Source of the DNA: Qipengyuania sp.
GTDB taxonomy: Bacteria > Pseudomonadota > Alphaproteobacteria > Sphingomonadales > Sphingomonadaceae
Assembly (NCBI GenBank): GCA_019745075.1
Contig: JAIETR010000009.1
Coordinates: 1-64,000, forward strand
Direction of reading: 5' to 3'
DNA length: 64,000 nt
The notes under the pieces were generated by a model, which was not told the origin of the DNA, ran no database searches, and saw only the letters and a program-made list of their open reading frames with translations. Shown here piece after piece: positions 1 through 64,000 of this stretch. Both the position numbers and the translations under genes were made by a program. Each line of letters begins with the position of its first letter. Positions within the stretch are counted from its first letter, which is position 1.

Positions 1-869
1 TGACCCGGCTCAGCCACGGGCACATCCGCATCGGCAGCTTCCAGCGCCTGCTCGTGCTCAAGGAGCCGGACCACATGGCGCGGCTCGTCGATTATTGCCT
101 CGCGCAGTTTCCGGGTCCGCCACCGCCCGACAGCGCTCCCGGTCGGAGCCAGCCGGCGGTGCGGTTGATGCACCAGGTGGTCGAGCGCCTCGCCGATCTC
201 GCCGCCAGCTGGATGGTCGCCGGCTTCGTCCACGGCGTGCTCAACACCGACAACATGAACGTGACCGGCGAGAGCTTCGATTACGGCCCCTGGCGATTCC
301 TGCCGCGCTGGGACCCGGGCTTCACAGCCGCCTATTTCGATCACGCCGGGCTCTACGCGTTCGGCCGCCAGCCGGAGGCGTTGCACTGGAATTGCGGGCA
401 GCTTGCAGTGGCGTTGCGCCTGCTCGCCGACGCGCCGTCGCTGGTCGCGGCGATGGAGCGCTTCGGGCCGCTCTACATGGCCGCGATCGGTCGGCGCTGG
501 TGCTGGCGGCTGGGGGTGGAGAGCGGGGGGCCGGAGGCGGACGCGGCTCTGGTCGGAGCCTGCGAGCGGGCTCTCGCCGAAAGCGGCATCCAGCCCGACG
601 CGTTCTTCTTCCGCCATCGCTGGGGGAGGCATGCGGATGGCGGTCTGACCTCGGCTCTGGCCGATTTCGAAGCGGTCCCGGGCGATCATCCCTATTGGCG
701 CGACGCCGGGCCCCAGACGATGCCGATCGAGGAAGTCGAGGCAATCTGGGCCGCGATCGCCGAGCGCGACGACTGGCGCCCGCTCGAAACGAAGATCGCG
801 GCCATCCGGCGCATGGGCGAAGCCCACGGCCTTCCGCCCGCGCCGCAGGGCCACGCAGCAGCGAATTGA
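1..869 (+). CDS. selO: Protein adenylyltransferase SelO (YdiU family), 5'-truncated by the window edge
   Basis: SelO is a kinase-fold enzyme that transfers AMP from ATP to Ser/Thr/Tyr of target proteins (family knowledge). The frame is already open at base 3, and 288 codons remain of a usual 470-490, so the N-terminal part lies outside the window. The first visible residues, S-H-G-H-I-R-I-G-S-F-Q, match the family SH-R-GSFQ segment. About 65 residues into the stretch read from the GTG at 54 comes the signature GVLNTDNM followed by GES-DYGPW, the metal-binding and catalytic region. The C-terminal part (LYAFGRQPEALHWN) also fits the family. The gene lies 57 bases before astD on the same strand, so the two may be co-transcribed. 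The GTG at 54 is internal, not the start. Confidence 0.9.
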   Translation, partial: TRLSHGHIRIGSFQRLLVLKEPDHMARLVDYCLAQFPGPPPPDSAPGRSQPAVRLMHQVVERLADLAASWMVAGFVHGVLNTDNMNVTGESFDYGPWRFLPRWDPGFTAAYFDHAGLYAFGRQPEALHWNCGQLAVALRLLADAPSLVAAMERFGPLYMAAIGRRWCWRLGVESGGPEADAALVGACERALAESGIQPDAFFFRHRWGRHADGGLTSALADFEAVPGDHPYWRDAGPQTMPIEEVEAIWAAIAERDDWRPLETKIAAIRRMGEAHGLPPAPQGHAAAN

Positions 870-926
870 CGCCCCGGCTTCGAGCCGTCACAGCCGCGCC
901 GAGACGCAATTCAACAGGTTGGACCG

Positions 927-2381
927 GTGGCCGAAGAAATCATTTCCATCGAACCGGCGACCTGCGCCGAGCTCTGGCGCGGCGAAACGGGCGATGTCGC
1001 CGCGGCTGTCGCGAAAGCGCGCGAGGCGCTGCCGAAATGGGCGAGGGAATCGCACACCAAGCGGATCGAGCTGGTCCGCCGCTTCGCCAACCAGGTCAGG
1101 AAGCAGGCCGAGCCCTTCGCCGAGCTGATCGCGCGCGAGACCGGCAAGCCGTTGTGGGAAGCGCGCACCGAGGTCGAGGCGGTTACGGCCAAGGTCGATA
1201 TCTCGATCCAGGCCTATGCCGAGCGCACGGGCTCGAAGAAGCTCGACAGCGCGCTCCTGGGCAGTGCCGCGCTGCGCCACAAGCCGCACGGGGTGATGGC
1301 GGTGCTGGGCCCGTACAACTTCCCCGCGCACCTGCCCAATGGCCACATTGTCCCGGCGCTGATCGCCGGCAATGCGGTGATCTTCAAGCCGAGCGAGAAG
1401 ACCCCGGCGGTGGGTGCGTTTCTGGTCAAGTGTTTTCACGCGGCGAAGATCCCCGAAGGCGTGATCCAGTGCCTGATCGGCGGCCCGGCGGAGGGCAAGG
1501 CGCTGGTCGAGCACGAGGGCGTGGACGGCGTGCTGTTCACGGGCTCGGCGCGCGCCGGTATCGCGATCAACCGGCGCCTGGCTGACAATCCCGGCAAGAT
1601 CGTCGCGCTGGAGATGGGCGGCAACAATCCACTCGTCGTCATCGACACGCCAAAGGTGGAGGACGCCGCCGTGCTGATCGTCCAGTCGGCCTTCACCACC
1701 GCCGGACAGCGCTGCACCGCCGCGCGCAGGCTGATCGTGGTCGCTTCGATGTTCGACAGTATCGTGCCCGCGGTGAAGGCCATGACCGAGCGGTTGATCG
1801 TGGGCGAGCCCTTCGCCGATCCCCAGCCCTTCATGGGGCCGGTGATCGACAACGCCACCGCCGAGCTGCTGATGGAAAGCTTCGTCGCGCTGATTCAGCG
1901 CGGCGGCACGCCGATCCTGCCGATGCGCCGGCCCCAGGCAGAGCTGCCGTTCCTCACGCCCGCGATCCTCGACGCGACCGAAATGAGCGACAGGCCCGAC
2001 ATCGAGCTGTTCGGGCCGCTGCTGCAATGCATTCGCGTGGCCGACCTCGACGCCGCCATCGCCGAGGCCAACGCCACGCGCTACGGCCTTTCGGCGTCGC
2101 TGATCGGGGGCAAGCCCGAGGACTACGAGCGCTTCTGGAACGAGATCCGCGCCGGGATCATCAACTGGAACCGGCCCACCAGCGGCGCCTCTTCCGCTGC
2201 GCCGTTCGGGGGCATCGGCCTGTCGGGCAATCACCGCCCTGCCGCCTTCTATGCCGCGGACTACTGCGCCTATCCAGTGGCTTCGACCAGCATGGATCAA
2301 CCCCGCGCGAGCCTGGGCGTCGGCCTTGCCGACAGCGAACCCGAAGCGCCCAAGGTCTGGCGCAAATCGACCAAGGAATAA
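927..2381 (+). CDS. astD: Succinylglutamate-semialdehyde dehydrogenase AstD
   Basis: NAD-dependent aldehyde dehydrogenase that oxidises N-succinylglutamate 5-semialdehyde to N-succinylglutamate, step four of the arginine succinyltransferase (AST) pathway; cytosolic. 484 residues, the usual length. The catalytic glutamate is E229 in LEMGGNNP and the catalytic cysteine is C263 in GQRCTAAR; the cofactor loop FTGSARAG precedes them. The N-terminal stretch A-R-E-T-G-K-P-L-W-E-A is typical of AstD rather than of general ALDHs. The start is GTG at 927, the first start that keeps the conserved N-terminus; no strong Shine-Dalgarno is visible. The other ast genes are not in the window and may lie upstream of selO. 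The AstE-like gene at 52.8 kb is not linked to it. Confidence 0.92.
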   Translation: MAEEIISIEPATCAELWRGETGDVAAAVAKAREALPKWARESHTKRIELVRRFANQVRKQAEPFAELIARETGKPLWEARTEVEAVTAKVDISIQAYAERTGSKKLDSALLGSAALRHKPHGVMAVLGPYNFPAHLPNGHIVPALIAGNAVIFKPSEKTPAVGAFLVKCFHAAKIPEGVIQCLIGGPAEGKALVEHEGVDGVLFTGSARAGIAINRRLADNPGKIVALEMGGNNPLVVIDTPKVEDAAVLIVQSAFTTAGQRCTAARRLIVVASMFDSIVPAVKAMTERLIVGEPFADPQPFMGPVIDNATAELLMESFVALIQRGGTPILPMRRPQAELPFLTPAILDATEMSDRPDIELFGPLLQCIRVADLDAAIAEANATRYGLSASLIGGKPEDYERFWNEIRAGIINWNRPTSGASSAAPFGGIGLSGNHRPAAFYAADYCAYPVASTSMDQPRASLGVGLADSEPEAPKVWRKSTKE

Positions 2382-2488
2382 GGCGCCGCCTCCACCCTTC
2401 AGCCGGCAGGGACGGCGCCTCCGCGACTCGGTGGAAGCCGCGCTCCGGACCGTGGGTGGGCACGGCCGCGAAGTCTGTTGGTGTCAGC

Positions 2489-3001
2489 TCATCGGCAGCG
2501 GATCCTGCTGTCGATACTCTTGCCGAGCAGCGCGCCGCCTGCGGCGCCGACAATGGTGCCGAGCGTCCGATCGCCGTGGCCCGCGACCTCGCGACCGAGC
2601 AGTGCGCCCACGGCGCCGCCGATCAACAGGCCGGTGGTCCCGTCGGATTTGCGGCAATAGTAGCGATTGTCCTGCCCACGCCACACGCGGGTGTTGTGGT
2701 GCACCGGCTCACCGTAGTTGGCGGGATAGCCGTTGTAGTAGGCGCGCGACCGATGGGCCGGAGCGCCATAGCGCGAGTGGCTCCGATAGCGGGAATCGCG
2801 GCGGTCGCGCTTGTCCCAGCCGCGATGGCGGCCGCGGTCACGGCGGTCGTCGTCGTATGCCGCGGTCGGGGTGTCGTATATCGGCGCGGCGCGCGAATAT
2901 GCGGACGCCTGCGCGTCCGGCAGCGCCGAGGCCGGGGCGGCGAGCGTCAGGCCGCCCGCGGCCAGCGCGAGCGAGACGGTGCGGAACGGTGCGGTCATCA
3001 T
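2489..3001 (-). CDS. Exported glycine-zipper (2TM) protein
   Basis: 170 residues. An N-terminal signal peptide (A-P-F-R-T-V-S-L-A-L-A-A-G-G, cleavage after PASA near residue 26) is followed by an Asp/Arg/Tyr-rich low-complexity middle part and, from about residue 125, a glycine-zipper pair (GLLIGGAVGALLG then GTIVGAAGGALLG). This is the arrangement of the Rickettsia 17-kDa antigen-like 2TM family, usually outer-membrane associated; the exact function is unknown. I chose the ATG-ATG at 3001-2996 because AGGAAA lies just upstream; a longer reading would add 18 residues before the signal peptide. It is divergent from rarD. The stretch 2382-2488 after astD holds a 7-bp GGCGCCG/CGGCGCC inverted repeat that may end astD transcripts. 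Confidence 0.75.
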   Translation of the reverse strand: MMTAPFRTVSLALAAGGLTLAAPASALPDAQASAYSRAAPIYDTPTAAYDDDRRDRGRHRGWDKRDRRDSRYRSHSRYGAPAHRSRAYYNGYPANYGEPVHHNTRVWRGQDNRYYCRKSDGTTGLLIGGAVGALLGREVAGHGDRTLGTIVGAAGGALLGKSIDSRIRCR

Positions 3002-3151
3002 CGACTTTTCCTTTCGTTTCGGGCGGCCAAGGCCCCACGCGCCCTCGTCACGCATTCATATATAAGGCGACAAATCTGAACCACCTGCAACGCGCCTGTC
3101 AGCTTTTCGACTTTTCGGCAAAGCGGGATTCGCGGGTGCCGAAACGAGCGG

Positions 3152-4081
3152 TTGCCACCTTTCCGCACCGTCACTAGCGCGCGGACGGTGGGTACGACGA
3201 CCGACAGCAAACCGAAAAGCGGCCTCGCCCCGGCGCTGGGCGCCTATCTCATCTGGGGCTTCCTGCCGCTTTACCTGATGCTGGTGCGCGCGGTGCCGGC
3301 ATTCGAGTTCGTCGCCTGGCGGATCATCTGGACCCTGCCGATCTGCCTCGCGATCGTGGCGCTGCGACGGCAGGGCCCGGATGTTCGCTCCGCGCTGGCC
3401 GACCGGCGCGCACTGGGCTGGCTCGCGGTCAGCAGCGCACTGATCGCGATCAACTGGCTGGTCTATGTCTGGGCGATCCAGAACGGCGAGGTCTATGCCG
3501 CGAGCCTGGGCTATTACATCAACCCGCTGATCAATGTGCTGCTCGGCACGCTGCTGCTGGGTGAACGGCTGTCGCGGGCGCAGTGGATCGCGGTCGCGAT
3601 AGCGGCGGTGGGCGTGGCGCTGCTCGCGGGAGGCGCATTGACGACGCTATGGATCAGCCTGACGCTGGCGCTGAGCTTCGGCAGCTACGGCCTGGTGCGC
3701 AAGCGGGTGACGGTCGGCTCGCTGCCGGGATTGACGATCGAATCGGCGCTGCTGCTGATCCCGTCGCTCGCACTGGCGGGGTGGTACGCCGCAACGCAGG
3801 GCTCGGCGTTCTTCGTCTCCCCCGCGCTCAGCGCCGCGATCGTGCTCGGCGGCTTCGTGACCGCCATCCCGCTGCTGCTGTTCGCCATCGCGGCGCGGCG
3901 GATGCCCTATTCGATGCTCGGCTTCTTCCAGTTCCTCGCGCCCAGCATCGTCTTCGTGCTCGGGCTGACGGTGTTCGAGCAGCCGCTCCAACCGGCGCAG
4001 GCGGCCAGCTTCGCCTTCATCTGGCTCGCGGCGGGCATCTTCATATTCGACCTGGTCAGGCGGTCGAAAGCCGCCAGCTAA
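3152..4081 (+). CDS. rarD: EamA-family permease RarD
   Basis: About 309 residues with about ten hydrophobic segments, a drug/metabolite superfamily transporter of the RarD branch in the inner membrane; the substrate is unknown. The family signature is clear at the N-terminus: [12 protein letters not shown] followed by E-F-V-A-W-R-I-I-W. The ATG at 3152 gives an N-terminus of about 25 polar residues; the GTG at 3188 would give a start closer to most RarD proteins, and neither has a convincing ribosome binding site, so the start is uncertain. The 3' end overlaps the convergent pyrC by 26 bases. Confidence 0.88.
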
Positions 4082-5096
4082 GCACTTCATCGGCATGAAA
4101 CGGCACGATGGACGCTTCGCCGCCATCGACTTCGCCCGGCACGGCCACTTCCGCCTTCTCCAGCGTCACCGTCCCCTCGTTCAGCGGCAGGCCGTAGAAC
4201 CGCGCACCATGCTCGCTGGCGAACCCCTCGAACTTGTCGAGCGCCCTCTCCTCCTCGAACACCGCGAGATAGCTTTCGAGGGCGAACGGCGCGTTGAAGA
4301 TGCCCGCGCAGCCGCAGCCGCTCTCCTTGGCGTGGCGGTGATGCGGCGCGCTGTCGGTGCCGAGGAAGAACTTGGGGTTGCCCGAGGTCGCCGCCGTGCG
4401 CAGCGCCAGCCGGTGCGCCTCGCGCTTGGCGACGGGCAGGCAATACATGTGCGGCCTGATCCCGCCGACCAGCATGGCGTTGCGGTTGATGTGGAGATGC
4501 TGCGGAGTGACGGTGGCGGCGATGTTCGCCCCGGCGCTCTCGACGAACTGCACGGCCTGCGAGGTGGTGACATGCTCGAAGATCACTTTGAGCTCCGGGA
4601 GGCGCGCCACCAGGGGCGCCATCACGCGATCGATGAACACAGCCTCGCGGTCGAAAACGTCCACTTCCGCGTCGGTCACCTCGCCGTGGACGCAGAGCGG
4701 CATGCCGATGTCGGCCATGCGCTCGAGCACGCCCGAAATCTTCGCCACGTCGGTGACGCCGCTGGCGGAATTGGTCGTCGCGCCCGCCGGGTAGAGCTTC
4801 GCCGCGGTCAACACGCCGTCACCGAAGCCCACCGCCAGGTCGCCGGGATCGCTCTCGTCGGTGAGATAGGCGGTCATAAGCGGCGCGAAGGCCACGCCGT
4901 CGGGCACCGCATCGATGATGCGTTGGCGATAAGCCGCGGCGAGCACGCTGTTGGTCACCGGAGGCGCGAGATTGGGCATGACGATCGCCCGCGCGAACTG
5001 GCGCGCGGTCCACGGCACCACCGCGCGCATCGTCGCACCGTCGCGGAAATGGAGGTGGAGGTCGTCGGGGCGGCGGATCGTGAGCGTCTGGTACAT
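4056..5096 (-). CDS. pyrC: Dihydroorotase (class II, homodimeric)
   Basis: Zinc enzyme interconverting N-carbamoyl-L-aspartate and dihydroorotate, the third step of pyrimidine synthesis. 346 residues, the length of the E. coli-type (class II) enzyme. Metal ligands are visible: H14 and H16 in LHLHFRDG, the carboxylated lysine K100 in [13 protein letters not shown], later histidines in VHGE and FEHVTT, and the aspartate in GTDSAPHH. Starts with ATG at 5096, 40 bases from the divergent ygfZ start, so both promoters share this short gap. pyrE, the later pathway enzyme, lies 15 kb away in a separate cluster. Confidence 0.95.
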
Positions 5097-5136
5097 GCGG
5101 CGTTGCCTATGCCGCCGCTCCGCCTATCTGTCACCC

Positions 5137-5856
5137 ATGCCCGCCACACGTCTCGCCGACCGCGCGCTCGTCCGCCTGAGCCCCCACGACCAGAGCGAGG
5201 ACGTCGTCGGCTTCCTCCAGAGCCTCGTCACCAATGACGTCTCAGGGGCCCTGCCCGTCTATGCCGGCCTGCTGACGCCCCAGGGCAAGACGCTGTTCGA
5301 TTTCATCGTCTGGCCAGGCGAAGGCGGTTCGCTGCTGCTCGACTGCGAAGCTTCCGCCGCGGACGATCTCGTCCGGCGTCTGTCGCTCTACCGGCTACGC
5401 CGCAAGATCGCGATCGCAATCGCGCCTGAGCTGGCGGTGCATTGGGAAGCGCATCCTGGCGATGGCGGCGCGGCGGACCCGCGTCTCTCCGCTCTAGGCC
5501 AGCGTTGGTTAGCGCCGGCCGAAGAGAGCGAGGATTCCGCCGACTCGGCCTGGCTTGCACATCGGCTGAAGCTTGGCGTTCCCGAAGGCCGCGCAGAGCT
5601 CGGCGACGTGCTTTGGCTAGAAACCAATGCCGCCGAACTGAACGGGGTGTCGTTTTCGAAGGGCTGCTATGTCGGGCAGGAGAACACCGCGCGGATGAAC
5701 TGGCGGCAGAAGGTCAACCGGCGGCTGGCGGTGGTGCCGCTCGAGCGTTCGGACGAAAAGCGCCGCAAGGCCGCCTATTCCGAACTGACGCTGGCGGTGG
5801 ATCATCTGCGGGTGGAGGACATCGATCCGACGCAGCTGCCTGGGTGGCTAACCTAA
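5137..5856 (+). CDS. ygfZ: Folate-binding YgfZ/GcvT-like protein
   Basis: 239 residues. YgfZ proteins use tetrahydrofolate and help in the maintenance of certain iron-sulfur enzymes such as MiaB (family knowledge). The diagnostic motif K-G-C-Y-V-G-Q-E is at about residues 175-182 and is followed by TARM; the cysteine is the conserved reactive one. The start ATG at 5137 gives the N-terminus MPATRLADRALV, normal for the family; the frame is open further upstream but this overlaps pyrC. Divergent from pyrC. Confidence 0.88.
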   Translation: MPATRLADRALVRLSPHDQSEDVVGFLQSLVTNDVSGALPVYAGLLTPQGKTLFDFIVWPGEGGSLLLDCEASAADDLVRRLSLYRLRRKIAIAIAPELAVHWEAHPGDGGAADPRLSALGQRWLAPAEESEDSADSAWLAHRLKLGVPEGRAELGDVLWLETNAAELNGVSFSKGCYVGQENTARMNWRQKVNRRLAVVPLERSDEKRRKAAYSELTLAVDHLRVEDIDPTQLPGWLT

Positions 5857-5868
5857 TAGCGCCCTGAC

Positions 5869-5956
5869 CCGTTCGTATCGAGCGAAGGCCGCCAGGCCGT
5901 AGTCGAGATACCGCGGACCGGTGCGAGGGTGTCTCGACTTCGCTCGACACGAACGG
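5869..5956. repeat. Imperfect inverted repeat between convergent genes
   Basis: Left arm CCGTTCGTATCGAGCGAAG with a displaced AGTCGAGATAC; right arm GTGTCTCGACTTCGCTCGACACGAACGG read 5' to 3' is its complement with a few changes. The pair can fold into one long hairpin in the 115-base gap between ygfZ (rightward) and the TetR gene (leftward), so it may serve as a two-way terminator. Similar short CGTTCG-TCGAGC repeats are common between genes in sphingomonads (recalled, not searched). Confidence 0.6.
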
Positions 5957-5971
5957 ACAAGTGAAAGTCGA

Positions 5972-6562
5972 TCAGTCCACCCGCTCGAGCGCGCGCTCGA
6001 GCATCGCCTGCGCCCGGTCGCGCGCGGCGGTATCGCTGAGGCCCAGCGAGCGCGCCAGCGCTTTCCCGATCAGTGCGTCACCCATCGCCATCAGCACCAG
6101 CGCGAGCGTGTCCTCGTGCACCGCCATATTGCCGCGGTGGCTGGCCTCGTCGGCCGCGATCTCGTCAACCAGCGCATGGATCGTCTCGACGATCGGGGTG
6201 AGCGCGTCCTCGTTGCCGGTCAGGATCATCCAGCTTGCCAGCGCCCCCGCGCCTTCCTTGTCGAACGCGTCGAAGGCGAGATCGACCACTTCACGAGGGC
6301 TGCCGAGTCCTGCCCGGCTCGCGCGCACCGCCTCGGCGATGGTGGCGCAGACCGTCCTGGCGAGATGCGCGGCCAGATCGCGCTGCAATCCCGCCGCCGA
6401 CCCGAAGTGGTGCAGCAGATTGGCGTGGGTCCGGTCGATTCGTCCCGCCACCGCCTTCAGCGTAACGGCCTGCGGACCGGCTTCGATCAACAGCAAGCGC
6501 GCCGCTTCGAGCGCGGCGAGGCGCGATTCTTCGGGTGGCAGCCGCCTTCTGGGTTCGGTCAT
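5972..6562 (-). CDS. TetR family transcriptional regulator
   Basis: 196 residues. The N-terminal helix-turn-helix of about 45 residues is typical: AARLLLIEAGPQAVTLKAVA then HANLLHHFGSAAGLQ. The C-terminal half is the variable ligand-binding and dimerisation part and does not reveal the ligand. It is divergent from the metal-dependent hydrolase gene at 6660, and the 97-base gap between them carries two tandem TGACA-N4-TGTCA palindromes, so it probably represses both itself and the hydrolase (inference). Start ATG at 6562. Confidence 0.88.
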   Translation of the reverse strand: MTEPRRRLPPEESRLAALEAARLLLIEAGPQAVTLKAVAGRIDRTHANLLHHFGSAAGLQRDLAAHLARTVCATIAEAVRASRAGLGSPREVVDLAFDAFDKEGAGALASWMILTGNEDALTPIVETIHALVDEIAADEASHRGNMAVHEDTLALVLMAMGDALIGKALARSLGLSDTAARDRAQAMLERALERVD

Positions 6563-6603
6563 GGAGCGACCCTACCGGGCGGTGGCGTGGATGCAAGACC
6601 CAC

Positions 6604-6648
6604 TATTGACATTTGTGTCAGTAAAACTATTGACACGTTTGTCAGCAA
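6604..6648. promoter_or_regulatory. Tandem palindromic operator between tetR and hydrolase
   Basis: Two copies of the same palindrome: TGACATTTGTGTCA at 6607-6620 and TGACACGTTTGTCA at 6631-6644, each TGACA-N4-TGTCA, each preceded by CTAT or TAT and followed by G. Centres are 24 bases apart. The second copy lies 16 bases before the hydrolase start codon. Position between a TetR gene and its divergent neighbour makes these the probable TetR binding sites. Confidence 0.7.
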
Positions 6649-6659
6649 AGGAATCGCCG

Positions 6660-7532
6660 ATGAACGCCCCTGCCCGTTTTGACGACATCGCCGCTTCGGC
6701 GCCGCCCACGCCCGCGGACCTGACCATCACCGTGCGCGACGAGCGCTTCAATCGCGGTGGCAATCCCGCGCGCTGGTGGGCGGGCGAGCCTTTCGGCACC
6801 GCCTGGCACAATGCGCTCAGCGCGACTTTCCCGCGCGGCGAGGCCTTCTTCATCGAATCGGTGAAGGCGCACCGCGAGGGCGCCAGCCCCAGGCTCGAGG
6901 CCGAAATCCGCGCCTTCGTGCGGCAGGAAATCAACCACACCCGCGAGCACATCGCCTTCAACAAGCTCGCCGAGGCGCACGGCTACGACATCAAGGCGGT
7001 CGACAGGCGCGTCGCCGAGATGCTCAAGCTGATCGAGGGCCGCCCGGCGATCCTCAACCTCGCCGCGACCATGGCGCTCGAGCACTACACCGCGATGATG
7101 GCGGCCGAGTTCCTCGGCAATCCGGCGCATTTCGCCACGGCGGATCCCGAGGTGCGGCGGATGTGGGAATGGCATTCGGCCGAGGAAATCGAGCACAAGG
7201 GCGTCGCCTACGACACCTGGAACCACGCCACCCGCGGCTGGAGCGCGTGGAAGCGCTGGAAGGTGCGCAGCCTGATGATGCTGATCGTCACCGGCCGCTT
7301 CTTCCGCAACCGCTGGCAGGATTCCATGGAGCTGCTGGCCCAGGACGGCATCACCGGCTGGAAGGCGCGCCGGGGCCTGTTCGCCTATCTTGCCTGGAAA
7401 CCGGGCGTGGTGCGGCGCATTTTCCCGGCCTGGCTGGCCTATTTCCGCCCCGGCTTCCATCCCTGGGACCACGACGACCGCGCGCTGATCGCGAAATACG
7501 AAGGCGAGTTCGGCGATGCATTGATGGCGTGA
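6660..7532 (+). CDS. Predicted metal-dependent hydrolase (PF10118 family)
   Basis: 290 residues. Histidine and glutamate clusters are placed as in the helical ferritin-like PF10118 family: E-A-E-I-R-A-F-V-R-Q-E-I-N-H-T-R-E-H (residues about 80-97), an A-L-E-H-Y-T segment in the middle and WHSAEEIEHKGVAYD near residue 175. These could bind a two-metal centre. The biochemical function of the family is not established. The start ATG at 6660 follows CAAAGGA, a usable ribosome binding site. Expression is probably controlled by the divergent TetR protein through the tandem palindromes just upstream. Confidence 0.8.
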   Translation: MNAPARFDDIAASAPPTPADLTITVRDERFNRGGNPARWWAGEPFGTAWHNALSATFPRGEAFFIESVKAHREGASPRLEAEIRAFVRQEINHTREHIAFNKLAEAHGYDIKAVDRRVAEMLKLIEGRPAILNLAATMALEHYTAMMAAEFLGNPAHFATADPEVRRMWEWHSAEEIEHKGVAYDTWNHATRGWSAWKRWKVRSLMMLIVTGRFFRNRWQDSMELLAQDGITGWKARRGLFAYLAWKPGVVRRIFPAWLAYFRPGFHPWDHDDRALIAKYEGEFGDALMA

Positions 7533-7534
7533 CT

Positions 7535-7577
7535 CGATCCTCCCCATTTACCTCTGCGAGGAAAATGGGGAGGATCG
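7535..7577. terminator. Two-way hairpin between convergent genes
   Basis: Perfect 15-bp stem: CGATCCTCCCCATTT at 7535-7549 pairs with AAATGGGGAGGATCG at 7563-7577; the loop is 13 bases. It begins two bases after the hydrolase stop codon and ends eight bases before the end of the convergent GNAT gene. There is no long T run, but the stem should stop transcripts from either side. The CCTCCCC/GGGGAGG arms resemble the palindromic elements at 11.8 and 46.6 kb. Confidence 0.65.
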
Positions 7578-7584
7578 TCGGTTC

Positions 7585-8124
7585 TCAAGCCGCTTGGGCC
7601 GGAAGTTCGCTGGCATCGAGGTCGAGCGAATAGATCGCGCAGGGCGTCGCCCCACCGCGCGCGAGGCAATCGCGTGTCTTGACCTTCCCCGTGGGCCGGA
7701 AGCCGAGCTTTTTGAGCACCCGGCCCGAAGCGGGATTGTCGAGATAGTGGCCCGCCTCGATCCTCGTGTGGCCGAGCAGACGCGCCACTTCGAGCACGCC
7801 GCGCGCGCCCTCGGTTGCATACCCTCGGCCCCAATAGGATCGCGCAATCCAGTAACCGAGCTCGGCATCCTCTCCGCGGTTTTCGCCGAGCCCGGCGCAG
7901 CCCACGAGCCGTGAACCCCGATTCTCGGGCAGCGTCAGCAGGAAGGCAGGGTAACGCGGATCCTGGCCGCGGCGGGCGAATTCGCGGGCGTGCTCCGGGA
8001 GATAGGGCCAGGGCGCCGTGGCAAGGTTCCTGACCACGCGCTCGTCGCCGATGCCCCACAGGATCATTTCCCAATCCTCGGGCCAGGCGGGCCGCAGCAG
8101 CAGCCGTTCGGTACGGTGGAACAT
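7585..8124 (-). CDS. GNAT family N-acetyltransferase (RimJ/RimL type)
   Basis: 179 residues. The N-terminus TERLLLRPAWPEDWE and the middle segment ELGYWIARSYWGRGYATEG (acetyl-CoA binding) followed by N-P-A-S-G-R-V-L-K-K-L-G-F mark the RimJ/RimL-like group, which acetylates alpha-amino groups of proteins or small amines; the substrate here is unknown. I chose ATG at 8124 since AAGGAG lies ten bases upstream; a 20-residue longer frame exists but is basic and not conserved-looking. The gene is monocistronic and convergent to the hydrolase. Confidence 0.85.
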   Translation of the reverse strand: MFHRTERLLLRPAWPEDWEMILWGIGDERVVRNLATAPWPYLPEHAREFARRGQDPRYPAFLLTLPENRGSRLVGCAGLGENRGEDAELGYWIARSYWGRGYATEGARGVLEVARLLGHTRIEAGHYLDNPASGRVLKKLGFRPTGKVKTRDCLARGGATPCAIYSLDLDASELPAQAA

Positions 8125-8227
8125 GGCTCTTATCTCCTTTTTTCCACGTCCCGGGTTCCTAGGCCGGCAACGTGACATCAACATGGCGGCAAACCGGAAT
8201 TCGCCGAACGGAGAGGGAGAAACGACA

Positions 8228-8261
8228 AGAGGGAGACGGGACGGGTCCCATCTCCCTCTTT
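8228..8261. terminator. Hairpin downstream of rplU-rpmA
   Basis: Nine-bp stem AGAGGGAGA (8228-8236) with TCTCCCTCT (8251-8259). It lies about 70 bases past the end of rpmA, in the 205-base gap shared with the GNAT promoter. The T run lies on the + strand side, so for the leftward ribosomal transcript it would act without a proper U tract. Confidence 0.4.
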
Positions 8262-8329
8262 GGCTGCCGGCTGGTGTGCCCGGCTGGGACCGTCCTGTCT
8301 GGACGATCCCGTTATCGGAGCGTCCGGTG

Positions 8330-8599
8330 TTATTCGGCGGCCTGGGCCATCATATCGACCGAGACGAACTTGCGGCCGAGCTTGCCCTTGTGGAATCGCA
8401 CGATGCCGTCGGTGAGCGCGAACAGCGTGTGGTCCTTGCCCATTCCGACATTGGTGCCGGGATAGAACTTGGTGCCGCGCTGGCGCACGATGATGTTGCC
8501 CGGAACCACTTCCTGGCTGCCGAACTTCTTCACGCCGAGACGCCGACCGGCCGAATCGCGACCGTTGCGCGACGAACCGCCTGCTTTCTTGTGTGCCAT
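8330..8599 (-). CDS. rpmA: 50S ribosomal protein L27
   Basis: 89 residues with the standard bacterial L27 N-terminus [16 protein letters not shown], whose tail reaches the peptidyl transferase centre, followed by the conserved GVKKFG and QRGTKFYPG segments. There is no Firmicutes-type cleavable leader. It lies 12 bases downstream of rplU and is co-transcribed with it, the universal rplU-rpmA pair. Confidence 0.98.
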
Positions 8600-8611
8600 C
8601 GTCCGGGCTCC

Positions 8612-9130
8612 TTACTTCTTCGCAGCCGGCTTCTTGGCCGGGGCATTCTTCGCGGCGGGCTTGGCAGCCGCCTTGGTCTCGGTGTCCGCAGCCTTGGGCG
8701 CGGCGTCCTTCTTCGGCGCGGCCTTGGTCGCTTTGGGCGCGGCCTTGATCTCCGAAGTGTCCTTCACTGGCTCGGCGGCTTCGGTCTTGGGAGTTGCTTC
8801 GGCCTTGGGCGCAGCCTTCTTCTCCGCCTTCGAATCGCCGACCGCGACGATGCGCAGCAGCGTCATCATCTGGCGGTGGCCGTTCTTGCGGCGATAGTTG
8901 TGCCGGCGGCGCTTCTTGAAGACGAGAACCTTCTCGCTCTTGGCCTGCGCGATGATCTCCGCCGAGACGACGGTCTTGGCCGCGTCGGCCAGCGTGTCGC
9001 CATTGCCGGCGAGCAGGACGTCGCCCAGGGTGATGGTGTCGCCGGCTTCGCCCGCGAGCTTCTCCACCGCGATCTTGTCTCCGGCGGCAACCCGGTATTG
9101 CTTGCCGCCCGTGCGCACTACTGCGAACAT
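8612..9130 (-). CDS. rplU: 50S ribosomal protein L21 with long Ala/Lys/Pro tail
   Basis: The first about 100 residues are normal L21: [13 protein letters not shown] at the N-terminus and the 23S rRNA-binding segment [15 protein letters not shown]. Residues from about 102 to 172 form an extra low-complexity tail rich in Ala, Lys, Pro and Glu (repeats of KAAPK and AAKPAAK). Such tails occur in other Alphaproteobacteria and could add RNA contacts; the function is not known. The promoter of the rplU-rpmA operon must lie in 9131-9332, shared with the divergent lipoprotein gene. Confidence 0.97.
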
Positions 9131-9332
9131 GGTGCTCGTCTTCCGTTCAAATTGCTGTGCCGCAGCCCCCCGAAGTCAAACGAGCAGTCGCGGCTTTTCC
9201 CGTCGGCCCGCCAAGACAGGCCCGGTAAGGACGCGTGCCGTTAGGGGAAAGGCCCCGCGAAGTCAACGGGCACCACGGGGATTTCTCGGGGTCCTCTGGC
9301 GCACTTTGCTGGCCGTGCTATCAGCGCCTGCG

Positions 9333-9836
9333 ATGCGCCGTTTCCTCGCTCTCGCCAGCGTCCCATGGCTTGCCGGCTGCGCGACGACCGGCGACAAATA
9401 CCCCTCGCTCGCGATCCGCGACGTCGAGCGCGCGCAGGGCCGGTTCGAGGCGGCGCCCGCGGCCCTGCTCGACGTTCCCGAGATCCCCGCCGCCAGCGGA
9501 CCGCTCGCCGAGCGCCTCGCCGCGCTCGGCGCCGCGGCGGCATCCTCGCACCAGGCCTTTCTCGCCAGCGCCCCGCGCGCCGCGCGGCTGGCGAGCGCCG
9601 CCGCTGGCTCGGCCATCGGTAGCGATGCCTGGGCCGCGGCGCAGGTCGCGCTCGCCGATCTCGACTCCGCGCGCAGCGCCACCGCGGTCGCGCTTGGCGA
9701 TCTCGACGCGCTGATGGTCGGCGCCGCGATCCAGGCGCGGGACGTCTCCGCGATCGAGATGGTTCGCCAGCAGGTGATCGCCCAGGTCGGCGATGAGGAC
9801 GAGACGCTCGCCCGGTTGCGCGCGCAGGTGCGTTAG
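9333..9836 (+). CDS. Small lipoprotein of unknown function
   Basis: 167 residues. The N-terminus MRRFLALASVPWLAGCATTG has a basic start, a hydrophobic core and a lipobox L-A-G-C at residues 13-16, so it is a probable lipoprotein. The mature part is Ala-rich and helical with no recognised domain. The start ATG at 9333 is the only one that gives a signal peptide, although the frame is open further upstream. The stop overlaps the end of the convergent moaE by four bases. Confidence 0.75.
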   Translation: MRRFLALASVPWLAGCATTGDKYPSLAIRDVERAQGRFEAAPAALLDVPEIPAASGPLAERLAALGAAAASSHQAFLASAPRAARLASAAAGSAIGSDAWAAAQVALADLDSARSATAVALGDLDALMVGAAIQARDVSAIEMVRQQVIAQVGDEDETLARLRAQVR

Positions 9837-10282
9837 TCGCGCCAGCGCGCCAGAGCCGCGTAATCCTCGGGCCGCGGCGCGACCCAGCGCCAGCCATCCG
9901 CCCGCCGCTCGCGCTTCCACAGCCAGGCGGCGCATTTGAGATGATCCATCGTGAAATCGACCGCGTCGATCGCCGCGCGGCGATGGCGGGCGGCGGCCGA
10001 TACGCAGACGATCGGCTCGCCGACGCGCATCAGGCCGATACGGTGCGCGATCAGCAGGCCCATCAGCGCGAAGCGGCTGCAAGCCTGCTCCGCCAGGTGC
10101 TCCATCCCCGGCAGGGTGAGCGGCTCGTAATGCGTCAGTTCGAGCGTCTCCACGCCGCCGTTCTCGCCGCGGACCTCGCCCACGAAGCTGCAGACGCCGC
10201 CGAGACCGGGATGCGCGCCGGTGAAGGGGCCGATCAGGCTTCCCGGATCGAATGGCCGGTCCAACAGGCGGACGTCGCGCAT
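9833..10282 (-). CDS. moaE: Molybdopterin synthase large subunit MoaE
   Basis: 149 residues. Joins MoaD to make molybdopterin synthase, which puts two sulfurs on cyclic pyranopterin monophosphate. MoaE features are clear: GAVCSFVG-like segment (here GGVCSFVGEVR), LELTHYEP, HRIGLMRVGEP, and the C-terminal DHLKCAAWLWKRE carrying the conserved lysines. Start ATG at 10282, four bases downstream of the moaD stop; part of a moaD-moaE operon. Confidence 0.93.
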   Translation of the reverse strand: MRDVRLLDRPFDPGSLIGPFTGAHPGLGGVCSFVGEVRGENGGVETLELTHYEPLTLPGMEHLAEQACSRFALMGLLIAHRIGLMRVGEPIVCVSAAARHRRAAIDAVDFTMDHLKCAAWLWKRERRADGWRWVAPRPEDYAALARWRD

Positions 10283-10286
10283 GGCC

Positions 10287-10529
10287 TCAACCGCCGCTGA
10301 CGGGCGGGAGCAGCGCCACCTCGTCCCCGTCTTTCGCGGAAAGCGCGGTCTTGTCGGCGAGCACCCTGCCGGCGCAGGCGACATGCACGCGGTCGTCGCG
10401 CAGCCGATCGGCGATCGGCTCGCCGACCGCCTCCAGCAGACCGGCCCAGTCGAGCGGCCCCGCTACCTCGCGCTCGGGGCCAGCGGCCAGATCGCGCAAG
10501 GGACCGAGGAACAGGATGCGTACGCTCAT
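10287..10529 (-). CDS. moaD: Molybdopterin synthase sulfur carrier MoaD
   Basis: 80 residues, a beta-grasp protein ending in the diagnostic Gly-Gly (PPVSGG), the C-terminus that is adenylated by MoeB and carries the thiocarboxylate. DEVALLPPVSGG is the standard family end. Start ATG at 10529 overlaps the preceding stop by four bases, so translation is probably coupled. Confidence 0.93.
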   Translation of the reverse strand: MSVRILFLGPLRDLAAGPEREVAGPLDWAGLLEAVGEPIADRLRDDRVHVACAGRVLADKTALSAKDGDEVALLPPVSGG

Positions 10530-10876
10530 GAGCTGCTCCCGACCGGGTTGCCGGCGCCCTCGCCGTCGCCTTCGAGATATTGGCCGGTGATCCCGGGGGC
10601 CGCCGACAAATAGTTCTCGAAGGCGTCGAGCACCGCGCCCGCGCCCGCGACCACATTTACCCGGCGCGGCCTATGCGCGCGGGCGAGCCCCGCTGCGAGC
10701 GCGCGGCGCCATTCGCGGTGCGTGTAATCCGCCGGTGCGAGCGTCACCATCACGTCCTCCCCGCCTTCGAGCAAGGATTCGATGTGCGGCAGCCAATGCT
10801 GGTGGATGACCCCCGCCGCCGCGAGCGGCTCGCCGGGCAGCTCGTCGACCGTCACCCGCCTCATCGAAGGCGTCAC
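10526..10876 (-). CDS. Rossmann-fold-like protein of unknown function
   Basis: 116 residues. Alternating hydrophobic strands and helices (VMVTLAPADY, RRVNVVAGAGAVLDAFENYL) suggest a shortened Rossmann-like fold without a complete nucleotide motif. It is joined by four-base overlaps to the FolB-like gene before it and moaD after it, so it belongs to the same operon and may help pterin or molybdopterin metabolism (inference from position only). Confidence 0.65.
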   Translation of the reverse strand: MTPSMRRVTVDELPGEPLAAAGVIHQHWLPHIESLLEGGEDVMVTLAPADYTHREWRRALAAGLARAHRPRRVNVVAGAGAVLDAFENYLSAAPGITGQYLEGDGEGAGNPVGSSS

Positions 10877-11247
10877 TGGCGCCGCTCGCGGTGCAGCGTG
10901 ATGCCGATGGCCTCGCCCGCGCTGGCGATCGCCAGCTTGACGACCTTCACCGTCACCGCCTCCACGCGCGCGTCCTGCACGAACAACGTCTCGCAGATGT
11001 AGTCCGCCACGGCCTCGATCAGCTTGAAATGCACGCCCTCGGGCAGCGCGGCGGAGGCGGCGAACTTCAGGTCCATGTAGTTCTTCGAGGCATCGAGCGT
11101 GGTGTCGGGCGCATAGAAGGCCAGCGGCTTCATCCGCGCGCGGATGGTGAAGCGCAGCGGCTGCGGCTTGCCGGTCTCCTCCGAATAGATGCCGGTGAGC
11201 ACGTCATGCTCGAATTCGGCGACCTCGAGATGCAGCGAATCGTCCAT
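10873..11247 (-). CDS. Dihydroneopterin aldolase family protein (FolB-like)
   Basis: 124 residues with the tunnelling-fold pattern of FolB: an N-terminal ID-type strand with VLTGIYSEETGKPQP, then a central Y-M-D-L-K and a C-terminal segment containing FKLIEAVADYICETLF and VEAVTVKVVKLAI. FolB converts dihydroneopterin to 6-hydroxymethyldihydropterin in folate synthesis. This branch is divergent, so it may be a paralogue with a different pterin substrate. Heads the moaD-moaE operon and follows the methyltransferase gene by nine bases. Confidence 0.75.
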   Translation of the reverse strand: MDDSLHLEVAEFEHDVLTGIYSEETGKPQPLRFTIRARMKPLAFYAPDTTLDASKNYMDLKFAASAALPEGVHFKLIEAVADYICETLFVQDARVEAVTVKVVKLAIASAGEAIGITLHRERRQ

Positions 11248-11256
11248 GCTCGGGGC

Positions 11257-12246
11257 TTAGCGCGGATTGCTCCAGCGCGCGAAAATGGCGGTGGGGAGCA
11301 GGCGGCCGCCGCTTTCCTCGCACACCGCCAGATCGCCGTGCTCGATCGTGCCTGGGAGGTCGGCAAGCGCCTCGTGAAGCAGTCCGGCGAGCGCGAGGCT
11401 GCTCAACCGCACCGCATAGACGGTGAGGAACAGGAAGCGGCTGTTCGCGTCGAGCAGCCGCCGGCAATCGGCGACGAGGTCGGGCAACCCTTCCTCGAGC
11501 CGCCACACCTCGCCCTCGGGGCCGCGGCCGAACTTGGGCGGATCGAGAATGATGCCGTCGTAACGCTTGCCGCGCCGGACCTCGCGCGCGGCGAACTTGG
11601 CGGCGTCGTCCACCAGCCAGCGGATCGGCGCCTCGGACAGGCCCGAAAGTGCTGCGTTCTCGCGCGCCTGCGCCACCGACTTCTTACTCGCGTCGACGTG
11701 CGTGACCCGTCCGAAGCGGCTCAGCGCCAGCGTGCCCACACCGGTGTAGCCGAACAGATTGAGTGTCCTAAGCTCCTCCCGTTGTCCCTTCGGGACAGCT
11801 TCGCTTCCAGGGGAGGGGTTGGGGTGGGGAATGTCGCGGCCACAGCCCCCACCCCCCGACCCCCTCCCCTGAACGGGAGGGGGGGTAAGCTGCTCGCCCA
11901 TCCACTCCCACACCGGCGCCATGTCGGGAAAGAAGCCGAGATGGCGAAAAGGTGTGCATTGCGCGGTGAAGCGGACGCGCTCGTCCAAGGCGAGCGGCCA
12001 ACCCTCGGGCGGAATCTCGGCGGAGAACTGCCACCGTCCGCCGCCGTCCTCGTCGCTGCCGGGGACGAACTCGCCGTCGGCATCCCACTCCTCGAGGCGT
12101 GGCGCCCACATCGCCTGGGGCTCCGGGCGGATGAAGCTGTGCGGACCGTATTGTTCGAACTTGCGCCCGCCGCCGCTGTCGAGCAGGCGATAGGCGTCCC
12201 AGCCCTCGCCCACCATCAGCACCGGCTCGGTCACGAGTTCGGCCAT
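11257..12246 (-). CDS. Class I SAM-dependent methyltransferase (RlmI-like) with an in-frame repeat insertion
   Basis: 329 residues. The Rossmann motif LNLFGYTGVGTLAL (residues about 162-175) and the later ILDPPKFGRG motif are those of RlmI/YccW-type rRNA cytosine-C5 methyltransferases; the exact target base is not known. Start ATG at 12246 overlaps the thrC stop as TAATG, so it is translationally coupled. Residues about 121-159, Pro/Gly-rich (TPPPVQGRG, PHPNPSPG), interrupt the family just before motif I and are encoded by a palindromic DNA element of 117 bases, i.e. exactly 39 codons, flanked by TAAGCT repeats. Without it the protein would be a normal 290-residue member. Whether the product is active is not known. 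Confidence 0.85.
   Translation of the reverse strand: MAELVTEPVLMVGEGWDAYRLLDSGGGRKFEQYGPHSFIRPEPQAMWAPRLEEWDADGEFVPGSDEDGGGRWQFSAEIPPEGWPLALDERVRFTAQCTPFRHLGFFPDMAPVWEWMGEQLTPPPVQGRGSGGGGCGRDIPHPNPSPGSEAVPKGQREELRTLNLFGYTGVGTLALSRFGRVTHVDASKKSVAQARENAALSGLSEAPIRWLVDDAAKFAAREVRRGKRYDGIILDPPKFGRGPEGEVWRLEEGLPDLVADCRRLLDANSRFLFLTVYAVRLSSLALAGLLHEALADLPGTIEHGDLAVCEESGGRLLPTAIFARWSNPR
11769..11891. repeat. Palindromic element inserted in frame in a coding gene
   Basis: Direct repeats TAAGCT at 11769-11774 and 11886-11891 flank the element and are 117 bases apart. Inside, outer arms CCTCCCGTT and AACGGGAGG pair; a second stem is formed by CCAGGGGAGGGGTTGGGGTGGG with an almost complementary CCCACCCCCCGACCCCCTCCCCTG; a small TCCCTTCGGGA hairpin lies on the left. 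The TAAGCT copies look like a target-site duplication. The insertion keeps the host gene in frame. Confidence 0.75.
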
Positions 12247-13649
12247 TACAGTGGGGTCGCAACCGCGAGAATATGCGCCCGAATCGCTTCGTAGTCGTTC
12301 GGGAGCCTGGCGCAGCGCTCCTCGCGCCCGAACAGATCGCCGACCCGCGCGGGCAGGCCGGGGCGAAAACCGGTGGCGCGCTCGACCGCCTCGCGGAACT
12401 TGGCCGGATGCGCGGTTGCGAGCGTCACCACGGGCACGCCCTCGCCCCATTCGAGCGAGCGTGCGGCGTGCAGCCCGATCGCCGTGTGCGGGTCGATCGC
12501 CTCGCAGCCGCACCGCTCCCAGGCCCAGCGCATCGCGCCCGCCATGTCGGCGGCGTCGGCGCGGGCGCTGGTGAACAGCTCGCGCGCCCCGGCGAGCTGT
12601 TGCTCGCTCAGCCGTATCGCCCTATATTGGTCGAACTCGGCCATCTGCGCCGCGAGCACCGCGCCATCGCGCCCGCCGAGATCGAACAGCAGCCGCTCGA
12701 AGTTCGAGCTCACCTGGATGTCCATGCTCGGCGCGGCGGTGGGCGTGACCGTGCCGGTCGAGTAATCGCCCTCGGACAGCGCGCGGTGGAGAATGTCGTT
12801 GACATTGGTCGCCACCACCAGCCGTTCGATCGGCAATCCCATCCTGGCCGCGACATAGCCCGCGAAGACATCTCCGAAATTGCCCGTCGGCACGCTGAAC
12901 GCCACTTTTTGCTCGGGCGCGCCCAATTGGAGCGCGGCGGCGAAGTAATAGACCACCTGCGCCATCAGCCGCGCCCAGTTGATCGAATTGACCGCGCCGA
13001 TGCGGTGGCGTGCGGTCATCGCCGGGTCCGCGAACAGGCGCTTCACCATCGCCTGGCAATCGTCGAAGCTCGCCCCCTCGACCGCGATGTTGTGGACGTT
13101 GGGCGCGCGCACGGTGGTCATTTGCACGCGCTGGACGTCGCTCACCCGGCCCGCGGGGTGGAGCATGAAGATCTCGACCCGCTCGCGCCCCGCCAGCGCG
13201 TCGATCGCGGCCGAGCCGGTATCGCCGCTGGTCGCGCCCACCACCGTCAGCCGGCTGTCGTCGCGCGCCAGGAACTCCTCGAACAGCAGGCCGAGGAGCT
13301 GCAGCGCCACATCCTTGAACGCGAGCGTCGGCCCGTGGAACAACTCGAGCAACCAGTGCCGCTGATCGAGCTGAATCAGCGGCGTAACCGCAGCGTGGGC
13401 GAAGCGGGCATAGGCCTGCGTGGTCAGCTCGCGCAGGCGCTCCGGCGCGAGGCTGTCCCCGACGAAGGGCTGCATGATCCGGGCCGCCAGCTCGGGATAG
13501 GGGAGACCGCGCAGGTTGGCGATTTCGGCCTGCGTGAGCGTGGGCCACACCTCGGGCACATAGAGCCCGCCGTCGCTGGCCAGCCCCGCCAGCGTGACCG
13601 CGGCAAAATCGAGCGAAGGCGCGGCGCCGCGGGTGGAAATGTAGCGCAT
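12246..13649 (-). CDS. thrC: Threonine synthase
   Basis: PLP enzyme that converts O-phosphohomoserine to threonine. 467 residues, the size of the proteobacterial fungal-type ThrC. The N-terminus MRYISTRG and A-S-D-G-G-L-Y-V-P are diagnostic; the Schiff-base lysine is K112 in GPTLAFKDVA; phosphate-binding ATSGDTGSA and SVPTGNFGD follow. It lies 116 bases after the SURF1 gene in the leftward oxidase cluster, a frequent sphingomonad arrangement. Confidence 0.97.
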   Translation of the reverse strand: MRYISTRGAAPSLDFAAVTLAGLASDGGLYVPEVWPTLTQAEIANLRGLPYPELAARIMQPFVGDSLAPERLRELTTQAYARFAHAAVTPLIQLDQRHWLLELFHGPTLAFKDVALQLLGLLFEEFLARDDSRLTVVGATSGDTGSAAIDALAGRERVEIFMLHPAGRVSDVQRVQMTTVRAPNVHNIAVEGASFDDCQAMVKRLFADPAMTARHRIGAVNSINWARLMAQVVYYFAAALQLGAPEQKVAFSVPTGNFGDVFAGYVAARMGLPIERLVVATNVNDILHRALSEGDYSTGTVTPTAAPSMDIQVSSNFERLLFDLGGRDGAVLAAQMAEFDQYRAIRLSEQQLAGARELFTSARADAADMAGAMRWAWERCGCEAIDPHTAIGLHAARSLEWGEGVPVVTLATAHPAKFREAVERATGFRPGLPARVGDLFGREERCARLPNDYEAIRAHILAVATPL

Positions 13650-13765
13650 GGGCAGCGGCGGTTAGCGAGCGCGCCCCCCGCCCGCAAGCAAGCCGCGCTT
13701 ACAGCGCGCAAAGCTCTGCGTTACGGGTGGCGCCCGATTGCAAGAAGACAGCCCTGCCACGGAGT

Positions 13766-14389
13766 TCAGCGCGCGCGCCAGCGGCTCCGCAACGCGAGCG
13801 CATAGATCGCCAGCGCGGTCGCCGCGAACAGGAACCACTGGACCATATAGGACCACGAGCTGTTGGATTCGTCCGCCGGGTCGGGTTGCTTCGAGGGCGC
13901 GAGCCCCGGCGCGGCGCTCTCGGCCACGATCATGAGGCGGCGCGGCGGGGCTGGGCCGAACAGGCGCTCGAAGGCGCCACGATTGTCGGGCTCGCGGATG
14001 GCGCGCCCGCGAACCACACCGCCGGCCCATGCGACCTCGCCCGCCGGCCGGGCGGCGATTCCAAGATCTGCGAGAAAGGTGGTGCCGAGCGGCGACCGGC
14101 AGCTTGCGATCCGCCGCCACCCTGTCGGTCCATCGGCCCTGACCCCGGCGCGGGTCTGCCAGCTTGCAACGCGCTCGCATTGCGCCGTCACCCGGCGAAA
14201 CAGGAAATCCTCGTCCGCCGGGGTGCGATAAGGATATTCGGCCTCCGGCAGGTCCAGCCGCTCGATCAGCCGTTCATGCAGCCGGTCGCGCTCGCGGGCG
14301 CGACCGAGCTGCCAGAAGCCGAGCGCGATCATCGTCGCGGCCGCTGCCGCCACGACGAGCGTCGCAAATACGGGAAGCCGCCGGGTCAT
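13766..14389 (-). CDS. SURF1 family cytochrome oxidase biogenesis protein
   Basis: 207 residues from ATG at 14389. Two membrane helices, one at the N-terminus (VFATLVVAAAAATMIALGFWQLGRA, given in part) and one near the C-terminus (WFLFAATALAIYALAL), enclose a periplasmic domain, as in SURF1/Shy1, which helps insert haem a into subunit I. G-F-W-Q-L-G-R-A is the family signature. A longer reading from 14440 would overlap ctaE. It follows ctaE by 16 bases in the operon. Confidence 0.88.
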   Translation of the reverse strand: MTRRLPVFATLVVAAAAATMIALGFWQLGRARERDRLHERLIERLDLPEAEYPYRTPADEDFLFRRVTAQCERVASWQTRAGVRADGPTGWRRIASCRSPLGTTFLADLGIAARPAGEVAWAGGVVRGRAIREPDNRGAFERLFGPAPPRRLMIVAESAAPGLAPSKQPDPADESNSSWSYMVQWFLFAATALAIYALALRSRWRAR

Positions 14390-14405
14390 CGCCCGCGCGG
14401 CGCCA

Positions 14406-15227
14406 TCAATGGTAGGCGGCGCCCCAGCCGCCCCAGACATAGACGACCACGAACAGGAACAGCCACACCACGTCGACGAAGTGCCAGTACCAGGCCGCCG
14501 CCTCGAATCCGAAGTGCTGGCGCGGGGTGAAGTGGCCCTTGTAGGCGCGCACCAGGCACACGGTCAGGAAGATCGTGCCGACCAGCACGTGGAAACCGTG
14601 GAAGCCGGTCGCCATGTAAAAGGCCGAACCATAGGTATTGCCGCCGAAGCCGAACGGGGCATGCGCGTATTCATAGGCCTGAATGGCGCTGAACAGCACG
14701 CCGAGGGCGATGGTGGCCCACAGCCCCTTCTTGAGCCCGTCGCGGTCGCCGTGGATCAGGCTGTGGTGCGCCCAGGTCACCGTGGTGCCCGAGCACAGCA
14801 GGATCAGCGTGTTGAGCAGCGGCAGCGCGAAGGGGTCCATCACCGCCTCGATGGCCTTGGGCGGCCATTGTCCGGCGACAACCTCGCTCAGCTGGTTGGG
14901 GAACAGCGCGAAATCGAACCAGCTCCAGAACCAGCCGACGAAGAACATCACTTCCGAGGCGATGAACAGAATCATGCCATAGCGCAGGTGAAGCTGCACA
15001 ACCGGCGTATGGTCTCCCGCGTGCGCTTCCTTGATGATATTGGAAAACCACGAAAAAAACGTCGCGATCAGGCCCGCGATGCCCAGGCCGAGAACTAGCT
15101 TGGCGCTGGCCATGTCGTGCATGAACAGAACCATGCCGCTGGTGAAGGTGAGCGCCGAGGCGGCCCCGATCAGCGGCCAAATGTCGGGAGCGAGAATGTG
15201 ATAGTCGTGGTTCTTAGCGCCGGCCAT
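14406..15227 (-). CDS. ctaE: Cytochrome c oxidase subunit III
   Basis: 273 residues with seven membrane helices; core subunit of the aa3-type terminal oxidase. Conserved segments: DYHILAPDIWPLIG, HLRYGMILFIASEVMFF (with the conserved glutamate in helix III), H-S-L-I-H-G-D-R and W-Y-W-H-F-V-D-V-V-W at the end. Start ATG at 15227 follows AGGACAC; the upstream in-frame extension of 19 residues is not family-like. Sits between ctaG and SURF1. Confidence 0.95.
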   Translation of the reverse strand: MAGAKNHDYHILAPDIWPLIGAASALTFTSGMVLFMHDMASAKLVLGLGIAGLIATFFSWFSNIIKEAHAGDHTPVVQLHLRYGMILFIASEVMFFVGWFWSWFDFALFPNQLSEVVAGQWPPKAIEAVMDPFALPLLNTLILLCSGTTVTWAHHSLIHGDRDGLKKGLWATIALGVLFSAIQAYEYAHAPFGFGGNTYGSAFYMATGFHGFHVLVGTIFLTVCLVRAYKGHFTPRQHFGFEAAAWYWHFVDVVWLFLFVVVYVWGGWGAAYH

Positions 15228-15287
15228 GATGTGTCCTGCCTGTTCGTTGTCCCGGCCCTTAATGCGGCGGTGGGCGCCGCTCAAGTG

Positions 15288-15860
15288 CTAGGGCGCGTCT
15301 TTCGCCTGGTGGAAGGTATAGCTGAGCGTCACCTGCTCGACATCGGCCATCAGCGGATCGTCCTTCGCCTTGGGGTCGATGTAGTAGAGGACGGGCATGC
15401 GCACTTCCTCGCCCGGCTGGAGTGTCTGCTCGGTGAAGCAGAAGCACTGGATCTTGTTGAACCAGGGCGCGGCCTGTTCGGGCTCAACATTGTAAGTGGC
15501 GCGGCCGGTAATCGCGCGATCCGAATTGTTGCGCGCGGTGTAGAAGGCCATCTGCCGCTGGCCGATCGCCACCTGCTGAGTGCTCTGCGCGGGCCGGAAG
15601 CGCCACGGCAGGCCGCGATCTTGCGAGGCGTCGAAGCGCACCGAGATCGTCCCCGCCCCCGCGCTTGCCGCCAGCCGCTCGGCCAGCGCCGCATCGCTCT
15701 CGGTCGCGCGCATCGTGGTGCCGCCAAAGCCGGTCACTTGGCAGAACAGGCGGTAGAGCGGCGCCGAAGCGAAGCCGAGCCCGAGCATGGCGAGCGCGAA
15801 ACCGGCCGCCATGAACGCGACCTTGGCGTTACTACGCTGGGTAGGGGCGGCGGCGGCCAT
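15288..15860 (-). CDS. ctaG: Cytochrome c oxidase assembly protein CtaG (Cox11)
   Basis: 190 residues: a single N-terminal membrane helix (residues 14-34) and a periplasmic copper-binding domain. The copper motif C-F-C-F is at residues 139-142 (C139, C141) and a further conserved cysteine is C40. Cox11 delivers copper to the CuB site of subunit I. The start ATG at 15860 overlaps the stop of the preceding 40-residue gene (TGATG), so translation is coupled. Confidence 0.93.
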   Translation of the reverse strand: MAAAAPTQRSNAKVAFMAAGFALAMLGLGFASAPLYRLFCQVTGFGGTTMRATESDAALAERLAASAGAGTISVRFDASQDRGLPWRFRPAQSTQQVAIGQRQMAFYTARNNSDRAITGRATYNVEPEQAAPWFNKIQCFCFTEQTLQPGEEVRMPVLYYIDPKAKDDPLMADVEQVTLSYTFHQAKDAP

Positions 15861-15982
15861 CAGCCCATCCGCGCGATGGTGATAGCGTAGAACAGCAGCA
15901 CGAAGAAGGCGAGCACGAGCGCCAGCGCGATGTTGCGGCTCTTCCGGCGGCGACGGATTTCGGCGGTTTCTTCCGGGGTCAT
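15860..15982 (-). CDS. 40-residue single-helix membrane protein of the oxidase operon
   Basis: [20 protein letters not shown], then a hydrophobic helix of about 20 residues ending IARMG. A charged basic head and one membrane helix with cytosolic N-terminus. It overlaps ctaB before it by four bases (ATGA) and ctaG after it by one base, so it is clearly a member of the operon. Such short CoxF-type proteins are found at this place in many Alphaproteobacteria, often unannotated, and may be assembly factors (inference). Confidence 0.85.
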
Positions 15983-16902
15983 GCGGCAGCTCCCACGAGC
16001 ATCCGGTCGGCAACCAGCGCCGCGAACAGAGCGAACAGGTAGAGGATGCTGAACTTGAACAGGCGCTTCTCGGGCGTCATGGCGTCGGCCGCCGTGCTCG
16101 TTCTGAGCCCCACCGGGACCGACAGCGCCACGAACGCCAGCGACAGCGCCAGCGCCGAGACGCCGTAAACCGCACCTGCCCCCCGAATCCACCAGGGGGC
16201 CAGCGTGACCGGCAGCAGCACGACGCTATAAGCAAGGATCTGCCGCCGCGTCGTGCGCTCGCCGCGCACCACTGGCAGCATCGGGATGCCGGCATTGGCG
16301 TAATCGCTCTTCACGAACAGCGCGAGCGCCCAGAAGTGCGGCGGCGTCCACAGGAATATGATCGCGAACAGGAGCAGCGGCATGGCGGTGATATCGCCCG
16401 TCACCGCAACCCAGCCGATCAGCGGCGGGAAGGCCCCCGCCCCGCCGCCGATGACGATATTCTGCGGCGTGCGCGGCTTGAGCCACAGCGTGTAGAACAC
16501 CGCGTAATAGACGATCGAGAGCGCCAGCAGCCCGGCGGCGAGCCAGTGCACCGCCACGCCCATGATCCCCACCGAAGCCACAGCTAGCATGACGCCGAAA
16601 TCGCGCGCGTCCTCGCGCCGCATCCGCCCAGAGGGAATGGGTCGTCCTTCGGTGCGCTTCATCCTGGCGTCGATATCGGCCTCGAGCCACATGTTGAGCG
16701 CGCCAGACCCGCCCGCGCCCAGCGCTATGCACAAGATCGCGGTGAATCCGATCACCGGATGGATGTTCCCCGGCGCGGCCAGCAGGCCGCACAGCCCGGT
16801 GAACACCACCAGGCTCATCACCCGCGGCTTGGTCAGCGCGAAGAAATCGCGCCACTCGGCCGGCAAGGGCGTCGCTGAGGCGGTCGCGGTCATCACACTC
16901 AT
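15979..16902 (-). CDS. ctaB: Protohaem IX farnesyltransferase (haem O synthase)
   Basis: UbiA-type polytopic membrane prenyltransferase making haem O from haem B for the oxidase. The aspartate-rich motif is N70-M-W-L-E-A-D-I-D with D76 and D78, followed by the family [10 protein letters not shown]. About nine membrane helices. I prefer the ATG at 16902, which has TTGGAC about ten bases upstream; a TTG five codons earlier is possible. Downstream it overlaps the 40-residue gene by four bases. Confidence 0.93.
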
Positions 16903-16917
16903 CGCTTGAATGTCCAA

Positions 16918-16939
16918 GGGCGCACCTTGCGATGCGCCC
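16918..16939 (-). other. Intercistronic hairpin between ctaD and ctaB
   Basis: A 7-bp stem GGGCGCA/TGCGCCC with an eight-base loop lies in the 60-base gap between the stop of ctaD and the start of ctaB. There is no U run. It could be a processing or partial-termination signal that lowers assembly-factor mRNA relative to the structural subunit; this is inference from position. Confidence 0.45.
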
Positions 16940-16962
16940 CCTGTCAGGTCTGGTGCCGGTCG

Positions 16963-18681
16963 TCAGGCGTGGCTTGGCCGCCCGTGTTCACGATCATGGG
17001 CGGCCTTGTTGTCCTCGATCACCGGCAGCGTTTCGAACTGATGGTACGGCGGCGGGCTCGACAGAGTCCATTCGAGCGTGGTCGCGCCCGGCCCCCAGGG
17101 ATTGTCCGGGGCCTTCTTGCCCGCGAGCAGCGCGTAAAGCACGTTGACGAAGAAGATCGCCATCGAGGCCGCCATGATCATATAGCCCACGGTGGCCAGA
17201 TGATTGAACTCGGTATAGGCCGGGGTGTAATCCGGATAGCGGCGCGGCATGCCCTGCAGCCCGAGGAAGTGCATCGGGAAGAAGATCAGGTTCACGCCGA
17301 CGAAGAACACCCAGAAATGCAGGTGCGACAGCAGTTCGGAATGCATCCGCCCGCTCATCTTCGGGAACCAGTAGTAGAACGCCGCGAACAGGCTGAACAC
17401 CGCGCCCATCGAGAGCACGTAGTGGAAGTGCGCGACCACGAAATATGTGTCGTGCACCACGTCGTCGATGCCGCCATTGGCGAGATAGACGCCGGTGACG
17501 CCGCCCACGGTGAACAGGAAGATCATCCCGATCGCCCACACCATCGGGCTCTTGAACTCGATCGAGCCGCCCCACATCGTCGCGATCCAGCTGAAGATCT
17601 TCACGCCCGTGGGCACCGCGATCACCATCGTCGCGGCGGTGAAATACATCTTGGTGTTCACGTCGAGGCCGACGGTATACATGTGGTGCGCCCACACCAC
17701 GAAGCCGACCACCCCGATCGCGACCATCGCATAGGCCATGCCGAGATAGCCGAAGACCGGCTTCCTGGAGAAGGTCGCCACGATCTGGCTGACCATGCCG
17801 AACCCCGGCAGGATCATGATGTAGACCTCCGGGTGGCCGAAGAACCAGAACAGGTGCTGGTAGAGGATCGGGTCGCCGCCGCCGCCGGCGTCGAAGAAGG
17901 TGGTGCCGAAATTGCGGTCGGTGATCAGCATGGTGATCGCCGCGGCCAGCACCGGCAGCGCCAGCAGCAGCAGGAAGGCGGTGACCAGCATCGACCACAC
18001 GAACAGCGGCATCTTGTGCAGCGTCATGCCCGGCGCGCGCATGTTGAAGATGGTGGTGATGAAATTGATCGCCCCCAGGATCGAGCCCGCGCCCGCGAGG
18101 TGGAGCGAGAAGATCGCGAAATCGACCGCCGGCCCGGTCGAGCCCGAGGTCGAGAGCGGGGCATAGGCGGTCCAGCCGATGCCCGCACCCTGTCCGGTTC
18201 CGCCGGGCACGAAGGTCGAGAGCATCAGCGAGGTGAAGCCGGCGACCGTCAGCCAGAAGCTGATGTTGTTCATGCGCGGGAAGGCCATGTCGGGCGCGCC
18301 GATCATCAGCGGCACGAACCAGTTGCCGAAGCCGCCGATCATCGCCGGCATGACCATGAAGAACACCATGATCAGCCCGTGCGCGGTGATCAGCACGTTC
18401 CACATGTGCAGATTGGCGTCGAAATTCGCCTCCCCGCCCATGAGCTGGACCCACCAGCCGAGGTACTGGATGCCGGGAGCGGCCAGCTCGGCGCGCATGA
18501 TGCCCGAGATCGCGCCGCCGACGATACCCGCGGTGATCGCGAAGATCAGATAGAGTGTGCCGATGTCCTTGTGATTGGTGGACATGAACCAGCGGGCGAA
18601 GAAGCCCGGCTTGTGATCCGCGTCATGATGCGCGCGCCCATGCTCCTGATGGGCCTGAAAGGTGTCGGCGGTGGTGGCCAT
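16963..18681 (-). CDS. ctaD: Cytochrome c oxidase subunit I
   Basis: 572 residues, 12 core membrane helices; holds haem a, haem a3 and CuB. The helix VI motif [10 protein letters not shown] contains the CuB histidine and the cross-linked tyrosine; other haem and copper ligands lie in [10 protein letters not shown] and in the H-F-H-Y-V-L-S-M-G segment. F-F-P-M-H-F-L-G and the R-R-Y-P-D-Y near the C-terminus are also conserved. N-terminus [12 protein letters not shown] is diagnostic. It follows ctaC by 22 bases. Confidence 0.98.
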
Positions 18682-18703
18682 GATCGGGTCTCTATCGTGA
18701 AAT

Positions 18704-19843
18704 TCAGGAAGCGGCGGGCGTCGGCGTGGCGGGCGCCACCGGCGGGGCTCCGGCGCCGGGCGCGTTCGGGACCGCGCTTTCGGGATCCTGGGTGGGCGCC
18801 ACGCTCGGGGCGGCGGCGGGCGCGGCCTCGTCCTTGAAGGTGCCGCCCTGCGCGCGGACCCAGGCGCGCCACTGCGCCATCGGCAGCGCCTCGACCACGA
18901 TCGGCATGTAGCCGTGGCGCGCGCCGCACAGTTCGGAGCACTGGCCGTAATAGACGCCGGGGCGCTCGATCTCGAGCAAGCGCTCGTTGAGGCGGCCCGG
19001 GACGGCGTCGATCTTGAACCACAGGCTCGGCACCGCGAAGGCGTGGATCACGTCGGCGGCGGTCGCCTGGAGGCGGATCGGAACTCCGGCGGGCACGACC
19101 ATGCGGTTGTCGACGCCAAGGTGCTCGGGCTCGCCGCGCCTGGTCGCCTCGCCCTCGGGCAGCATGTTCGAGATGACCTCGAAATCGCCGTTGTCGGGAT
19201 AGCTGTAGCCCCAGTACCACTGATAGCCGGTGGCCTTGATCGTCACCGCGTCCTTGGGCGGGCTGCGGTATTGCTGCGACAGCAGCGAGATCGAGGGGAA
19301 GGCGATTGCCGCGAGCACCAGCGCCGGAATGATCGTCCACGCGACTTCCAGCCCGACGTTGTGCGTTGTGCGCGAGGGAACCGGGTTCGCCTTCGCGCGG
19401 AAGCGGATCATGACGAAAAGCAGCAACGCCAGCACGACTACGCTGATGACCACCATCACCCACACCAGCGCGACGTGGAACTTCTGGGCATAGCGCCCGG
19501 TCGGCGAGAACTGCTGCTGGACGTCGAGGCGGCCATCGACCGGCATGCCGATCCCGGGGGTGGGCTTCATCGGCGTGTAGGCGGCCGAACCCGCCGCGGC
19601 GGCGCCAGTCGAACCCTCGGCAAGTTCCGCCTGCGCGGGCCGAGCGCCCGGCGTGGTCCGCGCGGCGGCGGTCGCGACTTCATTGGCGGAGGCCGGGCCG
19701 GTTTGCGCGGCGACGGGTGCGGGAGCCACGACTTGCCGAGCCGCCAGCGGCCCGACGGCGATGGCCAGCGCCAGAACCAGCGCCACCGCGGCCAGCATCC
19801 GCCCGATGCGAGTGCGCGTGAAGTCGAAGATCGCCGTGGACAT
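18704..19843 (-). CDS. ctaC: Cytochrome c oxidase subunit II
   Basis: 379 residues, longer than most. After a membrane helix at residues 15-35 comes an Ala/Pro/Thr-rich linker to about residue 95 not typical of the family, then the two-helix hairpin and the periplasmic CuA domain: aromatic [11 protein letters not shown] and ligands in [15 protein letters not shown] with the distant histidine in [10 protein letters not shown]. An Ala/Pro-rich tail of about 45 residues ends the protein. It heads the ctaCDB-ctaG-ctaE-SURF1 operon; its promoter must lie in 19844-20056, shared with the divergent pyrE. Confidence 0.96.
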
Positions 19844-20056
19844 TCCTGTTCCGTCTCGCTGTCGCTGGCCGGCCGCGAAGGCGGCCGCCGTCTGAAGGTC
19901 GGGGGCCGGGCACGGCTAGGCCGCCCGCCTTTCGGTCCCTGTCGCGCGCCCTATAGGCAGGGTTCGTGCGCGTCTCAAGCGCCCCCGCGGACAAATTTTG
20001 CAAAGCCACTGCTTCGCGCTTGCATCGCGCCTGCCGAGGCGCTTTCAGAGCCCGCT

Positions 20057-20638
20057 ATGACCGACGACGACATCCTCGCCGAATTCCGCGCCAGCGGCGC
20101 CCTGCTCGAAGGGCATTTCGTGCTCTCCTCGGGCCGCCACTCGGCAAGCTATCTGCAATGCGCGCGGGTGCTGATGAACCCGGAGCGCGGCGACCGGCTG
20201 GCGCGCGCGCTGGCGCAGAAGCTGCCGCGCGAACTCAGGAGCGAGATCGAACTGGTGGTAAGCCCGGCGATGGGCGGCATCGTCATCGGTCACGAAATGG
20301 GCCGCGCGCTCGGCGTCGACGCGCTGTTCCTCGAGCGGCCCGAGGGCGTTTTCCACCTGCGCCGCGGCTTCCGTCTAGAGCCCGGTCAGAAGGTGCTGAT
20401 GGTCGAGGATGTCGTCACCACCGGCCTCTCGAGCCGCGAGGCGATCGAGGCGGTGGCGCGCGAGGGCGGCGAGGTGATCGCCGAGGTTGCGCTGGTCGAT
20501 CGTTCCAATGGGTCCGCCGACCTGGGCGTGCCCTTCTTCCCGCTGATCGCCATCAGCGTTCCGAGCTACGCCGAGAATGAAGTGCCGCCCGAACTCGCCG
20601 CCATTCCCGTGACCAAGCCGGGGAGCCGCAAGGCTTGA
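20057..20638 (+). CDS. pyrE: Orotate phosphoribosyltransferase
   Basis: 193 residues. Forms orotidine monophosphate from orotate and PRPP. The PRPP-binding motif [11 protein letters not shown] lies at about residues 114-124; [15 protein letters not shown] near the N-terminus is conserved. The start ATG at 20057 is 14 bases after a small GCGCCT/AGGCGC hairpin with three T. Its stop overlaps the TTG start of pdxJ. First gene of the run to ruvX. Confidence 0.96.
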
Positions 20639-21366
20639 ACACCCGCCCCCTCCGCCTCGGGGTCAACATCGACCATGTCGCGACGATCCGCAATGCGCGC
20701 GGCGGGGATCATCCCGACCCGGTGCGCGCGGCCGAGATTGTCGCGGCGGTCGGCGCGGACGGCATCACCGCGCATCTGCGCGAGGACCGCCGGCACATCC
20801 GCGACAGCGACCTCGCGCGCATCCAGGCCGCGACGGGGCTGCCACTGAACCTGGAAATGGCGGCGACCGAGGAGATGCTGGCCATCGCGCTGGCGCACAA
20901 GCCGCACGCCGCCTGCATCGTCCCCGAGAAGCGCGAGGAGCGCACCACCGAGGGCGGGCTCGATGCCGCAGGTCAGCACAACAAGCTGGCCCCCATCGTC
21001 AGCCGCCTCGCCGACGAGGGTATCCGCGTCAGCCTGTTCATCGAGGCCGACGAGCGCCAGCTCGAGGCCGCGATCCGGCTGCGCGCGCCGGTGGTCGAGT
21101 TCCACACCGGCGAATACGCCCATGCCGAGGGGGAGGCACGCGCCCGCGAATTGAAGCGCATTGCCGATATGGCCGCGCTTGCCGCCAGGAACGGCATCGA
21201 GCCGCACGCCGGCCACGGCCTCACCTTCGCCAACGTCCAGCCGATCGCCGCCATCCCCCAGCTCGCGGAGCTCAACATCGGGCACTACCTGGTCGGCGAG
21301 GCGGTGTTCGTGGGCCTCGCCGAAGCGGTCCGGCAGATGCGCGAGCTGATGGACGCCGCGCGGTGA
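20635..21366 (+). CDS. pdxJ: Pyridoxine 5'-phosphate synthase
   Basis: 243 residues, TIM barrel; last ring-forming step of vitamin B6 synthesis from 1-deoxyxylulose 5-phosphate and 3-amino-2-oxopropyl phosphate. N-terminus [19 protein letters not shown] is diagnostic, as are H-L-R-E-D-R-R-H-I and the end [13 protein letters not shown]. The start codon is TTG, overlapping the pyrE stop (TTGA); no ATG or GTG is available before the conserved N-terminus. AAGG lies a few bases upstream. Confidence 0.96.
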
Positions 21367-21370
21367 GGGG

Positions 21371-21391
21371 TGCTTGCAAGTTATGCTTGCA
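21371..21391. promoter_or_regulatory. Repeated TGCTTGCA motif upstream of vapB
   Basis: TGCTTGCA occurs at 21371-21378 and again at 21384-21391, 13 bases apart; the second copy is part of the 10-bp palindrome ATGCTTGCAT and the first overlaps the palindrome CTTGCAAG. The pair lies in the 42 bases between the pdxJ stop and the vapB start, the place where a VapBC complex would bind for autoregulation. The binding is inference. Confidence 0.5.
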
Positions 21392-21408
21392 TGGTTTACT
21401 CAATCTCC

Positions 21409-21690
21409 ATGAACAAGATGACGCCCATGCCGCGGCATCGCCAGGCGGCAATTACGATCCGGTCCAATGAAGCCGCTCGATTGCTGGCACAGTTGACTAG
21501 AGATGGACGCAGTCAGGCGCAGGTCATCGAGGACGCGCTGAAGCGGGAAGCCGAGGCGGCGCCCAAGCTCACCCCGGAACAGTTCATAGCTGAAATCGAC
21601 GCGATCGTGCGCCCCCTTCACGGTCTATCCGGCAAGACCTTCAAGGAGATCGATGACGAGATGTGGGACGAACACGGGCTGCCCATTTGA
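21409..21690 (+). CDS. vapB: VapB-type antitoxin
   Basis: 93 residues from ATG at 21409; the 13 residues encoded upstream look non-coding. The N-terminal half (RQAAITIRSNEAARLLAQL then QVIEDALKRE) has the strand-helix-helix shape of the Rv0623/ribbon-helix-helix-like antitoxins, and the C-terminal half ([18 protein letters not shown]) would wrap the toxin. Its stop overlaps the TTG start of the PIN gene. It sits inside the pdxJ-acpS run, where most relatives have no gene (inference from usual gene order). Confidence 0.8.
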   Translation: MNKMTPMPRHRQAAITIRSNEAARLLAQLTRDGRSQAQVIEDALKREAEAAPKLTPEQFIAEIDAIVRPLHGLSGKTFKEIDDEMWDEHGLPI

Positions 21691-22100
21691 TTATCGATAC
21701 GTCTGCGCTTGCTGCCATCGTGCTTACCGAACCAGGCTGGGAGCCGCTTCGCTCGGCGATCGCGCGATCGGAATGCGTGGTACCGGCGCCGGTCGTCCTG
21801 GAAATGAAACTTGCGATGGCGAAGCACGGCGACGCGATTGCCGCAGGTGCGAACGAATTGCTCGATCGCCTGCTGCGCGCTGGCGCGATGATCGCGACGT
21901 ATGAGGACCGCCATGCCATGCTGTCCCGATCGGCGAGCGACCTCTACGGAAAGGGAAACGGCCGCGGGGGCCTTCTGAACTTCGGCGATTTGATGGTTTA
22001 TGCCATCGCGAAGGACCGGGGCGAGGCCTTGCTGTGCACCGGGCGCGACTTCGTCTCGACCGATCTCGAAATCCATCCGGCGTCGAGGCTGGATTCGTGA
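21687..22100 (+). CDS. vapC: VapC-type PIN-domain ribonuclease toxin
   Basis: 137 residues. PIN acidic residues are in place: D in L-I-I-D-T-S-A-L, E in V-V-L-E-M-K-L, D in the [12 protein letters not shown] segment and D in the following CTGRDF. VapC toxins cut tRNA or rRNA. The start is TTG at 21687 in a TTGA overlap with vapB; an in-frame GTG at 21663 is possible but would add residues not found in PIN proteins. The 3' end overlaps the acpS start as GTGA, so the toxin gene is translationally coupled to an essential gene. Confidence 0.85.
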
Positions 22101-22498
22101 TCGTCGGCCTCGGTTCCGACCTCTGCAATATCGAGCGAATCCAGTCGTCTCTCGACCGTTTTGGGGAACGCTTCGAGCTGCGCTGCTTCACCGACGTCGA
22201 GCGCGCCAAGGCGGCCAGGCGCCCCTTCACCCGCGCCGGCACCTACGCCAAGCGCTTCGCCGCCAAGGAGGCGTTCTCCAAGGCCGTCGGCACCGGCTTC
22301 CGGCGCGGCGTGTTCATGAAGGATATCGGCGTGATCAATGCCCCTTCAGGCGCGCCCACGCTCGCACTCACCAACGGCGCCGCAATCCGCCTTGCGGAAT
22401 TGACCCCGCCGGGGCATGAGGCGCGCATCCATCTCACCCTCACCGACGATCACCCCTGGGCGCAGGCCTTCGTGATCATCGAGGCGATCCCCCTATGA
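22097..22498 (+). CDS. acpS: Holo-[acyl-carrier-protein] synthase
   Basis: 133 residues. Transfers 4'-phosphopantetheine from CoA to ACP. Magnesium-binding D in [14 protein letters not shown] and E in [11 protein letters not shown] are present. The start is GTG at 22097, overlapping the vapC stop. The stop overlaps the lepB start (ATGA). Normal AcpS length. Confidence 0.95.
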
Positions 22499-23388
22499 GC
22501 AGCGACACCCTTCCCGTGACCGAACCCGATGCCGGAAAGCCTGATAAAAAGGCCAAAGAGAAGATCGACTGGATCGCCGAAATCCGCGGGCTGGCGCTGA
22601 TGCTGCTGGCGGTGCTGGCGTTCCACAGCTTCATCGCCAAGCCGTTCTACATCCCGTCGGAATCGATGATGCCCAATTTGCTGGTGGGCGACCGGCTGGT
22701 GGTGACCAAATATCCCTATGGCTACAACTGGACCTCGCTGAGCTTCCATCCGCTGGCGCGCGACGACTGGCGACTGCTTCCCGGCACCCCGCAATATGGG
22801 GACATCGTGATCCCGGTCCCGCCGCACGAGGACGTCGACTACATCAAGCGCGTAGTCGCGCTGCCCGGCGACCGGATCGCCGTTCGCAACGGCCAGATCG
22901 TCCTCAACGGCAAGCCCGTCCCGCAACGGGTCGAGCCGGCGATCGAGATTCCGGTCGACCTCAACAGCCCCTGCGACGAATTCAGCTATCCCGGCATGCG
23001 CGTGACCCGCGGCGATGGCAGTTTGGTGTGCCGGATGCCCGTTTACCGCGAAACGCTGCCCAATGGCGCGACCTATCTGGTCATCGACCATCTGACCCAG
23101 CCGCTCGACGATTTCGCCGAAATCGTGGTGCCCGACGACGCGGTCTTCGTGATGGGCGACAACCGCGACCATTCGGCCGACAGCCGCGCCCCGACCTGGG
23201 AGAAGGGCCTGGGCGGCCCGATCCCGCTCGCCAATATCGGCGGGCGGGCGGAATTCATCACCTTCTCGCTCGACGGCAGCACCAACATCAATCCGATCAG
23301 CTGGTTCACCTCTCTGCGCGGCGGACGGGCCTTCACCACGCTGCGCCCGGCCATCGCGGCGGACAATCCGGCGCCGGCCGAACGCTGA
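22495..23388 (+). CDS. lepB: Signal peptidase I
   Basis: 297 residues. One membrane helix (about residues 33-46) and a periplasmic catalytic domain. The nucleophile is S57 in IPSESMMP and the general base K118 in [11 protein letters not shown]; the later box [12 protein letters not shown] is intact. Removes signal peptides of exported proteins. Translation start overlaps the acpS stop by four bases. The next gene follows one base after its stop. Confidence 0.96.
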
Positions 23389-23389
23389 G

Positions 23390-24532
23390 ATGGCGGCGGA
23401 CGCGCCCGAGGCGGAGTTGGACGGGGCCGAGGCGGGGCCGCACGATCTGGGCACCAGCCCCTCGCGCATCGGCGATCCGCGCCTCCGGCACGAATATACC
23501 CGCGCTTTCATCTGGGCGGTGACGATCGGCGCCGTCGCGCTGACGGTCTATCTTTCCAGCGCGCTGCTCGCGCTATTCGGCGCGATGGTGTTCGCCGCGA
23601 TGATCGACGGCGGTGCGCGCCTGCTCGGCCGCGTCACGCCGCTCGGACGCGGCTGGCGCATCGGGATCGTGCTGATCGCGACCCTGCTGTTCCTCGTCTG
23701 GCTGGGCTGGTTCGCCGGATCGACCATCTCGCAAGAGGCGGCGCAGTTCCCCGCCCTCGTCGAGCGCCAGCTGGCGGAGCTGGCGGCCTGGGCGAGAGGC
23801 CAGGGCGTGGACATCGGCTTCGAACAGATCGAGGCGCAGGCGAGCCGCCTGTCTGACGGAATGGGGACGGTCACGCGCGCGCTGGGCGGCATCCTGGGAG
23901 GGCTCACCACCGCCCTGCTGATCGCGATCATCGGCATCTATATCGCGCTCGAGCCGCAGCTCTACCAGCGCGGCTTCGCGTGGATGCTGCCGCGCGAGAA
24001 GCGCGGGGAATTCTACGAGACGGTCCGGCGCATGGGGTTCACCATGCGGCGGCTGATGGCCGGGCGCCTCGTCGGCATGGCTTTCGAGGCGCTGCTGACC
24101 TACGCCATGCTCGCCTGGGTCGCCCCGCTGGTGCTGGGCCAGGCGGTGCCAATGGCCGCGCTGCTGGCGATCCTCACCGGCCTGCTCGCCTTCGTCCCCA
24201 ATATTGGCGCGATCATCTCGGGCATCTTCATGGTCCTGGTCGGCTTCTCGGGCGGCGCCGAGATGGGCGTCTACGCCTTTGTGGTCTATTTGATCATCCA
24301 GAACTTCGATGGCTATATCGTGGTGCCGATGATCGCCAGGAAGACGGTCGATCTCGCGCCCGCGCTGGTGCTGGCGATGCAGCTGATCATGGGGATTTTG
24401 TTCGGCGTGCTGGGATTGCTGCTCGCCGATCCGCTGCTGGCGATGATCAAGATCGCGCTCGAACGCCGCGCCGAGGCCAACGCGGACGACGAGCACACCC
24501 ATGCGGTGCTGAAGGCGGCCGGTGGCGCGTAA
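23390..24532 (+). CDS. AI-2E family transporter
   Basis: 380 residues, about eight membrane helices. The central part (ETVRRMGFTMRRLMAGRLVGM) and the late helix pair with NFDGYIVVPMI and LLLADPLLAMIKIAL fit the AI-2E/PerM family, whose members include sodium-proton and autoinducer exporters; the substrate here is unknown. A polar N-terminus of about 40 residues precedes the first helix. It follows lepB by one base and overlaps the next gene by 11 bases. Confidence 0.9.
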   Translation: MAADAPEAELDGAEAGPHDLGTSPSRIGDPRLRHEYTRAFIWAVTIGAVALTVYLSSALLALFGAMVFAAMIDGGARLLGRVTPLGRGWRIGIVLIATLLFLVWLGWFAGSTISQEAAQFPALVERQLAELAAWARGQGVDIGFEQIEAQASRLSDGMGTVTRALGGILGGLTTALLIAIIGIYIALEPQLYQRGFAWMLPREKRGEFYETVRRMGFTMRRLMAGRLVGMAFEALLTYAMLAWVAPLVLGQAVPMAALLAILTGLLAFVPNIGAIISGIFMVLVGFSGGAEMGVYAFVVYLIIQNFDGYIVVPMIARKTVDLAPALVLAMQLIMGILFGVLGLLLADPLLAMIKIALERRAEANADDEHTHAVLKAAGGA

Positions 24533-25766
24533 ATTTCTCTATGCGATTGCCGGCATCGTGGTGCTGATCCTGATCGGCGCGCTGGCGCTGGCGATGTGGT
24601 CGCGCGAGGCGACCGAGATCGCCTTCGTGCCGCGCGGCGAGTTCGTGGCGCAGGAGCCGCTCGCCGCCAATGCCTACAACGACCCGGCGATGTGGTATTC
24701 GCGCCCCGGCATCGGCATCTCCGATCCGGCCCGCTACGAGCCCGCCATCGCCGAGACTGTCACCGACCCCGCGGCCCGAACTCCATCCTCCGAAAGCCCG
24801 GCGGCCGAACGCGGCCTCGCCGGCAGCAGGCTCGCTGTCGAATCCTCGCGCATCGGCGACGCCGCCCGCGCCGACGACGCCCCGCCCTTCGCGGTCTTCT
24901 TCGTCCATCCCTCCAGCTACATCCCGCTGGCGCTGACCGAGCAGGCGAACTGGAACGCGGCACCGGGCGATGTCACCGCCGAAACGCGCGCGCGGCTGTT
25001 CATCAAGGGAATGGCGAGCGCCTTCAACCGCGCCGACGAGATCTGGGCGCCGAAATATCGCCAGGCGGTCGCGGGCGCCTTCCTGACCGACAAGCCGGAG
25101 GCGAGCCAGGCGATCGACGCCGCCTATGCCGATGTGCGCGAGGCGTTCCGGTTCTTCCTCGCCAGCGCGCCGAAGGACAAGCCGATCGTGCTCGCCGGGC
25201 ACAGCCAGGGCGCGCTGCACATCCTGCGGCTGCTGCGCGACGAAGTGGCGGGCAAGCCGGTGCGGCGGCGGATCGCGGCGGTCTATGCGGTGGGCTGGCC
25301 GATCTCGATCGAGCACGATCTGCCCACGCTTCCCTTGCCGGCCTGCGCCGCGCCAACGCAAGCGGCCTGCATCGTTGCCTGGTCGAGCTTCGCCGAGCCC
25401 GCCGACCCGGCCCTGCTGCTGTCGCGCTACTCGCGCACGCCCGGCTTCGACGGACAGCCGCGCGGCGAAGGGCCGATCCTGTGCGTCAATCCGCTCACCG
25501 GCGGCACGGGCGGGACCGCGCCCGCCAGCGCGAACCTCGGCACGCTGGTGCCCCGCGACGATTTGTCGGGCGGCGATCTGGTGGCGGGCGCGGTCGGCGC
25601 GCGCTGCGACGCGCGGGGACTGCTGCTGATCGGCGATCCGCCGCGGCTGGGCCAGGGCGTGCTGCCGGGCAACAACTACCACGTCTACGACATCCCGCTG
25701 TTCTGGAAGAATCTCCAGGGCGACGTGGTGCGGCGGGTGAGCGCGTGGACTCAGAGCCGCGCATAG
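24522..25766 (+). CDS. DUF3089 protein, probable alpha/beta hydrolase
   Basis: 414 residues. An uncleaved N-terminal membrane anchor (residues 4-27) leads to a periplasmic domain. The nucleophile elbow A-G-H-S-Q-G has S228 as the probable catalytic serine; FAVFFVHPSSY and the late NNYHVYDIPLFW are typical of DUF3089. A lipase or esterase activity is likely but not shown. Start is GTG at 24522, inside the end of the transporter gene. Overlaps ruvX by 22 bases. Confidence 0.85.
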   Translation: MARKFLYAIAGIVVLILIGALALAMWSREATEIAFVPRGEFVAQEPLAANAYNDPAMWYSRPGIGISDPARYEPAIAETVTDPAARTPSSESPAAERGLAGSRLAVESSRIGDAARADDAPPFAVFFVHPSSYIPLALTEQANWNAAPGDVTAETRARLFIKGMASAFNRADEIWAPKYRQAVAGAFLTDKPEASQAIDAAYADVREAFRFFLASAPKDKPIVLAGHSQGALHILRLLRDEVAGKPVRRRIAAVYAVGWPISIEHDLPTLPLPACAAPTQAACIVAWSSFAEPADPALLLSRYSRTPGFDGQPRGEGPILCVNPLTGGTGGTAPASANLGTLVPRDDLSGGDLVAGAVGARCDARGLLLIGDPPRLGQGVLPGNNYHVYDIPLFWKNLQGDVVRRVSAWTQSRA

Positions 25767-26233
25767 TCGAAACCGCGCGCGATTTCGTCGCCCTCCTGCC
25801 AGGCGGCGGCGCGCTGCTCGGGCTCGATCTGGGCACCCAGACCATCGGCGTCGCCACTTGCGATGCGGGCTGGATGTTCGCCACCGCCGCCAAGACGCTG
25901 GCGCGCGGCAAGTTCGGCGCCGATGCCGCCACGCTGGCCGAGCTGGTGGAGGCGCGCGCGATCAAGGGCGCGGTGATCGGCCTGCCCCGCAACATGGACG
26001 GCAGCGAGGGCCCGCGCGCCCAGGCAAGCCGCGCCTATGCCCGCAACCTCGCCGCCAGGTTGGCCCTGCCGGTGCTGCTGTGGGACGAGCGCTGGTCCAC
26101 CCAGAGCGCCGAGCGCGATCTCATCGCGCAGGATAGGAGCCGCAAGAAGCGCGGCGAGGTGATCGACAGCCACGCCGCGGCGGTGATCCTGCAAGGCGCG
26201 ATCGACGCGCTCGCGGGCGGGATGCTCTACTAA
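25745..26233 (+). CDS. ruvX: Holliday junction resolvase-like RuvX (YqgF)
   Basis: 162 residues. RNase H-like fold enzyme involved in 16S rRNA 5'-end maturation and possibly recombination. Acidic catalytic residues: D in LLGLDLGTQTIGVA, E/D in L-W-D-E-R-W-S-T and D in VIDSHAAAVILQ. G-L-P-R-N-M-D-G is the conserved turn. Start is GTG at 25745, within the DUF3089 gene. Last gene of the pyrE cluster; overlaps the convergent desaturase gene by four bases. Confidence 0.92.
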   Translation: MDSEPRIVETARDFVALLPGGGALLGLDLGTQTIGVATCDAGWMFATAAKTLARGKFGADAATLAELVEARAIKGAVIGLPRNMDGSEGPRAQASRAYARNLAARLALPVLLWDERWSTQSAERDLIAQDRSRKKRGEVIDSHAAAVILQGAIDALAGGMLY

Positions 26234-27048
26234 AGAGCGCCTTCGAGAGCTTCCGGGGCAGGTGTGCGGCGATAGCGCGCCTCCCAGGGCCGCGCGAGCT
26301 CGCCCCATACTCCGCGCGTGCCCTCGGCGATGCCGGTCGCGCATCCCAGGTGCGGCGCGGGATCGAGCCAGGTTCCGAACAGCCGGTCCCAGAGCGTCAG
26401 CATATTGCCGTAATTGCTGCCCATCAGCGTCTCGTCGCGGATGTGGTGGAGCCGGTGCGCGGCGGGGGAGACCAGGATCTCGCCCAGCGGACCCAGCGTC
26501 CAGGGCACGTCGGAATGAATGAAATAGCCCCACCAGCTGCGGAGCAGTTGCGCGGCGACGATGCTCCAGGCGGGAAAGCCGAGCAGCAGCACCGGCAGGC
26601 TGTCGATCAGCAGCTCGAGGAACTTGCTCACCGGATGCTTGCGCAGCACCGAGAGCCAGTGGAGCTCCTCGTCGGCGTGATGCGTGGCGTGGAAGCGCCA
26701 CAGCCCCGGCCGATGCTCGATGCGGTGCCGCCAATAGGCCGCGAGCTCGATGAGCAGGATCGCCAGCACCAGCAGCAGCAAATCGGGAAGCGCGCTCCAC
26801 AGCTCGGCCAGTCCTGGCGACACCGGAAGCGCTGCGCGCACCGCGAGCACCGGCATCAGCATGAGCGGGGCGAACAGGATGTAGTTCACGATCAGCAGGC
26901 CGAGATTCGTCGCGGCTTCCCTGCGGCAGCGCAGCGCAGCGGCCATCGCCTCGCCGCGCTTGGTCGCCAGCGCCACCAGCACGAACACCGCCGCAACCGG
27001 CAGCATCGTGGCCGCGACGTCGCGCGCGATGGTGAGGTAGGCGGGCAT
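26230..27048 (-). CDS. Sterol desaturase/fatty acid hydroxylase family protein
   Basis: 272 residues with about four membrane helices. The three histidine boxes of the diiron hydroxylase family are present: H-R-I-E-H, F-H-A-T-H-H and H-R-L-H-H, with an added W-G-Y-F-I-H. Substrate unknown; bacterial relatives act on carotenoids, hopanoids or lipids. Start ATG at 27048; a frame extending to 27264 is not supported as protein. 58 bases separate it from the next leftward gene. Confidence 0.88.
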   Translation of the reverse strand: MPAYLTIARDVAATMLPVAAVFVLVALATKRGEAMAAALRCRREAATNLGLLIVNYILFAPLMLMPVLAVRAALPVSPGLAELWSALPDLLLLVLAILLIELAAYWRHRIEHRPGLWRFHATHHADEELHWLSVLRKHPVSKFLELLIDSLPVLLLGFPAWSIVAAQLLRSWWGYFIHSDVPWTLGPLGEILVSPAAHRLHHIRDETLMGSNYGNMLTLWDRLFGTWLDPAPHLGCATGIAEGTRGVWGELARPWEARYRRTPAPEALEGAL

Positions 27049-27106
27049 CGCTCCATCCTGCCCCGGACGTGGGAAAGAAACCGTTAAGCGGGCCGCTCGG
27101 ACGGGG

Positions 27107-28510
27107 TCAGTCGAGCGCGGAAAGGCCGAGGAAATCGGGGCGCGGCCCGTTCCATTCGCCCGGCGCAGCGGGCTCCTCGGGCGCCGGACGCGGCTCCTGA
27201 CGGCGCGGTTCCGATCGCTGTGCGGGACGCGGTGGTTCGCGCTCTGGGCGCGCGCGAGTGTCATCGCGGCGCGACGAAGGTCTCGGGCGGCGCTCGCGAC
27301 GCGGCTCGGGCGCTTGCTCGGGGCGTTCGGGCCCCTCCTCGGTGCGCGCGTCCCGCTCGGGCGCCTGTTCGCGCTGGCGCAGTTCGACGCGCACGTCCTT
27401 CTGCCCGAACAGCGGGATCACGCTGCCGGTCAGCTTTTCGATGTTTTCGATGGCTTCGGCGTCCTCCTTGGCAACCAGCGTGAAGGCGCGGCCCTTGGCG
27501 CCGGCGCGCCCCGTGCGCCCGACGCGGTGGACGTAGTCGTCGGGATGCCAGGGGGTGTCGAAGTTGAAGACGTGGCTGACGCCCTTGATGTCGAGCCCGC
27601 GCGCCGCGACATCGCTGGCGACGAGAATATTGATGGCGCCCGCCTTGAACCGGTCGAGTTCGCGGTTGCGGCTCGCCTGGTCCATGTCGCCGTGAATCTC
27701 GCCCGACGAAAAGCCGTGGCTTTGCAGGCTCTTGTTGACCTCTCTTACGGTCGTCTTGCGATTGGCGAAGACGATCGCGCTTTCGACCAGATCGTTCTGG
27801 AGCAGCCAGCGCAGCGTGTCGCGCTTGGCGCGGCTGTCGGTCTTGACCTTGAAGGCGGTGATATTGACGTTGTTCGACGCCGCCCGGCTGACCTCGATCC
27901 GCTTGGGAGACTTGAGGAACTTCTTCGCCAGCTTCTCGATCGGCGGGGGCATGGTCGCCGAGAACAGCATCGTCTGGCGGCTCTCGGGCAGCTTGGAGCA
28001 GATGAACTCGATGTCGGGGATGAAGCCCATGTCGAGCATCCGGTCCGCCTCGTCGATCACCAGCAGGTCGCAGCCGTTGAGGAGGATCTTGCCACGCTCG
28101 AACAGGTCCATCAGCCGCCCCGGCGTGGCGATCAGCACATCGACGCCCTCGTTGAGCGCCTTGACCTGATCGCCCATCTGCACCCCGCCGATCAGCAGCG
28201 CCATCCTGAGATCGTGGTTCTTGCCGTATTTGACGAAGTTTTCGGCGACCTGCGCGGCCAGCTCGCGCGTCGGCTCGAGGATCAGGCTGCGCGGCATCAG
28301 CGCGCGGCGGCGGCCGTGGTCGAGGATGTCGATCATCGGCAGCACGAAGCTCGCGGTCTTGCCGGTGCCGGTCTGAGCGATGCCGATGATGTCCTTCATC
28401 GCCAGCACCGCGGGAATGGCCTCGCGCTGGATGTCGGTGGGCACCGTGTAACCCGAAGCGTCGACCGCCTCGACGAGCTTGGGAGAAAGGCCGAGGTCGG
28501 CAAAGGGCAT
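27107..28510 (-). CDS. DEAD-box RNA helicase with Arg/Pro-rich tail
   Basis: 467 residues from ATG at 28510. All helicase motifs are present: Q-motif (V-P-T-D-I-Q-R-E-A-I-P), AQTGTGKT, PTRELAAQ, TPGRLMDL, DEADRMLD, SATMP and HRVGRTGRAG. From about residue 380 there is a disordered tail rich in Arg, Pro and Glu, a usual RNA-binding extension of RhlE/CsdA-like helicases. It probably acts in ribosome assembly or RNA decay. A longer reading from a GTG at 28573 adds 21 residues and is less likely. An 8-bp-arm palindrome lies 90-105 bases upstream. Confidence 0.95.
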   Translation of the reverse strand: MPFADLGLSPKLVEAVDASGYTVPTDIQREAIPAVLAMKDIIGIAQTGTGKTASFVLPMIDILDHGRRRALMPRSLILEPTRELAAQVAENFVKYGKNHDLRMALLIGGVQMGDQVKALNEGVDVLIATPGRLMDLFERGKILLNGCDLLVIDEADRMLDMGFIPDIEFICSKLPESRQTMLFSATMPPPIEKLAKKFLKSPKRIEVSRAASNNVNITAFKVKTDSRAKRDTLRWLLQNDLVESAIVFANRKTTVREVNKSLQSHGFSSGEIHGDMDQASRNRELDRFKAGAINILVASDVAARGLDIKGVSHVFNFDTPWHPDDYVHRVGRTGRAGAKGRAFTLVAKEDAEAIENIEKLTGSVIPLFGQKDVRVELRQREQAPERDARTEEGPERPEQAPEPRRERRPRPSSRRDDTRARPEREPPRPAQRSEPRRQEPRPAPEEPAAPGEWNGPRPDFLGLSALD

Positions 28511-28597
28511 GCGGATGGATTCGCGATCTTGGTTAGGGCTGGAAATGCAATGGATGGCCGGCGCCGTGCTCACACGGCGACCGGGCGCGCGCGCCCT

Positions 28598-28615
28598 TCG
28601 TCGAAAATTCGACGA
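28598..28615. promoter_or_regulatory. 18-bp palindrome upstream of the DEAD-box helicase gene
   Basis: Arms TCGTCGAA (28598-28605) and TTCGACGA (28608-28615) with two bases between them. It lies about 90 bases before the helicase start, between that promoter and the end of the upstream leftward gene. The shape is that of a dimer-binding operator; the regulator is unknown. It could also be the end hairpin of the upstream gene. Confidence 0.4.
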
Positions 28616-28658
28616 AAGTCAAGAAATGCCGCCCGAAGCCGCCACGCGGGCGCGCTCG

Positions 28659-29207
28659 TCAGTCGTCGGCCACCAGCAGGCGGAACGAGGATATCTCGCA
28701 GCGCGCGCCGCTGCGCGCCAGGATGCGGTCGCGGTCGGCGCACAGCTTGCCGTCGGCATTGGGCTTGTCGACATAGAAGCCCGAATAGAAGTCGCGCGCC
28801 GAACAGGCTTTCTCGAGGTTCGCGGCCACCAGCCGCCGGTCGCGCAGGAACAGCAGCAGCCGCGAGCCGCCCTGCGGCCGCCCGCCGGCGATCCAGCTCA
28901 TCGGGACGCAGTCGCCCATCTTGCGCTCGATCATCCGCGGCGCGCTGGGCGCGCTCGGGGCGATTGCCATCATGCTCTCGCGCGCCGGGCCGGGAATCGG
29001 GGCGATGCGCCAGATGATGTGCTGCTCGATCCGGACCTGCGCGGCTTCCGCGGGGAGAAAGCCTTCCGCCAGCCGCTGCCAGACCGCCAGGGGATCGGCA
29101 CCTGTCTCGGCGGGCGCCGCCGCCGTGGGCTCAGTCGCCGCCGCGCCATTCGCCGGCGCGGGCCAGGCCGCCAGCAGGCTGGCGAAGAAGGCGGAGAGGG
29201 CGGACAT
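28659..29207 (-). CDS. Exported protein of unknown function
   Basis: 182 residues from ATG at 29207. MSALSAFFASLLAAWPAPANG is a probable signal peptide (cleavage near residue 22). The mature part has R-I-E-Q-H-I-I-W-R-I-A-P, a conserved-looking CVPMSWIAGGRP and an end with LCADRDRILARSGARCEISSF; four cysteines could form disulfides. No domain recognised. It sits alone between the helicase and the divergent FAD-linked oxidase gene. Confidence 0.7.
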   Translation of the reverse strand: MSALSAFFASLLAAWPAPANGAAATEPTAAAPAETGADPLAVWQRLAEGFLPAEAAQVRIEQHIIWRIAPIPGPARESMMAIAPSAPSAPRMIERKMGDCVPMSWIAGGRPQGGSRLLLFLRDRRLVAANLEKACSARDFYSGFYVDKPNADGKLCADRDRILARSGARCEISSFRLLVADD

Positions 29208-29380
29208 GGCTATTCGGTGTGGCTCGAACCTGTGACGGAGGGGACTCGCGGGATCCTGGTCGCAGGGCGATGGCCGCTCCCGCTTGAACACCTCCTTAAT
29301 TGCCGTGCCGCGCCGCGCCCGGCAATGATGCCGTCGGCGGGGGATAGCGCATTGGCGCGGCTATGTGGCATGGGAGCCGC

Positions 29381-30853
29381 ATGAGCGACCCGATCGATCC
29401 CGCCGACTTCGCCGCCGAAGCGGTCTCGCTGCTCGGGCCCCGGGGCTTCACGCGCGACCCCGAGTTGATGGCGCCCTGGCTCTCCGACTGGCGCGGGCGC
29501 TTCCACGGCCGCGCGCTCGGCATGGCCTCCCCGGCGTCGACGCGCGAGGTGAGCGCCTTCGTCGCGCTGTGCGCCCGCCACCGCATCCCCATCGTGCCTC
29601 AGGGCGGCAACAGCGGCATGTCGGGCGGGGCGACGCCCGACCCGAGCGGGTGCTCCGTGCTGCTGTCGCTGCGCCGGATGGACGCCATCCGCGCGCTCGA
29701 CCCGGTGGCGCGGCAGGTCACCTGCGAGGCGGGGGTCATCCTTCAGCGCCTGCACGAGGCCGCGGCCGAGCACCGGCTGCGCTTCCCCCTGACGCTGGGC
29801 GGCAAGGGTTCGGCCACCATCGGCGGGCTGGTGGCGACCAATGCCGGCGGCACGCAGGTGCTGCGCCACGGCACCATGCGCGCGCAGGTGCTGGGGCTGG
29901 AAGCGGTGCTGGCCGACGGCGGCGTGATCGACACGCTGACCCCGCTCAAGAAAGACAACCGCGGCTTCGACGTGAAGCAGCTCCTGATCGGCTCGGAGGG
30001 CACGCTCGGCATCGTCACCGCCGCCACGCTGCGGCTGCTGCCCGAGTTGGGCGGGCGCGCGGTGGCCTGGGCGGGCCTTGCCTCGATCGCCGACGCGCGG
30101 CGTCTGCTGGTGGCCTGCGAGGCGACGGCGGGCGAGGTGCTCGAGGGATTCGAGGTCATGCCGGCGCAGTCGCTGGAAGCGGTGCTGGCGCATGTGCCGG
30201 GATCGCGTGCCCCGCTCGCCAGAGAGCACGCCTGGCACGCGCTCGTCGAACTCGCCGCGCCGCAAGGCGAGGCGGAGCGCCTGCCCGCGCTCGCGGAATC
30301 GATTCTGGCGACAGCGATGGAGGATGGGCTGGTCGCCGATGCGGTCATTGCCGCCAACGACAGCCAGGCCGAGGCGTTCTGGCGGCTGCGCGACGAGATC
30401 GCGCCCGCCGAGCGCGCGCTCGGCCCGGCGATGCAGCACGACATCTCGGTGCCGGTCGCGCGCATGGCCGATTTCGTCGCCTTCGCGGTGCCGGAGGTGG
30501 AGAAGCGCTTCCCGGCCACCCGGGCGATCGCCTTCGGGCACCTGGGCGACGGCAATGTGCATTTCCATGTGCTGGCTCCGGCCGGCGCCGAGCGCGGCGC
30601 GTGGGAGCAGGCCGAGGGCAAGGCGATCGGCGCCTTCGTTCACGATCTGGTGACGCAATGGGGCGGTTCGATCAGCGCCGAGCACGGCATCGGCCAGATG
30701 AAGGTCGAGGAGCTCGGCCGCCTGGACGACCCCGTCCGGCTCGCCCTGCTGCGCAGCGTCAAGCAGGCGCTCGATCCCGCCGGGCTGCTCAATCCGGGCA
30801 AGCTGGTGCCGCTCGCACCTCAGCGGGTTGCGGAGGGCCGCGCGACCTCGTAA
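29381..30853 (+). CDS. FAD-linked oxidase (GlcD/D-2-hydroxyglutarate dehydrogenase type)
   Basis: 490 residues. The FAD-binding type 4 domain shows PQGGNSGMSGG near residue 75 and the later IGGLVATNAGGTQVLRHG; the C-terminal cap has the metal-site box HLGDGNVHFHV and ends SAEHGIGQMK, all typical of D-2-hydroxyacid dehydrogenases. Probable substrate D-2-hydroxyglutarate or a related D-2-hydroxyacid (inference from family). Start ATG at 29381 with GGGAG upstream; six residues before it are also in frame. Confidence 0.88.
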   Translation: MSDPIDPADFAAEAVSLLGPRGFTRDPELMAPWLSDWRGRFHGRALGMASPASTREVSAFVALCARHRIPIVPQGGNSGMSGGATPDPSGCSVLLSLRRMDAIRALDPVARQVTCEAGVILQRLHEAAAEHRLRFPLTLGGKGSATIGGLVATNAGGTQVLRHGTMRAQVLGLEAVLADGGVIDTLTPLKKDNRGFDVKQLLIGSEGTLGIVTAATLRLLPELGGRAVAWAGLASIADARRLLVACEATAGEVLEGFEVMPAQSLEAVLAHVPGSRAPLAREHAWHALVELAAPQGEAERLPALAESILATAMEDGLVADAVIAANDSQAEAFWRLRDEIAPAERALGPAMQHDISVPVARMADFVAFAVPEVEKRFPATRAIAFGHLGDGNVHFHVLAPAGAERGAWEQAEGKAIGAFVHDLVTQWGGSISAEHGIGQMKVEELGRLDDPVRLALLRSVKQALDPAGLLNPGKLVPLAPQRVAEGRATS

Positions 30854-30945
30854 AGCGCGCCCCGGTCGCGCCGCGCCGCCGCTCTCCAGCGCGGAGGCCG
30901 CGGGCCCGGCAGCCCAATTCACACGCGTTTTCCCGGAGAGCTTTC

Positions 30946-31737
30946 ATGGCCAGTGCGCCGCAGCCCACCCTGCCCCTGTTTTACAACGATCTGATGCCGC
31001 TCAACAGCCGCGACCACGCCGCCTGGCGGACCCGCGGCATCGATTCGGCCGAGTTCCTCAAGGGCGCGCATGCGATCCCGCTGACCGTGGACGAGTTCGT
31101 CGAGGCGCAGCGCGACCTGCCGATCGTGTTCTCGGCGGGTCCGGACCCGCTGCCGCTGGCGCTGATGGGCCTCAACGAAGGGGTGAACACCTTCGTCGAC
31201 GACAAGGGCAAGATCGCCGATCCGGTCTATCTGCCCGCCTATGTCCGCCGCTACCCCTTCATGCTCGCCAAGCTGACGCCCGAGGCGAGCGAGTTGTCGC
31301 TGTGCTTCGACCCGACCTCGGAGGCGGTGGGCGCCTATTCGGAAGGCGAGCCCTTGTTCGGCGGCGACAGCCAGCCCAGCGACAACACCAGGCGCATCCT
31401 CGAATTCTGCGATTCCTTCGAGCAGGCGGGCCAGCGGACCAAGGCGTTCATCGACGAGTTGAAGGCAAACGACCTGCTGATGGACGGCGAGATCGCGATC
31501 ACGCTGAACGACAGGCCCGACCAGTCCTTCACCTATCGCGGCTTCCAGATGGTCAACCGCGAGAAGCTGGCCGAAATTCCCGCCGAAAAGCTGGAGACCT
31601 GGAACAAGAACGGCTTCCTGATGATCGTGTACGCGCATCTTTTCTCGCTCGACCAGATGCGCAAGATCTTCGGCCGCCAGGTCGATCAGGGCAAGGGACC
31701 GAGCCTCGAGGCCGTCGCCGCCGCCCCCGCCAGCTGA
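30946..31737 (+). CDS. SapC family protein
   Basis: 263 residues. N-terminus LPLFYNDLMPLNSRDHAAW and the segment PLALMGLNEGVNTFVDDKG are typical of the SapC family, named after the Campylobacter S-layer locus; the role in Alphaproteobacteria is unclear. Start ATG at 30946 with CGGAGAG upstream. A much longer frame runs through the preceding oxidase gene out of register and is not coding. The terminator at 31915 is the first on the + strand after it. Confidence 0.88.
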   Translation: MASAPQPTLPLFYNDLMPLNSRDHAAWRTRGIDSAEFLKGAHAIPLTVDEFVEAQRDLPIVFSAGPDPLPLALMGLNEGVNTFVDDKGKIADPVYLPAYVRRYPFMLAKLTPEASELSLCFDPTSEAVGAYSEGEPLFGGDSQPSDNTRRILEFCDSFEQAGQRTKAFIDELKANDLLMDGEIAITLNDRPDQSFTYRGFQMVNREKLAEIPAEKLETWNKNGFLMIVYAHLFSLDQMRKIFGRQVDQGKGPSLEAVAAAPAS

Positions 31738-31914
31738 CCAATTCTGGCCGCGCCTGCGGCGGATCGTTCCGGGGACGCGCCATTCGGGGTAGCCCGCGGT
31801 CGCCGCGGGCCTTGCAATCGGCGGCCGCCCGCCCCATTTCCGTGGCACCGGGCGGCGCTACCCTCATGGCCCGCCCGGCAGTGTACGCGAGTGCACTTCC
31901 TCCCTGAACCTCGG

Positions 31915-31945
31915 CCACCTCGTGCTCCGCACGAGGTGGTTTTTT
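31915..31945 (+). terminator. Strong Rho-independent terminator
   Basis: Perfect 11-bp stem CCACCTCGTGC/GCACGAGGTGG with a TCC loop and six T. It faces rightward and is 177 bases after the sapC stop. The region 31738-31914 in between is GC-rich with no clear gene except a 13-codon ATG-TGA frame (31866-31907) that ends eight bases before the stem. Confidence 0.9.
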
Positions 31946-31957
31946 CAAGAGCAGGCT

Positions 31958-32893
31958 CTACTGGGCGGCCTGGCGGTGGGCGTCGGGGTTTCCCAGCGCC
32001 GCGACCTCTTCGGCAAGCGAGCGGACCAGCCCCGCCAGCGCCTTGGCGACCGCGGGCAGCCGGGGGCCGGGCTGATCGAGCCGGGCGTCGAGATAGATCG
32101 AGCGGCAGACTTCGACCTGCATCGCGTGGACGCCCCGGCGCGGCGCGGCGTGGTGGTCGAGCGCGTAGCCGCCCGAATAGGGCCGGTTGTGCGCCACGCG
32201 CCGGCCGGCACGCGCCAGGTGCCGCAACGCATGCGCCGACAGGCCAGGTGCGCACGAGGCGCCGAAGCGATCGCCCACCACGAATTCCGCCCCCTCGCCC
32301 GCGTGCCCCGGCTGCCGCAGCGGAGGCATCGAGTGCAGGTCGATCAGCAGCGCCGCCCCCCAGCGGTCGCGCAAGCGATCCAGGGTTTCGGAAATGGCGC
32401 GATGGTAGGGGCGATGGATGGTCTCGAGCCGCGCATCGAGATCGGCGAGCGCGAGCCGCTCCTTCCACACCTCGCCCAGTCCCGGCAGCCGCCGCGGCAC
32501 CAGCCCCAGCCCGCTGCGGGCGCGGCGGTTGGCGGCCGAATGCGGCGCGCGCCGACCGCCCGCCCCGGCGACCATGCTCCAGTCGACATCGTCGGGGGCG
32601 CGGTTGAGATCGATCATCGCCCGCGGCGCCCGCGCCACCAGCAGCGCGGCGCCGGTCGCCCGCGCCGCGGCCTCGCCCAGCAGGTCGACGAAACGGTCCT
32701 CGAGCCGCGCCGCGCCCCAGGCGGGCTCGCGCATGGCGGCGGTCAGGCTTTCCGGATAGCCACGGCCGGCATGAGGAACCGCGATCAGCACCGGTAGCGG
32801 CAGGGCGGCGGGTACCGCCAGCGCGAAAGCCGCCGCCCCGCAAGGCTCGCCCGGCGCTGCGACACTGTCCAAGGGAGCGGCGGGGCCGGTCAT
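31958..32893 (-). CDS. N-formylglutamate amidohydrolase family protein
   Basis: 311 residues. The zinc-dependent amidohydrolase family shows VLIAVPHAGRGYP near the N-terminus, M-I-D-L-N-R-A-P, L-I-D-L-H-S-M-P and the late HAMQVEVCRSIYL. HutG-type enzymes release formate from N-formylglutamate in histidine breakdown, but no hut genes are nearby. In this branch the gene is often found beside cpdR, as here. Start ATG at 32893; twelve residues upstream are in frame but less likely. Confidence 0.87.
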   Translation of the reverse strand: MTGPAAPLDSVAAPGEPCGAAAFALAVPAALPLPVLIAVPHAGRGYPESLTAAMREPAWGAARLEDRFVDLLGEAAARATGAALLVARAPRAMIDLNRAPDDVDWSMVAGAGGRRAPHSAANRRARSGLGLVPRRLPGLGEVWKERLALADLDARLETIHRPYHRAISETLDRLRDRWGAALLIDLHSMPPLRQPGHAGEGAEFVVGDRFGASCAPGLSAHALRHLARAGRRVAHNRPYSGGYALDHHAAPRRGVHAMQVEVCRSIYLDARLDQPGPRLPAVAKALAGLVRSLAEEVAALGNPDAHRQAAQ

Positions 32894-33003
32894 CGCCGCC
32901 AAGCTTGCCGCTTCGCATGGCGAAGTCAAAGCCTTCGCGTGCCACCGAGGCTTTTTTGCAATCTAACCGAAGATTTTTTAACGCCGGTGCGTTATGGGGC
33001 ACC

Positions 33004-33393
33004 ATGACCGACCCGCATCGCGCCCGTATCCTGCTCGCCGAAGACGATGCCGCGATGCGCACCTATCTCGAACGAGCGCTGCACAATGCCGGTTTCGCGG
33101 TCGATTCGGTCGATCGCGGCACCGCCGCGCTGCCGCTGCTCGAGGACACGCATTACGACCTGCTGCTGTCGGACATCGTCATGCCCGAGATGGACGGGAT
33201 CGAGCTGGCGCAGAAGTGCAACGAGCTGAGCCCCGAAACCAAGGTGATGTTCATCACCGGCTTCGCCGCGGTCACGCTCAAGGCCAGCCGCGAACATCCG
33301 CAGGCCAAGGTGCTGTCGAAGCCGTTCCATCTGAAGGACCTGGTTCTCGAGGTCGAGCGTGTGCTCGGCGACCGGCTTTCGGCGTCGTTGTAG
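33004..33393 (+). CDS. cpdR: Single-domain response regulator CpdR
   Basis: 129 residues, a receiver domain only. The phosphoacceptor is D57 in LLLSDIVMPEMDG; E13-D14-D15 and the lysine in V-L-S-K-P-F complete the site. The sequence matches CpdR, which in Caulobacter, when unphosphorylated, brings substrates and ClpXP together at the cell pole and is phosphorylated through CckA-ChpT. CckA is encoded 13 kb away. Start ATG at 33004. The upstream AT-rich stretch 32948-32985 with TTTTTT and TTTTTTAAC is a probable promoter region. Confidence 0.92.
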   Translation: MTDPHRARILLAEDDAAMRTYLERALHNAGFAVDSVDRGTAALPLLEDTHYDLLLSDIVMPEMDGIELAQKCNELSPETKVMFITGFAAVTLKASREHPQAKVLSKPFHLKDLVLEVERVLGDRLSASL

Positions 33394-33484
33394 GCGCGTC
33401 GCAGCCCCCTTGCAGAGCAGGTGAAGCGCCGCTAAACGGCCCGCCTGTCCCGGACCCGATCCGGGGCCTGCCGACCGGCGGTGC

Positions 33485-33559
33485 GGGCGTATAGCTCAGT
33501 GGTAGAGCACTATGTTGACATCGTAGGGGTCGCAAGTTCAATCCTTGCTACGCCCACCA
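33485..33559 (+). tRNA. tRNA-Val (anticodon GAC)
   Basis: 75 nt fold as a complete cloverleaf: acceptor GGGCGTA/TACGCCC, D arm GCTC/GAGC, anticodon stem CTATG/CGTAG with loop TTGACAT (anticodon GAC, reads GUC/GUU), T arm GCAAG/CTTGC with TTCAATC loop, discriminator A and encoded CCA. A terminator hairpin follows 29 bases later. Confidence 0.97.
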
Positions 33560-33588
33560 CCGGTTGTTCGGGCGGTTCTCAAGAATAC

Positions 33589-33624
33589 CCCCGCAAGGCA
33601 CTGGCCTCGCGGGGTTTTTCTTTT
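33589..33624 (+). terminator. Rho-independent terminator after tRNA-Val
   Basis: Stem CCCCGC/GCGGGG continued by AGGC/GCCT (one A-C mismatch between), loop ACTG, then TTTTTCTTTT. It ends tRNA transcripts and lies directly before the end of the convergent transporter gene. Confidence 0.88.
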
Positions 33625-33625
33625 C

Positions 33626-34915
33626 TCAGGCGGGCCGACGGGCGAACACGCCGAAGCCCATGACGATCGCGTAGCACAGCGCCGGCAGCGTCAGCGCCGC
33701 CGCGAGCCCGACCTTGTCCGCCAGCGCCCCGTAGAGCGCCGGGACGATCGCCCCGCCGGCGATCGCGACATTGATGATCCCCGAGCCATCGGCGGCGCGC
33801 GGACCCAGCTTCTCGCAGGCCAGCGTGAAGATGGTCGGGAACATGATCGAGTTCATCAGCCCCACCGCGAGCAGCGAATAGCCCGCCACCTCGCCGGTCG
33901 TATTGGCGGAAATCGCGATCAGCGCGATCGCCCCCGCGCAGACCGCCGCCAGCAGCAGTCCGGGGCTGACCAGCCGCAACAGGCCCGAGCCGATGAAGCG
34001 CCCCACCAGCGCCCCGCCCCAATAGAGCGAGATCAGCTTGCCAGCGTCCTGCTCGGGCAGATTCAGGACCTCGGCCTGCATCAGATAGTTGACGATGAAG
34101 CTGCCGATCGCGACCTCCGCGCCGACATAGAGGAAGATGCAGGCCGCGCCATAGCCGAAGCGCGGGCGCCCCAGCAGCGCGAGCCCCTCGGCGAGCGTGG
34201 TGGTTTCGTGCCGCTCGCCCTTGAGCCGATTGCGAAACAGCCACACCACCCCTGCCACCACCCCCAGCGCCGCGGCGAGGCCGAGGTAGCCGTTGACGAT
34301 CGCCTGGCTCTCGGCGGTGCGATAGGCGTCGAGCTCGGCGCCCGAAAGCTCGGCAGCGGTGACCGTGGCGAGGCTGCCGAGGATCAGGATCGAGCCGACG
34401 TAGGGAAAGATTGTGGTGCCCAGCGAATTGAACGCCTGCGCGAAGGTCAGCCGGCTGTGCGCGGTGCGGGGCGGGCCGAGCACGCTGATCAGCGGATTGG
34501 CGACGATCTGCACCAGCACCACGCCGGTCGCGAGGATGAAATAGGCGAACAGGAACACCACGAACAGCGCCGACTGGCTGGCGGGGATGAACAGCAGGCA
34601 CCCCGCCATCATCGTCAGCAGCCCCGCCACCGCCCCGCGCATGTAACCGAGGCGCTTGACCAGGCGCGCGCCGGGAATGCCGACCACCGCATACGCGATA
34701 AAGAAGCAGAACTGGACCAGGCTCGCCTCGAAGTAGCTGAGCGTGAACAGCTCCTTGAGCTTGGGGATGATGACGTCGTTGAGGCTGGTGATGCCGCCGA
34801 AGGTGAAGAACAGCGCGAACACGAAGTAGTTGAGGCCGGGCGCCGATACCGGCTCGCCGCCGTCCTCGATCGGGTTGGGATCGGTGCTCGAACTGACCTC
34901 GGGTGCTATCGCCAT
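33626..34915 (-). CDS. Sugar MFS transporter, FucP/GluP type
   Basis: 429 residues, 12 membrane helices. FVFALFFTFGGITSLNDVIIP in helix 1 and Q-A-F-N-S-L-G-T-T-I in helix 5 are typical of the fucose/glucose/galactose-proton symporter branch. Sugar specificity is not evident and no sugar catabolic gene is adjacent. Start ATG at 34915 with GGGAGGAC nine bases upstream; a frame running to 34990 lacks support. Divergent from icd. Confidence 0.9.
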   Translation of the reverse strand: MAIAPEVSSSTDPNPIEDGGEPVSAPGLNYFVFALFFTFGGITSLNDVIIPKLKELFTLSYFEASLVQFCFFIAYAVVGIPGARLVKRLGYMRGAVAGLLTMMAGCLLFIPASQSALFVVFLFAYFILATGVVLVQIVANPLISVLGPPRTAHSRLTFAQAFNSLGTTIFPYVGSILILGSLATVTAAELSGAELDAYRTAESQAIVNGYLGLAAALGVVAGVVWLFRNRLKGERHETTTLAEGLALLGRPRFGYGAACIFLYVGAEVAIGSFIVNYLMQAEVLNLPEQDAGKLISLYWGGALVGRFIGSGLLRLVSPGLLLAAVCAGAIALIAISANTTGEVAGYSLLAVGLMNSIMFPTIFTLACEKLGPRAADGSGIINVAIAGGAIVPALYGALADKVGLAAALTLPALCYAIVMGFGVFARRPA

Positions 34916-35088
34916 TCGCCTGTCCTCCCTTGCGGTCTCTTGCCGCCAACTGCCCTTGTGGCGGCCGATGTTAACGTTCGCAAGAAGCAAGTTCGCGATC
35001 GCCCGTTTGGCCGCGCCGGCCTCGCCTTGCGCGCGCCCTACCCTCTGCTAAAGCGCGGCCAATCCGAAATCCAGCCCACGGGAAAACA

Positions 35089-36312
35089 ATGCAGAAGATC
35101 AAGGTAGCCAACCCCGTCGTCGAATTGGACGGCGACGAAATGACCCGCATCATCTGGCAGTGGATCCGCGAGCGGCTGATCCTCCCCTACCTCGAGATCG
35201 ACCTCAGATATTACGACCTCTCGGTCGAGAAGCGCGACGAGACCGACGACAGGATCACCATCGACGCCGCGAACGCGATCAAGCAATACGGCGTGGGCGT
35301 GAAATGCGCGACCATCACCCCCGACGAACAGCGGGTGGAGGAGTTCGGCCTCAAGAAGATGTGGAAGAGCCCCAACGGCACGATCCGCAACATCCTCGGC
35401 GGCGTGGTGTTTCGCGAGCCGATCGTGATCGACAACGTGCCGCGTCTCGTCCCCGGCTGGACCGACCCGATCGTGGTCGGCCGCCACGCCTTCGGCGACC
35501 AGTACCGCGCCACCGACACCAGGATTCCCGGCCCCGGCAAGCTGCGTCTGGTGTTCGAGGGCGCGGACGGCGCGAACATCGATCTCGATGTCTTCGACTT
35601 CCCCGCGAGCGGCGTCGCGATGGCGATGTACAACCTCGACGACAGCATCCGCGACTTCGCCCGCGCCAGCTTCAACTATGGCCTCAACCTCGGCTGGCCC
35701 GTGTATCTGAGCACCAAGAACACCATCCTCAAGGCCTATGACGGACGCTTCAAGGACCTGTTCCAGGAGGTCTTCGACAGCGAGGGCTTCAAGGAGAAGT
35801 TCGCCGAGAAGGGCATCCACTACGAGCACCGCCTGATCGACGACATGGTGGCGAGCGCGCTCAAGTGGAGCGGCAAGTTCGTGTGGGCATGCAAGAACTA
35901 CGACGGCGACGTGCAGTCCGACGTGGTGGCGCAGGGCTTCGGCTCGCTCGGCCTGATGACCAGCGTACTGATGAGTCCCGACGGCAAGACCGTGGAGGCA
36001 GAAGCCGCGCATGGCACCGTCACCCGCCACTACCGCCAGCACCAGCAGGGCAAGGCGACCAGCACCAACCCGATCGCCAGCATCTTCGCCTGGACTCGAG
36101 GGCTGATGTATCGCGGCCGGTTCGACAACACGCCGCAAGTGGTGAAGTTTGCCGAGACGCTCGAGCGGATCTGCATCGAGACCGTCGAGAGCGGCAAGAT
36201 GACCAAGGATCTCGCCTTGCTGATCGGCCCCGACCAGGCGTGGATGACGACCGAGCAATTCTTCGAGGCGATCGTGCAGAACCTCGAGAAGGAAATGGCG
36301 GGCTGGGCGTAA
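35089..36312 (+). CDS. icd: NADP-dependent isocitrate dehydrogenase
   Basis: 407 residues, the eukaryote-like homodimeric type usual in Alphaproteobacteria. [23 protein letters not shown] is diagnostic; the metal and substrate site has [13 protein letters not shown] and the late [15 protein letters not shown]-cycle step producing 2-oxoglutarate and NADPH. The 173-base gap to the divergent transporter holds both promoters. Confidence 0.97.
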
Positions 36313-36321
36313 CGGCCGCGC

Positions 36322-37944
36322 TCAGGGAGCCGTGTCGATCGCTTCCCCGCCGCTGGCGATGCCGACCATGCGGCGGGCGATCTCGCGCTCGCCGTTGACC
36401 GTCACGGTCGCTCCGAGCGTCTCCAGATAGGCCGCCTCGGCCGCGCTCTGCGCACGCGCGACGATTTCCAGGCTGGCGTTCGCCGCGCGCGCCTGTTCGA
36501 CGATCTGGCCGGCCTCGAACATGTCCGGGATAGCCACGAACAGCGCCTTGGCCTTGTCGATCTCGGCCCGCGCCAGCACTGCCGGGCTGGCGGCGTTGCC
36601 GATGATGAGAGAGCCGCGCAGCTCTTCGGGCATGGCGATGTCGCGCTCGGCTTCGATCACGGTCAGCTTCTCACCGGCCTTGACCAACTCCGGCCCGACC
36701 TGCGAGCCCACGCGGCCGAACCCGATCAGGACGACATGGCCCGTCAGGGGCGCCGGCGTCGGGGACGGCGTGCCCATCGAATTGATCTCGGGCAGCACGA
36801 AGCGGTCGATCAGCACGAACAGCAGCGGGTTGAGCATGATCGAGAAGATCGCGCCCGCCAGGATCAGGTCGCGCCCGGCCTCGGGCAGGATCTCGAGCCC
36901 CACCCCCAGCGTCGCGAGGATGAAGGAGAACTCGCCGATCTGGGCCAGGCTCGCGGCAATCGTCAGCGCGGTGTGCTTCGAGCGGCCGAAGGCGATCACG
37001 ATCAGGAAGGCGGCCACCGACTTGCCGATCACGATGATCGCCACGGTCGCCGCCAGCGCCAGCGGCGCCTCGATAACGATCGAGGGGTTGAACAGCATCC
37101 CGACCGAGACGAAGAACAGCACCGCGAAGGCATCGCGCAGCGGCAGCGTCTCCTGCGCGGCGCGCTGGCTGAACGGCGATTCGGCCAGGATCATGCCGGC
37201 GAAAAAGGCTCCGAGCGCGAAGGACACGCCGAATAGCTTGGCCGCCCCGAAGGCGACTCCGAGCGCGGTCGCCAGCACGGCGAGGCGGAACAGTTCGCGG
37301 GAGCCGGTATGCGCGATGGTGTGGAGCATCCATGGCACCACGCGCCGCCCGACGATCAGCATGAACGCGGCGAAGGCCCCGACCTTGGCGACGGTGATCA
37401 GCAGCGGGAGGGTAAGATCGCCCCCGCCGGCCATCACCGGAATAAGGACCAGCGCCAGCACCATCACCAGATCCTCGACGATCAGCCAGCCCACCGCGAC
37501 GCGGCCGCGGTCGGTGTCGAGCAGGCGGCGATCCTGCATCGCGCGCAGCAGCACCACGGTGCTGGCGACGGAGAGCGCCAGGCCGAACAGGAAGCCCGCA
37601 CCCAGCGACCAGCCCAGCCAGGCAGCAAGGCCCATGCCCATCGCCAAGGCAGCTCCGATCTGCACCAGCGCGCCGGGGATCGCGACGGCGCGCACCGCCA
37701 GCAGGTCGCGGAACGAGAAATGGAGCCCGACGCCGAACATCAGCAGGATCACCCCAAGTTCCGCGAGCTCGATCGCCAGCGAGGCGTCGCCCACGAAGCC
37801 CGGAGTGAACGGCCCGATCGCGATCCCGGCCAGCAGATAGCCGATCAGCGGCGAGAGCCGCAGGCGCTGGGCAAGGGTGCCGAGAACGAACGCGGCGCCG
37901 AGACCGACCACCATCATCGCGATAAGGGGGGTATCCTGCTCCAT
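36322..37944 (-). CDS. CPA2 cation:proton antiporter with TrkA-N domain (KefC/YbaL type)
   Basis: 540 residues. Twelve or so membrane helices form a sodium/hydrogen exchanger domain (residues about 5-385; L-L-M-F-G-V-G-L-H-F-S-F), then a cytosolic TrkA-N nucleotide-binding domain starts at HVVLIGFGRVGSQVGPEL (about 409-530). Probably potassium/proton antiport, gated by ligand at the TrkA-N part. Ends nine bases after convergent icd. Divergent from a second CPA2 gene. Confidence 0.9.
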   Translation of the reverse strand: MEQDTPLIAMMVVGLGAAFVLGTLAQRLRLSPLIGYLLAGIAIGPFTPGFVGDASLAIELAELGVILLMFGVGLHFSFRDLLAVRAVAIPGALVQIGAALAMGMGLAAWLGWSLGAGFLFGLALSVASTVVLLRAMQDRRLLDTDRGRVAVGWLIVEDLVMVLALVLIPVMAGGGDLTLPLLITVAKVGAFAAFMLIVGRRVVPWMLHTIAHTGSRELFRLAVLATALGVAFGAAKLFGVSFALGAFFAGMILAESPFSQRAAQETLPLRDAFAVLFFVSVGMLFNPSIVIEAPLALAATVAIIVIGKSVAAFLIVIAFGRSKHTALTIAASLAQIGEFSFILATLGVGLEILPEAGRDLILAGAIFSIMLNPLLFVLIDRFVLPEINSMGTPSPTPAPLTGHVVLIGFGRVGSQVGPELVKAGEKLTVIEAERDIAMPEELRGSLIIGNAASPAVLARAEIDKAKALFVAIPDMFEAGQIVEQARAANASLEIVARAQSAAEAAYLETLGATVTVNGEREIARRMVGIASGGEAIDTAP

Positions 37945-38088
37945 CCCGCCTGTTGTAGCGCAGCAGGCACGCCGGGGAAAGCCGCATCGGACCTCGGCGG
38001 CGCTTTTGTGAGTGACAAGCCTGCCGGTTGCGGCAAGAGTCCGGCCTCGCGCCGGGCGCCGGTAGGCCCGCGTTTCTCGAGGGTTTGC

Positions 38089-39858
38089 ATGACGTCAGCG
38101 GAGTTCGGCGCCGGGTTCAAGGACGGGATGGTGATCCTGGGCGCGGCCGGAATCGTGATCCCGCTGTTCGCGCGCATCCGCATCACCCCGGTGATCGGCT
38201 TCATCCTGATCGGGGTGGCGGTCGGGCCGTTCGGTCTCGGCCGCCTCGTGGCCGACTTGCCGTGGCTCGGCTACATGACCATCGCCGATCCTGCGGCGCT
38301 AGCGCCCTTCGCCGAATTCGGCATCATCCTGCTGCTGTTCGGGATCGGACTGGAGCTATCGTTCAAGCGGCTCGCCGCCATGCGCCACGAGATCTTTCGG
38401 CTCGGTCCGATGGAGCTGTTCGGAGCGGCGGCGTTGATCGCGCTCGGTCTGGTTGGGCTTGGCAATTCACCGGCGACCGCGCTCGCGCTGGGGCTGGCGC
38501 TCGCCTTATCCTCGACCGCGCTCGTGCTGCGCATTTCCGATCACAAGACCCCTGTCGGCCGCGCCGCGCTCGGCACGCTGCTGTTCGAGGACATCGCGAT
38601 CGTCCCCATCGTGTTCCTGCTTGGCGCGATGGGAAGCGGGGGGACGGAAAGCGACGGTGGCGGCTTCCTTTCGACCCTGCTGTGGGGTTCGGTTGTGATG
38701 GTCGGGCTGATCGGCGCCGGGCGCTACCTGCTGCCGCCGCTGTTCTCCCAGGCGGCGCGCACCAAAAGCCCCGAGCTGTTCCTCGCCGCCAGCCTCATCG
38801 TCGTCATCGCCGCATCGCTCGCGACCTCGGCCGTGGGGCTTTCGCCCATCGTCGGCGCGCTGGTGTCCGGCCTGATGATCGCGGAGACCGACTATCACTC
38901 CGAAGTCGAGAGCATGATCGAGCCGTTCCGGGGACTCGCGCTCGGCGTATTCCTGATCACGGTCGGCATGGCGCTCGACCTTGCCGTGCTGTGGGCGCGG
39001 CTGGGCGAGGTGCTGGTGGCGCTGGCCTTGGTGCTGGTGGTCAAGGCGGCCGTGACCACGCTCATGCTGCGGCTCGGCGGCCTGCGCTGGGGCAATGCGA
39101 CCGAGGCGGGCATCCTCTTGTCCAGCCCTTCGGAAACCACGCTGATCGTGCTCGCCAGCGCGCTCGCGGTCGGCCTGATCGTTCCCGACGCCGCCGGATT
39201 CTGGCAGATGGTGACCGCGCTCGGGCTGACGATCACGCCCGTTCTGGCGGCCTTTGGCCGTTGGCTGTCGCGGCGGGTCGAGCAGGGCTCCACCAACGAG
39301 CGGAGCGAGAGTTTCGGAGACGGCGACGGTGCTCGCGTGCTCGTGATCGGCGGCGGGCGTGTCGGGCGGCTGGTCGCCGACATGCTGAGAACGCACGGCA
39401 AGCCCTACCAGATCGTCGAAAGCGACGACGACATCGTGCGCGCCCTGCGCCGTGACGGCTACCGCGCGGCGTTTGGCGACGCCGCGAGACCCGATGCGCT
39501 CGAGCGAATGGGCGCGGGCGAGGCCGCCGCGGTGGTGCTCACGATGGATGTGCCGGTCGCGGCGCGGCGGGTGGTGCACCAGCTCCGCCGGGCGCATCCC
39601 GAGCTGCTGATCGTCGCCCGCGCGCGCGACGTGGCCCATGCCGCCGAACTCTATCGCGCCGGGGCCAGCCATGCGGTGCCCGAAACGCTCGAAAGCTCGC
39701 TGCAACTGAGCGAGGCGGTGCTGGTCGACATCGGGGTGGCGATGGGCCCGGTGATCGCCTCGATCCACGAGAAGCGCGACGAGTTCCGCGCGGAGATCGA
39801 GCGCGAGGGGGCGCTGGATTACCGGCCCAAGCTGCGATCGGGCACTCTCGGGGGATAG
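38089..39858 (+). CDS. CPA2 cation:proton antiporter with TrkA-N domain (KefB type)
   Basis: 589 residues. Membrane exchanger domain (FGIILLLFGIGLELSF) followed by a TrkA-N domain beginning V-L-V-I-G-G-G-R-V-G at about residue 420, and a C-terminal tail. It differs strongly from the neighbouring antiporter, so the pair is not a recent duplication. The start ATG at 38089 is preceded by GAGGG. The 144-base gap to the divergent antiporter holds both promoters. Confidence 0.9.
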   Translation: MTSAEFGAGFKDGMVILGAAGIVIPLFARIRITPVIGFILIGVAVGPFGLGRLVADLPWLGYMTIADPAALAPFAEFGIILLLFGIGLELSFKRLAAMRHEIFRLGPMELFGAAALIALGLVGLGNSPATALALGLALALSSTALVLRISDHKTPVGRAALGTLLFEDIAIVPIVFLLGAMGSGGTESDGGGFLSTLLWGSVVMVGLIGAGRYLLPPLFSQAARTKSPELFLAASLIVVIAASLATSAVGLSPIVGALVSGLMIAETDYHSEVESMIEPFRGLALGVFLITVGMALDLAVLWARLGEVLVALALVLVVKAAVTTLMLRLGGLRWGNATEAGILLSSPSETTLIVLASALAVGLIVPDAAGFWQMVTALGLTITPVLAAFGRWLSRRVEQGSTNERSESFGDGDGARVLVIGGGRVGRLVADMLRTHGKPYQIVESDDDIVRALRRDGYRAAFGDAARPDALERMGAGEAAAVVLTMDVPVAARRVVHQLRRAHPELLIVARARDVAHAAELYRAGASHAVPETLESSLQLSEAVLVDIGVAMGPVIASIHEKRDEFRAEIEREGALDYRPKLRSGTLGG

Positions 39859-39888
39859 GCGCGTTGATCACGCGAAGGAGATTTTCGC

Positions 39889-40056
39889 ATGGCCGACCAC
39901 CCCGGCAAGCAGACCCCCGACAAGCAAAAGTTCGCTCCGAAGAACGTGACCGCCGACCCCAAGGCGAACGACGACCACCGCGCCGACCTGAAGGGCCGCG
40001 ATCTGCCGCGCGGCAGCGAAGTCGAGACGCGCGAGGCGAGCGGCGGTCGCGGCTGA
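39889..40056 (+). CDS. Hydrophilic 55-residue protein
   Basis: MADHPGKQTPDKQKFAPKNV begins a protein rich in Asp, Lys, Arg and Gly, without hydrophobic segments, ending GRG. GAAGGAG lies 8 bases before the ATG, a near-perfect ribosome binding site, which supports translation. The function is unknown; a disordered stress or nucleic-acid related peptide is possible. It lies between the KefB-type gene and the convergent alaS. Confidence 0.7.
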   Translation: MADHPGKQTPDKQKFAPKNVTADPKANDDHRADLKGRDLPRGSEVETREASGGRG

Positions 40057-40066
40057 TCGCGGCGGC

Positions 40067-42733
<2,667 letters not shown>

Positions 42734-42779
42734 GGCTGCCAGTTAGGTTATGCTGCGCTGCGTCACAAGCGGGCACGCG

Positions 42780-43604
42780 CTACGGCGCGCGGGCGGTGAC
42801 GATCCACGCGGCGGCGGGCATGGTGACCTGGCTGGCGCGATGGTGCGCCGCGATCATGCCGCGCAGGCGATCGAGCGCCGCGGGGCGCCCATCCGCGGGC
42901 ATTTCGCGCAAGGCTCGGGCGGCGGGGCCGATCCGCTGGAAATAGGAGAGCGCCTCTTCCACCGCGCCTTCGCCTTCGCCCGCGATCATCGCGTAATCGA
43001 GCGGCTCGAAGGCCACCTCGGTCCAGCCCGCCGCGCCCAGTATGCCGGCGACCCGGTCGCGTTCGGCGAAGGCGAAGGGGCCTGGCGCGTCGGGGGCGGC
43101 CGCCGACGGCGGCAGAGCCAGCGCGGCGTCGAGCGCACCGGCCCAGGCATTGTCGGCGCGCGCACGGAAACAGGAAAAGCGCAGCGTCGCGCCTGGAGCG
43201 CATTGGGCGCGCAGATGGGCGAAGGCGCCCGGCGGATCGGCGAAGAACATCACGCCGTGGCGTGAAACGAGCAGATCGAGCGCCTCGCCCGAGGCGGCTT
43301 GCCATTGCGCCGCGTCGCATTCGGCGAAGCGCGCGTTGGGAAGGTGCGCGCAGCGCGCGCGCGCGACCGCGAGGAGTTCGGCGGAGATGTCGAGCCCCGT
43401 CACCCGCGCCCGCGGATGCGCGGCGGCGAGACGCTCGACCAGCTCGCCCGCGCCGCAGCCGATGTCGAGCGCCCGGGCGAAGCCGCCGATGGCCGCGGGA
43501 TCGAGCAGCCGATCGGTGAGCGCGCCGAAGCTGCGGTCGGTGCGCCGCCACTCCCGTGCCCAGGCGGTGCCGACCGGGCCGGTCCATTCGCTGCTGTCGG
43601 TCAT
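42780..43604 (-). CDS. Class I SAM-dependent methyltransferase
   Basis: 274 residues. Motif I is ALDIGCGAGELVERLAAAHP (about residues 46-65); D at the end of the next strand is in VTGLDIS. The middle region L-L-V-S-R-H-G-V-M-F-F fits small-molecule methyltransferases. The substrate is not evident. Start ATG at 43604, four bases after the end of the GST gene, so the two are co-transcribed. Confidence 0.85.
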   Translation of the reverse strand: MTDSSEWTGPVGTAWAREWRRTDRSFGALTDRLLDPAAIGGFARALDIGCGAGELVERLAAAHPRARVTGLDISAELLAVARARCAHLPNARFAECDAAQWQAASGEALDLLVSRHGVMFFADPPGAFAHLRAQCAPGATLRFSCFRARADNAWAGALDAALALPPSAAAPDAPGPFAFAERDRVAGILGAAGWTEVAFEPLDYAMIAGEGEGAVEEALSYFQRIGPAARALREMPADGRPAALDRLRGMIAAHHRASQVTMPAAAWIVTARAP

Positions 43605-43608
43605 TCGT

Positions 43609-44232
43609 CTACCATCCAAAATAGGGACCGCCGCGCTCGCGCGCGCGCTTCCACGCAGGACGCGCGTGGACGGCCGCGACGAAGGCGGCGAGCCGGGGCG
43701 CGCGGTCGGCGAAACCCTGCATGACCGCGATTTCGGCGGGGAAGCTCATCATCGCGTCGGCGGCGGTCCAGTCGTCGCCGACGAAATGGAGCGAGGGGCG
43801 GATGTTGTCCTCGGCGAAGGCGACATGGGCGGCGAGTTGCTCCTCGATGCGCGGGGCGAGCGCCGCCCCTGCCTCGCCGAGCCGCGCGGTGTAGAGCTTG
43901 AGCATGACCGGCACGAAGAACGAGCTCTCGCCGAACTGCATCCATTCGAGGTGGCGGACATGGTCCCCGGTTATGGGATCGGGCAGCCAGCTGGCGCCGC
44001 CGTGGCGCTCGCACAGATATTGAATGATCGCGCCGCTTTCGGCGACCCTGAGCCCATCGTCAAAGATCAGCGGGGACTTGCCGAGCGGATGCGCCTGCCT
44101 GAGCTCGGGCGGGGCGAGATTGGTGACGGCATCGCGCCGGTAGGGGACGATCTCGTAATCCGCTCCCAGCTCCTCGAGCAGCCAGAGGATGCGCTGCGAG
44201 CGGCTGTTGTCGAGGTGGTGGACGGTAATCAT
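43609..44232 (-). CDS. Glutathione S-transferase family protein
   Basis: 207 residues. Thioredoxin-like N-terminal domain with LDNSRSQRILWLLEELG (glutathione-binding S11 region), then L-G-K-S-P-L-I and the A-E-S-G-A-I-I-Q-Y-L box; all-helical C-terminal domain with DDWTAADAMMSFP. The type is that of yeast GST1/bacterial GstA relatives. Substrate unknown. Start ATG at 44232. Confidence 0.92.
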   Translation of the reverse strand: MITVHHLDNSRSQRILWLLEELGADYEIVPYRRDAVTNLAPPELRQAHPLGKSPLIFDDGLRVAESGAIIQYLCERHGGASWLPDPITGDHVRHLEWMQFGESSFFVPVMLKLYTARLGEAGAALAPRIEEQLAAHVAFAEDNIRPSLHFVGDDWTAADAMMSFPAEIAVMQGFADRAPRLAAFVAAVHARPAWKRARERGGPYFGW

Positions 44233-44623
44233 CGGCGTCTCCCGGCGGCGCGAATCGCGTCAAAGGCTACACAAAGGAGACACCTACCACAGCCGCGACT
44301 GCTGTCCCGCGCGCCGCCATCGATCCGCTCGAAAGGCAAAGAGCCGGCGCGAGCTGCGGGAGCGACCCGTAAATCTCGCGCCGGCCGTGAAGCGGGCGGT
44401 TCGTCCCCGGAGCGGTTTGGGACAGGTCGGGGGAAGGCCGGGGTGTGGCCGGACGATCCGCCTTGCTTCAGTGCCCTTTGGCCTCGCGGAGCCTGGCGAG
44501 ACTGCGCTCGGCGCCCGGGCGGGTATTCTTTCTGGCGTTCCTCGGCCCTGTCGGGCCTCCGGGGCGGCCGTTCGCCTAGCGGAACCCTGCGGGTTCCGTT
44601 TGGCGGGTCATCTATTGCTCGCT
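44233..44623. other. 391-base non-coding stretch between recA and the GST gene
   Basis: No convincing gene in either strand. It holds the hairpin CGGAACCC/GGGTTCCG next to recA, a GGCCC-TGTC-GGGCC hairpin at 44544-44557 and a GC-rich inner part. The GST promoter must lie in its left part (ACAAAGGAGACA near 44280 contains a good purine run on the + strand, not in GST orientation). Part of it may be an interspersed repeat; I could not confirm this. Confidence 0.5.
44580..44598 (-). terminator. Hairpin after recA
   Basis: Stem CGGAACCC/GGGTTCCG with a three-base loop, 26-44 bases after the recA stop codon. There is no U run in the recA direction, so it may act as an mRNA end-stabiliser or a non-canonical terminator. 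Confidence 0.55.
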
Positions 44624-45694
44624 CTACTCGCCGTCGTCGTCGGCCCCAGAGCCGGTCATCATCTCCTCGGCGACCTTCTCGGTGCGCTGGCGGATAGCGG
44701 CCTCGAGCCGGTCGGACATCTCGGGATTGTCCTTGAGGTATTGCTTGGCGTTCTCGCGGCCCTGGCCGATGCGGACGCTGTCGTAGCTGAACCACGAACC
44801 CGACTTCTCGACGATCCCGGCCTTGACGCCCAAATCGAGGATCTCGCCGATCTTGGAGATGCCCTCGCCGTACATGATGTCGAACTCGACCTGCTTGAAC
44901 GGCGGCGCGACCTTGTTCTTGACCACTTTCACCCGAGTGGTGTTGCCGATGATGTCGTCGCGGTCCTTGATCTGGCCGGTGCGGCGGATGTCGAGCCGGA
45001 CCGAAGCGTAGAACTTGAGGGCATTGCCGCCGGTCGTGGTCTCCGGATTGCCGTACATCACCCCGATCTTCATGCGCAGCTGGTTGATGAAAATCACCAT
45101 GCACTTCGAGCGGGCGATCGAGCCGGTGAGCTTGCGCAGCGACTGCGACATCAGGCGCGCCTGGAGGCCGACGTGGCTGTCGCCCATCTCGCCTTCGATC
45201 TCGGCCCGCGGCACCAGCGCGGCGACCGAGTCCACCACCAGCACGTCGATCGCGTTCGAGCGCACCAGCGTGTCCACGATCTCGAGCGCCTGCTCGCCGG
45301 TGTCGGGCTGCGACACGATCAGCTCGTCGATGTTCACGCCCAGCTTCCTGGCATAGACCGGGTCGAGCGCGTGCTCGGCATCGACGAAGGCGACCGTGCC
45401 GCCGTTCTTCTGACACTCGGCCAGCACATGCAGCGCCAGCGTGGTCTTGCCCGAACTCTCGGGCCCGTAAACTTCGATAACGCGGCCCTTCGGCAGCCCG
45501 CCCACGCCGAGCGCGATGTCGAGCCCGAGCGAGCCGGTCGAGATCGTCTCGACCTGCATGGTCTCTTTCTGGCCCAGCTTCATCGCCGAACCCTTGCCGA
45601 ACGCGCGGTCGATCTGCGCGAGCGCGGCGTCCAATGCCTTCTGACGGTCCGTGTCCACTTCCCTGCCTTCTACCAGCTTCAGATTGGCCGCCAT
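44624..45694 (-). CDS. recA: Recombinase A
   Basis: 356 residues. Walker A is GPESSGKTT; the L2 region [19 protein letters not shown] is canonical and the tail is acidic (ADDDGE). Forms filaments on single-stranded DNA and promotes LexA cleavage. Start ATG at 45694 with GGAGGAG eight bases upstream. A GTTC-N7-GTTC SOS box lies 77 bases upstream. The gene is separated from cckA by two decayed genes and a palindromic repeat. Confidence 0.98.
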
Positions 45695-45770
45695 GGCTTA
45701 TGCTCCTCCGGTTGGCGAGAGTCCCCAAACGACTCTTCAACAGGAGCTGTGTAGCCCTTTTGTTCTTGGG

Positions 45771-45785
45771 GAACAAGAGGAGAAC
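45771..45785 (-). promoter_or_regulatory. LexA (SOS) box of recA
   Basis: In the recA direction the sequence reads GTTC-TCCTCTT-GTTC, an exact GTTC-N7-GTTC direct repeat, the alphaproteobacterial SOS operator. It lies 77-91 bases before the recA start codon. Confidence 0.85.
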
Positions 45786-45832
45786 GAACTTTATTTTGGA
45801 GACCTGCTCGTTGGGCAGGGATCGGAAGCTTT

Positions 45833-46039
45833 TTTGTTCACACAAAGACACGAAGACCACGAAGGGGTTCCGCCAGCGGCGCAGCTGCAAGCAGGAAAGT
45901 GCTTTGCGCAGAGGACGCAGGGAAAAGAAGGTCGCAGAGAGATTGGCTCTTCTCCGCGGCCTCTGCTTCCTCTGCGCGCTCTGCGCGAAACAAATTGCCT
46001 GCGGCGCAGGGGCCCTCTTCGTGTCTTCGTGTGAACAAA
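45833..46039. repeat. 207-bp element with terminal inverted repeats
   Basis: Left end TTTGTTCACACAAAGACACG, continuing AAGA; right end TCTTCGTGTCTTCGTGTGAACAAA read as its complement differs at one position in the first 24. The inside has further complementary stretches (GCGCAGAGG and CCTCTGCGC; CGCAGAGAG with CTCTTCTCC). It encodes nothing convincing and lies between the recA promoter and a pseudogene. The form is that of a small non-autonomous interspersed element. Confidence 0.75.
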
Positions 46040-46064
46040 CCGGCAAGCCGCGCCTTTTGCGAGT

Positions 46065-46727
46065 TCAGTCCGGCGTGCGGCGCACCCTCCAGGTGAACCG
46101 CTTGCGGCTGTTGGCCGGCAAGCGCTGCTCGACGATCCATTGCCCGTCCTTGATCCGCGCCCCGCGCACGCCCGACAGTTGCCACTCGCCGCTCCAGCCG
46201 AGGCGGAAGCGCACCGTCACCGGCACCGGATTGGCGTTGCTCGCCTCGGCCGAGAGCGTCGCCCAGCGCTTGCCCTCCTCGTCCGGCTCGCTGCCGGCGG
46301 CGCGCGCAGCCGGCGAAGACCTGTGCGCTGGGCGCGAGCGCCAGTTCGACCTCCTCCCCCTTGGCGAAGTCCCGCAGTCGGGTTTCGGCGACGAGCTGGT
46401 CGCCAGAACTCGCCGGCTCGTAGAGCGTCAGCCCGCCATTGGGCAGCGCCGCGCCCAGCCCGCGCCGTTCGCTGTTTTCGCTGGCGAACAGGATGCGCGC
46501 CGGTTGCGGAGCTTTTGCGGGGCGGAGATATCGAGGGTTGCGCGGTCTTGGGCGTGGAGCGGGCTGGCGCCTGCCAGAGTGGCGAGAATGGCGAGCGGAG
46601 CCCGTCCAAGCCAACCCCTCTCCCCTTGCGGGAGAGGGGAGGCGGCGCCAGCCGCCGCTGGCGCGGCGGACCCCTCTCCCAACCCTCTCCCACAGGGGGA
46701 GAGGGCTTTGACCAGGCGGCCAATCAT
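46065..46727 (-). pseudogene. Decayed DUF4139-type gene with an inserted palindromic element
   Basis: From the ATG at 46727 a signal peptide is encoded (M-I-G-R-L, later L-A-I-L-A-T-L-A-G-A-S-P-L-H-A-Q) but it is split by a palindromic element coding LSPCGRG and PLPQGERG. The frame then changes: ARILFASENSERRGLG and LTLYEPASSGDQLVAETRLR, the DUF4139 core, are in a second frame (about 46535-46310), and the end WATLSAEASNANPVPVTVRF to WRVRRTPD-stop returns to the first. The 250-350 residues usual between signal peptide and core are missing. So: one deletion, at least two frameshifts and one insertion. Confidence 0.75.
46613..46712. repeat. Palindromic element in the signal-peptide region of the pseudogene
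   Basis: Two hairpins: CCCCTCTCCC-CTTGC-GGGAGAGGGG on the left and CCCTCTCCC-ACAGG-GGGAGAGGG on the right, with a GC-rich palindromic centre (GGCGCCAGCCGCCGCTGGCGC). It is related in style to the element at 11.8 kb. It keeps the signal-peptide frame open. Confidence 0.7.
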
Positions 46728-46738
46728 GCCATTCCGCC

Positions 46739-46857
46739 TTAGTACCGCGTCTCGAACACGACCGTGACCGTGCGCTTGCCGTTGGCGGGCACGCTCACCG
46801 TCCATTCGCGGCGGTCGGCTTCCTGCGCCAGCGCCGAAATCCCTGTCCGTCCCTCAT
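46739..46857 (-). pseudogene. Remnant of a second DUF4139-type gene
   Basis: An ATG at 46857 with AAGGGGAG before it begins M-R-D-G-Q-G-F, but after 20 codons this frame stops. Another frame in the same stretch encodes S-A-L-A-Q-E-A-D-R-R-E-W-T-V-S-V-P-A-N-G, then KRTVTVVFETRY and a TAA, the normal C-terminus of a DUF4139 protein. So the start and the end of a gene of about 1.5 kb seem joined by a large deletion. It lies 22 bases after cckA. Confidence 0.65.
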
Positions 46858-46879
46858 GCGATTCTCCCCTTTTGCCGGC

Positions 46880-49390
46880 TCAGGCGGCGACGGTCTGCGT
46901 GCTCAGCACCTCCGCCACCTTGGCTCCGATCTGCTGCACCGAGAACGGCTTCGGGATGAAGTGCATGTTCGCGATGTCGATCTGGTTGCGTAGCTGTTCC
47001 TCGGCGTAACCGGACATGAACAGGATCGGGATATCGGGCTTCACCCGGCGGATCGCCTTCGCCATCGCCGGCCCGTCCATCGCCGGCATCACCACGTCGG
47101 ACAGGACCAGGTCGAACTCGGCCCCGCCCTTCGCCGCGTTGTTGGCGACCAGGCCGAGCCCCTCCTCGCCGTCGCGGGCACTGGTGACGGTGTAGCCGGC
47201 GCGGGTCAGCGCCCGCTCGGCGACGGCGCGGACCATGTCCTCGTCCTCGACCAGCAGGATGTTGGCGCCACCGGTCCATTCGCTCGCGCGCGGGGCGATG
47301 GCCGGCGCGGCGGGCGCGAGCGGCATCTCGCCGCGGTGGACGGGAAGATAGACGGTGAAGCGCGCGCCGGCGGGCGTTCCGTCGGCGGCACCGTCGGTTC
47401 TTGGGACATTGTCGGCGAAGATGAAGCCGTTGGACTGCTTGACGATGCCGTAGACGGTCGAGAGGCCGAGCCCGGTGCCCTTGCCCTGCTCCTTGGTGGT
47501 GAAGAACGGTTCGAAGATCTTGTTGATCACGGCGTCGGGAATGCCGCCGCCGGTGTCCTGCACGATCAGCGCGGTGTAATCGTCGGCGGGCATGATATCG
47601 ATGCCCATCTTGCGCACGTCACGCGCCGACACGCGGCGGGTGGCCATCGTCAGCCGGCCAACGGCGTCCTTGCCCAGCCTGGCGGCCTGGCTCTGCATCG
47701 CGTCGCGCGCGTTCACCGCCAGGTTGATGATCACCTGCTCGAGCTGCTGCGGATCGGCGCGGACCGGGCCCAGCTCGCGGTCGTGGCGCACGCCGAACTC
47801 GATCGCGGGGCCGAGCAGGCGTTTCAGGAGCTGGCTGACCTCGCTCACCACGTCGGGCAGCTGGAGCACCTCGGGCCGCAGCGTCTGCTGGCGGCTGAAG
47901 GCGAGCAATTGGCGCGTCAGGCTGGCGGCGCGATTGGAATTGGCCCGGATCTGCTGGATGTCGTCGTAATCGCTGTCGCCCGGCGTGTGGCGCAGCAGCA
48001 TCAGGTCGCAATAGCCGATGATCGCGGTCAGCACATTGTTGAAATCATGCGCCACGCCCCCGGCGAGCTGGCCCACCGCCTGCATCTTGGTCGCCTGCGC
48101 GACCTGGCGGCGGAGCCGCTTTTCCTCGGTCGAATCGCTGATCGAGAGCAGCACCGCCGCATCGCCCAGCCCGCGCACCCCGGCGAGCCCGATCGAGACC
48201 GGCTCCTCCTTGTCGCCCGCCAGCCGCACCGCCATGTCGCCGCTCGCCGCCACGCCCTTGGCGAAGCGGCGAACCGAGTCGGCGATCGCGGCCTTGTCCT
48301 CGCGCACCACCAGATCGCTCGGGAAGGCGGGCAAGCCCTGCTCCTCGCGCTCGACCGCGCGCAGGAAGGCCTTGTTGGCGAACATGAAGCGGCCGTCGCG
48401 GTCGGTCAGGGCGAGCCCCAGCGGCAGCGCCGAGAGCAGCGTCTCGAGCTGCGGGAAGCCCCCGTCGCCCTCGCCTTGCCAGCCCGCGCCGATGCCCACG
48501 CCGCTGTCGATCAGCAGCATCAGCGAAGGCGCCTGGTCGGCCTGCGCGCCGCGGCTGCTGCGCTCCTCGAGCGGGATATGCACCAGCGTCTGCGGCGCGC
48601 CCTGCTGGCCTTCGCGGGCGAAGAAGATCCGCTCGCGGTCGTCGGAGCGGAGCAGCTGGACGAATTCCTCGCCCACCAGGCTGGCCTTGCCGTCGCCGCT
48701 GGCGCGCTCGGCCAGGCCGGGGGTGTGGCCAAGCACGATCCCGTCGGGTCCGACGAAAGCGAATTCCAGGCCCGAGCGGCTCATCATCCGTCCCATCGCC
48801 CCGCCCAGCCGCTGCGCCAGCCCGTCGTAGCTGCGCTCGACCGGAATCTCCGCGAAATGCCAGACCAGATAGTCCTCGCCCCGCCCGGCGCGGTCGATCG
48901 CCAGGCTGAAGGCGCGCTCCTCGCCCTCGCGCACCAGCTTGGGCGCCTCGCCCGATCCGTCGCGCCAGGCGCCGCGCGCCGCCATCGCCAGCGCCTCGCC
49001 GCTCGCGCCCGCGAAACCGAGCTCGCTCGGCGGCGCGATCGAGGCGAACCAGCGATGATAGGTGCTATTGGCGCACACCAGCCGGTTGGCGCGGTCGGTC
49101 ACCGCGATGGCGCGGCGCGGATTGTCGATCGCGGCCGCGGTCAGCGTCCAGTCGGGGAGCGCGGCCTCGCCGTCGTCCCCCTTGCGCCCCAGCCTGGTCG
49201 AGAAGGCCAGCGCCAGCACCAGCACCGCCACTCCGCCAGCGTAAGCCGCCGCGATCGACGCGCTGCCGGCCGCCAGCCACACCAGCAGCACCGAACCCAG
49301 CACCGCGCCCGCGAGCGCCACGCCGAGACGAGCCGGCGGCGCGCCCTCGATCGCGGCGATACGGTCCGCGAAGCTGGGGTGAGTACTCAT
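46880..49390 (-). CDS. cckA: Hybrid histidine kinase CckA
   Basis: 836 residues. Two N-terminal membrane helices (about 20-65), PAS-type sensor regions, a HisKA domain with H448 in LAGGVAHDFNNVLTAIIGYCDLML (quoted in part), a HATPase domain (N-box INLAVNARDAMQ, then GIPDAVINKIFEPFFTTKEQ) and a C-terminal receiver with D765 in VLSDVVMPAMDG. This architecture and the H-box are those of CckA, which through ChpT phosphorylates CtrA and CpdR in Caulobacter. Start ATG at 49390. Precedes DUF2062 gene by seven bases in the opposite order of transcription. Confidence 0.93.
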   Translation of the reverse strand: MSTHPSFADRIAAIEGAPPARLGVALAGAVLGSVLLVWLAAGSASIAAAYAGGVAVLVLALAFSTRLGRKGDDGEAALPDWTLTAAAIDNPRRAIAVTDRANRLVCANSTYHRWFASIAPPSELGFAGASGEALAMAARGAWRDGSGEAPKLVREGEERAFSLAIDRAGRGEDYLVWHFAEIPVERSYDGLAQRLGGAMGRMMSRSGLEFAFVGPDGIVLGHTPGLAERASGDGKASLVGEEFVQLLRSDDRERIFFAREGQQGAPQTLVHIPLEERSSRGAQADQAPSLMLLIDSGVGIGAGWQGEGDGGFPQLETLLSALPLGLALTDRDGRFMFANKAFLRAVEREEQGLPAFPSDLVVREDKAAIADSVRRFAKGVAASGDMAVRLAGDKEEPVSIGLAGVRGLGDAAVLLSISDSTEEKRLRRQVAQATKMQAVGQLAGGVAHDFNNVLTAIIGYCDLMLLRHTPGDSDYDDIQQIRANSNRAASLTRQLLAFSRQQTLRPEVLQLPDVVSEVSQLLKRLLGPAIEFGVRHDRELGPVRADPQQLEQVIINLAVNARDAMQSQAARLGKDAVGRLTMATRRVSARDVRKMGIDIMPADDYTALIVQDTGGGIPDAVINKIFEPFFTTKEQGKGTGLGLSTVYGIVKQSNGFIFADNVPRTDGAADGTPAGARFTVYLPVHRGEMPLAPAAPAIAPRASEWTGGANILLVEDEDMVRAVAERALTRAGYTVTSARDGEEGLGLVANNAAKGGAEFDLVLSDVVMPAMDGPAMAKAIRRVKPDIPILFMSGYAEEQLRNQIDIANMHFIPKPFSVQQIGAKVAEVLSTQTVAA

Positions 49391-49397
49391 ATCCCGA

Positions 49398-50021
49398 TCA
49401 TGCCGCGCGCCCCGACTCGGTGGCGGGCGCGGGCGCAACAGCAGGCGAGTGCCCCTCGTGCCGCCGAGCGAGCGCGGCGTGGAGACGGCGCTTGCGCCGC
49501 CGCGCCACGACCGGCCGCCAGATCATCCCCGCGATGACATAGCCGAGCGCGGCAGCCCCCACCGACAGCACCGCCAGCCCCACCAGCACCGCCGGGGCGG
49601 CGTCGGAGAGGAACCAGCGCACCCACTCGGCCGGCGCGGCGCCGCGGTGGACCATGGCGTAGACGGTCGCGGTATCGGCATGGAAGCCGAGGAAACTGCC
49701 GATCAGCGCCGAGAGGATCAGGATCAGCGGCGTGGTCGCCGGATTGGAGAGGAAGGTCATCGCCACCGCGACGGGAATATTGCCGCGGGCCGGCACGCAC
49801 AGCAGCGCCGCGCCCACGATCTGGACGCCCGGAATCAGCGCGAAGATGCCCACCAGCAGGCCCACCGCGACCCCGCGCGGCACCGAGCGGCGAGTGAAGC
49901 GCCACAGCTCCTGCCGCCGCGCCAGCGGGCGCATCCAGCGATTGCCCTCGAGCTGTTCGCGCGTGGGCATGTTCCTGCGGATCATGTCCGCAAGCCAGCT
50001 TTTCGAATGGGATCCCGTCAT
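49398..50021 (-). CDS. DUF2062 membrane protein
   Basis: 207 residues. Three membrane segments: VPRGVAVGLLVGIFALIPG, the loop with FLSNPATTPLILILSALIG, and AVLVGLAVLSVGAAALGYVIAG (parts of longer helices). P-x-x-Q-x-x-x-A-A-L and SNPATTP are the DUF2062 signature. Function unknown. It lies just upstream of cckA, a usual order in sphingomonads, and both are likely in one transcript. Confidence 0.88.
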   Translation of the reverse strand: MTGSHSKSWLADMIRRNMPTREQLEGNRWMRPLARRQELWRFTRRSVPRGVAVGLLVGIFALIPGVQIVGAALLCVPARGNIPVAVAMTFLSNPATTPLILILSALIGSFLGFHADTATVYAMVHRGAAPAEWVRWFLSDAAPAVLVGLAVLSVGAAALGYVIAGMIWRPVVARRRKRRLHAALARRHEGHSPAVAPAPATESGRAA

Positions 50022-50139
50022 CGCACTGCCCTTGCAATGGGCGGGGCCGAGTCAAAGCACAAGAGGGTGGAGAAGCGGCTTTGCGACAAAGCGGGCGCGC
50101 CCGGCGGCAAGGTTCAGCGCGGCGACCTATGCCTCCGCC

Positions 50140-50622
50140 TCAGCCCTTCTCGCGCAGCAGCCGGGCCTTGTCGCGCTTCCAGTCGCGGTCCTTGATGGTG
50201 TTGCGCTTATCGACCGTCTGCTTGCCCCTGGCCAGCGCCAGTTCGACCTTGGCGCGGCCGGTGCGGTTGAAGTAGATCGACAGCGGCACCAGCGTCATGC
50301 CCTTGCGCTCGACCGCGCCCAGCAGCTTCTCGATCTCGCGCGCGTGGAGCAGCAGCTTGCGCGGCCGCCTGGGCTCGTGGTTCAATCGGTTGCCGTGCGA
50401 ATATTCGGGGATGTTGGCGTTGACCAGCCACACCTGCCCGTCGCGCACCTCGGCATAGCTTTCGCGGATCGTCGCCTCGCCCGCGCGCAGCGCCTTGACC
50501 TCGGTGCCCGACAGCGCCAGCCCGGCCTCGAGCGTGTCCTCGACGAAATAGTCGAACCGCACGCGCCGGTTGTCGGCGACGGTCTTGACCTTGTCGAAGG
50601 CGAGGGGCTTGGGCCGGACCAT
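50140..50622 (-). CDS. smpB: SsrA-binding protein SmpB
   Basis: 160 residues. Trans-translation factor that binds tm[13 protein letters not shown] at the N-terminus, G-T-E-V-K-A-L-R and the C-terminal [22 protein letters not shown] (quoted in part) are diagnostic. Start ATG at 50622; the frame runs 25 residues further but without conservation. In many Alphaproteobacteria dapA is next to smpB; here 4 kb of other genes lie between them. Confidence 0.96.
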
Positions 50623-50733
50623 AGGGGCGCGGCATTTAGGCCTATTGCGCGCGGAGGGGAAGCCGCCCGGAAACGGCGCTTGCGTGGGCGCGCACATTCC
50701 CTAAGATTACCGGTGGTTGAGAGGGTTATCGGG

Positions 50734-52728
50734 GTGGTCGCCTTGCGTATTTCGACAAATGGGCTGGCGCTGGCATGCGCCGCGGCATTGGGTTTGCCCG
50801 TCACCGGCGCGGCCCTGGCCGGCGATGCGGCGCCCGCTGCGTCAGCCGCCACGGCCCCCGCGCCGCCGCCCCTGTCGGCCTATGGCAAGCTGCCCGATAT
50901 CGAAGATGCGGCGCTCTCTCCCGATGGCAGCCGCATCGCCATCCTCACCACGGCGCGCTCGGGCGAACGCGCGATCGTGCTGATGACCGCGGATCTCGAA
51001 GCTCTGCGGCATTTCGGGATCGGCGATTTCAAGGTGCGCGGCATCGCCTGGGGCAGCAATCGGGAACTGATCGTCCAGATCGGCTCCACCGAGCGCCTGA
51101 TCGGCTTCAATGTGGACAAGTTCGAATTCACCAACACCAGCATCGTCCCGGTCGAAAGCGCCAAGGACACCGTCAGGGTGTTCGGCAATCGTCGCAATAT
51201 CGTGAATGCGACGTTCGGCAACTACGGCGTGCGCCAGGTCGAAGGTCGCTGGTACGCCTATTACGGCGCCGTGGAACTCACCCGGATTGCCACCGAATAT
51301 GAGTACAATCACGGGCGGCCGGCGCTGTACCGGGTCGACGTCGCCACCAACAAGCCGGAAAAGGTCGAGGGGCCGAGCGGCGAAGGCGGCTGGCGCGACT
51401 GGATCGTCGGCCGCGATGGCCGCGTCGCCGCGCGCCTCGATATCGACAACAACGACGGAAAATGGCGGCTGCTGTCCGCCGGACGGACGATCGCGACCGG
51501 CCAGTCCCCGCGCGGCGACATCGGCCTGATCGCGCTGGGCAAGGACGGCACCACGGTGCTTTATGCAACCCGCGACGAGAACGATGTCCGGCAATGGTTC
51601 CAGGTTCCGCTCGCCGGCGGGACGCCCACGCCCTTTTATCCCGATGTGGATATCGAGCGGCTCTACGTCGATCCGCTGAGCGGCCAGGTGCTGGGGTTCC
51701 AGCCACGCGGCGGCGACGGGCAGCCCAAGCTGTTCGACCCCGCGCACCAGTCCGCGGTCAGCAAGATCCGCAAGGCCTTCGCCAAACTCGACATGCGCTT
51801 CATCGACTTCACGCCCGACCTCAGGCGCGCGGTCGTGCGGACCAGCGGCAATGGAGACAGCGGGAGTTGGTTCATCGTGGACATCGCCAATCTCAAGGCG
51901 ACGGCCATTGGTTTCGAGCGGGTCGAGGTGGGGCCCGGCCAGGTCGGTCCGATCTCGACAATCGCGTATAAGGCGGGAGACGGGCTCGAGCTGGACGGGG
52001 TTCTTACCCTGCCACCGGGGCGCGAGGCCAAGGGCCTGCCCGTGGTGATGCTGCCCCACGGCGGCCCCGCCTCGCACGACCGCGTGGCGTTCGACTGGTG
52101 GGCGCAGGCCTTCGCTTCGCGCGGATACGCCGTATTCCAGCCGAATTTCCGTGGTTCGACCAACCGGGACGACCAGTTCCGCCGCGCCGGTCACGGCGAA
52201 TGGGGCGGCAAGATGCAATCCGACATTTCGGACGGCCTCGCGGCTCTCGCCGCCAGAGGCATCGTCGATCCCGAGCGCGCCTGCATCGCGGGGGCCAGCT
52301 ATGGCGGCTATGCCGCGCTGGCAGGGGTGACGCTGCAGCAGGGCCTCTATCGCTGTGCGGTCGCGGTGGCGGGCGTCAGCGATCTGGGCGACATGTATGC
52401 CGAGGACTATCGCGGCAGCGGCGAGGCGCGCGTGTCGAAGATGGCTCTGCTCGAGGAGCTGGGCCCGCGCGACCGCTGGGCGGCGCGCTCGCCGCGCCGG
52501 CACGCGGCGAAGGCCGACGCGCCGGTGCTGCTGATCCACGGCAAGGACGATACCGTCGTCCCCTTCGGCCACACCCGCCGGATGGCCGATGCGCTGAAGG
52601 ATGCCGGCAAGCCGGTCGAGGTGGTGACCCTTGCCAGCGAGGATCACTGGCTATCGCGCGCCGCCACGCGTCAGCAAATGCTGGCGGAAGCGGTCGCATT
52701 TGTGGAAAAGCATAACCCGCCGCACTGA
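50734..52728 (+). CDS. S9 family prolyl oligopeptidase-type peptidase, exported
   Basis: 664 residues from GTG at 50734 (GAGAGGG upstream). A signal peptide to about residue 31 (L-A-L-A-C-A-A-A-L-G), a beta-propeller part (about 40-390) and a C-terminal alpha/beta hydrolase domain. Nucleophile S522 in GASYGGYAA, acid D605 or D606 in HGKDDTVVP, histidine H638 in EDHWLS. Likely an exported dipeptidyl or acylaminoacyl peptidase. An earlier GTG at 50713 is possible. Divergent from smpB. Confidence 0.93.
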   Translation: MVALRISTNGLALACAAALGLPVTGAALAGDAAPAASAATAPAPPPLSAYGKLPDIEDAALSPDGSRIAILTTARSGERAIVLMTADLEALRHFGIGDFKVRGIAWGSNRELIVQIGSTERLIGFNVDKFEFTNTSIVPVESAKDTVRVFGNRRNIVNATFGNYGVRQVEGRWYAYYGAVELTRIATEYEYNHGRPALYRVDVATNKPEKVEGPSGEGGWRDWIVGRDGRVAARLDIDNNDGKWRLLSAGRTIATGQSPRGDIGLIALGKDGTTVLYATRDENDVRQWFQVPLAGGTPTPFYPDVDIERLYVDPLSGQVLGFQPRGGDGQPKLFDPAHQSAVSKIRKAFAKLDMRFIDFTPDLRRAVVRTSGNGDSGSWFIVDIANLKATAIGFERVEVGPGQVGPISTIAYKAGDGLELDGVLTLPPGREAKGLPVVMLPHGGPASHDRVAFDWWAQAFASRGYAVFQPNFRGSTNRDDQFRRAGHGEWGGKMQSDISDGLAALAARGIVDPERACIAGASYGGYAALAGVTLQQGLYRCAVAVAGVSDLGDMYAEDYRGSGEARVSKMALLEELGPRDRWAARSPRRHAAKADAPVLLIHGKDDTVVPFGHTRRMADALKDAGKPVEVVTLASEDHWLSRAATRQQMLAEAVAFVEKHNPPH

Positions 52729-52778
52729 CCGCGCCTGTTCAAGAGCGCACGGTCGCCGCGGCGGGTGACGCGGGGGAG

Positions 52779-53861
52779 ATGCGCTTGGACCAGCCGTCGA
52801 TGCAATCGGCACCGTTCGAGATCGCGGGCGAAACCGTCGCGCCGGGCGAACGGCGCACGCTGGCCATACCGGTCAGCCGCCAGCTCACCGGTCTCGCCGC
52901 CAGTCTGGCGCTCCAGGTGCTCCACGGCGCGCGGCCCGGCCCCTGCGTGTTCGTGAGCGCGGCGATCCACGGCGACGAGATCAACGGCATTCCCATTATC
53001 CAGAAGCTGGCGCGGCAGCTCGATCCGGCCGCGATGGCCGGCACGCTCATCCTCGCCCCGGCGGTGAACATCTACGGCCTCGTCAACCACGCGCGTTACC
53101 TGCCCGACCGGCGCGATCTCAATCGCAGCTTCCCGGGCAGCGCGCGCGGATCGCTGGCCGCGCAGCTCGCCAACACCTTCCTCGAACACGTGATCGCCAA
53201 GAGCACACTCGGCATCGACCTGCATTCCGCGGCGGTGCACCGCTACAATTTGCCGCAGGTGCGGATCGGCGCCGACAATCCCTATCTGGTCGAGCTGGCA
53301 ATGGCCTTCGGCGCGCCGGTCATCATCGAGAGCCCGCTGCGCGACGGGTCGATGCGCGAGCTGGCGCAGCAGCGCGGCACCCCAATGCTGCTGTTCGAGG
53401 CCGGCGAGGCGCTGCGCTTCGACCGGCTCTCGATCGACATCGGGGCCGAGGGAGTCGAACGGGTGCTCGCGCATATCGGCATGATCGAGGCCGACGACGG
53501 TCTCGCCAGCGTCGGCATCCCCGCGCGCGCCAACAGCTCGAGCTGGGTCAGGGCCCCGCGCGGGGGGATCAGTCACCGCATCCGCAAGAGCGGCGACACC
53601 GTGCACCGGGGCGAGCTGCTCGCCACGGTTACCGGCCTGTTCGGCGAGGACGCGATGGAGATGGTCAGCCCGATCGACGGCATCGTCATCGGCCACGCCA
53701 CCCTGCCGGTGGTCAACCAGGGCGACGCGATCTTCCACGTGGCCCAGGTCGCCAATCTCGAACACGCGGGCGAGGCGATCGACACCATCACCGAGGCAAT
53801 CCGCGCCAGCGAGCCCGCGGGCGCGGCGCAGCCGCTGCTCGACGAGGACGAGGTTTTGTAG
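52779..53861 (+). CDS. Succinylglutamate desuccinylase/aspartoacylase family protein (M14)
   Basis: 360 residues. Zinc deacylase domain with I-H-G-D-E (H and E ligands), R-R-D-L-N-R-S-F-P-G and D-L-H-S-A (third ligand). The last 110 residues (HRIRKSGDTVHRGELLATV, then SPIDGIVIGHATLPVVNQGD) look like a biotinyl/lipoyl-type barrel common in this family. Substrate unknown; an AstE function is unlikely because of the extra domain and position. Start ATG at 52779 with GGGGGAG five bases upstream. Confidence 0.88.
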   Translation: MRLDQPSMQSAPFEIAGETVAPGERRTLAIPVSRQLTGLAASLALQVLHGARPGPCVFVSAAIHGDEINGIPIIQKLARQLDPAAMAGTLILAPAVNIYGLVNHARYLPDRRDLNRSFPGSARGSLAAQLANTFLEHVIAKSTLGIDLHSAAVHRYNLPQVRIGADNPYLVELAMAFGAPVIIESPLRDGSMRELAQQRGTPMLLFEAGEALRFDRLSIDIGAEGVERVLAHIGMIEADDGLASVGIPARANSSSWVRAPRGGISHRIRKSGDTVHRGELLATVTGLFGEDAMEMVSPIDGIVIGHATLPVVNQGDAIFHVAQVANLEHAGEAIDTITEAIRASEPAGAAQPLLDEDEVL

Positions 53862-53915
53862 CCGGGCGGGAACTTGGCGGCCGCTGCGTCATCCTCTCGG
53901 CAGAGGAGACGATTC

Positions 53916-54209
53916 ATGCCCCAAGGCGACAAGAGCAGCTATACCGACAAGCAGAAGCGCAAGGCCGAGCACATCGAGAAAGGCTACGAGAAGCGCGGTG
54001 TGAGCAAGAAAGAGGCGGAGGCGCGCGCCTGGGCGACGGTCAACAAGGACAGCGGCGGCGGCAACAAGTCGGGCTCGGGCCGCGGCAAGAAGGACACCAA
54101 CGCCGCCAGCGCCCGGGGCGGGCGCGCGCACAAGTCCGGCAGCGCGGAACAGCGCAGCGCCGCCGCGCGCAAGGGCTGGGACACGCGGCGGAAGAATGCG
54201 AAGGACTAG
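53916..54209 (+). CDS. Small basic protein annotated in relatives as plasmid stabilization protein
   Basis: 97 residues. MPQGDKSSYTDKQKRKAEHI starts a domain of about 50 residues (G-Y-E-K-R-G-V-S-K-K-E-A-E-A-R-A-W-A-T-V) found in many Alpha- and Betaproteobacteria; the rest is Gly/Ser/Lys-rich and disordered. The old name has no experimental support known to me. Start ATG at 53916 with AGAGGAG before it. Overlaps the convergent PIN gene by four bases. Confidence 0.8.
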   Translation: MPQGDKSSYTDKQKRKAEHIEKGYEKRGVSKKEAEARAWATVNKDSGGGNKSGSGRGKKDTNAASARGGRAHKSGSAEQRSAAARKGWDTRRKNAKD

Positions 54210-54667
54210 CTTTCGAGGAGTGTTTTGAGCGTGTGGTGAGGCTTGTCGACCAGTGGATTGACCACTGTTAGTCCGCGTACGGTGAAGCCATCCTGCATGT
54301 CCTCCGACAGCAATATCGAGCAGCCACTTTCGATTGATGCAGCAAGGATCATCGAATCCCAGAACTGCAAGCGACGATTGCCTGTCAGCTCGAGTGCCAG
54401 GCGAAGGGTCGAACCTTCCGACGAGGGATTGTCGCTAGGTCTCATCCATTGGTGAACAAATGTTGTCGCCCGGTCGTTCGTCACTCCGTTGCGCTTCAGG
54501 ACGACCACAAGTTCTCCCAAAACTTGAACGGGAACAACCACCTCGGCCCTATTTCGCAGCGTGCGCAAGATCTCGAACGAACGTGCCGTCTTCGCTAGAT
54601 CGGCGGGTTCTCGTGAGGCTTTCGCAAGGTAGACAAGGATGTTGGTGTCGAGACTGACGCGGCTCAA
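54206..54667 (-). CDS. PIN-domain toxin, VapC type
   Basis: 153 residues. Acidic sites: D in V-S-L-D-T-N-I-L-V-Y, E in V-L-G-E-L-V-V, D in LQFWDSMILAAS and E-D in LLSEDMQDG, as in VapC ribonucleases. The start is TTG at 54667 inside a TTGA overlap with the antitoxin stop; a TTG at 54691 is also in frame. Second toxin gene of the window, not closely similar to that at 21.7 kb. Confidence 0.85.
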   Translation of the reverse strand: MSRVSLDTNILVYLAKASREPADLAKTARSFEILRTLRNRAEVVVPVQVLGELVVVLKRNGVTNDRATTFVHQWMRPSDNPSSEGSTLRLALELTGNRRLQFWDSMILAASIESGCSILLSEDMQDGFTVRGLTVVNPLVDKPHHTLKTLLES

Positions 54668-54900
54668 TCGTATAAATCCTCGCGCTTCCAAGGCTTAATC
54701 TTGATGGGAGGCTGCTGTCCGAGAAACTCAAGCAGCTCATCCAGCCTGCGTCGGCGTTCCTCGACATTGGCCGTGACGGGCGTGACCCGTGCAACGGGCC
54801 TGCCGCGGGACGTTACGGTAAAACTGTCACCACCCGACACATCGCGCAGCACTTCCGAGAAGCGCTGGTTGGCTTCGGTGGCGGTGATCAGGCGATCCAT
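54664..54900 (-). CDS. Phd/YefM-type antitoxin
   Basis: 78 residues. MDRLITATEANQRFSEVLRD and SFTVTSRGRPVARVTPV are the Phd/YefM DNA-binding and dimerisation pattern; the tail KPWKREDLYD would bind the toxin. Start ATG at 54900, close to the end of dapA (27 bases). The palindromic operator expected upstream cannot be told apart from the dapA 3' end. Confidence 0.87.
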   Translation of the reverse strand: MDRLITATEANQRFSEVLRDVSGGDSFTVTSRGRPVARVTPVTANVEERRRRLDELLEFLGQQPPIKIKPWKREDLYD

Positions 54901-54927
54901 GCCAATAATCTAGGCGATAACACTAGA

Positions 54928-55809
54928 TCACACAAGTCCCGCATGCGCCAGCGCCTCGTCAACCGCCTTCTTCGCACGCTCGGAACATTCCACCAGCGGC
55001 AAACGCACCTCCGGCGTGATCCATTCGTGCACCCGGCTGAGCGCGTATTTGACCGGCGCGGGGCTGGCGTCCCCGAACATCGCACGGTGGAGCGGATAGA
55101 GCCGGTCGTTGAGTTCGCGCGCCAGCGTCAGGTCGTCGGCGCCGCAGGCGGCCTGGAATTCGGCGCATAGTTTCGGCGCGACATTGGCCGTGACCGAAAC
55201 GCACCCCGTCGCGCCGGCGGCATTGGCCATCAGCGCCAGCTCGTCTTCGCCCGAGAGCTGGCAGAAATCCTTCGAGATGCCCATGCGGTGATCGACCACG
55301 CGCGACAGATCGCCGCTGGCGTCCTTGATGCCGCGGATGCGCTCGGGGAACTTGCGCGCCAGCGCGCACACCGTCTCGGGCTCGATGTCGGTCACCGTGC
55401 GGCCGGGCACGTTGTAGAGGACGATCGGCAAGTCGCTGTTTTCAGCCAGATGGCTGAAATGCGCGATCAGCCCCGCTTGGCCCGGGCGGTTGTAATAGGG
55501 CGCCACGCAGAGCGCGGCCGCCGCGCCCGCCTTCCCGGAAAAGCGCATGTGGAGCAGCGCGTTGTTGGTGTCGTTCGAGCCGCAGCCCGCGATCACCGGG
55601 ACGCGGCCGCCGGCCTGGTCGATGCAGACCTCGATCACGCGGTGATGCTCGGCGTTGGAGATGGTCGAGGCCTCGCCCGTCGTGCCGCAGGCGACCAGCG
55701 CGCTCGACCCCTGCTCGATCTGCCAGTCGATCAGCCGCCGGAATGCGGCCTCGTCGAACGTTCCGTCGCGGAAAGGAGTCACCAGGGCTGGAATCGAGCC
55801 TGAGAACAT
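54928..55809 (-). CDS. dapA: 4-hydroxy-tetrahydrodipicolinate synthase
   Basis: 293 residues. First step of lysine/diaminopimelate synthesis from aspartate semialdehyde and pyruvate. Schiff-base lysine K162 in RGIKDASGD, Y132 in VLYNVPGRT, T43-T44 in CGTTGE. Start ATG at 55809; nine extra residues upstream are in frame but unlikely. Divergent from the lytic transglycosylase gene. Confidence 0.96.
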   Translation of the reverse strand: MFSGSIPALVTPFRDGTFDEAAFRRLIDWQIEQGSSALVACGTTGEASTISNAEHHRVIEVCIDQAGGRVPVIAGCGSNDTNNALLHMRFSGKAGAAAALCVAPYYNRPGQAGLIAHFSHLAENSDLPIVLYNVPGRTVTDIEPETVCALARKFPERIRGIKDASGDLSRVVDHRMGISKDFCQLSGEDELALMANAAGATGCVSVTANVAPKLCAEFQAACGADDLTLARELNDRLYPLHRAMFGDASPAPVKYALSRVHEWITPEVRLPLVECSERAKKAVDEALAHAGLV

Positions 55810-55896
55810 TGCGTTAGCTCCGATGTCGGGACACAAAACCGCACGGGGGGCGTGCGGGGATGTCGTTCACCGCCTGATAAGGAGGCGCGGGGCACG

Positions 55897-57852
55897 ATGT
55901 CCAGCATGGTTAGGACGACAGTTGGACAGTTCCTCCTCGGCGCCGCGGCGCTGATCCTGCCTGCGTCGGCGCAGGCGCAGGACGGGACCAGCTGGGACCG
56001 GGCGCGCGGCAATCTGGTGGCGCAGGGCCCGGGGCGGATGGCGCCGGTCATTTCGCGGTGGGAATATCTGACCGCGCGCGACAACCTCGGCTTCGGCGAC
56101 TACGCCAATTTCGTCGCCAGCTACCCCGATTTTCCCAAGGCCGAGACGTTGCGCCGCCGCGCCGAGGCGGCGCTCGAGCGCGACAGTCCTTCTCCCGAAG
56201 CGCTTGCAATCTATTTCGCCAAGGCGCCGCCGCTGACCAATCCGGCGCGCGCGCGCCATGCGCTGGCGCTGGCGACGCTCAACCGCCCCGAGGCCTTCGC
56301 CACGGCGCGGGCCGCGTGGCGCGGCGGCACGATGAGCGGCCCGGTCGAAACCACGCTCGCCAGCCTGTTCGCCACCCGCTTCACCCCCGAGGATCACGCC
56401 GCGCGGATGGACGCGCTGATGTGGCAGAACGACGGCGAGGGCGGCGCGCGCCAGGTGCTGCGGCTGTCCGGCCCGGCGCGCGACATCGGCATGGCGCGGC
56501 TCGCTCTGGTCCAGGGGCAACTGCCCGAAGCCGCGGGCCTCACGACCCCCGCGAGCGCGCTCGGCGACCCCGGCTATGCCTACAACCTCGCGCGCTACCA
56601 CCGCACCACGGGCAATCTACCCGCGGCGATATCCTTGCTCGCCAACCGCCCGCGGGCCTCGAAGCTGCCGTTCGATCAGGAGGCGATGATCGCCGAGATG
56701 CTGCGCGTGGCGCGCGGCGCGGGCGCGGATTCGGCGGCGCGCATCGCCACCTCGGCCGAGGACCTGTTCGCCCCCGGCGCGGATCTGCGCGCGTCGAGCT
56801 ACAAGCTGCGCGACGACTACACCTCGCTGATGTGGCTGGGCGGGACCAAGGCGCTGTGGGAGCTGGGCGACGGGCGCCGTGCAGCCCCGTTGTTCTACCG
56901 TTACGGCGCCGCCGCAAAAACGACGCAGACGCGTTCCAAGGGCTTCTTCTGGGCCGGACGCGCGGCCGCGCGCGGCGGCGACGCGGGCGGCTCGGCACGC
57001 TACTACGGAATGGCGGCCGACTATCCCGACCGCTTCTATGGCCAGCTCGCCTTGAAGGAACTCGGCCGCCCGCAGCCCGGCTTCGCCGCCGGCACCCTCG
57101 CCGTGCCGAGCGCCGCGCAGCAGGCGGCCTTCGCCGCCCGCCCGCTGGTGCGCGCGGTGCGCGAAGTGGCGCGCGACGCGCCGTGGCGGACCGGGGTGCA
57201 GTTCTACAAGGAACTCGCCGAGCAGGCCGACACGCCCGAGGAACTCGCGATGGTCTCCGCGCTCGCGCGCGAGATCGGGCGGCGCGACCTCGCGGTGATC
57301 CTCGCCGACGCGGCGGGAAGCATCGGCCTCGGTCAGTTCGTGGCCCAGGGCTATCCGGTGGTTCCGGCGCCCGCCGGCACCGACTGGACCTTCGTCCACG
57401 CGATCTCGCGCCAGGAAAGCCAGTTCGCCGAGAACGCCATCAGCCACGCCGGGGCGCGCGGGCTGATGCAGCTGATGCCGGGCACGGCGCGCGAGCAGGC
57501 GGGCAAGATGGGGATTTCCTACTTGTCCGCCGACCTCATCGGCTCGGTCGATACCAACATCCGCCTCGGCGACGGCTATTTCGGGCGCATGATGGACTAT
57601 TACGGCGGCAGCTATCCGCTGGCGGTGGCGGCCTACAACGCCGGCCCGGGCAATGTGAACAAATGGCTGCGCGCGAACGGCGATCCGCGCACCCGCGCGG
57701 TCGGCTGGATCGACTGGCTCGAGCGGATCCCGGTTTACGAGACCAAGAACTACGTCCAGCGCGTGCTCGAGAACGCCGCCGGCTACGAGCAGCTCTATCC
57801 CCAGCGCGCCCAGGCAGGGCCACCGCGGACGGTAAGCGACTTCCTGCGGTAG
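55897..57852 (+). CDS. Soluble lytic murein transglycosylase (Slt type)
   Basis: 651 residues. Signal peptide with cleavage near residue 27 (ALILPASAQAQ), a long alpha-superhelical ring of tetratricopeptide-like helices, and a C-terminal catalytic domain: E507 in AISRQESQFAENAISHAGA, then GLMQLMPGTAR and the late AAYNAGPGNVNKW. Cuts peptidoglycan between MurNAc and GlcNAc in the periplasm. Start ATG at 55897 (or the ATG nine bases later). Usual neighbour of dapA. Confidence 0.94.
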   Translation: MSSMVRTTVGQFLLGAAALILPASAQAQDGTSWDRARGNLVAQGPGRMAPVISRWEYLTARDNLGFGDYANFVASYPDFPKAETLRRRAEAALERDSPSPEALAIYFAKAPPLTNPARARHALALATLNRPEAFATARAAWRGGTMSGPVETTLASLFATRFTPEDHAARMDALMWQNDGEGGARQVLRLSGPARDIGMARLALVQGQLPEAAGLTTPASALGDPGYAYNLARYHRTTGNLPAAISLLANRPRASKLPFDQEAMIAEMLRVARGAGADSAARIATSAEDLFAPGADLRASSYKLRDDYTSLMWLGGTKALWELGDGRRAAPLFYRYGAAAKTTQTRSKGFFWAGRAAARGGDAGGSARYYGMAADYPDRFYGQLALKELGRPQPGFAAGTLAVPSAAQQAAFAARPLVRAVREVARDAPWRTGVQFYKELAEQADTPEELAMVSALAREIGRRDLAVILADAAGSIGLGQFVAQGYPVVPAPAGTDWTFVHAISRQESQFAENAISHAGARGLMQLMPGTAREQAGKMGISYLSADLIGSVDTNIRLGDGYFGRMMDYYGGSYPLAVAAYNAGPGNVNKWLRANGDPRTRAVGWIDWLERIPVYETKNYVQRVLENAAGYEQLYPQRAQAGPPRTVSDFLR

Positions 57853-57873
57853 GCGAGGTTTCCGCCAGCGGGA

Positions 57874-57939
57874 TTCGACCAGCTCAACACGAGCGGGTGT
57901 AGAAGAATGGCAAGGTCCGCTCGTCCTGAGCCTGTCGAA
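57874..57939. repeat. Inverted repeat of the GTCCTGAG-TCGAA type between convergent genes
   Basis: Left arm TTCGACCAGCTCAACACGAGCGG, right arm CCGCTCGTCCTGAGCCTGTCGAA, complementary except for a few bases. It lies between the lytic transglycosylase stop and the end of the convergent Lrp gene, so it may work as a two-way terminator. The CGTCCTGAGC-TGTCGAAGGAC pattern is a widespread proteobacterial intergenic repeat (recalled, not searched). Confidence 0.65.
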
Positions 57940-57966
57940 GGACGGGCCGCGATGCCTCCGAAAAGG

Positions 57967-58434
57967 TCAAACCTCCAGCGGCACGCCCGGTTCGTGCTTG
58001 CTGGTGCGGATGGTCAGGCTGGTCTTGACGCTCGCGACATTGGGCGCGGGCGTCAGCTTGCTGGTGAGGAATTCCTGAAAGCTCTGAAGATCGCGGCTTA
58101 CGATCTTGAGAATGAAGTCGATTTCTCCGTTGAGCATGTGCACCTCGCGCACCTCGGGCAGATCGCGCATCGCCGCCTCGAAGGCGCGCAGCGATTCCTC
58201 GGCCTGGCTCTTCAGGCTGACCATGGCGAAGACGGTGATGGTGAAGCCCAGCTTGGAGGCGTCGAGATCGGCGTGATAGCCGCGAATGATGCCGTTTTCC
58301 TCCAGCGCGCGCACCCGCCGCAGGCACGGCGGCGCGGTCAGGCCTACCCGCTGCGCCAATTCGACATTGGTAATCCGCCCTTCGCCCTGCAGCTCGCGGA
58401 GCAGCTGACGGTCGATGTGGTCGAGATTAGCCAT
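57967..58434 (-). CDS. Lrp/AsnC family transcriptional regulator
   Basis: 155 residues. N-terminal winged helix-turn-helix (LDHIDRQLLRELQGEGRITN, E-L-A-Q-R-V-G-L-T-A-P-P-C-L-R-R-V) and a C-terminal amino-acid binding domain (V-H-M-L-N-G-E-I-D-F-I-L-K-I). Leucine-responsive type. Targets unknown. Start ATG at 58434. Confidence 0.93.
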   Translation of the reverse strand: MANLDHIDRQLLRELQGEGRITNVELAQRVGLTAPPCLRRVRALEENGIIRGYHADLDASKLGFTITVFAMVSLKSQAEESLRAFEAAMRDLPEVREVHMLNGEIDFILKIVSRDLQSFQEFLTSKLTPAPNVASVKTSLTIRTSKHEPGVPLEV

Positions 58435-58680
58435 GCGATCCGGCCCCTGTCAGGCTACGCCGGCTTCTCGGCCGGCGCATGAATTTGCGCAAGCTTCGGC
58501 ACGCAACCGGCAGCAGCGCAATAACTTTATTTTCATGCCATTGCGCGTCCCGCTTTGCAACGCGGGGGAAAACTTTTGTCCGGGCTGGCGCGCGTTGCGC
58601 TATGGCGCTTGAGAGAGGGAGGAGCGCGCGGCGCCGGAGTCATTTGGCGGATCGCGCCGCCGCGCTCGACAAAGGTATTC

Positions 58681-60453
58681 ATGCATTTCGACGACCGTCT
58701 CGCCACCGTGCTGCATCACCGCGCCGCGGGCGCGCGCGCGGCGCGTGTGCAGTTCCGCCAGCTGCTCGACCTGCTCGGCGAGCCTGCCGGCAGCGCCGAT
58801 CCGGGCCTGACCCGCGCCGCCTATCGCAGGCTCGAGGCGCTCGCGCCGATGATCCCGCTCGCTCAACGCGAACGGATCGCCGCCGAATGCAGCGCGCGGA
58901 TCCGCAATCCCCTGCTCCTGGCCTGGTTCGCGAGGGCCGAAACCAGAGTGGCGCTCGCGGCGCTTTCGCGCGCCTCGCTCGACGAGGATCACTGGGCGAT
59001 GCTCATTCCCGAGCTGCCGATGCATGCCCGGGGCCTCCTGCGCCACCGCCGCAATCTGCCGCGCGCGGCGCAGCAGCTGCTCGACCGGCTCGGGGTGCGC
59101 GACCGCGTGTTACCCGAACCGGGTCCGGCTCTCGACCTCGCCGATCGCGCCCCCGCCGATGCCACCTTGGGCCCGCCCGCGCTCGATCTCGGGAGCTTCG
59201 CCGAAGAGGACTACGTCCTCGCGCAACCCGAATCCGCGCCAGCGCCGGCTGGTGCGCAGCCACGACCGGCGAGCGTCCCCGATGCCGCGAATCTCGGCGC
59301 GTTGCTGCGCCGTATCGAAGCGTTTCAGCGCGCCCGCGAGCGGCGCGGCCACGGGGACGGGCCCGACGCACCCCGGCTGCCCCTTGGCGGGGAGGCGGCC
59401 GAGGATCGCGGCGAGCCCGCGCTGTCGGTCTTCCTTTTCACCGCCGACGAAAGCGGCCGGATCGACTGGGCCGAACCTGGCGCGGCGCCGCTGGTGGTGG
59501 GCACGCTGCTCGCTGCTCCCGGGACGCAGTCCTCGGGGGAATTCGCGCGCGCCTTCGCGCTGCGCCGCCCGGTGACCGGCGCCCTGGTGGAGCTGGAGGG
59601 CGCCGAGCGGATCGCGGGTCGCTGGACTCTCGATGCGGCGGCGCGTTTCGCTCCGGGAAGCGGGCGTTTCACCGGCTATGTCGGCCGCTTGCGCCGCCCC
59701 GCCGCGTCCGCCGCGGGCAGCCGCGCCGAACGCGCCGCCGACCGCGTGCGCCAGTTGCTCCACGAGCTGCGCACCCCGGTGACCGCGATCCAGGGCTTCG
59801 CGGAGGTCATCCAGCAGCAGACCGTGGGGCCCGTGCCGCATGAATACCGGGCGCTCGCGGCCGAGATCGCCAGCGATGCGGCGCGCATGCTGGCGGGCTT
59901 CGCAGAGCTGGAGCGGCTCGCCCGCCTCGAAGCCGGGACGCAGGATCTCCCCGAGGGCAGCTCCGACTTCGTCACCGTGGTGCGCCGCCAGGTCGCGCAG
60001 CTTCAGACCGTGCTGTCGCCGCGCGTTTCGCGGATCGAGGCGAACTGGGCCCTGTCCGAAGCCACCGTGCCGCTGGCGCCCGAAAGCGCCGAGCTGCTGG
60101 CGTGGCGCTTTCTCGGCACGCTGGCCGCCGCCACGGCCGCGGGCGAGAAGATGACGCTGACACTGGGGGGGGCGGCCGCCGATGTCCTGCAGCTGGCGGT
60201 CCAGCTCCCCGCGGCGCTGGCGCAATCGCCCGACGTCTTCGCCGGAGACATCCGCTCTGGCGGCGGGGCGCTCGGCACCGGGCTGCTCGGGGCCGGCTTC
60301 GCGCTGCGGCTGGCGCGGGCCGAGGCGCGCGCGGCGGGCGGCGATCTCGTGCGCGAGGGTCTCGGACGGATGATCCTGACGCTGCCTCTGGGGGCGGCGT
60401 TCGCGGCACCCGGAACGGAGCCGCATCGAAGCTTTGTCCGCGCGACCCGGTAA
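58681..60453 (+). CDS. HisKA-domain protein with degenerate ATPase region
   Basis: 590 residues. An alpha-helical N-terminal domain of about 150 residues (with I-P-E-L-P-M-H-A-R-G-L-L-R-H-R-R) is followed by a Pro/Ala linker, a PAS-like part and a HisKA helix pair with H361 in LLHELRTPVTAIQGF. The ATP-binding half lacks an N-box asparagine (L-L-A-W-R-F-L-G-T-L-A-A-A in its place) and has GTGLLGAGFALRLA instead of a normal G2 box, so autophosphorylation is doubtful. Start ATG at 58681 has AAAGGT upstream. The 246 bases before it (58435-58680) show no gene. Confidence 0.8.
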   Translation: MHFDDRLATVLHHRAAGARAARVQFRQLLDLLGEPAGSADPGLTRAAYRRLEALAPMIPLAQRERIAAECSARIRNPLLLAWFARAETRVALAALSRASLDEDHWAMLIPELPMHARGLLRHRRNLPRAAQQLLDRLGVRDRVLPEPGPALDLADRAPADATLGPPALDLGSFAEEDYVLAQPESAPAPAGAQPRPASVPDAANLGALLRRIEAFQRARERRGHGDGPDAPRLPLGGEAAEDRGEPALSVFLFTADESGRIDWAEPGAAPLVVGTLLAAPGTQSSGEFARAFALRRPVTGALVELEGAERIAGRWTLDAAARFAPGSGRFTGYVGRLRRPAASAAGSRAERAADRVRQLLHELRTPVTAIQGFAEVIQQQTVGPVPHEYRALAAEIASDAARMLAGFAELERLARLEAGTQDLPEGSSDFVTVVRRQVAQLQTVLSPRVSRIEANWALSEATVPLAPESAELLAWRFLGTLAAATAAGEKMTLTLGGAAADVLQLAVQLPAALAQSPDVFAGDIRSGGGALGTGLLGAGFALRLARAEARAAGGDLVREGLGRMILTLPLGAAFAAPGTEPHRSFVRATR

Positions 60454-60524
60454 TGGGCGCCGCGGTGCGCTTGCCCTGGCCGCCCCTGCCCGCTAGGCGC
60501 CCTGCCTGCCGGCGCGCAACCGGC

Positions 60525-60597
60525 GGGCCTGTAGCTCAGCGGTTAGAGCTGGCCGCTCATAACGGCTAGGTCGCGGGTTCGAATCCTGCCGGGCCCA
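60525..60597 (+). tRNA. tRNA with CAU anticodon, probably tRNA-Ile2
   Basis: Cloverleaf of 73 nt: acceptor GGGCCTG/CGGGCCC, D arm GCTC/GAGC, anticodon stem GGCCG/CGGCT with loop CTCATAA (anticodon CAU), T arm GCGGG/CCTGC with loop TTCGAAT, discriminator A. The CUCAUAA loop and acceptor are like the tRNA-Ile2 group, in which TilS changes C34 to lysidine, rather than elongator tRNA-Met; the choice is not certain. The 3' end is followed by CCG, so CCA is not encoded, unlike tRNA-Val in this window. Confidence 0.9.
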
Positions 60598-60672
60598 CCG
60601 GTCGCGCTGACATTGCTCGCTAAGGATTGCCGATCGGCACTTTAACGGCTGCTCGGCAACTTAAGGGGCGCA

Positions 60673-61920
60673 TCAGGAGCGATTGCCGGACCGAACGCCT
60701 CCCGTCCGCTCGGCATCGCTCCCCACCTCGTCATCGCCCGCCCGATCCTCGTTGATCAACTGATTGCCATCGACGGAGTAGGTCGAGAAATGCTCACGCT
60801 CGAAATCAGCGTAGAATCCGAGCAGCCGCTTCCAGCGAATCACGGCCAGCGCGGCGTTCAGAGCATTCAGCTCACCGACCTGAATGTTAGTGGAGTAGGG
60901 ATCATCGCCGCGCTGGCCGGCCATCGGGATCCGATCCCGGTCCCAGACGTGGTCGCGCATAGCCGCCGTGCTCGTGGTGACCCGGACCGTTCCCGTCAGC
61001 CCGGCGTCGGTCTCATGAAGACCCATGCCGACGTCGATGAAGCTGGTCCCGTCAGCTTCCAACCGTTCAACGATCATGGCTTTGCCCGCCGCGTCGTCCA
61101 TGCAGAGGAACACGAAGTCGAAACCTTCGAGCAGCCGGAGCGTCGGCGACCCTATCCGGACCCGATGCGGCACGATGCCGCGATGGATCCGGGAATAGAT
61201 GCGGTCAAAGTGGTTGACCTTCGGCCGGCGTTCGGCCAATTCCTCCCGAGACACGGCGCCCGGTGCGCGAAAGGCGTTGTGCTGGAGGAGCAGGTCGTCG
61301 TCGAAAAGATGAATGCGCGCCACCGGTGTCTTGCTGACGAGATCCAGGACGTAGCTGCCGGTCCCTCCGAGCCCCACTATAGCCACATGCTGTCCGGCCA
61401 AGCCCTCCCAGAGCTTCCCGATTCCGCTTCGGGAGGTGGCAGTGTCCACATAGTTGAAGGGCGAATCCTCAGCCGAGGCCGCCACGACGCGGCGGGTGCG
61501 CGCGGTAGCGGCCGGGTCGATCGCCATGGCATGGTTCGAGATCTGCGCCACGAAGGTGACCATCTTCTCGTGAAAGTCCGAGAACTCGCGCCCGAGAGGA
61601 CGGCTGCACAGCCAATGGTCGACCTTCAGCCCGCCGCCCAGGTCTCGCCCGTGATGGGCGTGGAGCATCCCCAGCAGCGGCCGGCCTTCTCGGTCGCACG
61701 GAAGCGATCCCGCGAACCAGGCCTGATGATCGCTCGGCGGCACCGTCCGGTCGCCAGCCAGGTCGAGCCTCGACACCAGCGTCCCGCGTCGCACACGGCG
61801 GTGGTGATCGACGTAAGGCACGTCCCGCACCAGGAGATGGCCGGCAACGACGTCAACGTCGTAGCCGTCCTCCACCAGGCGCCGCAGATCAGGGCTAAGA
61901 CTTATCGGTCGACGTGACAC
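60673..61920 (-). CDS. ThiF/E1-type adenylyltransferase with DUF6791-like N-terminal domain
   Basis: 415 residues. Residues 1-150 (V-E-D-G-Y-D-V-D-V-V, V-R-D-V-P-Y-V, LVSRLDLAGD, then F-H-E-K-M-V-T-F-V) fit the DUF6791 domain found before ThiF in multi-ubiquitin operons. Residues 178-300 are the ThiF adenylation fold: GLGGTGS at 183-189, F-D-D-D at 206-209, N215, R218, K234. It should activate the C-terminus of a ubiquitin-like protein with ATP. Cysteines are C75, C105, C273; none is placed as a typical E1 thioester cysteine. Start GTG at 61920 lies inside the multi-ubiquitin gene, 26 bases overlap. Last gene of the operon, 75 bases from the tRNA. Confidence 0.87.
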   Translation of the reverse strand: MSRRPISLSPDLRRLVEDGYDVDVVAGHLLVRDVPYVDHHRRVRRGTLVSRLDLAGDRTVPPSDHQAWFAGSLPCDREGRPLLGMLHAHHGRDLGGGLKVDHWLCSRPLGREFSDFHEKMVTFVAQISNHAMAIDPAATARTRRVVAASAEDSPFNYVDTATSRSGIGKLWEGLAGQHVAIVGLGGTGSYVLDLVSKTPVARIHLFDDDLLLQHNAFRAPGAVSREELAERRPKVNHFDRIYSRIHRGIVPHRVRIGSPTLRLLEGFDFVFLCMDDAAGKAMIVERLEADGTSFIDVGMGLHETDAGLTGTVRVTTSTAAMRDHVWDRDRIPMAGQRGDDPYSTNIQVGELNALNAALAVIRWKRLLGFYADFEREHFSTYSVDGNQLINEDRAGDDEVGSDAERTGGVRSGNRS

Positions 61921-62566
61921 TGAACACCTCGCCCCGGCGCACCTTGATCGCCTCGCGCGAGACCAGCGACCCTTCTGGGCGGTCTGGCGGCCCACGGCGA
62001 TAGGTGACGGTCAGCGAGCGCATGCCCGGGTTCGCCGGATCCGAACCGGGAAAGGCCAGCCCGACAAGATCCTCGAAGCTCACCTCCGGCCGGTCGAGGG
62101 TCACGGAGCGCCCGTTGATGACGACCGGCACCCGCTCGTTCGGCGCCGCCGCCTGGCGGACCTCGATCTGCGGCGGCCACGGGGTGGTGAGATCGACGAC
62201 GCTGCCGCTTCGGATCGGGGCCTCGTCGCCTTCGATGAACAGCGACTGGTCGGAGCCGATGTCGGCGATCCCGCGGATCTCGTGCTCGGTGATGGCTGGC
62301 GCCCCCCATTCCCAAAGCAGACCATTGACGCGCAGGTGATGGATAGCGCCATCGCGGAATGTCCGGAACTCGGGCGCCGCATCCGCATCGAGACCCACCG
62401 GCTGCTCTGGCGCGAAGTGAGAAGCACGACCGCCGTGGATCCGAACGACCACCCCATCGCCAACAATGCCGGCGAGTTCGAGCACGTCGGCTGCCGTGAT
62501 CGGACGGGAATCTATTTCGATCAAACGACCATCGGCAACGATGACGGTCTTATCATCCTTATCCAT
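61895..62566 (-). CDS. Multi-ubiquitin domain protein (three beta-grasp repeats)
   Basis: 223 residues. Three repeats of the beta-grasp pattern: about 6-70 (V-I-V-A-D-G-R-L-I-E-I), 74-135 (RVNGLLWEWGAPAITEHEI) and 145-220 (VVINGRSVTLDRPEVSFEDL then S-L-T-V-T-Y-R-R-G). The third is ThiS-like. The C-terminus is S-V-T-S-T-D-K-S, without Gly-Gly. This fits the multi-ubiquitin family, thought to be a chain of ubiquitin-like units used by the neighbouring E1. AAGGAG lies nine bases before the ATG at 62566; an ATG two codons earlier (62572) is too close. Overlaps the E1 gene. Confidence 0.85.
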   Translation of the reverse strand: MDKDDKTVIVADGRLIEIDSRPITAADVLELAGIVGDGVVVRIHGGRASHFAPEQPVGLDADAAPEFRTFRDGAIHHLRVNGLLWEWGAPAITEHEIRGIADIGSDQSLFIEGDEAPIRSGSVVDLTTPWPPQIEVRQAAAPNERVPVVINGRSVTLDRPEVSFEDLVGLAFPGSDPANPGMRSLTVTYRRGPPDRPEGSLVSREAIKVRRGEVFSVTSTDKS

Positions 62567-62594
62567 GTTCATAGGCTCCTTGCTGTTAGTTTCG

Positions 62595-63491
62595 TCATTC
62601 GATTGCCGTCCGCACCCAATGCCGTGCGGACTCGTAGAGGCGTGCGGTCGAGCGCGAGCCGGATGCCCGCTGCAGATGGATCAGACCCTCAGCGACGCGG
62701 TGCTCGACCCGATCGATGACACCCGCATCAATGGCGGCCTCGGCCAGCACCTCCGCGAGGTGAAGCGGGAGCTCGTGCGGCTCGGGCCAATGCAGTTCGA
62801 CCCGACTGAGAAGCCCGAGCAGTGCAGGCGAGATCATGCTGGGATCCCGGCATTGCACGATCCAGCTAATCTGCCGGAGGTCGACCGTGCTCCTGGTCGC
62901 GAAATCCACCCACCGAGCCCCGGTGCGCGGATCGATCATCTTCGCGAGTTCGCCCTGCGTCTCGAGGTCTGCCCCGTCCAGGCCCGCAATGCTGATCACC
63001 GGGTTGGCACATCCGCTTACCGCCATTGCGAGCACCGGGAGCGAGGGAAGCACCAGGTCGGGACCGCGCGGGCGCTGCCTCAGCTGCTCGGTCCCTGCCG
63101 GGTCAGACAGATCAAGCCCGACGTGCGGCAGCCCGGCGAGCTGGGCGAGCCGCCTAGCGAAGTGGGTGCGTCCCACGCCAGCCGCTCCGCATACCAGCAG
63201 CGGCGGCAGCGTGAACCACGGCGAGGCAGCATCACCCGATCTTCGGATCGCGCGATGGACATAGGGCAGCAGCTGCGACTGCCAGCAGAATCCGAGCCCC
63301 AGATGTAGGCGAGACTGAGCCTCAGGGTCGCCGCCGCGGAGGGACAGAGGTAGAGCAAGGCCAAGCGGAACCGGAATGGATGAGAGGCTCTCCGCGACGA
63401 TCATCGCGGCCGCCGTCGTCGCATCCCCTCCCCCCGTGGAGGCGACGAGAGCGCCACATTGCGAAAGCCCTTCCACCGCCGAGCCGCTCAT
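62595..63491 (-). CDS. AAA+ protein with degenerate Walker motifs
   Basis: 298 residues. The fold is that of a Lon-like AAA+ module: VCGAAGVGRTHFARRLA is the P-loop (G102 to T109) but Lys is replaced by R108; the Walker B strand is NPVISIAGLDG, lacking the D-E pair; sensor 1 is W-I-V-Q-C-R-D in place of a T-A-N-D type. The arginine in GLLSR (R230) is kept. It is probably unable to hydrolyse ATP and may be the inactive partner of an active AAA+ outside the window (inference). It begins in an ATGA overlap with the upstream gene and ends 29 bases before the multi-ubiquitin start. Confidence 0.75.
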   Translation of the reverse strand: MSGSAVEGLSQCGALVASTGGGDATTAAAMIVAESLSSIPVPLGLALPLSLRGGDPEAQSRLHLGLGFCWQSQLLPYVHRAIRRSGDAASPWFTLPPLLVCGAAGVGRTHFARRLAQLAGLPHVGLDLSDPAGTEQLRQRPRGPDLVLPSLPVLAMAVSGCANPVISIAGLDGADLETQGELAKMIDPRTGARWVDFATRSTVDLRQISWIVQCRDPSMISPALLGLLSRVELHWPEPHELPLHLAEVLAEAAIDAGVIDRVEHRVAEGLIHLQRASGSRSTARLYESARHWVRTAIE

Positions 63492-64000
63492 TCGCCCCTC
63501 CAGAAGCGGAGGGGACGCCTGCCGCGCGAGGCGAGACCGCGGGTCCTTATTTCGGCTTCCGTTGCCCGCATGCCGGCGATGACCAGGCGCTCAAGGGCGA
63601 CGGGTCCCTCTGCTTGGAAAAGATCACGAAATTCGTGAAAGCGGTGCTTTTGCCAACGCAGCCAGTCGAGGACCCGTTCGCGCTCCCACTTCTCGCTGAA
63701 GGACATCAGGAAGAACGGCTTCTTCTCGTCACCGCTCTGGAGGGAGAGCCCCGGCCGCTTGCTCTTCGGATCCAGGATGTAGAGGTCGATCTGGCGGCGC
63801 AAACGAATCCGCTCCTCCTCTTCGAGGCGAGCCTCTTCCGCCTCGATTGCCGCTTTCTCGGCCTCCCGTTCCGCAGCGGCGATCACCACCGAGCGGACCG
63901 CCTCCTCACCGAACAGGTAGGCCAGCCTGCCCCAGAGCGGCCAGTCGCCGGGTCGCAAACACATCCAGTCGAAGATCGAGCGAGCCCGCCCGCCGCCGAC
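63488..64000 (-). CDS. Coiled-coil protein of the ubiquitin-like island, 5' end outside the window
   Basis: The frame is open to the right edge of the window (ARSIFDWMCLRPGDWPLWGR at the edge, part of it before the ATG at 63964), so the start is likely outside. About 170 residues are visible. A charged coiled coil, AEREAEKAAIEAEEARLEEE (about 30 residues), leads to L-Y-I-L-D-P-K-S and a more globular end with MSFSEKWERERVLDWLRWQK. No domain recognised. The stop overlaps the AAA+ start by four bases, so it is in the same operon. Confidence 0.7.
   Translation of the reverse strand, partial: VGGGRARSIFDWMCLRPGDWPLWGRLAYLFGEEAVRSVVIAAAEREAEKAAIEAEEARLEEEERIRLRRQIDLYILDPKSKRPGLSLQSGDEKKPFFLMSFSEKWERERVLDWLRWQKHRFHEFRDLFQAEGPVALERLVIAGMRATEAEIRTRGLASRGRRPLRFWRGE

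Follow-up and report, generated by a model that had tools for sequence, protein, structure and literature searches.

A tRNA-linked multi-ubiquitin and E1 gene module with a degenerate AAA+ partner in Qipengyuania sp.

Layout of the locus

The window, meaning the whole stretch of DNA analysed here, comprises positions 1-64,000 of contig JAIETR010000009.1 (C10) from the genome of a Qipengyuania sp. (G000). As the initial annotation had described, a leftward, nearly gapless run of genes for a "coiled-coil" (CC) protein, an AAA+ protein, a multi-ubiquitin protein (Ub) and an E1-like enzyme lies beside a CAU tRNA gene at 60673-64000. The expectation that the operon extends past the right edge was also correct, as the contig adds an exonuclease gene and a further gene. 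The features are as follows (contig coordinates).

60525..60599, + strand: tRNA-Met(CAT), bordering the insertion on the left (ARAGORN)
60673..61920, - strand: E1-like adenylating enzyme, N-terminal DUF6791 plus ThiF (Pfam, NCBIfam, structure comparison)
61895..62572, - strand: multi-ubiquitin protein, three beta-grasp domains, C-terminus TDKS (Pfam, hhalign, 9cd2 match)
62595..63491, - strand: degenerate AAA+ protein, Walker A Lys replaced by Arg and Walker B Asp-Glu lost (Pfam, profile, alignment)
63488..64186, - strand: "coiled-coil" protein, running past the window edge at 64000 (ORF list)
64183-65070, - strand: DnaQ-like exonuclease, beyond the window and upstream of CC (profile scans)
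65137-66021, - strand: uncharacterised gene upstream of the exonuclease, beyond the window (ORF list)

The E1 start was placed at the GTG at 61920 by comparison with homologues, in a reading frame that is open up to 61995. Spacings are -4 bases for exonuclease/CC, -4 for CC/AAA+, 22 between AAA+ and Ub, and -26 for Ub/E1. The E1 stop lies 73 bases from the end of the tRNA-Met gene; the adjacency reported earlier stands, with its figure of 75 bases corrected. Extension of the contig to the right had been proposed in order to look for an active AAA+, E2, JAB or integrase gene. The run does go on, but no active AAA+, E2 or JAB was recognised with Pfam and NCBIfam models in the operon genes scanned, nor any of these or an integrase beside the module among the C10 genes scanned and in the ORF list, read by eye to the contig end.

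The multi-ubiquitin protein and the E1 enzyme

The Multi_ubiq match (PF14452, 1.8e-17) falls within the last third of Ub, and the solved structure 9cd2_A matches residues 12-225, through the final residue (6e-21), so that the earlier assignment of a beta-grasp fold is upheld over nearly the whole length of the protein. Domains 1 and 2 are mutual repeats (hhalign 94%, E 1.3e-7), and domain 3 weakly resembles both (14-16%, E 1.6e-3 to 1.9e-3, hhalign). The C-terminus has no Gly-Gly and ends in a conserved Ser.

The E1 matches DUF6791 (1.5e-50) and ThiF (2.2e-10) in Pfam, and NF004805 in NCBIfam (480 bits, cut-off 352). Across 12 E1s the GxGGxG, DxD, HxxFR, K and D positions are invariant, which we take to be the ATP site as in ThiF and MoeB, and no Cys is invariant; the alignment shows that the enzyme has kept its predicted adenylation-site residues. 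Structure prediction yields the E1 fold that had been proposed, with BubCD as the top PDB match (4.8e-12, TM about 0.4) and Cap2, ThiF and MccB structures also among the matches. DUF6791 was found in nine genomes. The E1 is too short to contain it at 8 of the 13 module loci described below, and the E1 of a second module in the host, on contig C4, has no DUF6791 by Pfam. In the DUF6791 model, helices and strands follow one another in a way that looks UBC-like by eye, but an identity as E2 is not claimed, as the PDB profile search returned no E2 match.

The AAA+ and CC partners

The AAA+ protein has a weak Pfam AAA match (0.0088, below its cut-off) and was assigned to the Lon type by a ten-row profile (1.2e-10). 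It is called degenerate because its P-loop, GAAGVGRTH, has Arg for Lys and because the Walker-B Asp-Glu is absent, which bears out the description first given to it. The same holds for every module AAA protein: the Walker-A Lys is missing in 13 of 13 (Arg in 12, the P-loop lost in one), as is the Walker-B Asp-Glu, and GK[ST] is retained by all seven outside relatives examined. As far as can be read from these motifs, the comparison shows that residues needed for ATP hydrolysis are gone from the AAA+ partner.

Clear AAA+ relatives among the family genomes occur on C4 and in G027, G076, G043 and G123; the last four have intact Walker motifs, and none of these four is among the nine DUF6791 genomes. 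An intact AAA relative also lies about 5 kb from the Ub-E1 genes of L050. Of 199 family genomes, 171 gave AAA+ matches; most of these have open frames of about 800 codons and were set aside as Lon protease. The viral contigs held no AAA relatives. The "coiled-coil" label suits one long helix of the CC protein but not the rest of the model (made for the L058 homologue), which is a duplicated beta3-alpha2 unit. The CC fold search gave no confident match (best E 0.063), and weak hits of the protein's profile to p97 (0.075 at best) were taken as chance. CC matches with E above 1e-7 were discarded as coiled-coil noise (16 of 20, 2 of 3 and 1 of 2 genomes), and no CC relatives were found in viral contigs, plasmids or phages.

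The module as a recurring unit

CC was found at 13 loci (the window, C4, L057-L063, L122, L123, L170 and L171), and the neighbourhood comparison proposed for homologous loci gave the order CC-AAA-Ub-E1 at every one of them. This arrangement was present at none of the 14 other Ub-E1 loci scanned (L017, L050, L052, L085-L089, L091, L092 and L124-L127). Furthermore, in a tree that took in 10 of the 13 module E1s, all ten fall on one side of one branch (89/80; 88% of 200 bootstrap trees). Gene order and E1 relationships show the four genes, as far as such comparisons reach, travelling together as one unit, which the exonuclease and uncharacterised genes accompany at three loci. The suggestion that the module is accessory, with perhaps a novel set of partners, is supported; it also looks mobile, and the pairing of CC with a degenerate AAA+ protein does look new.

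Insertion site and transposon genes

In eight same-genus genomes fetched for comparison, the next tRNA after tRNA-Met is tRNA-Pro(TGG), 21-178 bases on, with no other tRNA between (8/8). The module is thus not at this site in these close relatives, where the pair is uninterrupted. In the host the pair is split, with the module at tRNA-Met and TniA-TniB-TniQ-type genes at tRNA-Pro on another contig, and because of this split the module would lie inside the transposon. Beside tRNA-Pro, TniB is matched at 6.3e-21 and rve at 1.9e-7, just under its cut-off; the TnsA and TniQ labels are tentative assignments from gene order, and have no Pfam match. On one contig of G702, a segment of about 17 kb holds the module together with TnsA-like, TniA, TniB and TniQ-like genes. 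The mobility genes found are a transposase set, on another contig in the host and contiguous with the module in G702 alone; no integrase was recognised beside the module among the C10 genes scanned. From these arrangements, the module is most likely cargo of a Tn7-like transposon.

A candidate transposon end motif was seen by eye, and 38 of 300 shuffles were equally good. The tRNA end was rejected as a direct attachment repeat, as its 26 bases occur once in the genome. Among the four non-C4-type modules besides that of the window, tns-like genes lie near L170 only, with none in the L122, L123 and L171/L174 pieces. The C4-type copies sit in a different kind of element, with a serine recombinase and a MobQ-like relaxase. 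Among 60 same-genus genomes, 10 others have TniQ matches (best 2.5e-55).

Neighbouring genes and possible roles

Bacterial ubiquitin-like pathways have only recently been described, and we know of no account of target choice in this branch of them. The reading we favour, with confidence evenly balanced, is that the locus is a variant polyUbl/Bub cassette carried by a Tn7-like transposon inserted between tRNA-Met and tRNA-Pro. The E1 would adenylate the C-terminus of the Ubl protein and hand it on without an E1 cysteine, and CC with the dead AAA+ would form a scaffold that replaces the usual E2-like partner, either as target adaptor or by being the target. The exonuclease could be an effector or a sensor acting on nucleic acid, and the module would probably serve to compete against phages or other mobile DNA. 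A more ambitious version, which we regard as speculative and doubtful, is a pathway built on the dead AAA+, in which CC and the pseudo-AAA+ stand in for both E2 and E3 and bring one dedicated target before the cysteine-free E1, with the DnaQ-type exonuclease as effector and with spread by Tn7-like transposons and mobilisable elements.

Some defence-type genes in the wider surroundings are consistent with the favoured reading. The L122 module lies between a SIR2 gene and a candidate PDC-S65 gene, and C24, a contig separate from C10, carries a CBASS cyclase (551 bits) and a SAVED effector, with no Cap2 seen in the ORF lists around the pair. In the few C4 proteins scanned, weak E1-E2 matches were the only ones to defence genes. 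According to the part of PMC13373217 (2026) drawn on here, protection against phage has yet to be demonstrated for Bub operons.

Cap2 primes its CD-NTase. By analogy, a narrower form of the main reading would make the degenerate AAA+ (or CC) the sole substrate, primed by the E1 through Ubl joining, with the pair serving as sensor and not adaptor. The position of CC and AAA directly upstream of Ub-E1 at 13 of 13 loci and the Cap2 structures among the E1 fold matches are consistent with this, but a Cap2-type E2 part was not recognised and PADLOC E1-E2 matches reach at most 31.3 bits; we consider it tentative and on balance unlikely. Less credible is a role in the upkeep or regulation of mobile elements (plasmid or transposon stability), with no part in defence. 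According to the portion of PMC4963859 consulted, 70% of PF14452 proteins adjoin COG2856/DUF955 toxin-antitoxin loci. Here, the L123 module has an ImmA-type gene (models PD-Lambda-2_B, RmrA and capP) about 1.5 kb away, and at L122 the uncharacterised gene gives a weak match of antitoxin type (0.029, below its cut-off), but reading the ORF list by eye revealed no HTH/ImmA pair next to the module of the window. Finally, that Ubl and E1 might transfer sulfur or adenylate as ThiS-ThiF or MccB do, as a carrier pair in a metabolic or small-molecule pathway without conjugation, would suit E1s with no invariant Cys, a Ubl with no Gly-Gly and the ThiF and MccB fold matches, but is improbable given three linked Ubl domains, BubCD and a multi-ubiquitin protein as the best E1 and Ub matches, and scanned operon genes of which none was recognised as metabolic.

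Comparison with known systems

Judged by sequence, the Ubl-E1 core is of the known polyUbl ("6e"/Bub) type. With polyUbl class 6e, as set out in the parts of PMC1779556 used here, it shares two to three tandem Ubl domains, an E1 in the same run and mobility. Some class 6e E1s have 'domain X' where others have JAB (Iyer, Burroughs and Aravind 2006, PMC1779556, same parts), and the JAB/domain X fusion has its counterpart in the N-terminal DUF6791 of the window E1, which may be domain X itself. The class as described there also has an inactive E2/RWD gene and a metal-binding protein Y, neither recognised here, whereas the module adds CC, the dead AAA+ and, at three loci, the exonuclease and uncharacterised genes. 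Pfam and NCBIfam models gave no match in the operon genes to E2/RWD (BubB), which could escape if diverged, or to protein Y/DUF6527.

The Bub pathway is represented by the structures 9ea4 and 9eav, and 9cd2 presumably also belongs to it. The module shares with this pathway BubCD as top E1 fold match and a Ubl that matches the solved multi-ubiquitin protein 9cd2, and differs in an E1 N-terminus that is DUF6791 or nothing, the lack of a recognised BubB gene, and the CC and AAA+ partners. Plasmid cassettes of multiubiquitin-ThiF-DUF6527, such as that of Croceicoccus p1, have E1s of the same family (46-55% identity, best 40 of 118 records), and the Croceicoccus p1 Ub likewise ends in TDKS. DUF6527 is named in 15 of the 40 matches listed, but was not recognised in the window module, and the Croceicoccus p1 cassette adjoins HTH/ImmA genes where the window module instead has CC, AAA and exonuclease genes. 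The separate E2 and JAB genes of Bil (BilABCD) had no match in the operon genes, and type II CBASS Cap2, an E2-E1 fusion beside the CD-NTase, is approached only by the weak PADLOC matches given above, with the CBASS pair on another contig. A PRTRC system was rejected, as TIGR03736 matched the C4 E1 at 0.015 and no other PRTRC model matched.

A conserved lineage in which dead AAA+, CC, Ubl and E1 occur together, and in which neither E2 nor protease was recognised, amounts to a minimal four-gene set suited to direct study of how targets are chosen and how transfer might proceed without a cysteine. Tn7-like transposons with defence cargo (PMC8649781, in part) share with the host locus TniA/TniB/TniQ-type genes, tRNA-side insertion and CBASS cargo. 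The words 'ubiquitin' and 'ThiF' do not occur in the main text of that paper, and the cargo list of Tn7-like transposons would gain ubiquitin-like cassettes.

The gene run beside tRNA-Met

The contig that carries the module, C10, is 68,796 bases long, the window covering its bases 1-64000, and belongs to a genome of 3.02 Mb in 82 contigs. The initial annotation had described a leftward, nearly gapless run next to a CAU tRNA gene, with the remainder of the operon beyond the right edge; both points hold, as an exonuclease gene and a gene without assigned family precede that of the "coiled-coil" (CC) protein.

Contig 65137-66021, leftward: gene without assigned family, first of the run, beyond the window edge
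Contig 64183-65070, leftward: DnaQ-like 3'-5' exonuclease (NF006615 at 271 bits, cut-off 207)
63488-64186, leftward: CC protein, crossing the window edge
62595-63491, leftward: AAA+ protein
61895-62572, leftward: multi-ubiquitin protein, Ub (Multi_ubiq, 1.8e-17)
60673-61920, leftward: E1-like enzyme, E1 (DUF6791, 1.5e-50; ThiF, 2.2e-10)

From right to left, the spacings along the run are 66, -4, -4, 22 and -26 bases, and the end of E1 lies 73 bases, rather than the 75 first given, from tRNA-Met(CAT). To the right of the run, on the opposite strand, are an ArsR-like frame (by reading), a DNA methylase (PDLC03338, 321 bits) and an open frame that reaches the contig end, for which PADLOC gave no match.

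Recurrence of the module

A second copy of the module is found on another contig of the same genome, C4 (identity 52% for E1, 34% for AAA and 34% for CC). Scanning an 84,980-species collection with two CC peptide patterns, a procedure by which relatives can be missed, matched 85 stretches and gave 7 confirmed loci, all named Sphingomonas or Sphingomonadales. With the window, C4 and loci in four genomes of the same family (G759, G751, G702 and G833) this makes 13 loci, and the order CC-AAA-Ub-E1 is kept in every one of them. The independent cases number fewer than 13, because L062 is nearly one element with C4 (98.3-100% identity over ten C4 proteins compared) and L059 and L060 are close to one another. 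The set was absent from all 14 other Ub-E1 loci scanned; in one of these, L050, an intact AAA relative is encoded at a distance of about 5 kb. True CC matches were found in 4/397 genomes of a family sample (16 weak ones discarded), in the window genome alone of 398 in a phylum sample (one weak discarded) and, with a two-row CC profile, again in the window genome alone of 385 in a class sample (two weak discarded); the viral contigs, plasmids and phages searched held no CC relatives.

The flanks of the module are more variable. In the window, L122 and L123, CC is preceded by the exonuclease and its companion gene, neither of which stands before it in pieces L170 and L171; in C4, an exonuclease relative is located elsewhere within the element. 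Two long modules have a further, seventh gene (about 212 codons, no Pfam or PADLOC match) directly 3' of E1, at L122:11518-12156 and L123:4298-4939; it is missing from the window, where the E1 end adjoins the tRNA. E1 is too short for DUF6791 at 8 loci (C4, L057-L063), of which C4 was scanned with Pfam. In a tree of 26 E1s, drawn without those of L062, L170 and L171, a branch with support 89/80, recovered in 88% of 200 bootstrap trees, has all ten module E1s included on the same side, which is consistent with the partnership having arisen once and DUF6791 having been lost afterwards.

Degenerate AAA+ and the CC protein

The AAA+ protein, whose profile matches Lon AAA+ structures (1.2e-10), is dead as judged by its residues, in agreement with its earlier description as degenerate. 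The Walker-A lysine is absent from all 13 module AAA proteins (10 GRTH, 1 GRNH, 1 GRGH, and the P-loop gone in G702), as is the Walker-B Asp-Glu, whereas seven outside relatives, from four genomes and 3 of 10 plasmid records, have GK[ST] in 7/7 and Asp-Glu in 6/7. Going by a predicted model of the L058 homologue (mean pLDDT 81.5, pTM 0.57, 8 sequences), the name "coiled-coil" describes only part of the CC protein: the long helix implied by that name is present, but it lies between two copies of a beta3-alpha2 unit. The model had no PDB match (best E 0.063).

The Ub-E1 core

A triple beta-grasp protein paired with a DUF6791-ThiF E1 had been proposed, and the three Ub domains and two E1 domains bear this out. 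Domains 1 and 2 of Ub are clear repeats of one another (94%, E 1.3e-7) and domain 3 is weakly similar to them (14-16%, E 1.6e-3 to 1.9e-3); the Multi_ubiq match covers the last third of the protein. The solved multi-ubiquitin protein 9cd2_A aligns from Ub residue 12 to the last residue (6e-21), with a TDKS end common to both. A C-terminal Ser, not Gly-Gly, ends 11/11 Ub proteins in one comparison and 9/9 in another, the window being in both. Across 12 E1s, the residues that we take, from ThiF and MoeB, to form the ATP site are invariant, and no Cys is. The best PDB match of the predicted E1 model (mean pLDDT 73.6, 10 sequences) is Citrobacter BubCD (4.8e-12), at low TM-scores of about 0.4, followed by ThiF, Cap2 and the UFM1 E1.

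E1 matched 118 plasmid records, and DUF6527 is named under 15 among the 40 matches listed. In the two regions with DUF6527 that were inspected, an ImmA/IrrE gene is close to the cassette, on the Croceicoccus plasmid p1 (together with an HTH gene) and on pMARC5.

A third E1 of this family in the window genome, carrying DUF6791 and located on contig C2 (L017:9213-10529, minus strand), sits beside a short Ub gene and frames read as relaxase-helicase, TraG-like and ImmA-like; it looks like an ordinary cassette on a conjugative-looking element. An AT-rich contig of a viral collection encodes a single-domain Ub and an E1 of the same type (L145:5742-7146), with a second Ub-like frame nearby (L145:7510-7743, minus strand). 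In genome G007, E1 is split over two overlapping frames (L085:8795-10049), and the copy looks broken or affected by a sequencing error.

Signs of mobility and neighboring genes

The window module looks mobile. It is not at the same place in close relatives: eight syntenic regions taken from 18 same-genus genomes all have tRNA-Pro(TGG) as the next tRNA gene after tRNA-Met(CAT), 21-178 bases away, with an upstream histidine-kinase gene common to six, and none of at least 20 same-genus genomes listed has Ub. In the window genome, tRNA-Pro sits apart on contig C24, preceded by TnsA-like, TniA (rve, slightly below cut-off), TniB (6.3e-21) and TniQ-like genes. No sequence joins C10 and C24, and a search for terminal repeats of the presumed transposon demonstrated none. 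In G702, the module lies with TnsA-like (32%), TniA (35%), TniB (41%) and TniQ-like (28%) genes within a single stretch of about 17 kb, ending in E1 on one side and TniQ on the other, a layout we infer for the window genome also; no tRNA was found in pieces of 14 kb and 17 kb from G702. This vehicle is seen for that one further module only, because pieces L122, L123 and L171/L174 gave no tns-like match. Near the G833 module, a tRNA-Phe (L174:4762-4837) lies roughly 0.4-0.6 kb from CC, on the side opposite to the window layout. Tn7-like transposons are described as inserting downstream of tRNAs and carrying CBASS (PMC8649781).

C4-type copies travel in a different vehicle, with a large serine recombinase beside tRNA-Gly and ParB-like, Dam-like and MobQ-like genes on C4. 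Two genes without assigned family, C4x and C4y, lie on either side of the C4 module (L006:2077-2916 and 5645-6274). Each has homologues at all seven loci L057-L063, that of C4x being upstream at L059 and L060, and C4y resembles a regulator by reading.

Further into C24 (L098:6533-9053), a CBASS cyclase (CD-NTase, 551 bits) and a SAVED effector stand beside the tns genes and presumably share the transposon with the module. At the C24 start (L098:241-3005), DrmB-like and DrmC-like genes (weak matches, 51 and 38 bits) perhaps form, with the methylase near the C10 end, a single DISARM-like system that the assembly gap has divided. Two C24 frames read as ACR3 and ArsH. A SIR2 gene flanks the L122 module on one side and a PDC-S65 candidate on the other, and from these neighbors and the C24 CBASS a defence role may be guessed.

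Comparison with known systems

In the open-licence literature searched (5.39 million papers), within which the two most relevant papers do not fall, no mention of DUF6791 was found, PF14452 or a multiubiquitin-domain name occurs in one paper, and a combined search around AAA+, multiubiquitin and ThiF gave no paper. Alongside the observed families, gene order, residues lost and kept and signs of mobility, we propose a pathway in which E1 would adenylate the C-terminus of the Ubl, transfer would proceed without an E1 cysteine, and CC with the dead AAA+ could serve as adaptor or target. Studies of Bub (Ye 2026, Gong 2025) reportedly describe non-cysteine intermediates in related pathways. According to a 2026 paper, phage protection by Bub operons is not shown so far, and 219/544 of them are associated with CapW or CapH+CapP and 59 with CapK+CapS, regulators that respond to DNA damage (PMC13373217). 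The Ub-E1 core is of an already known kind: in the polyUbl operons (class 6e) described by Iyer and colleagues, a 'domain X' replaces JAB on some E1s (PMC1779556), and DUF6791 is probably that domain.
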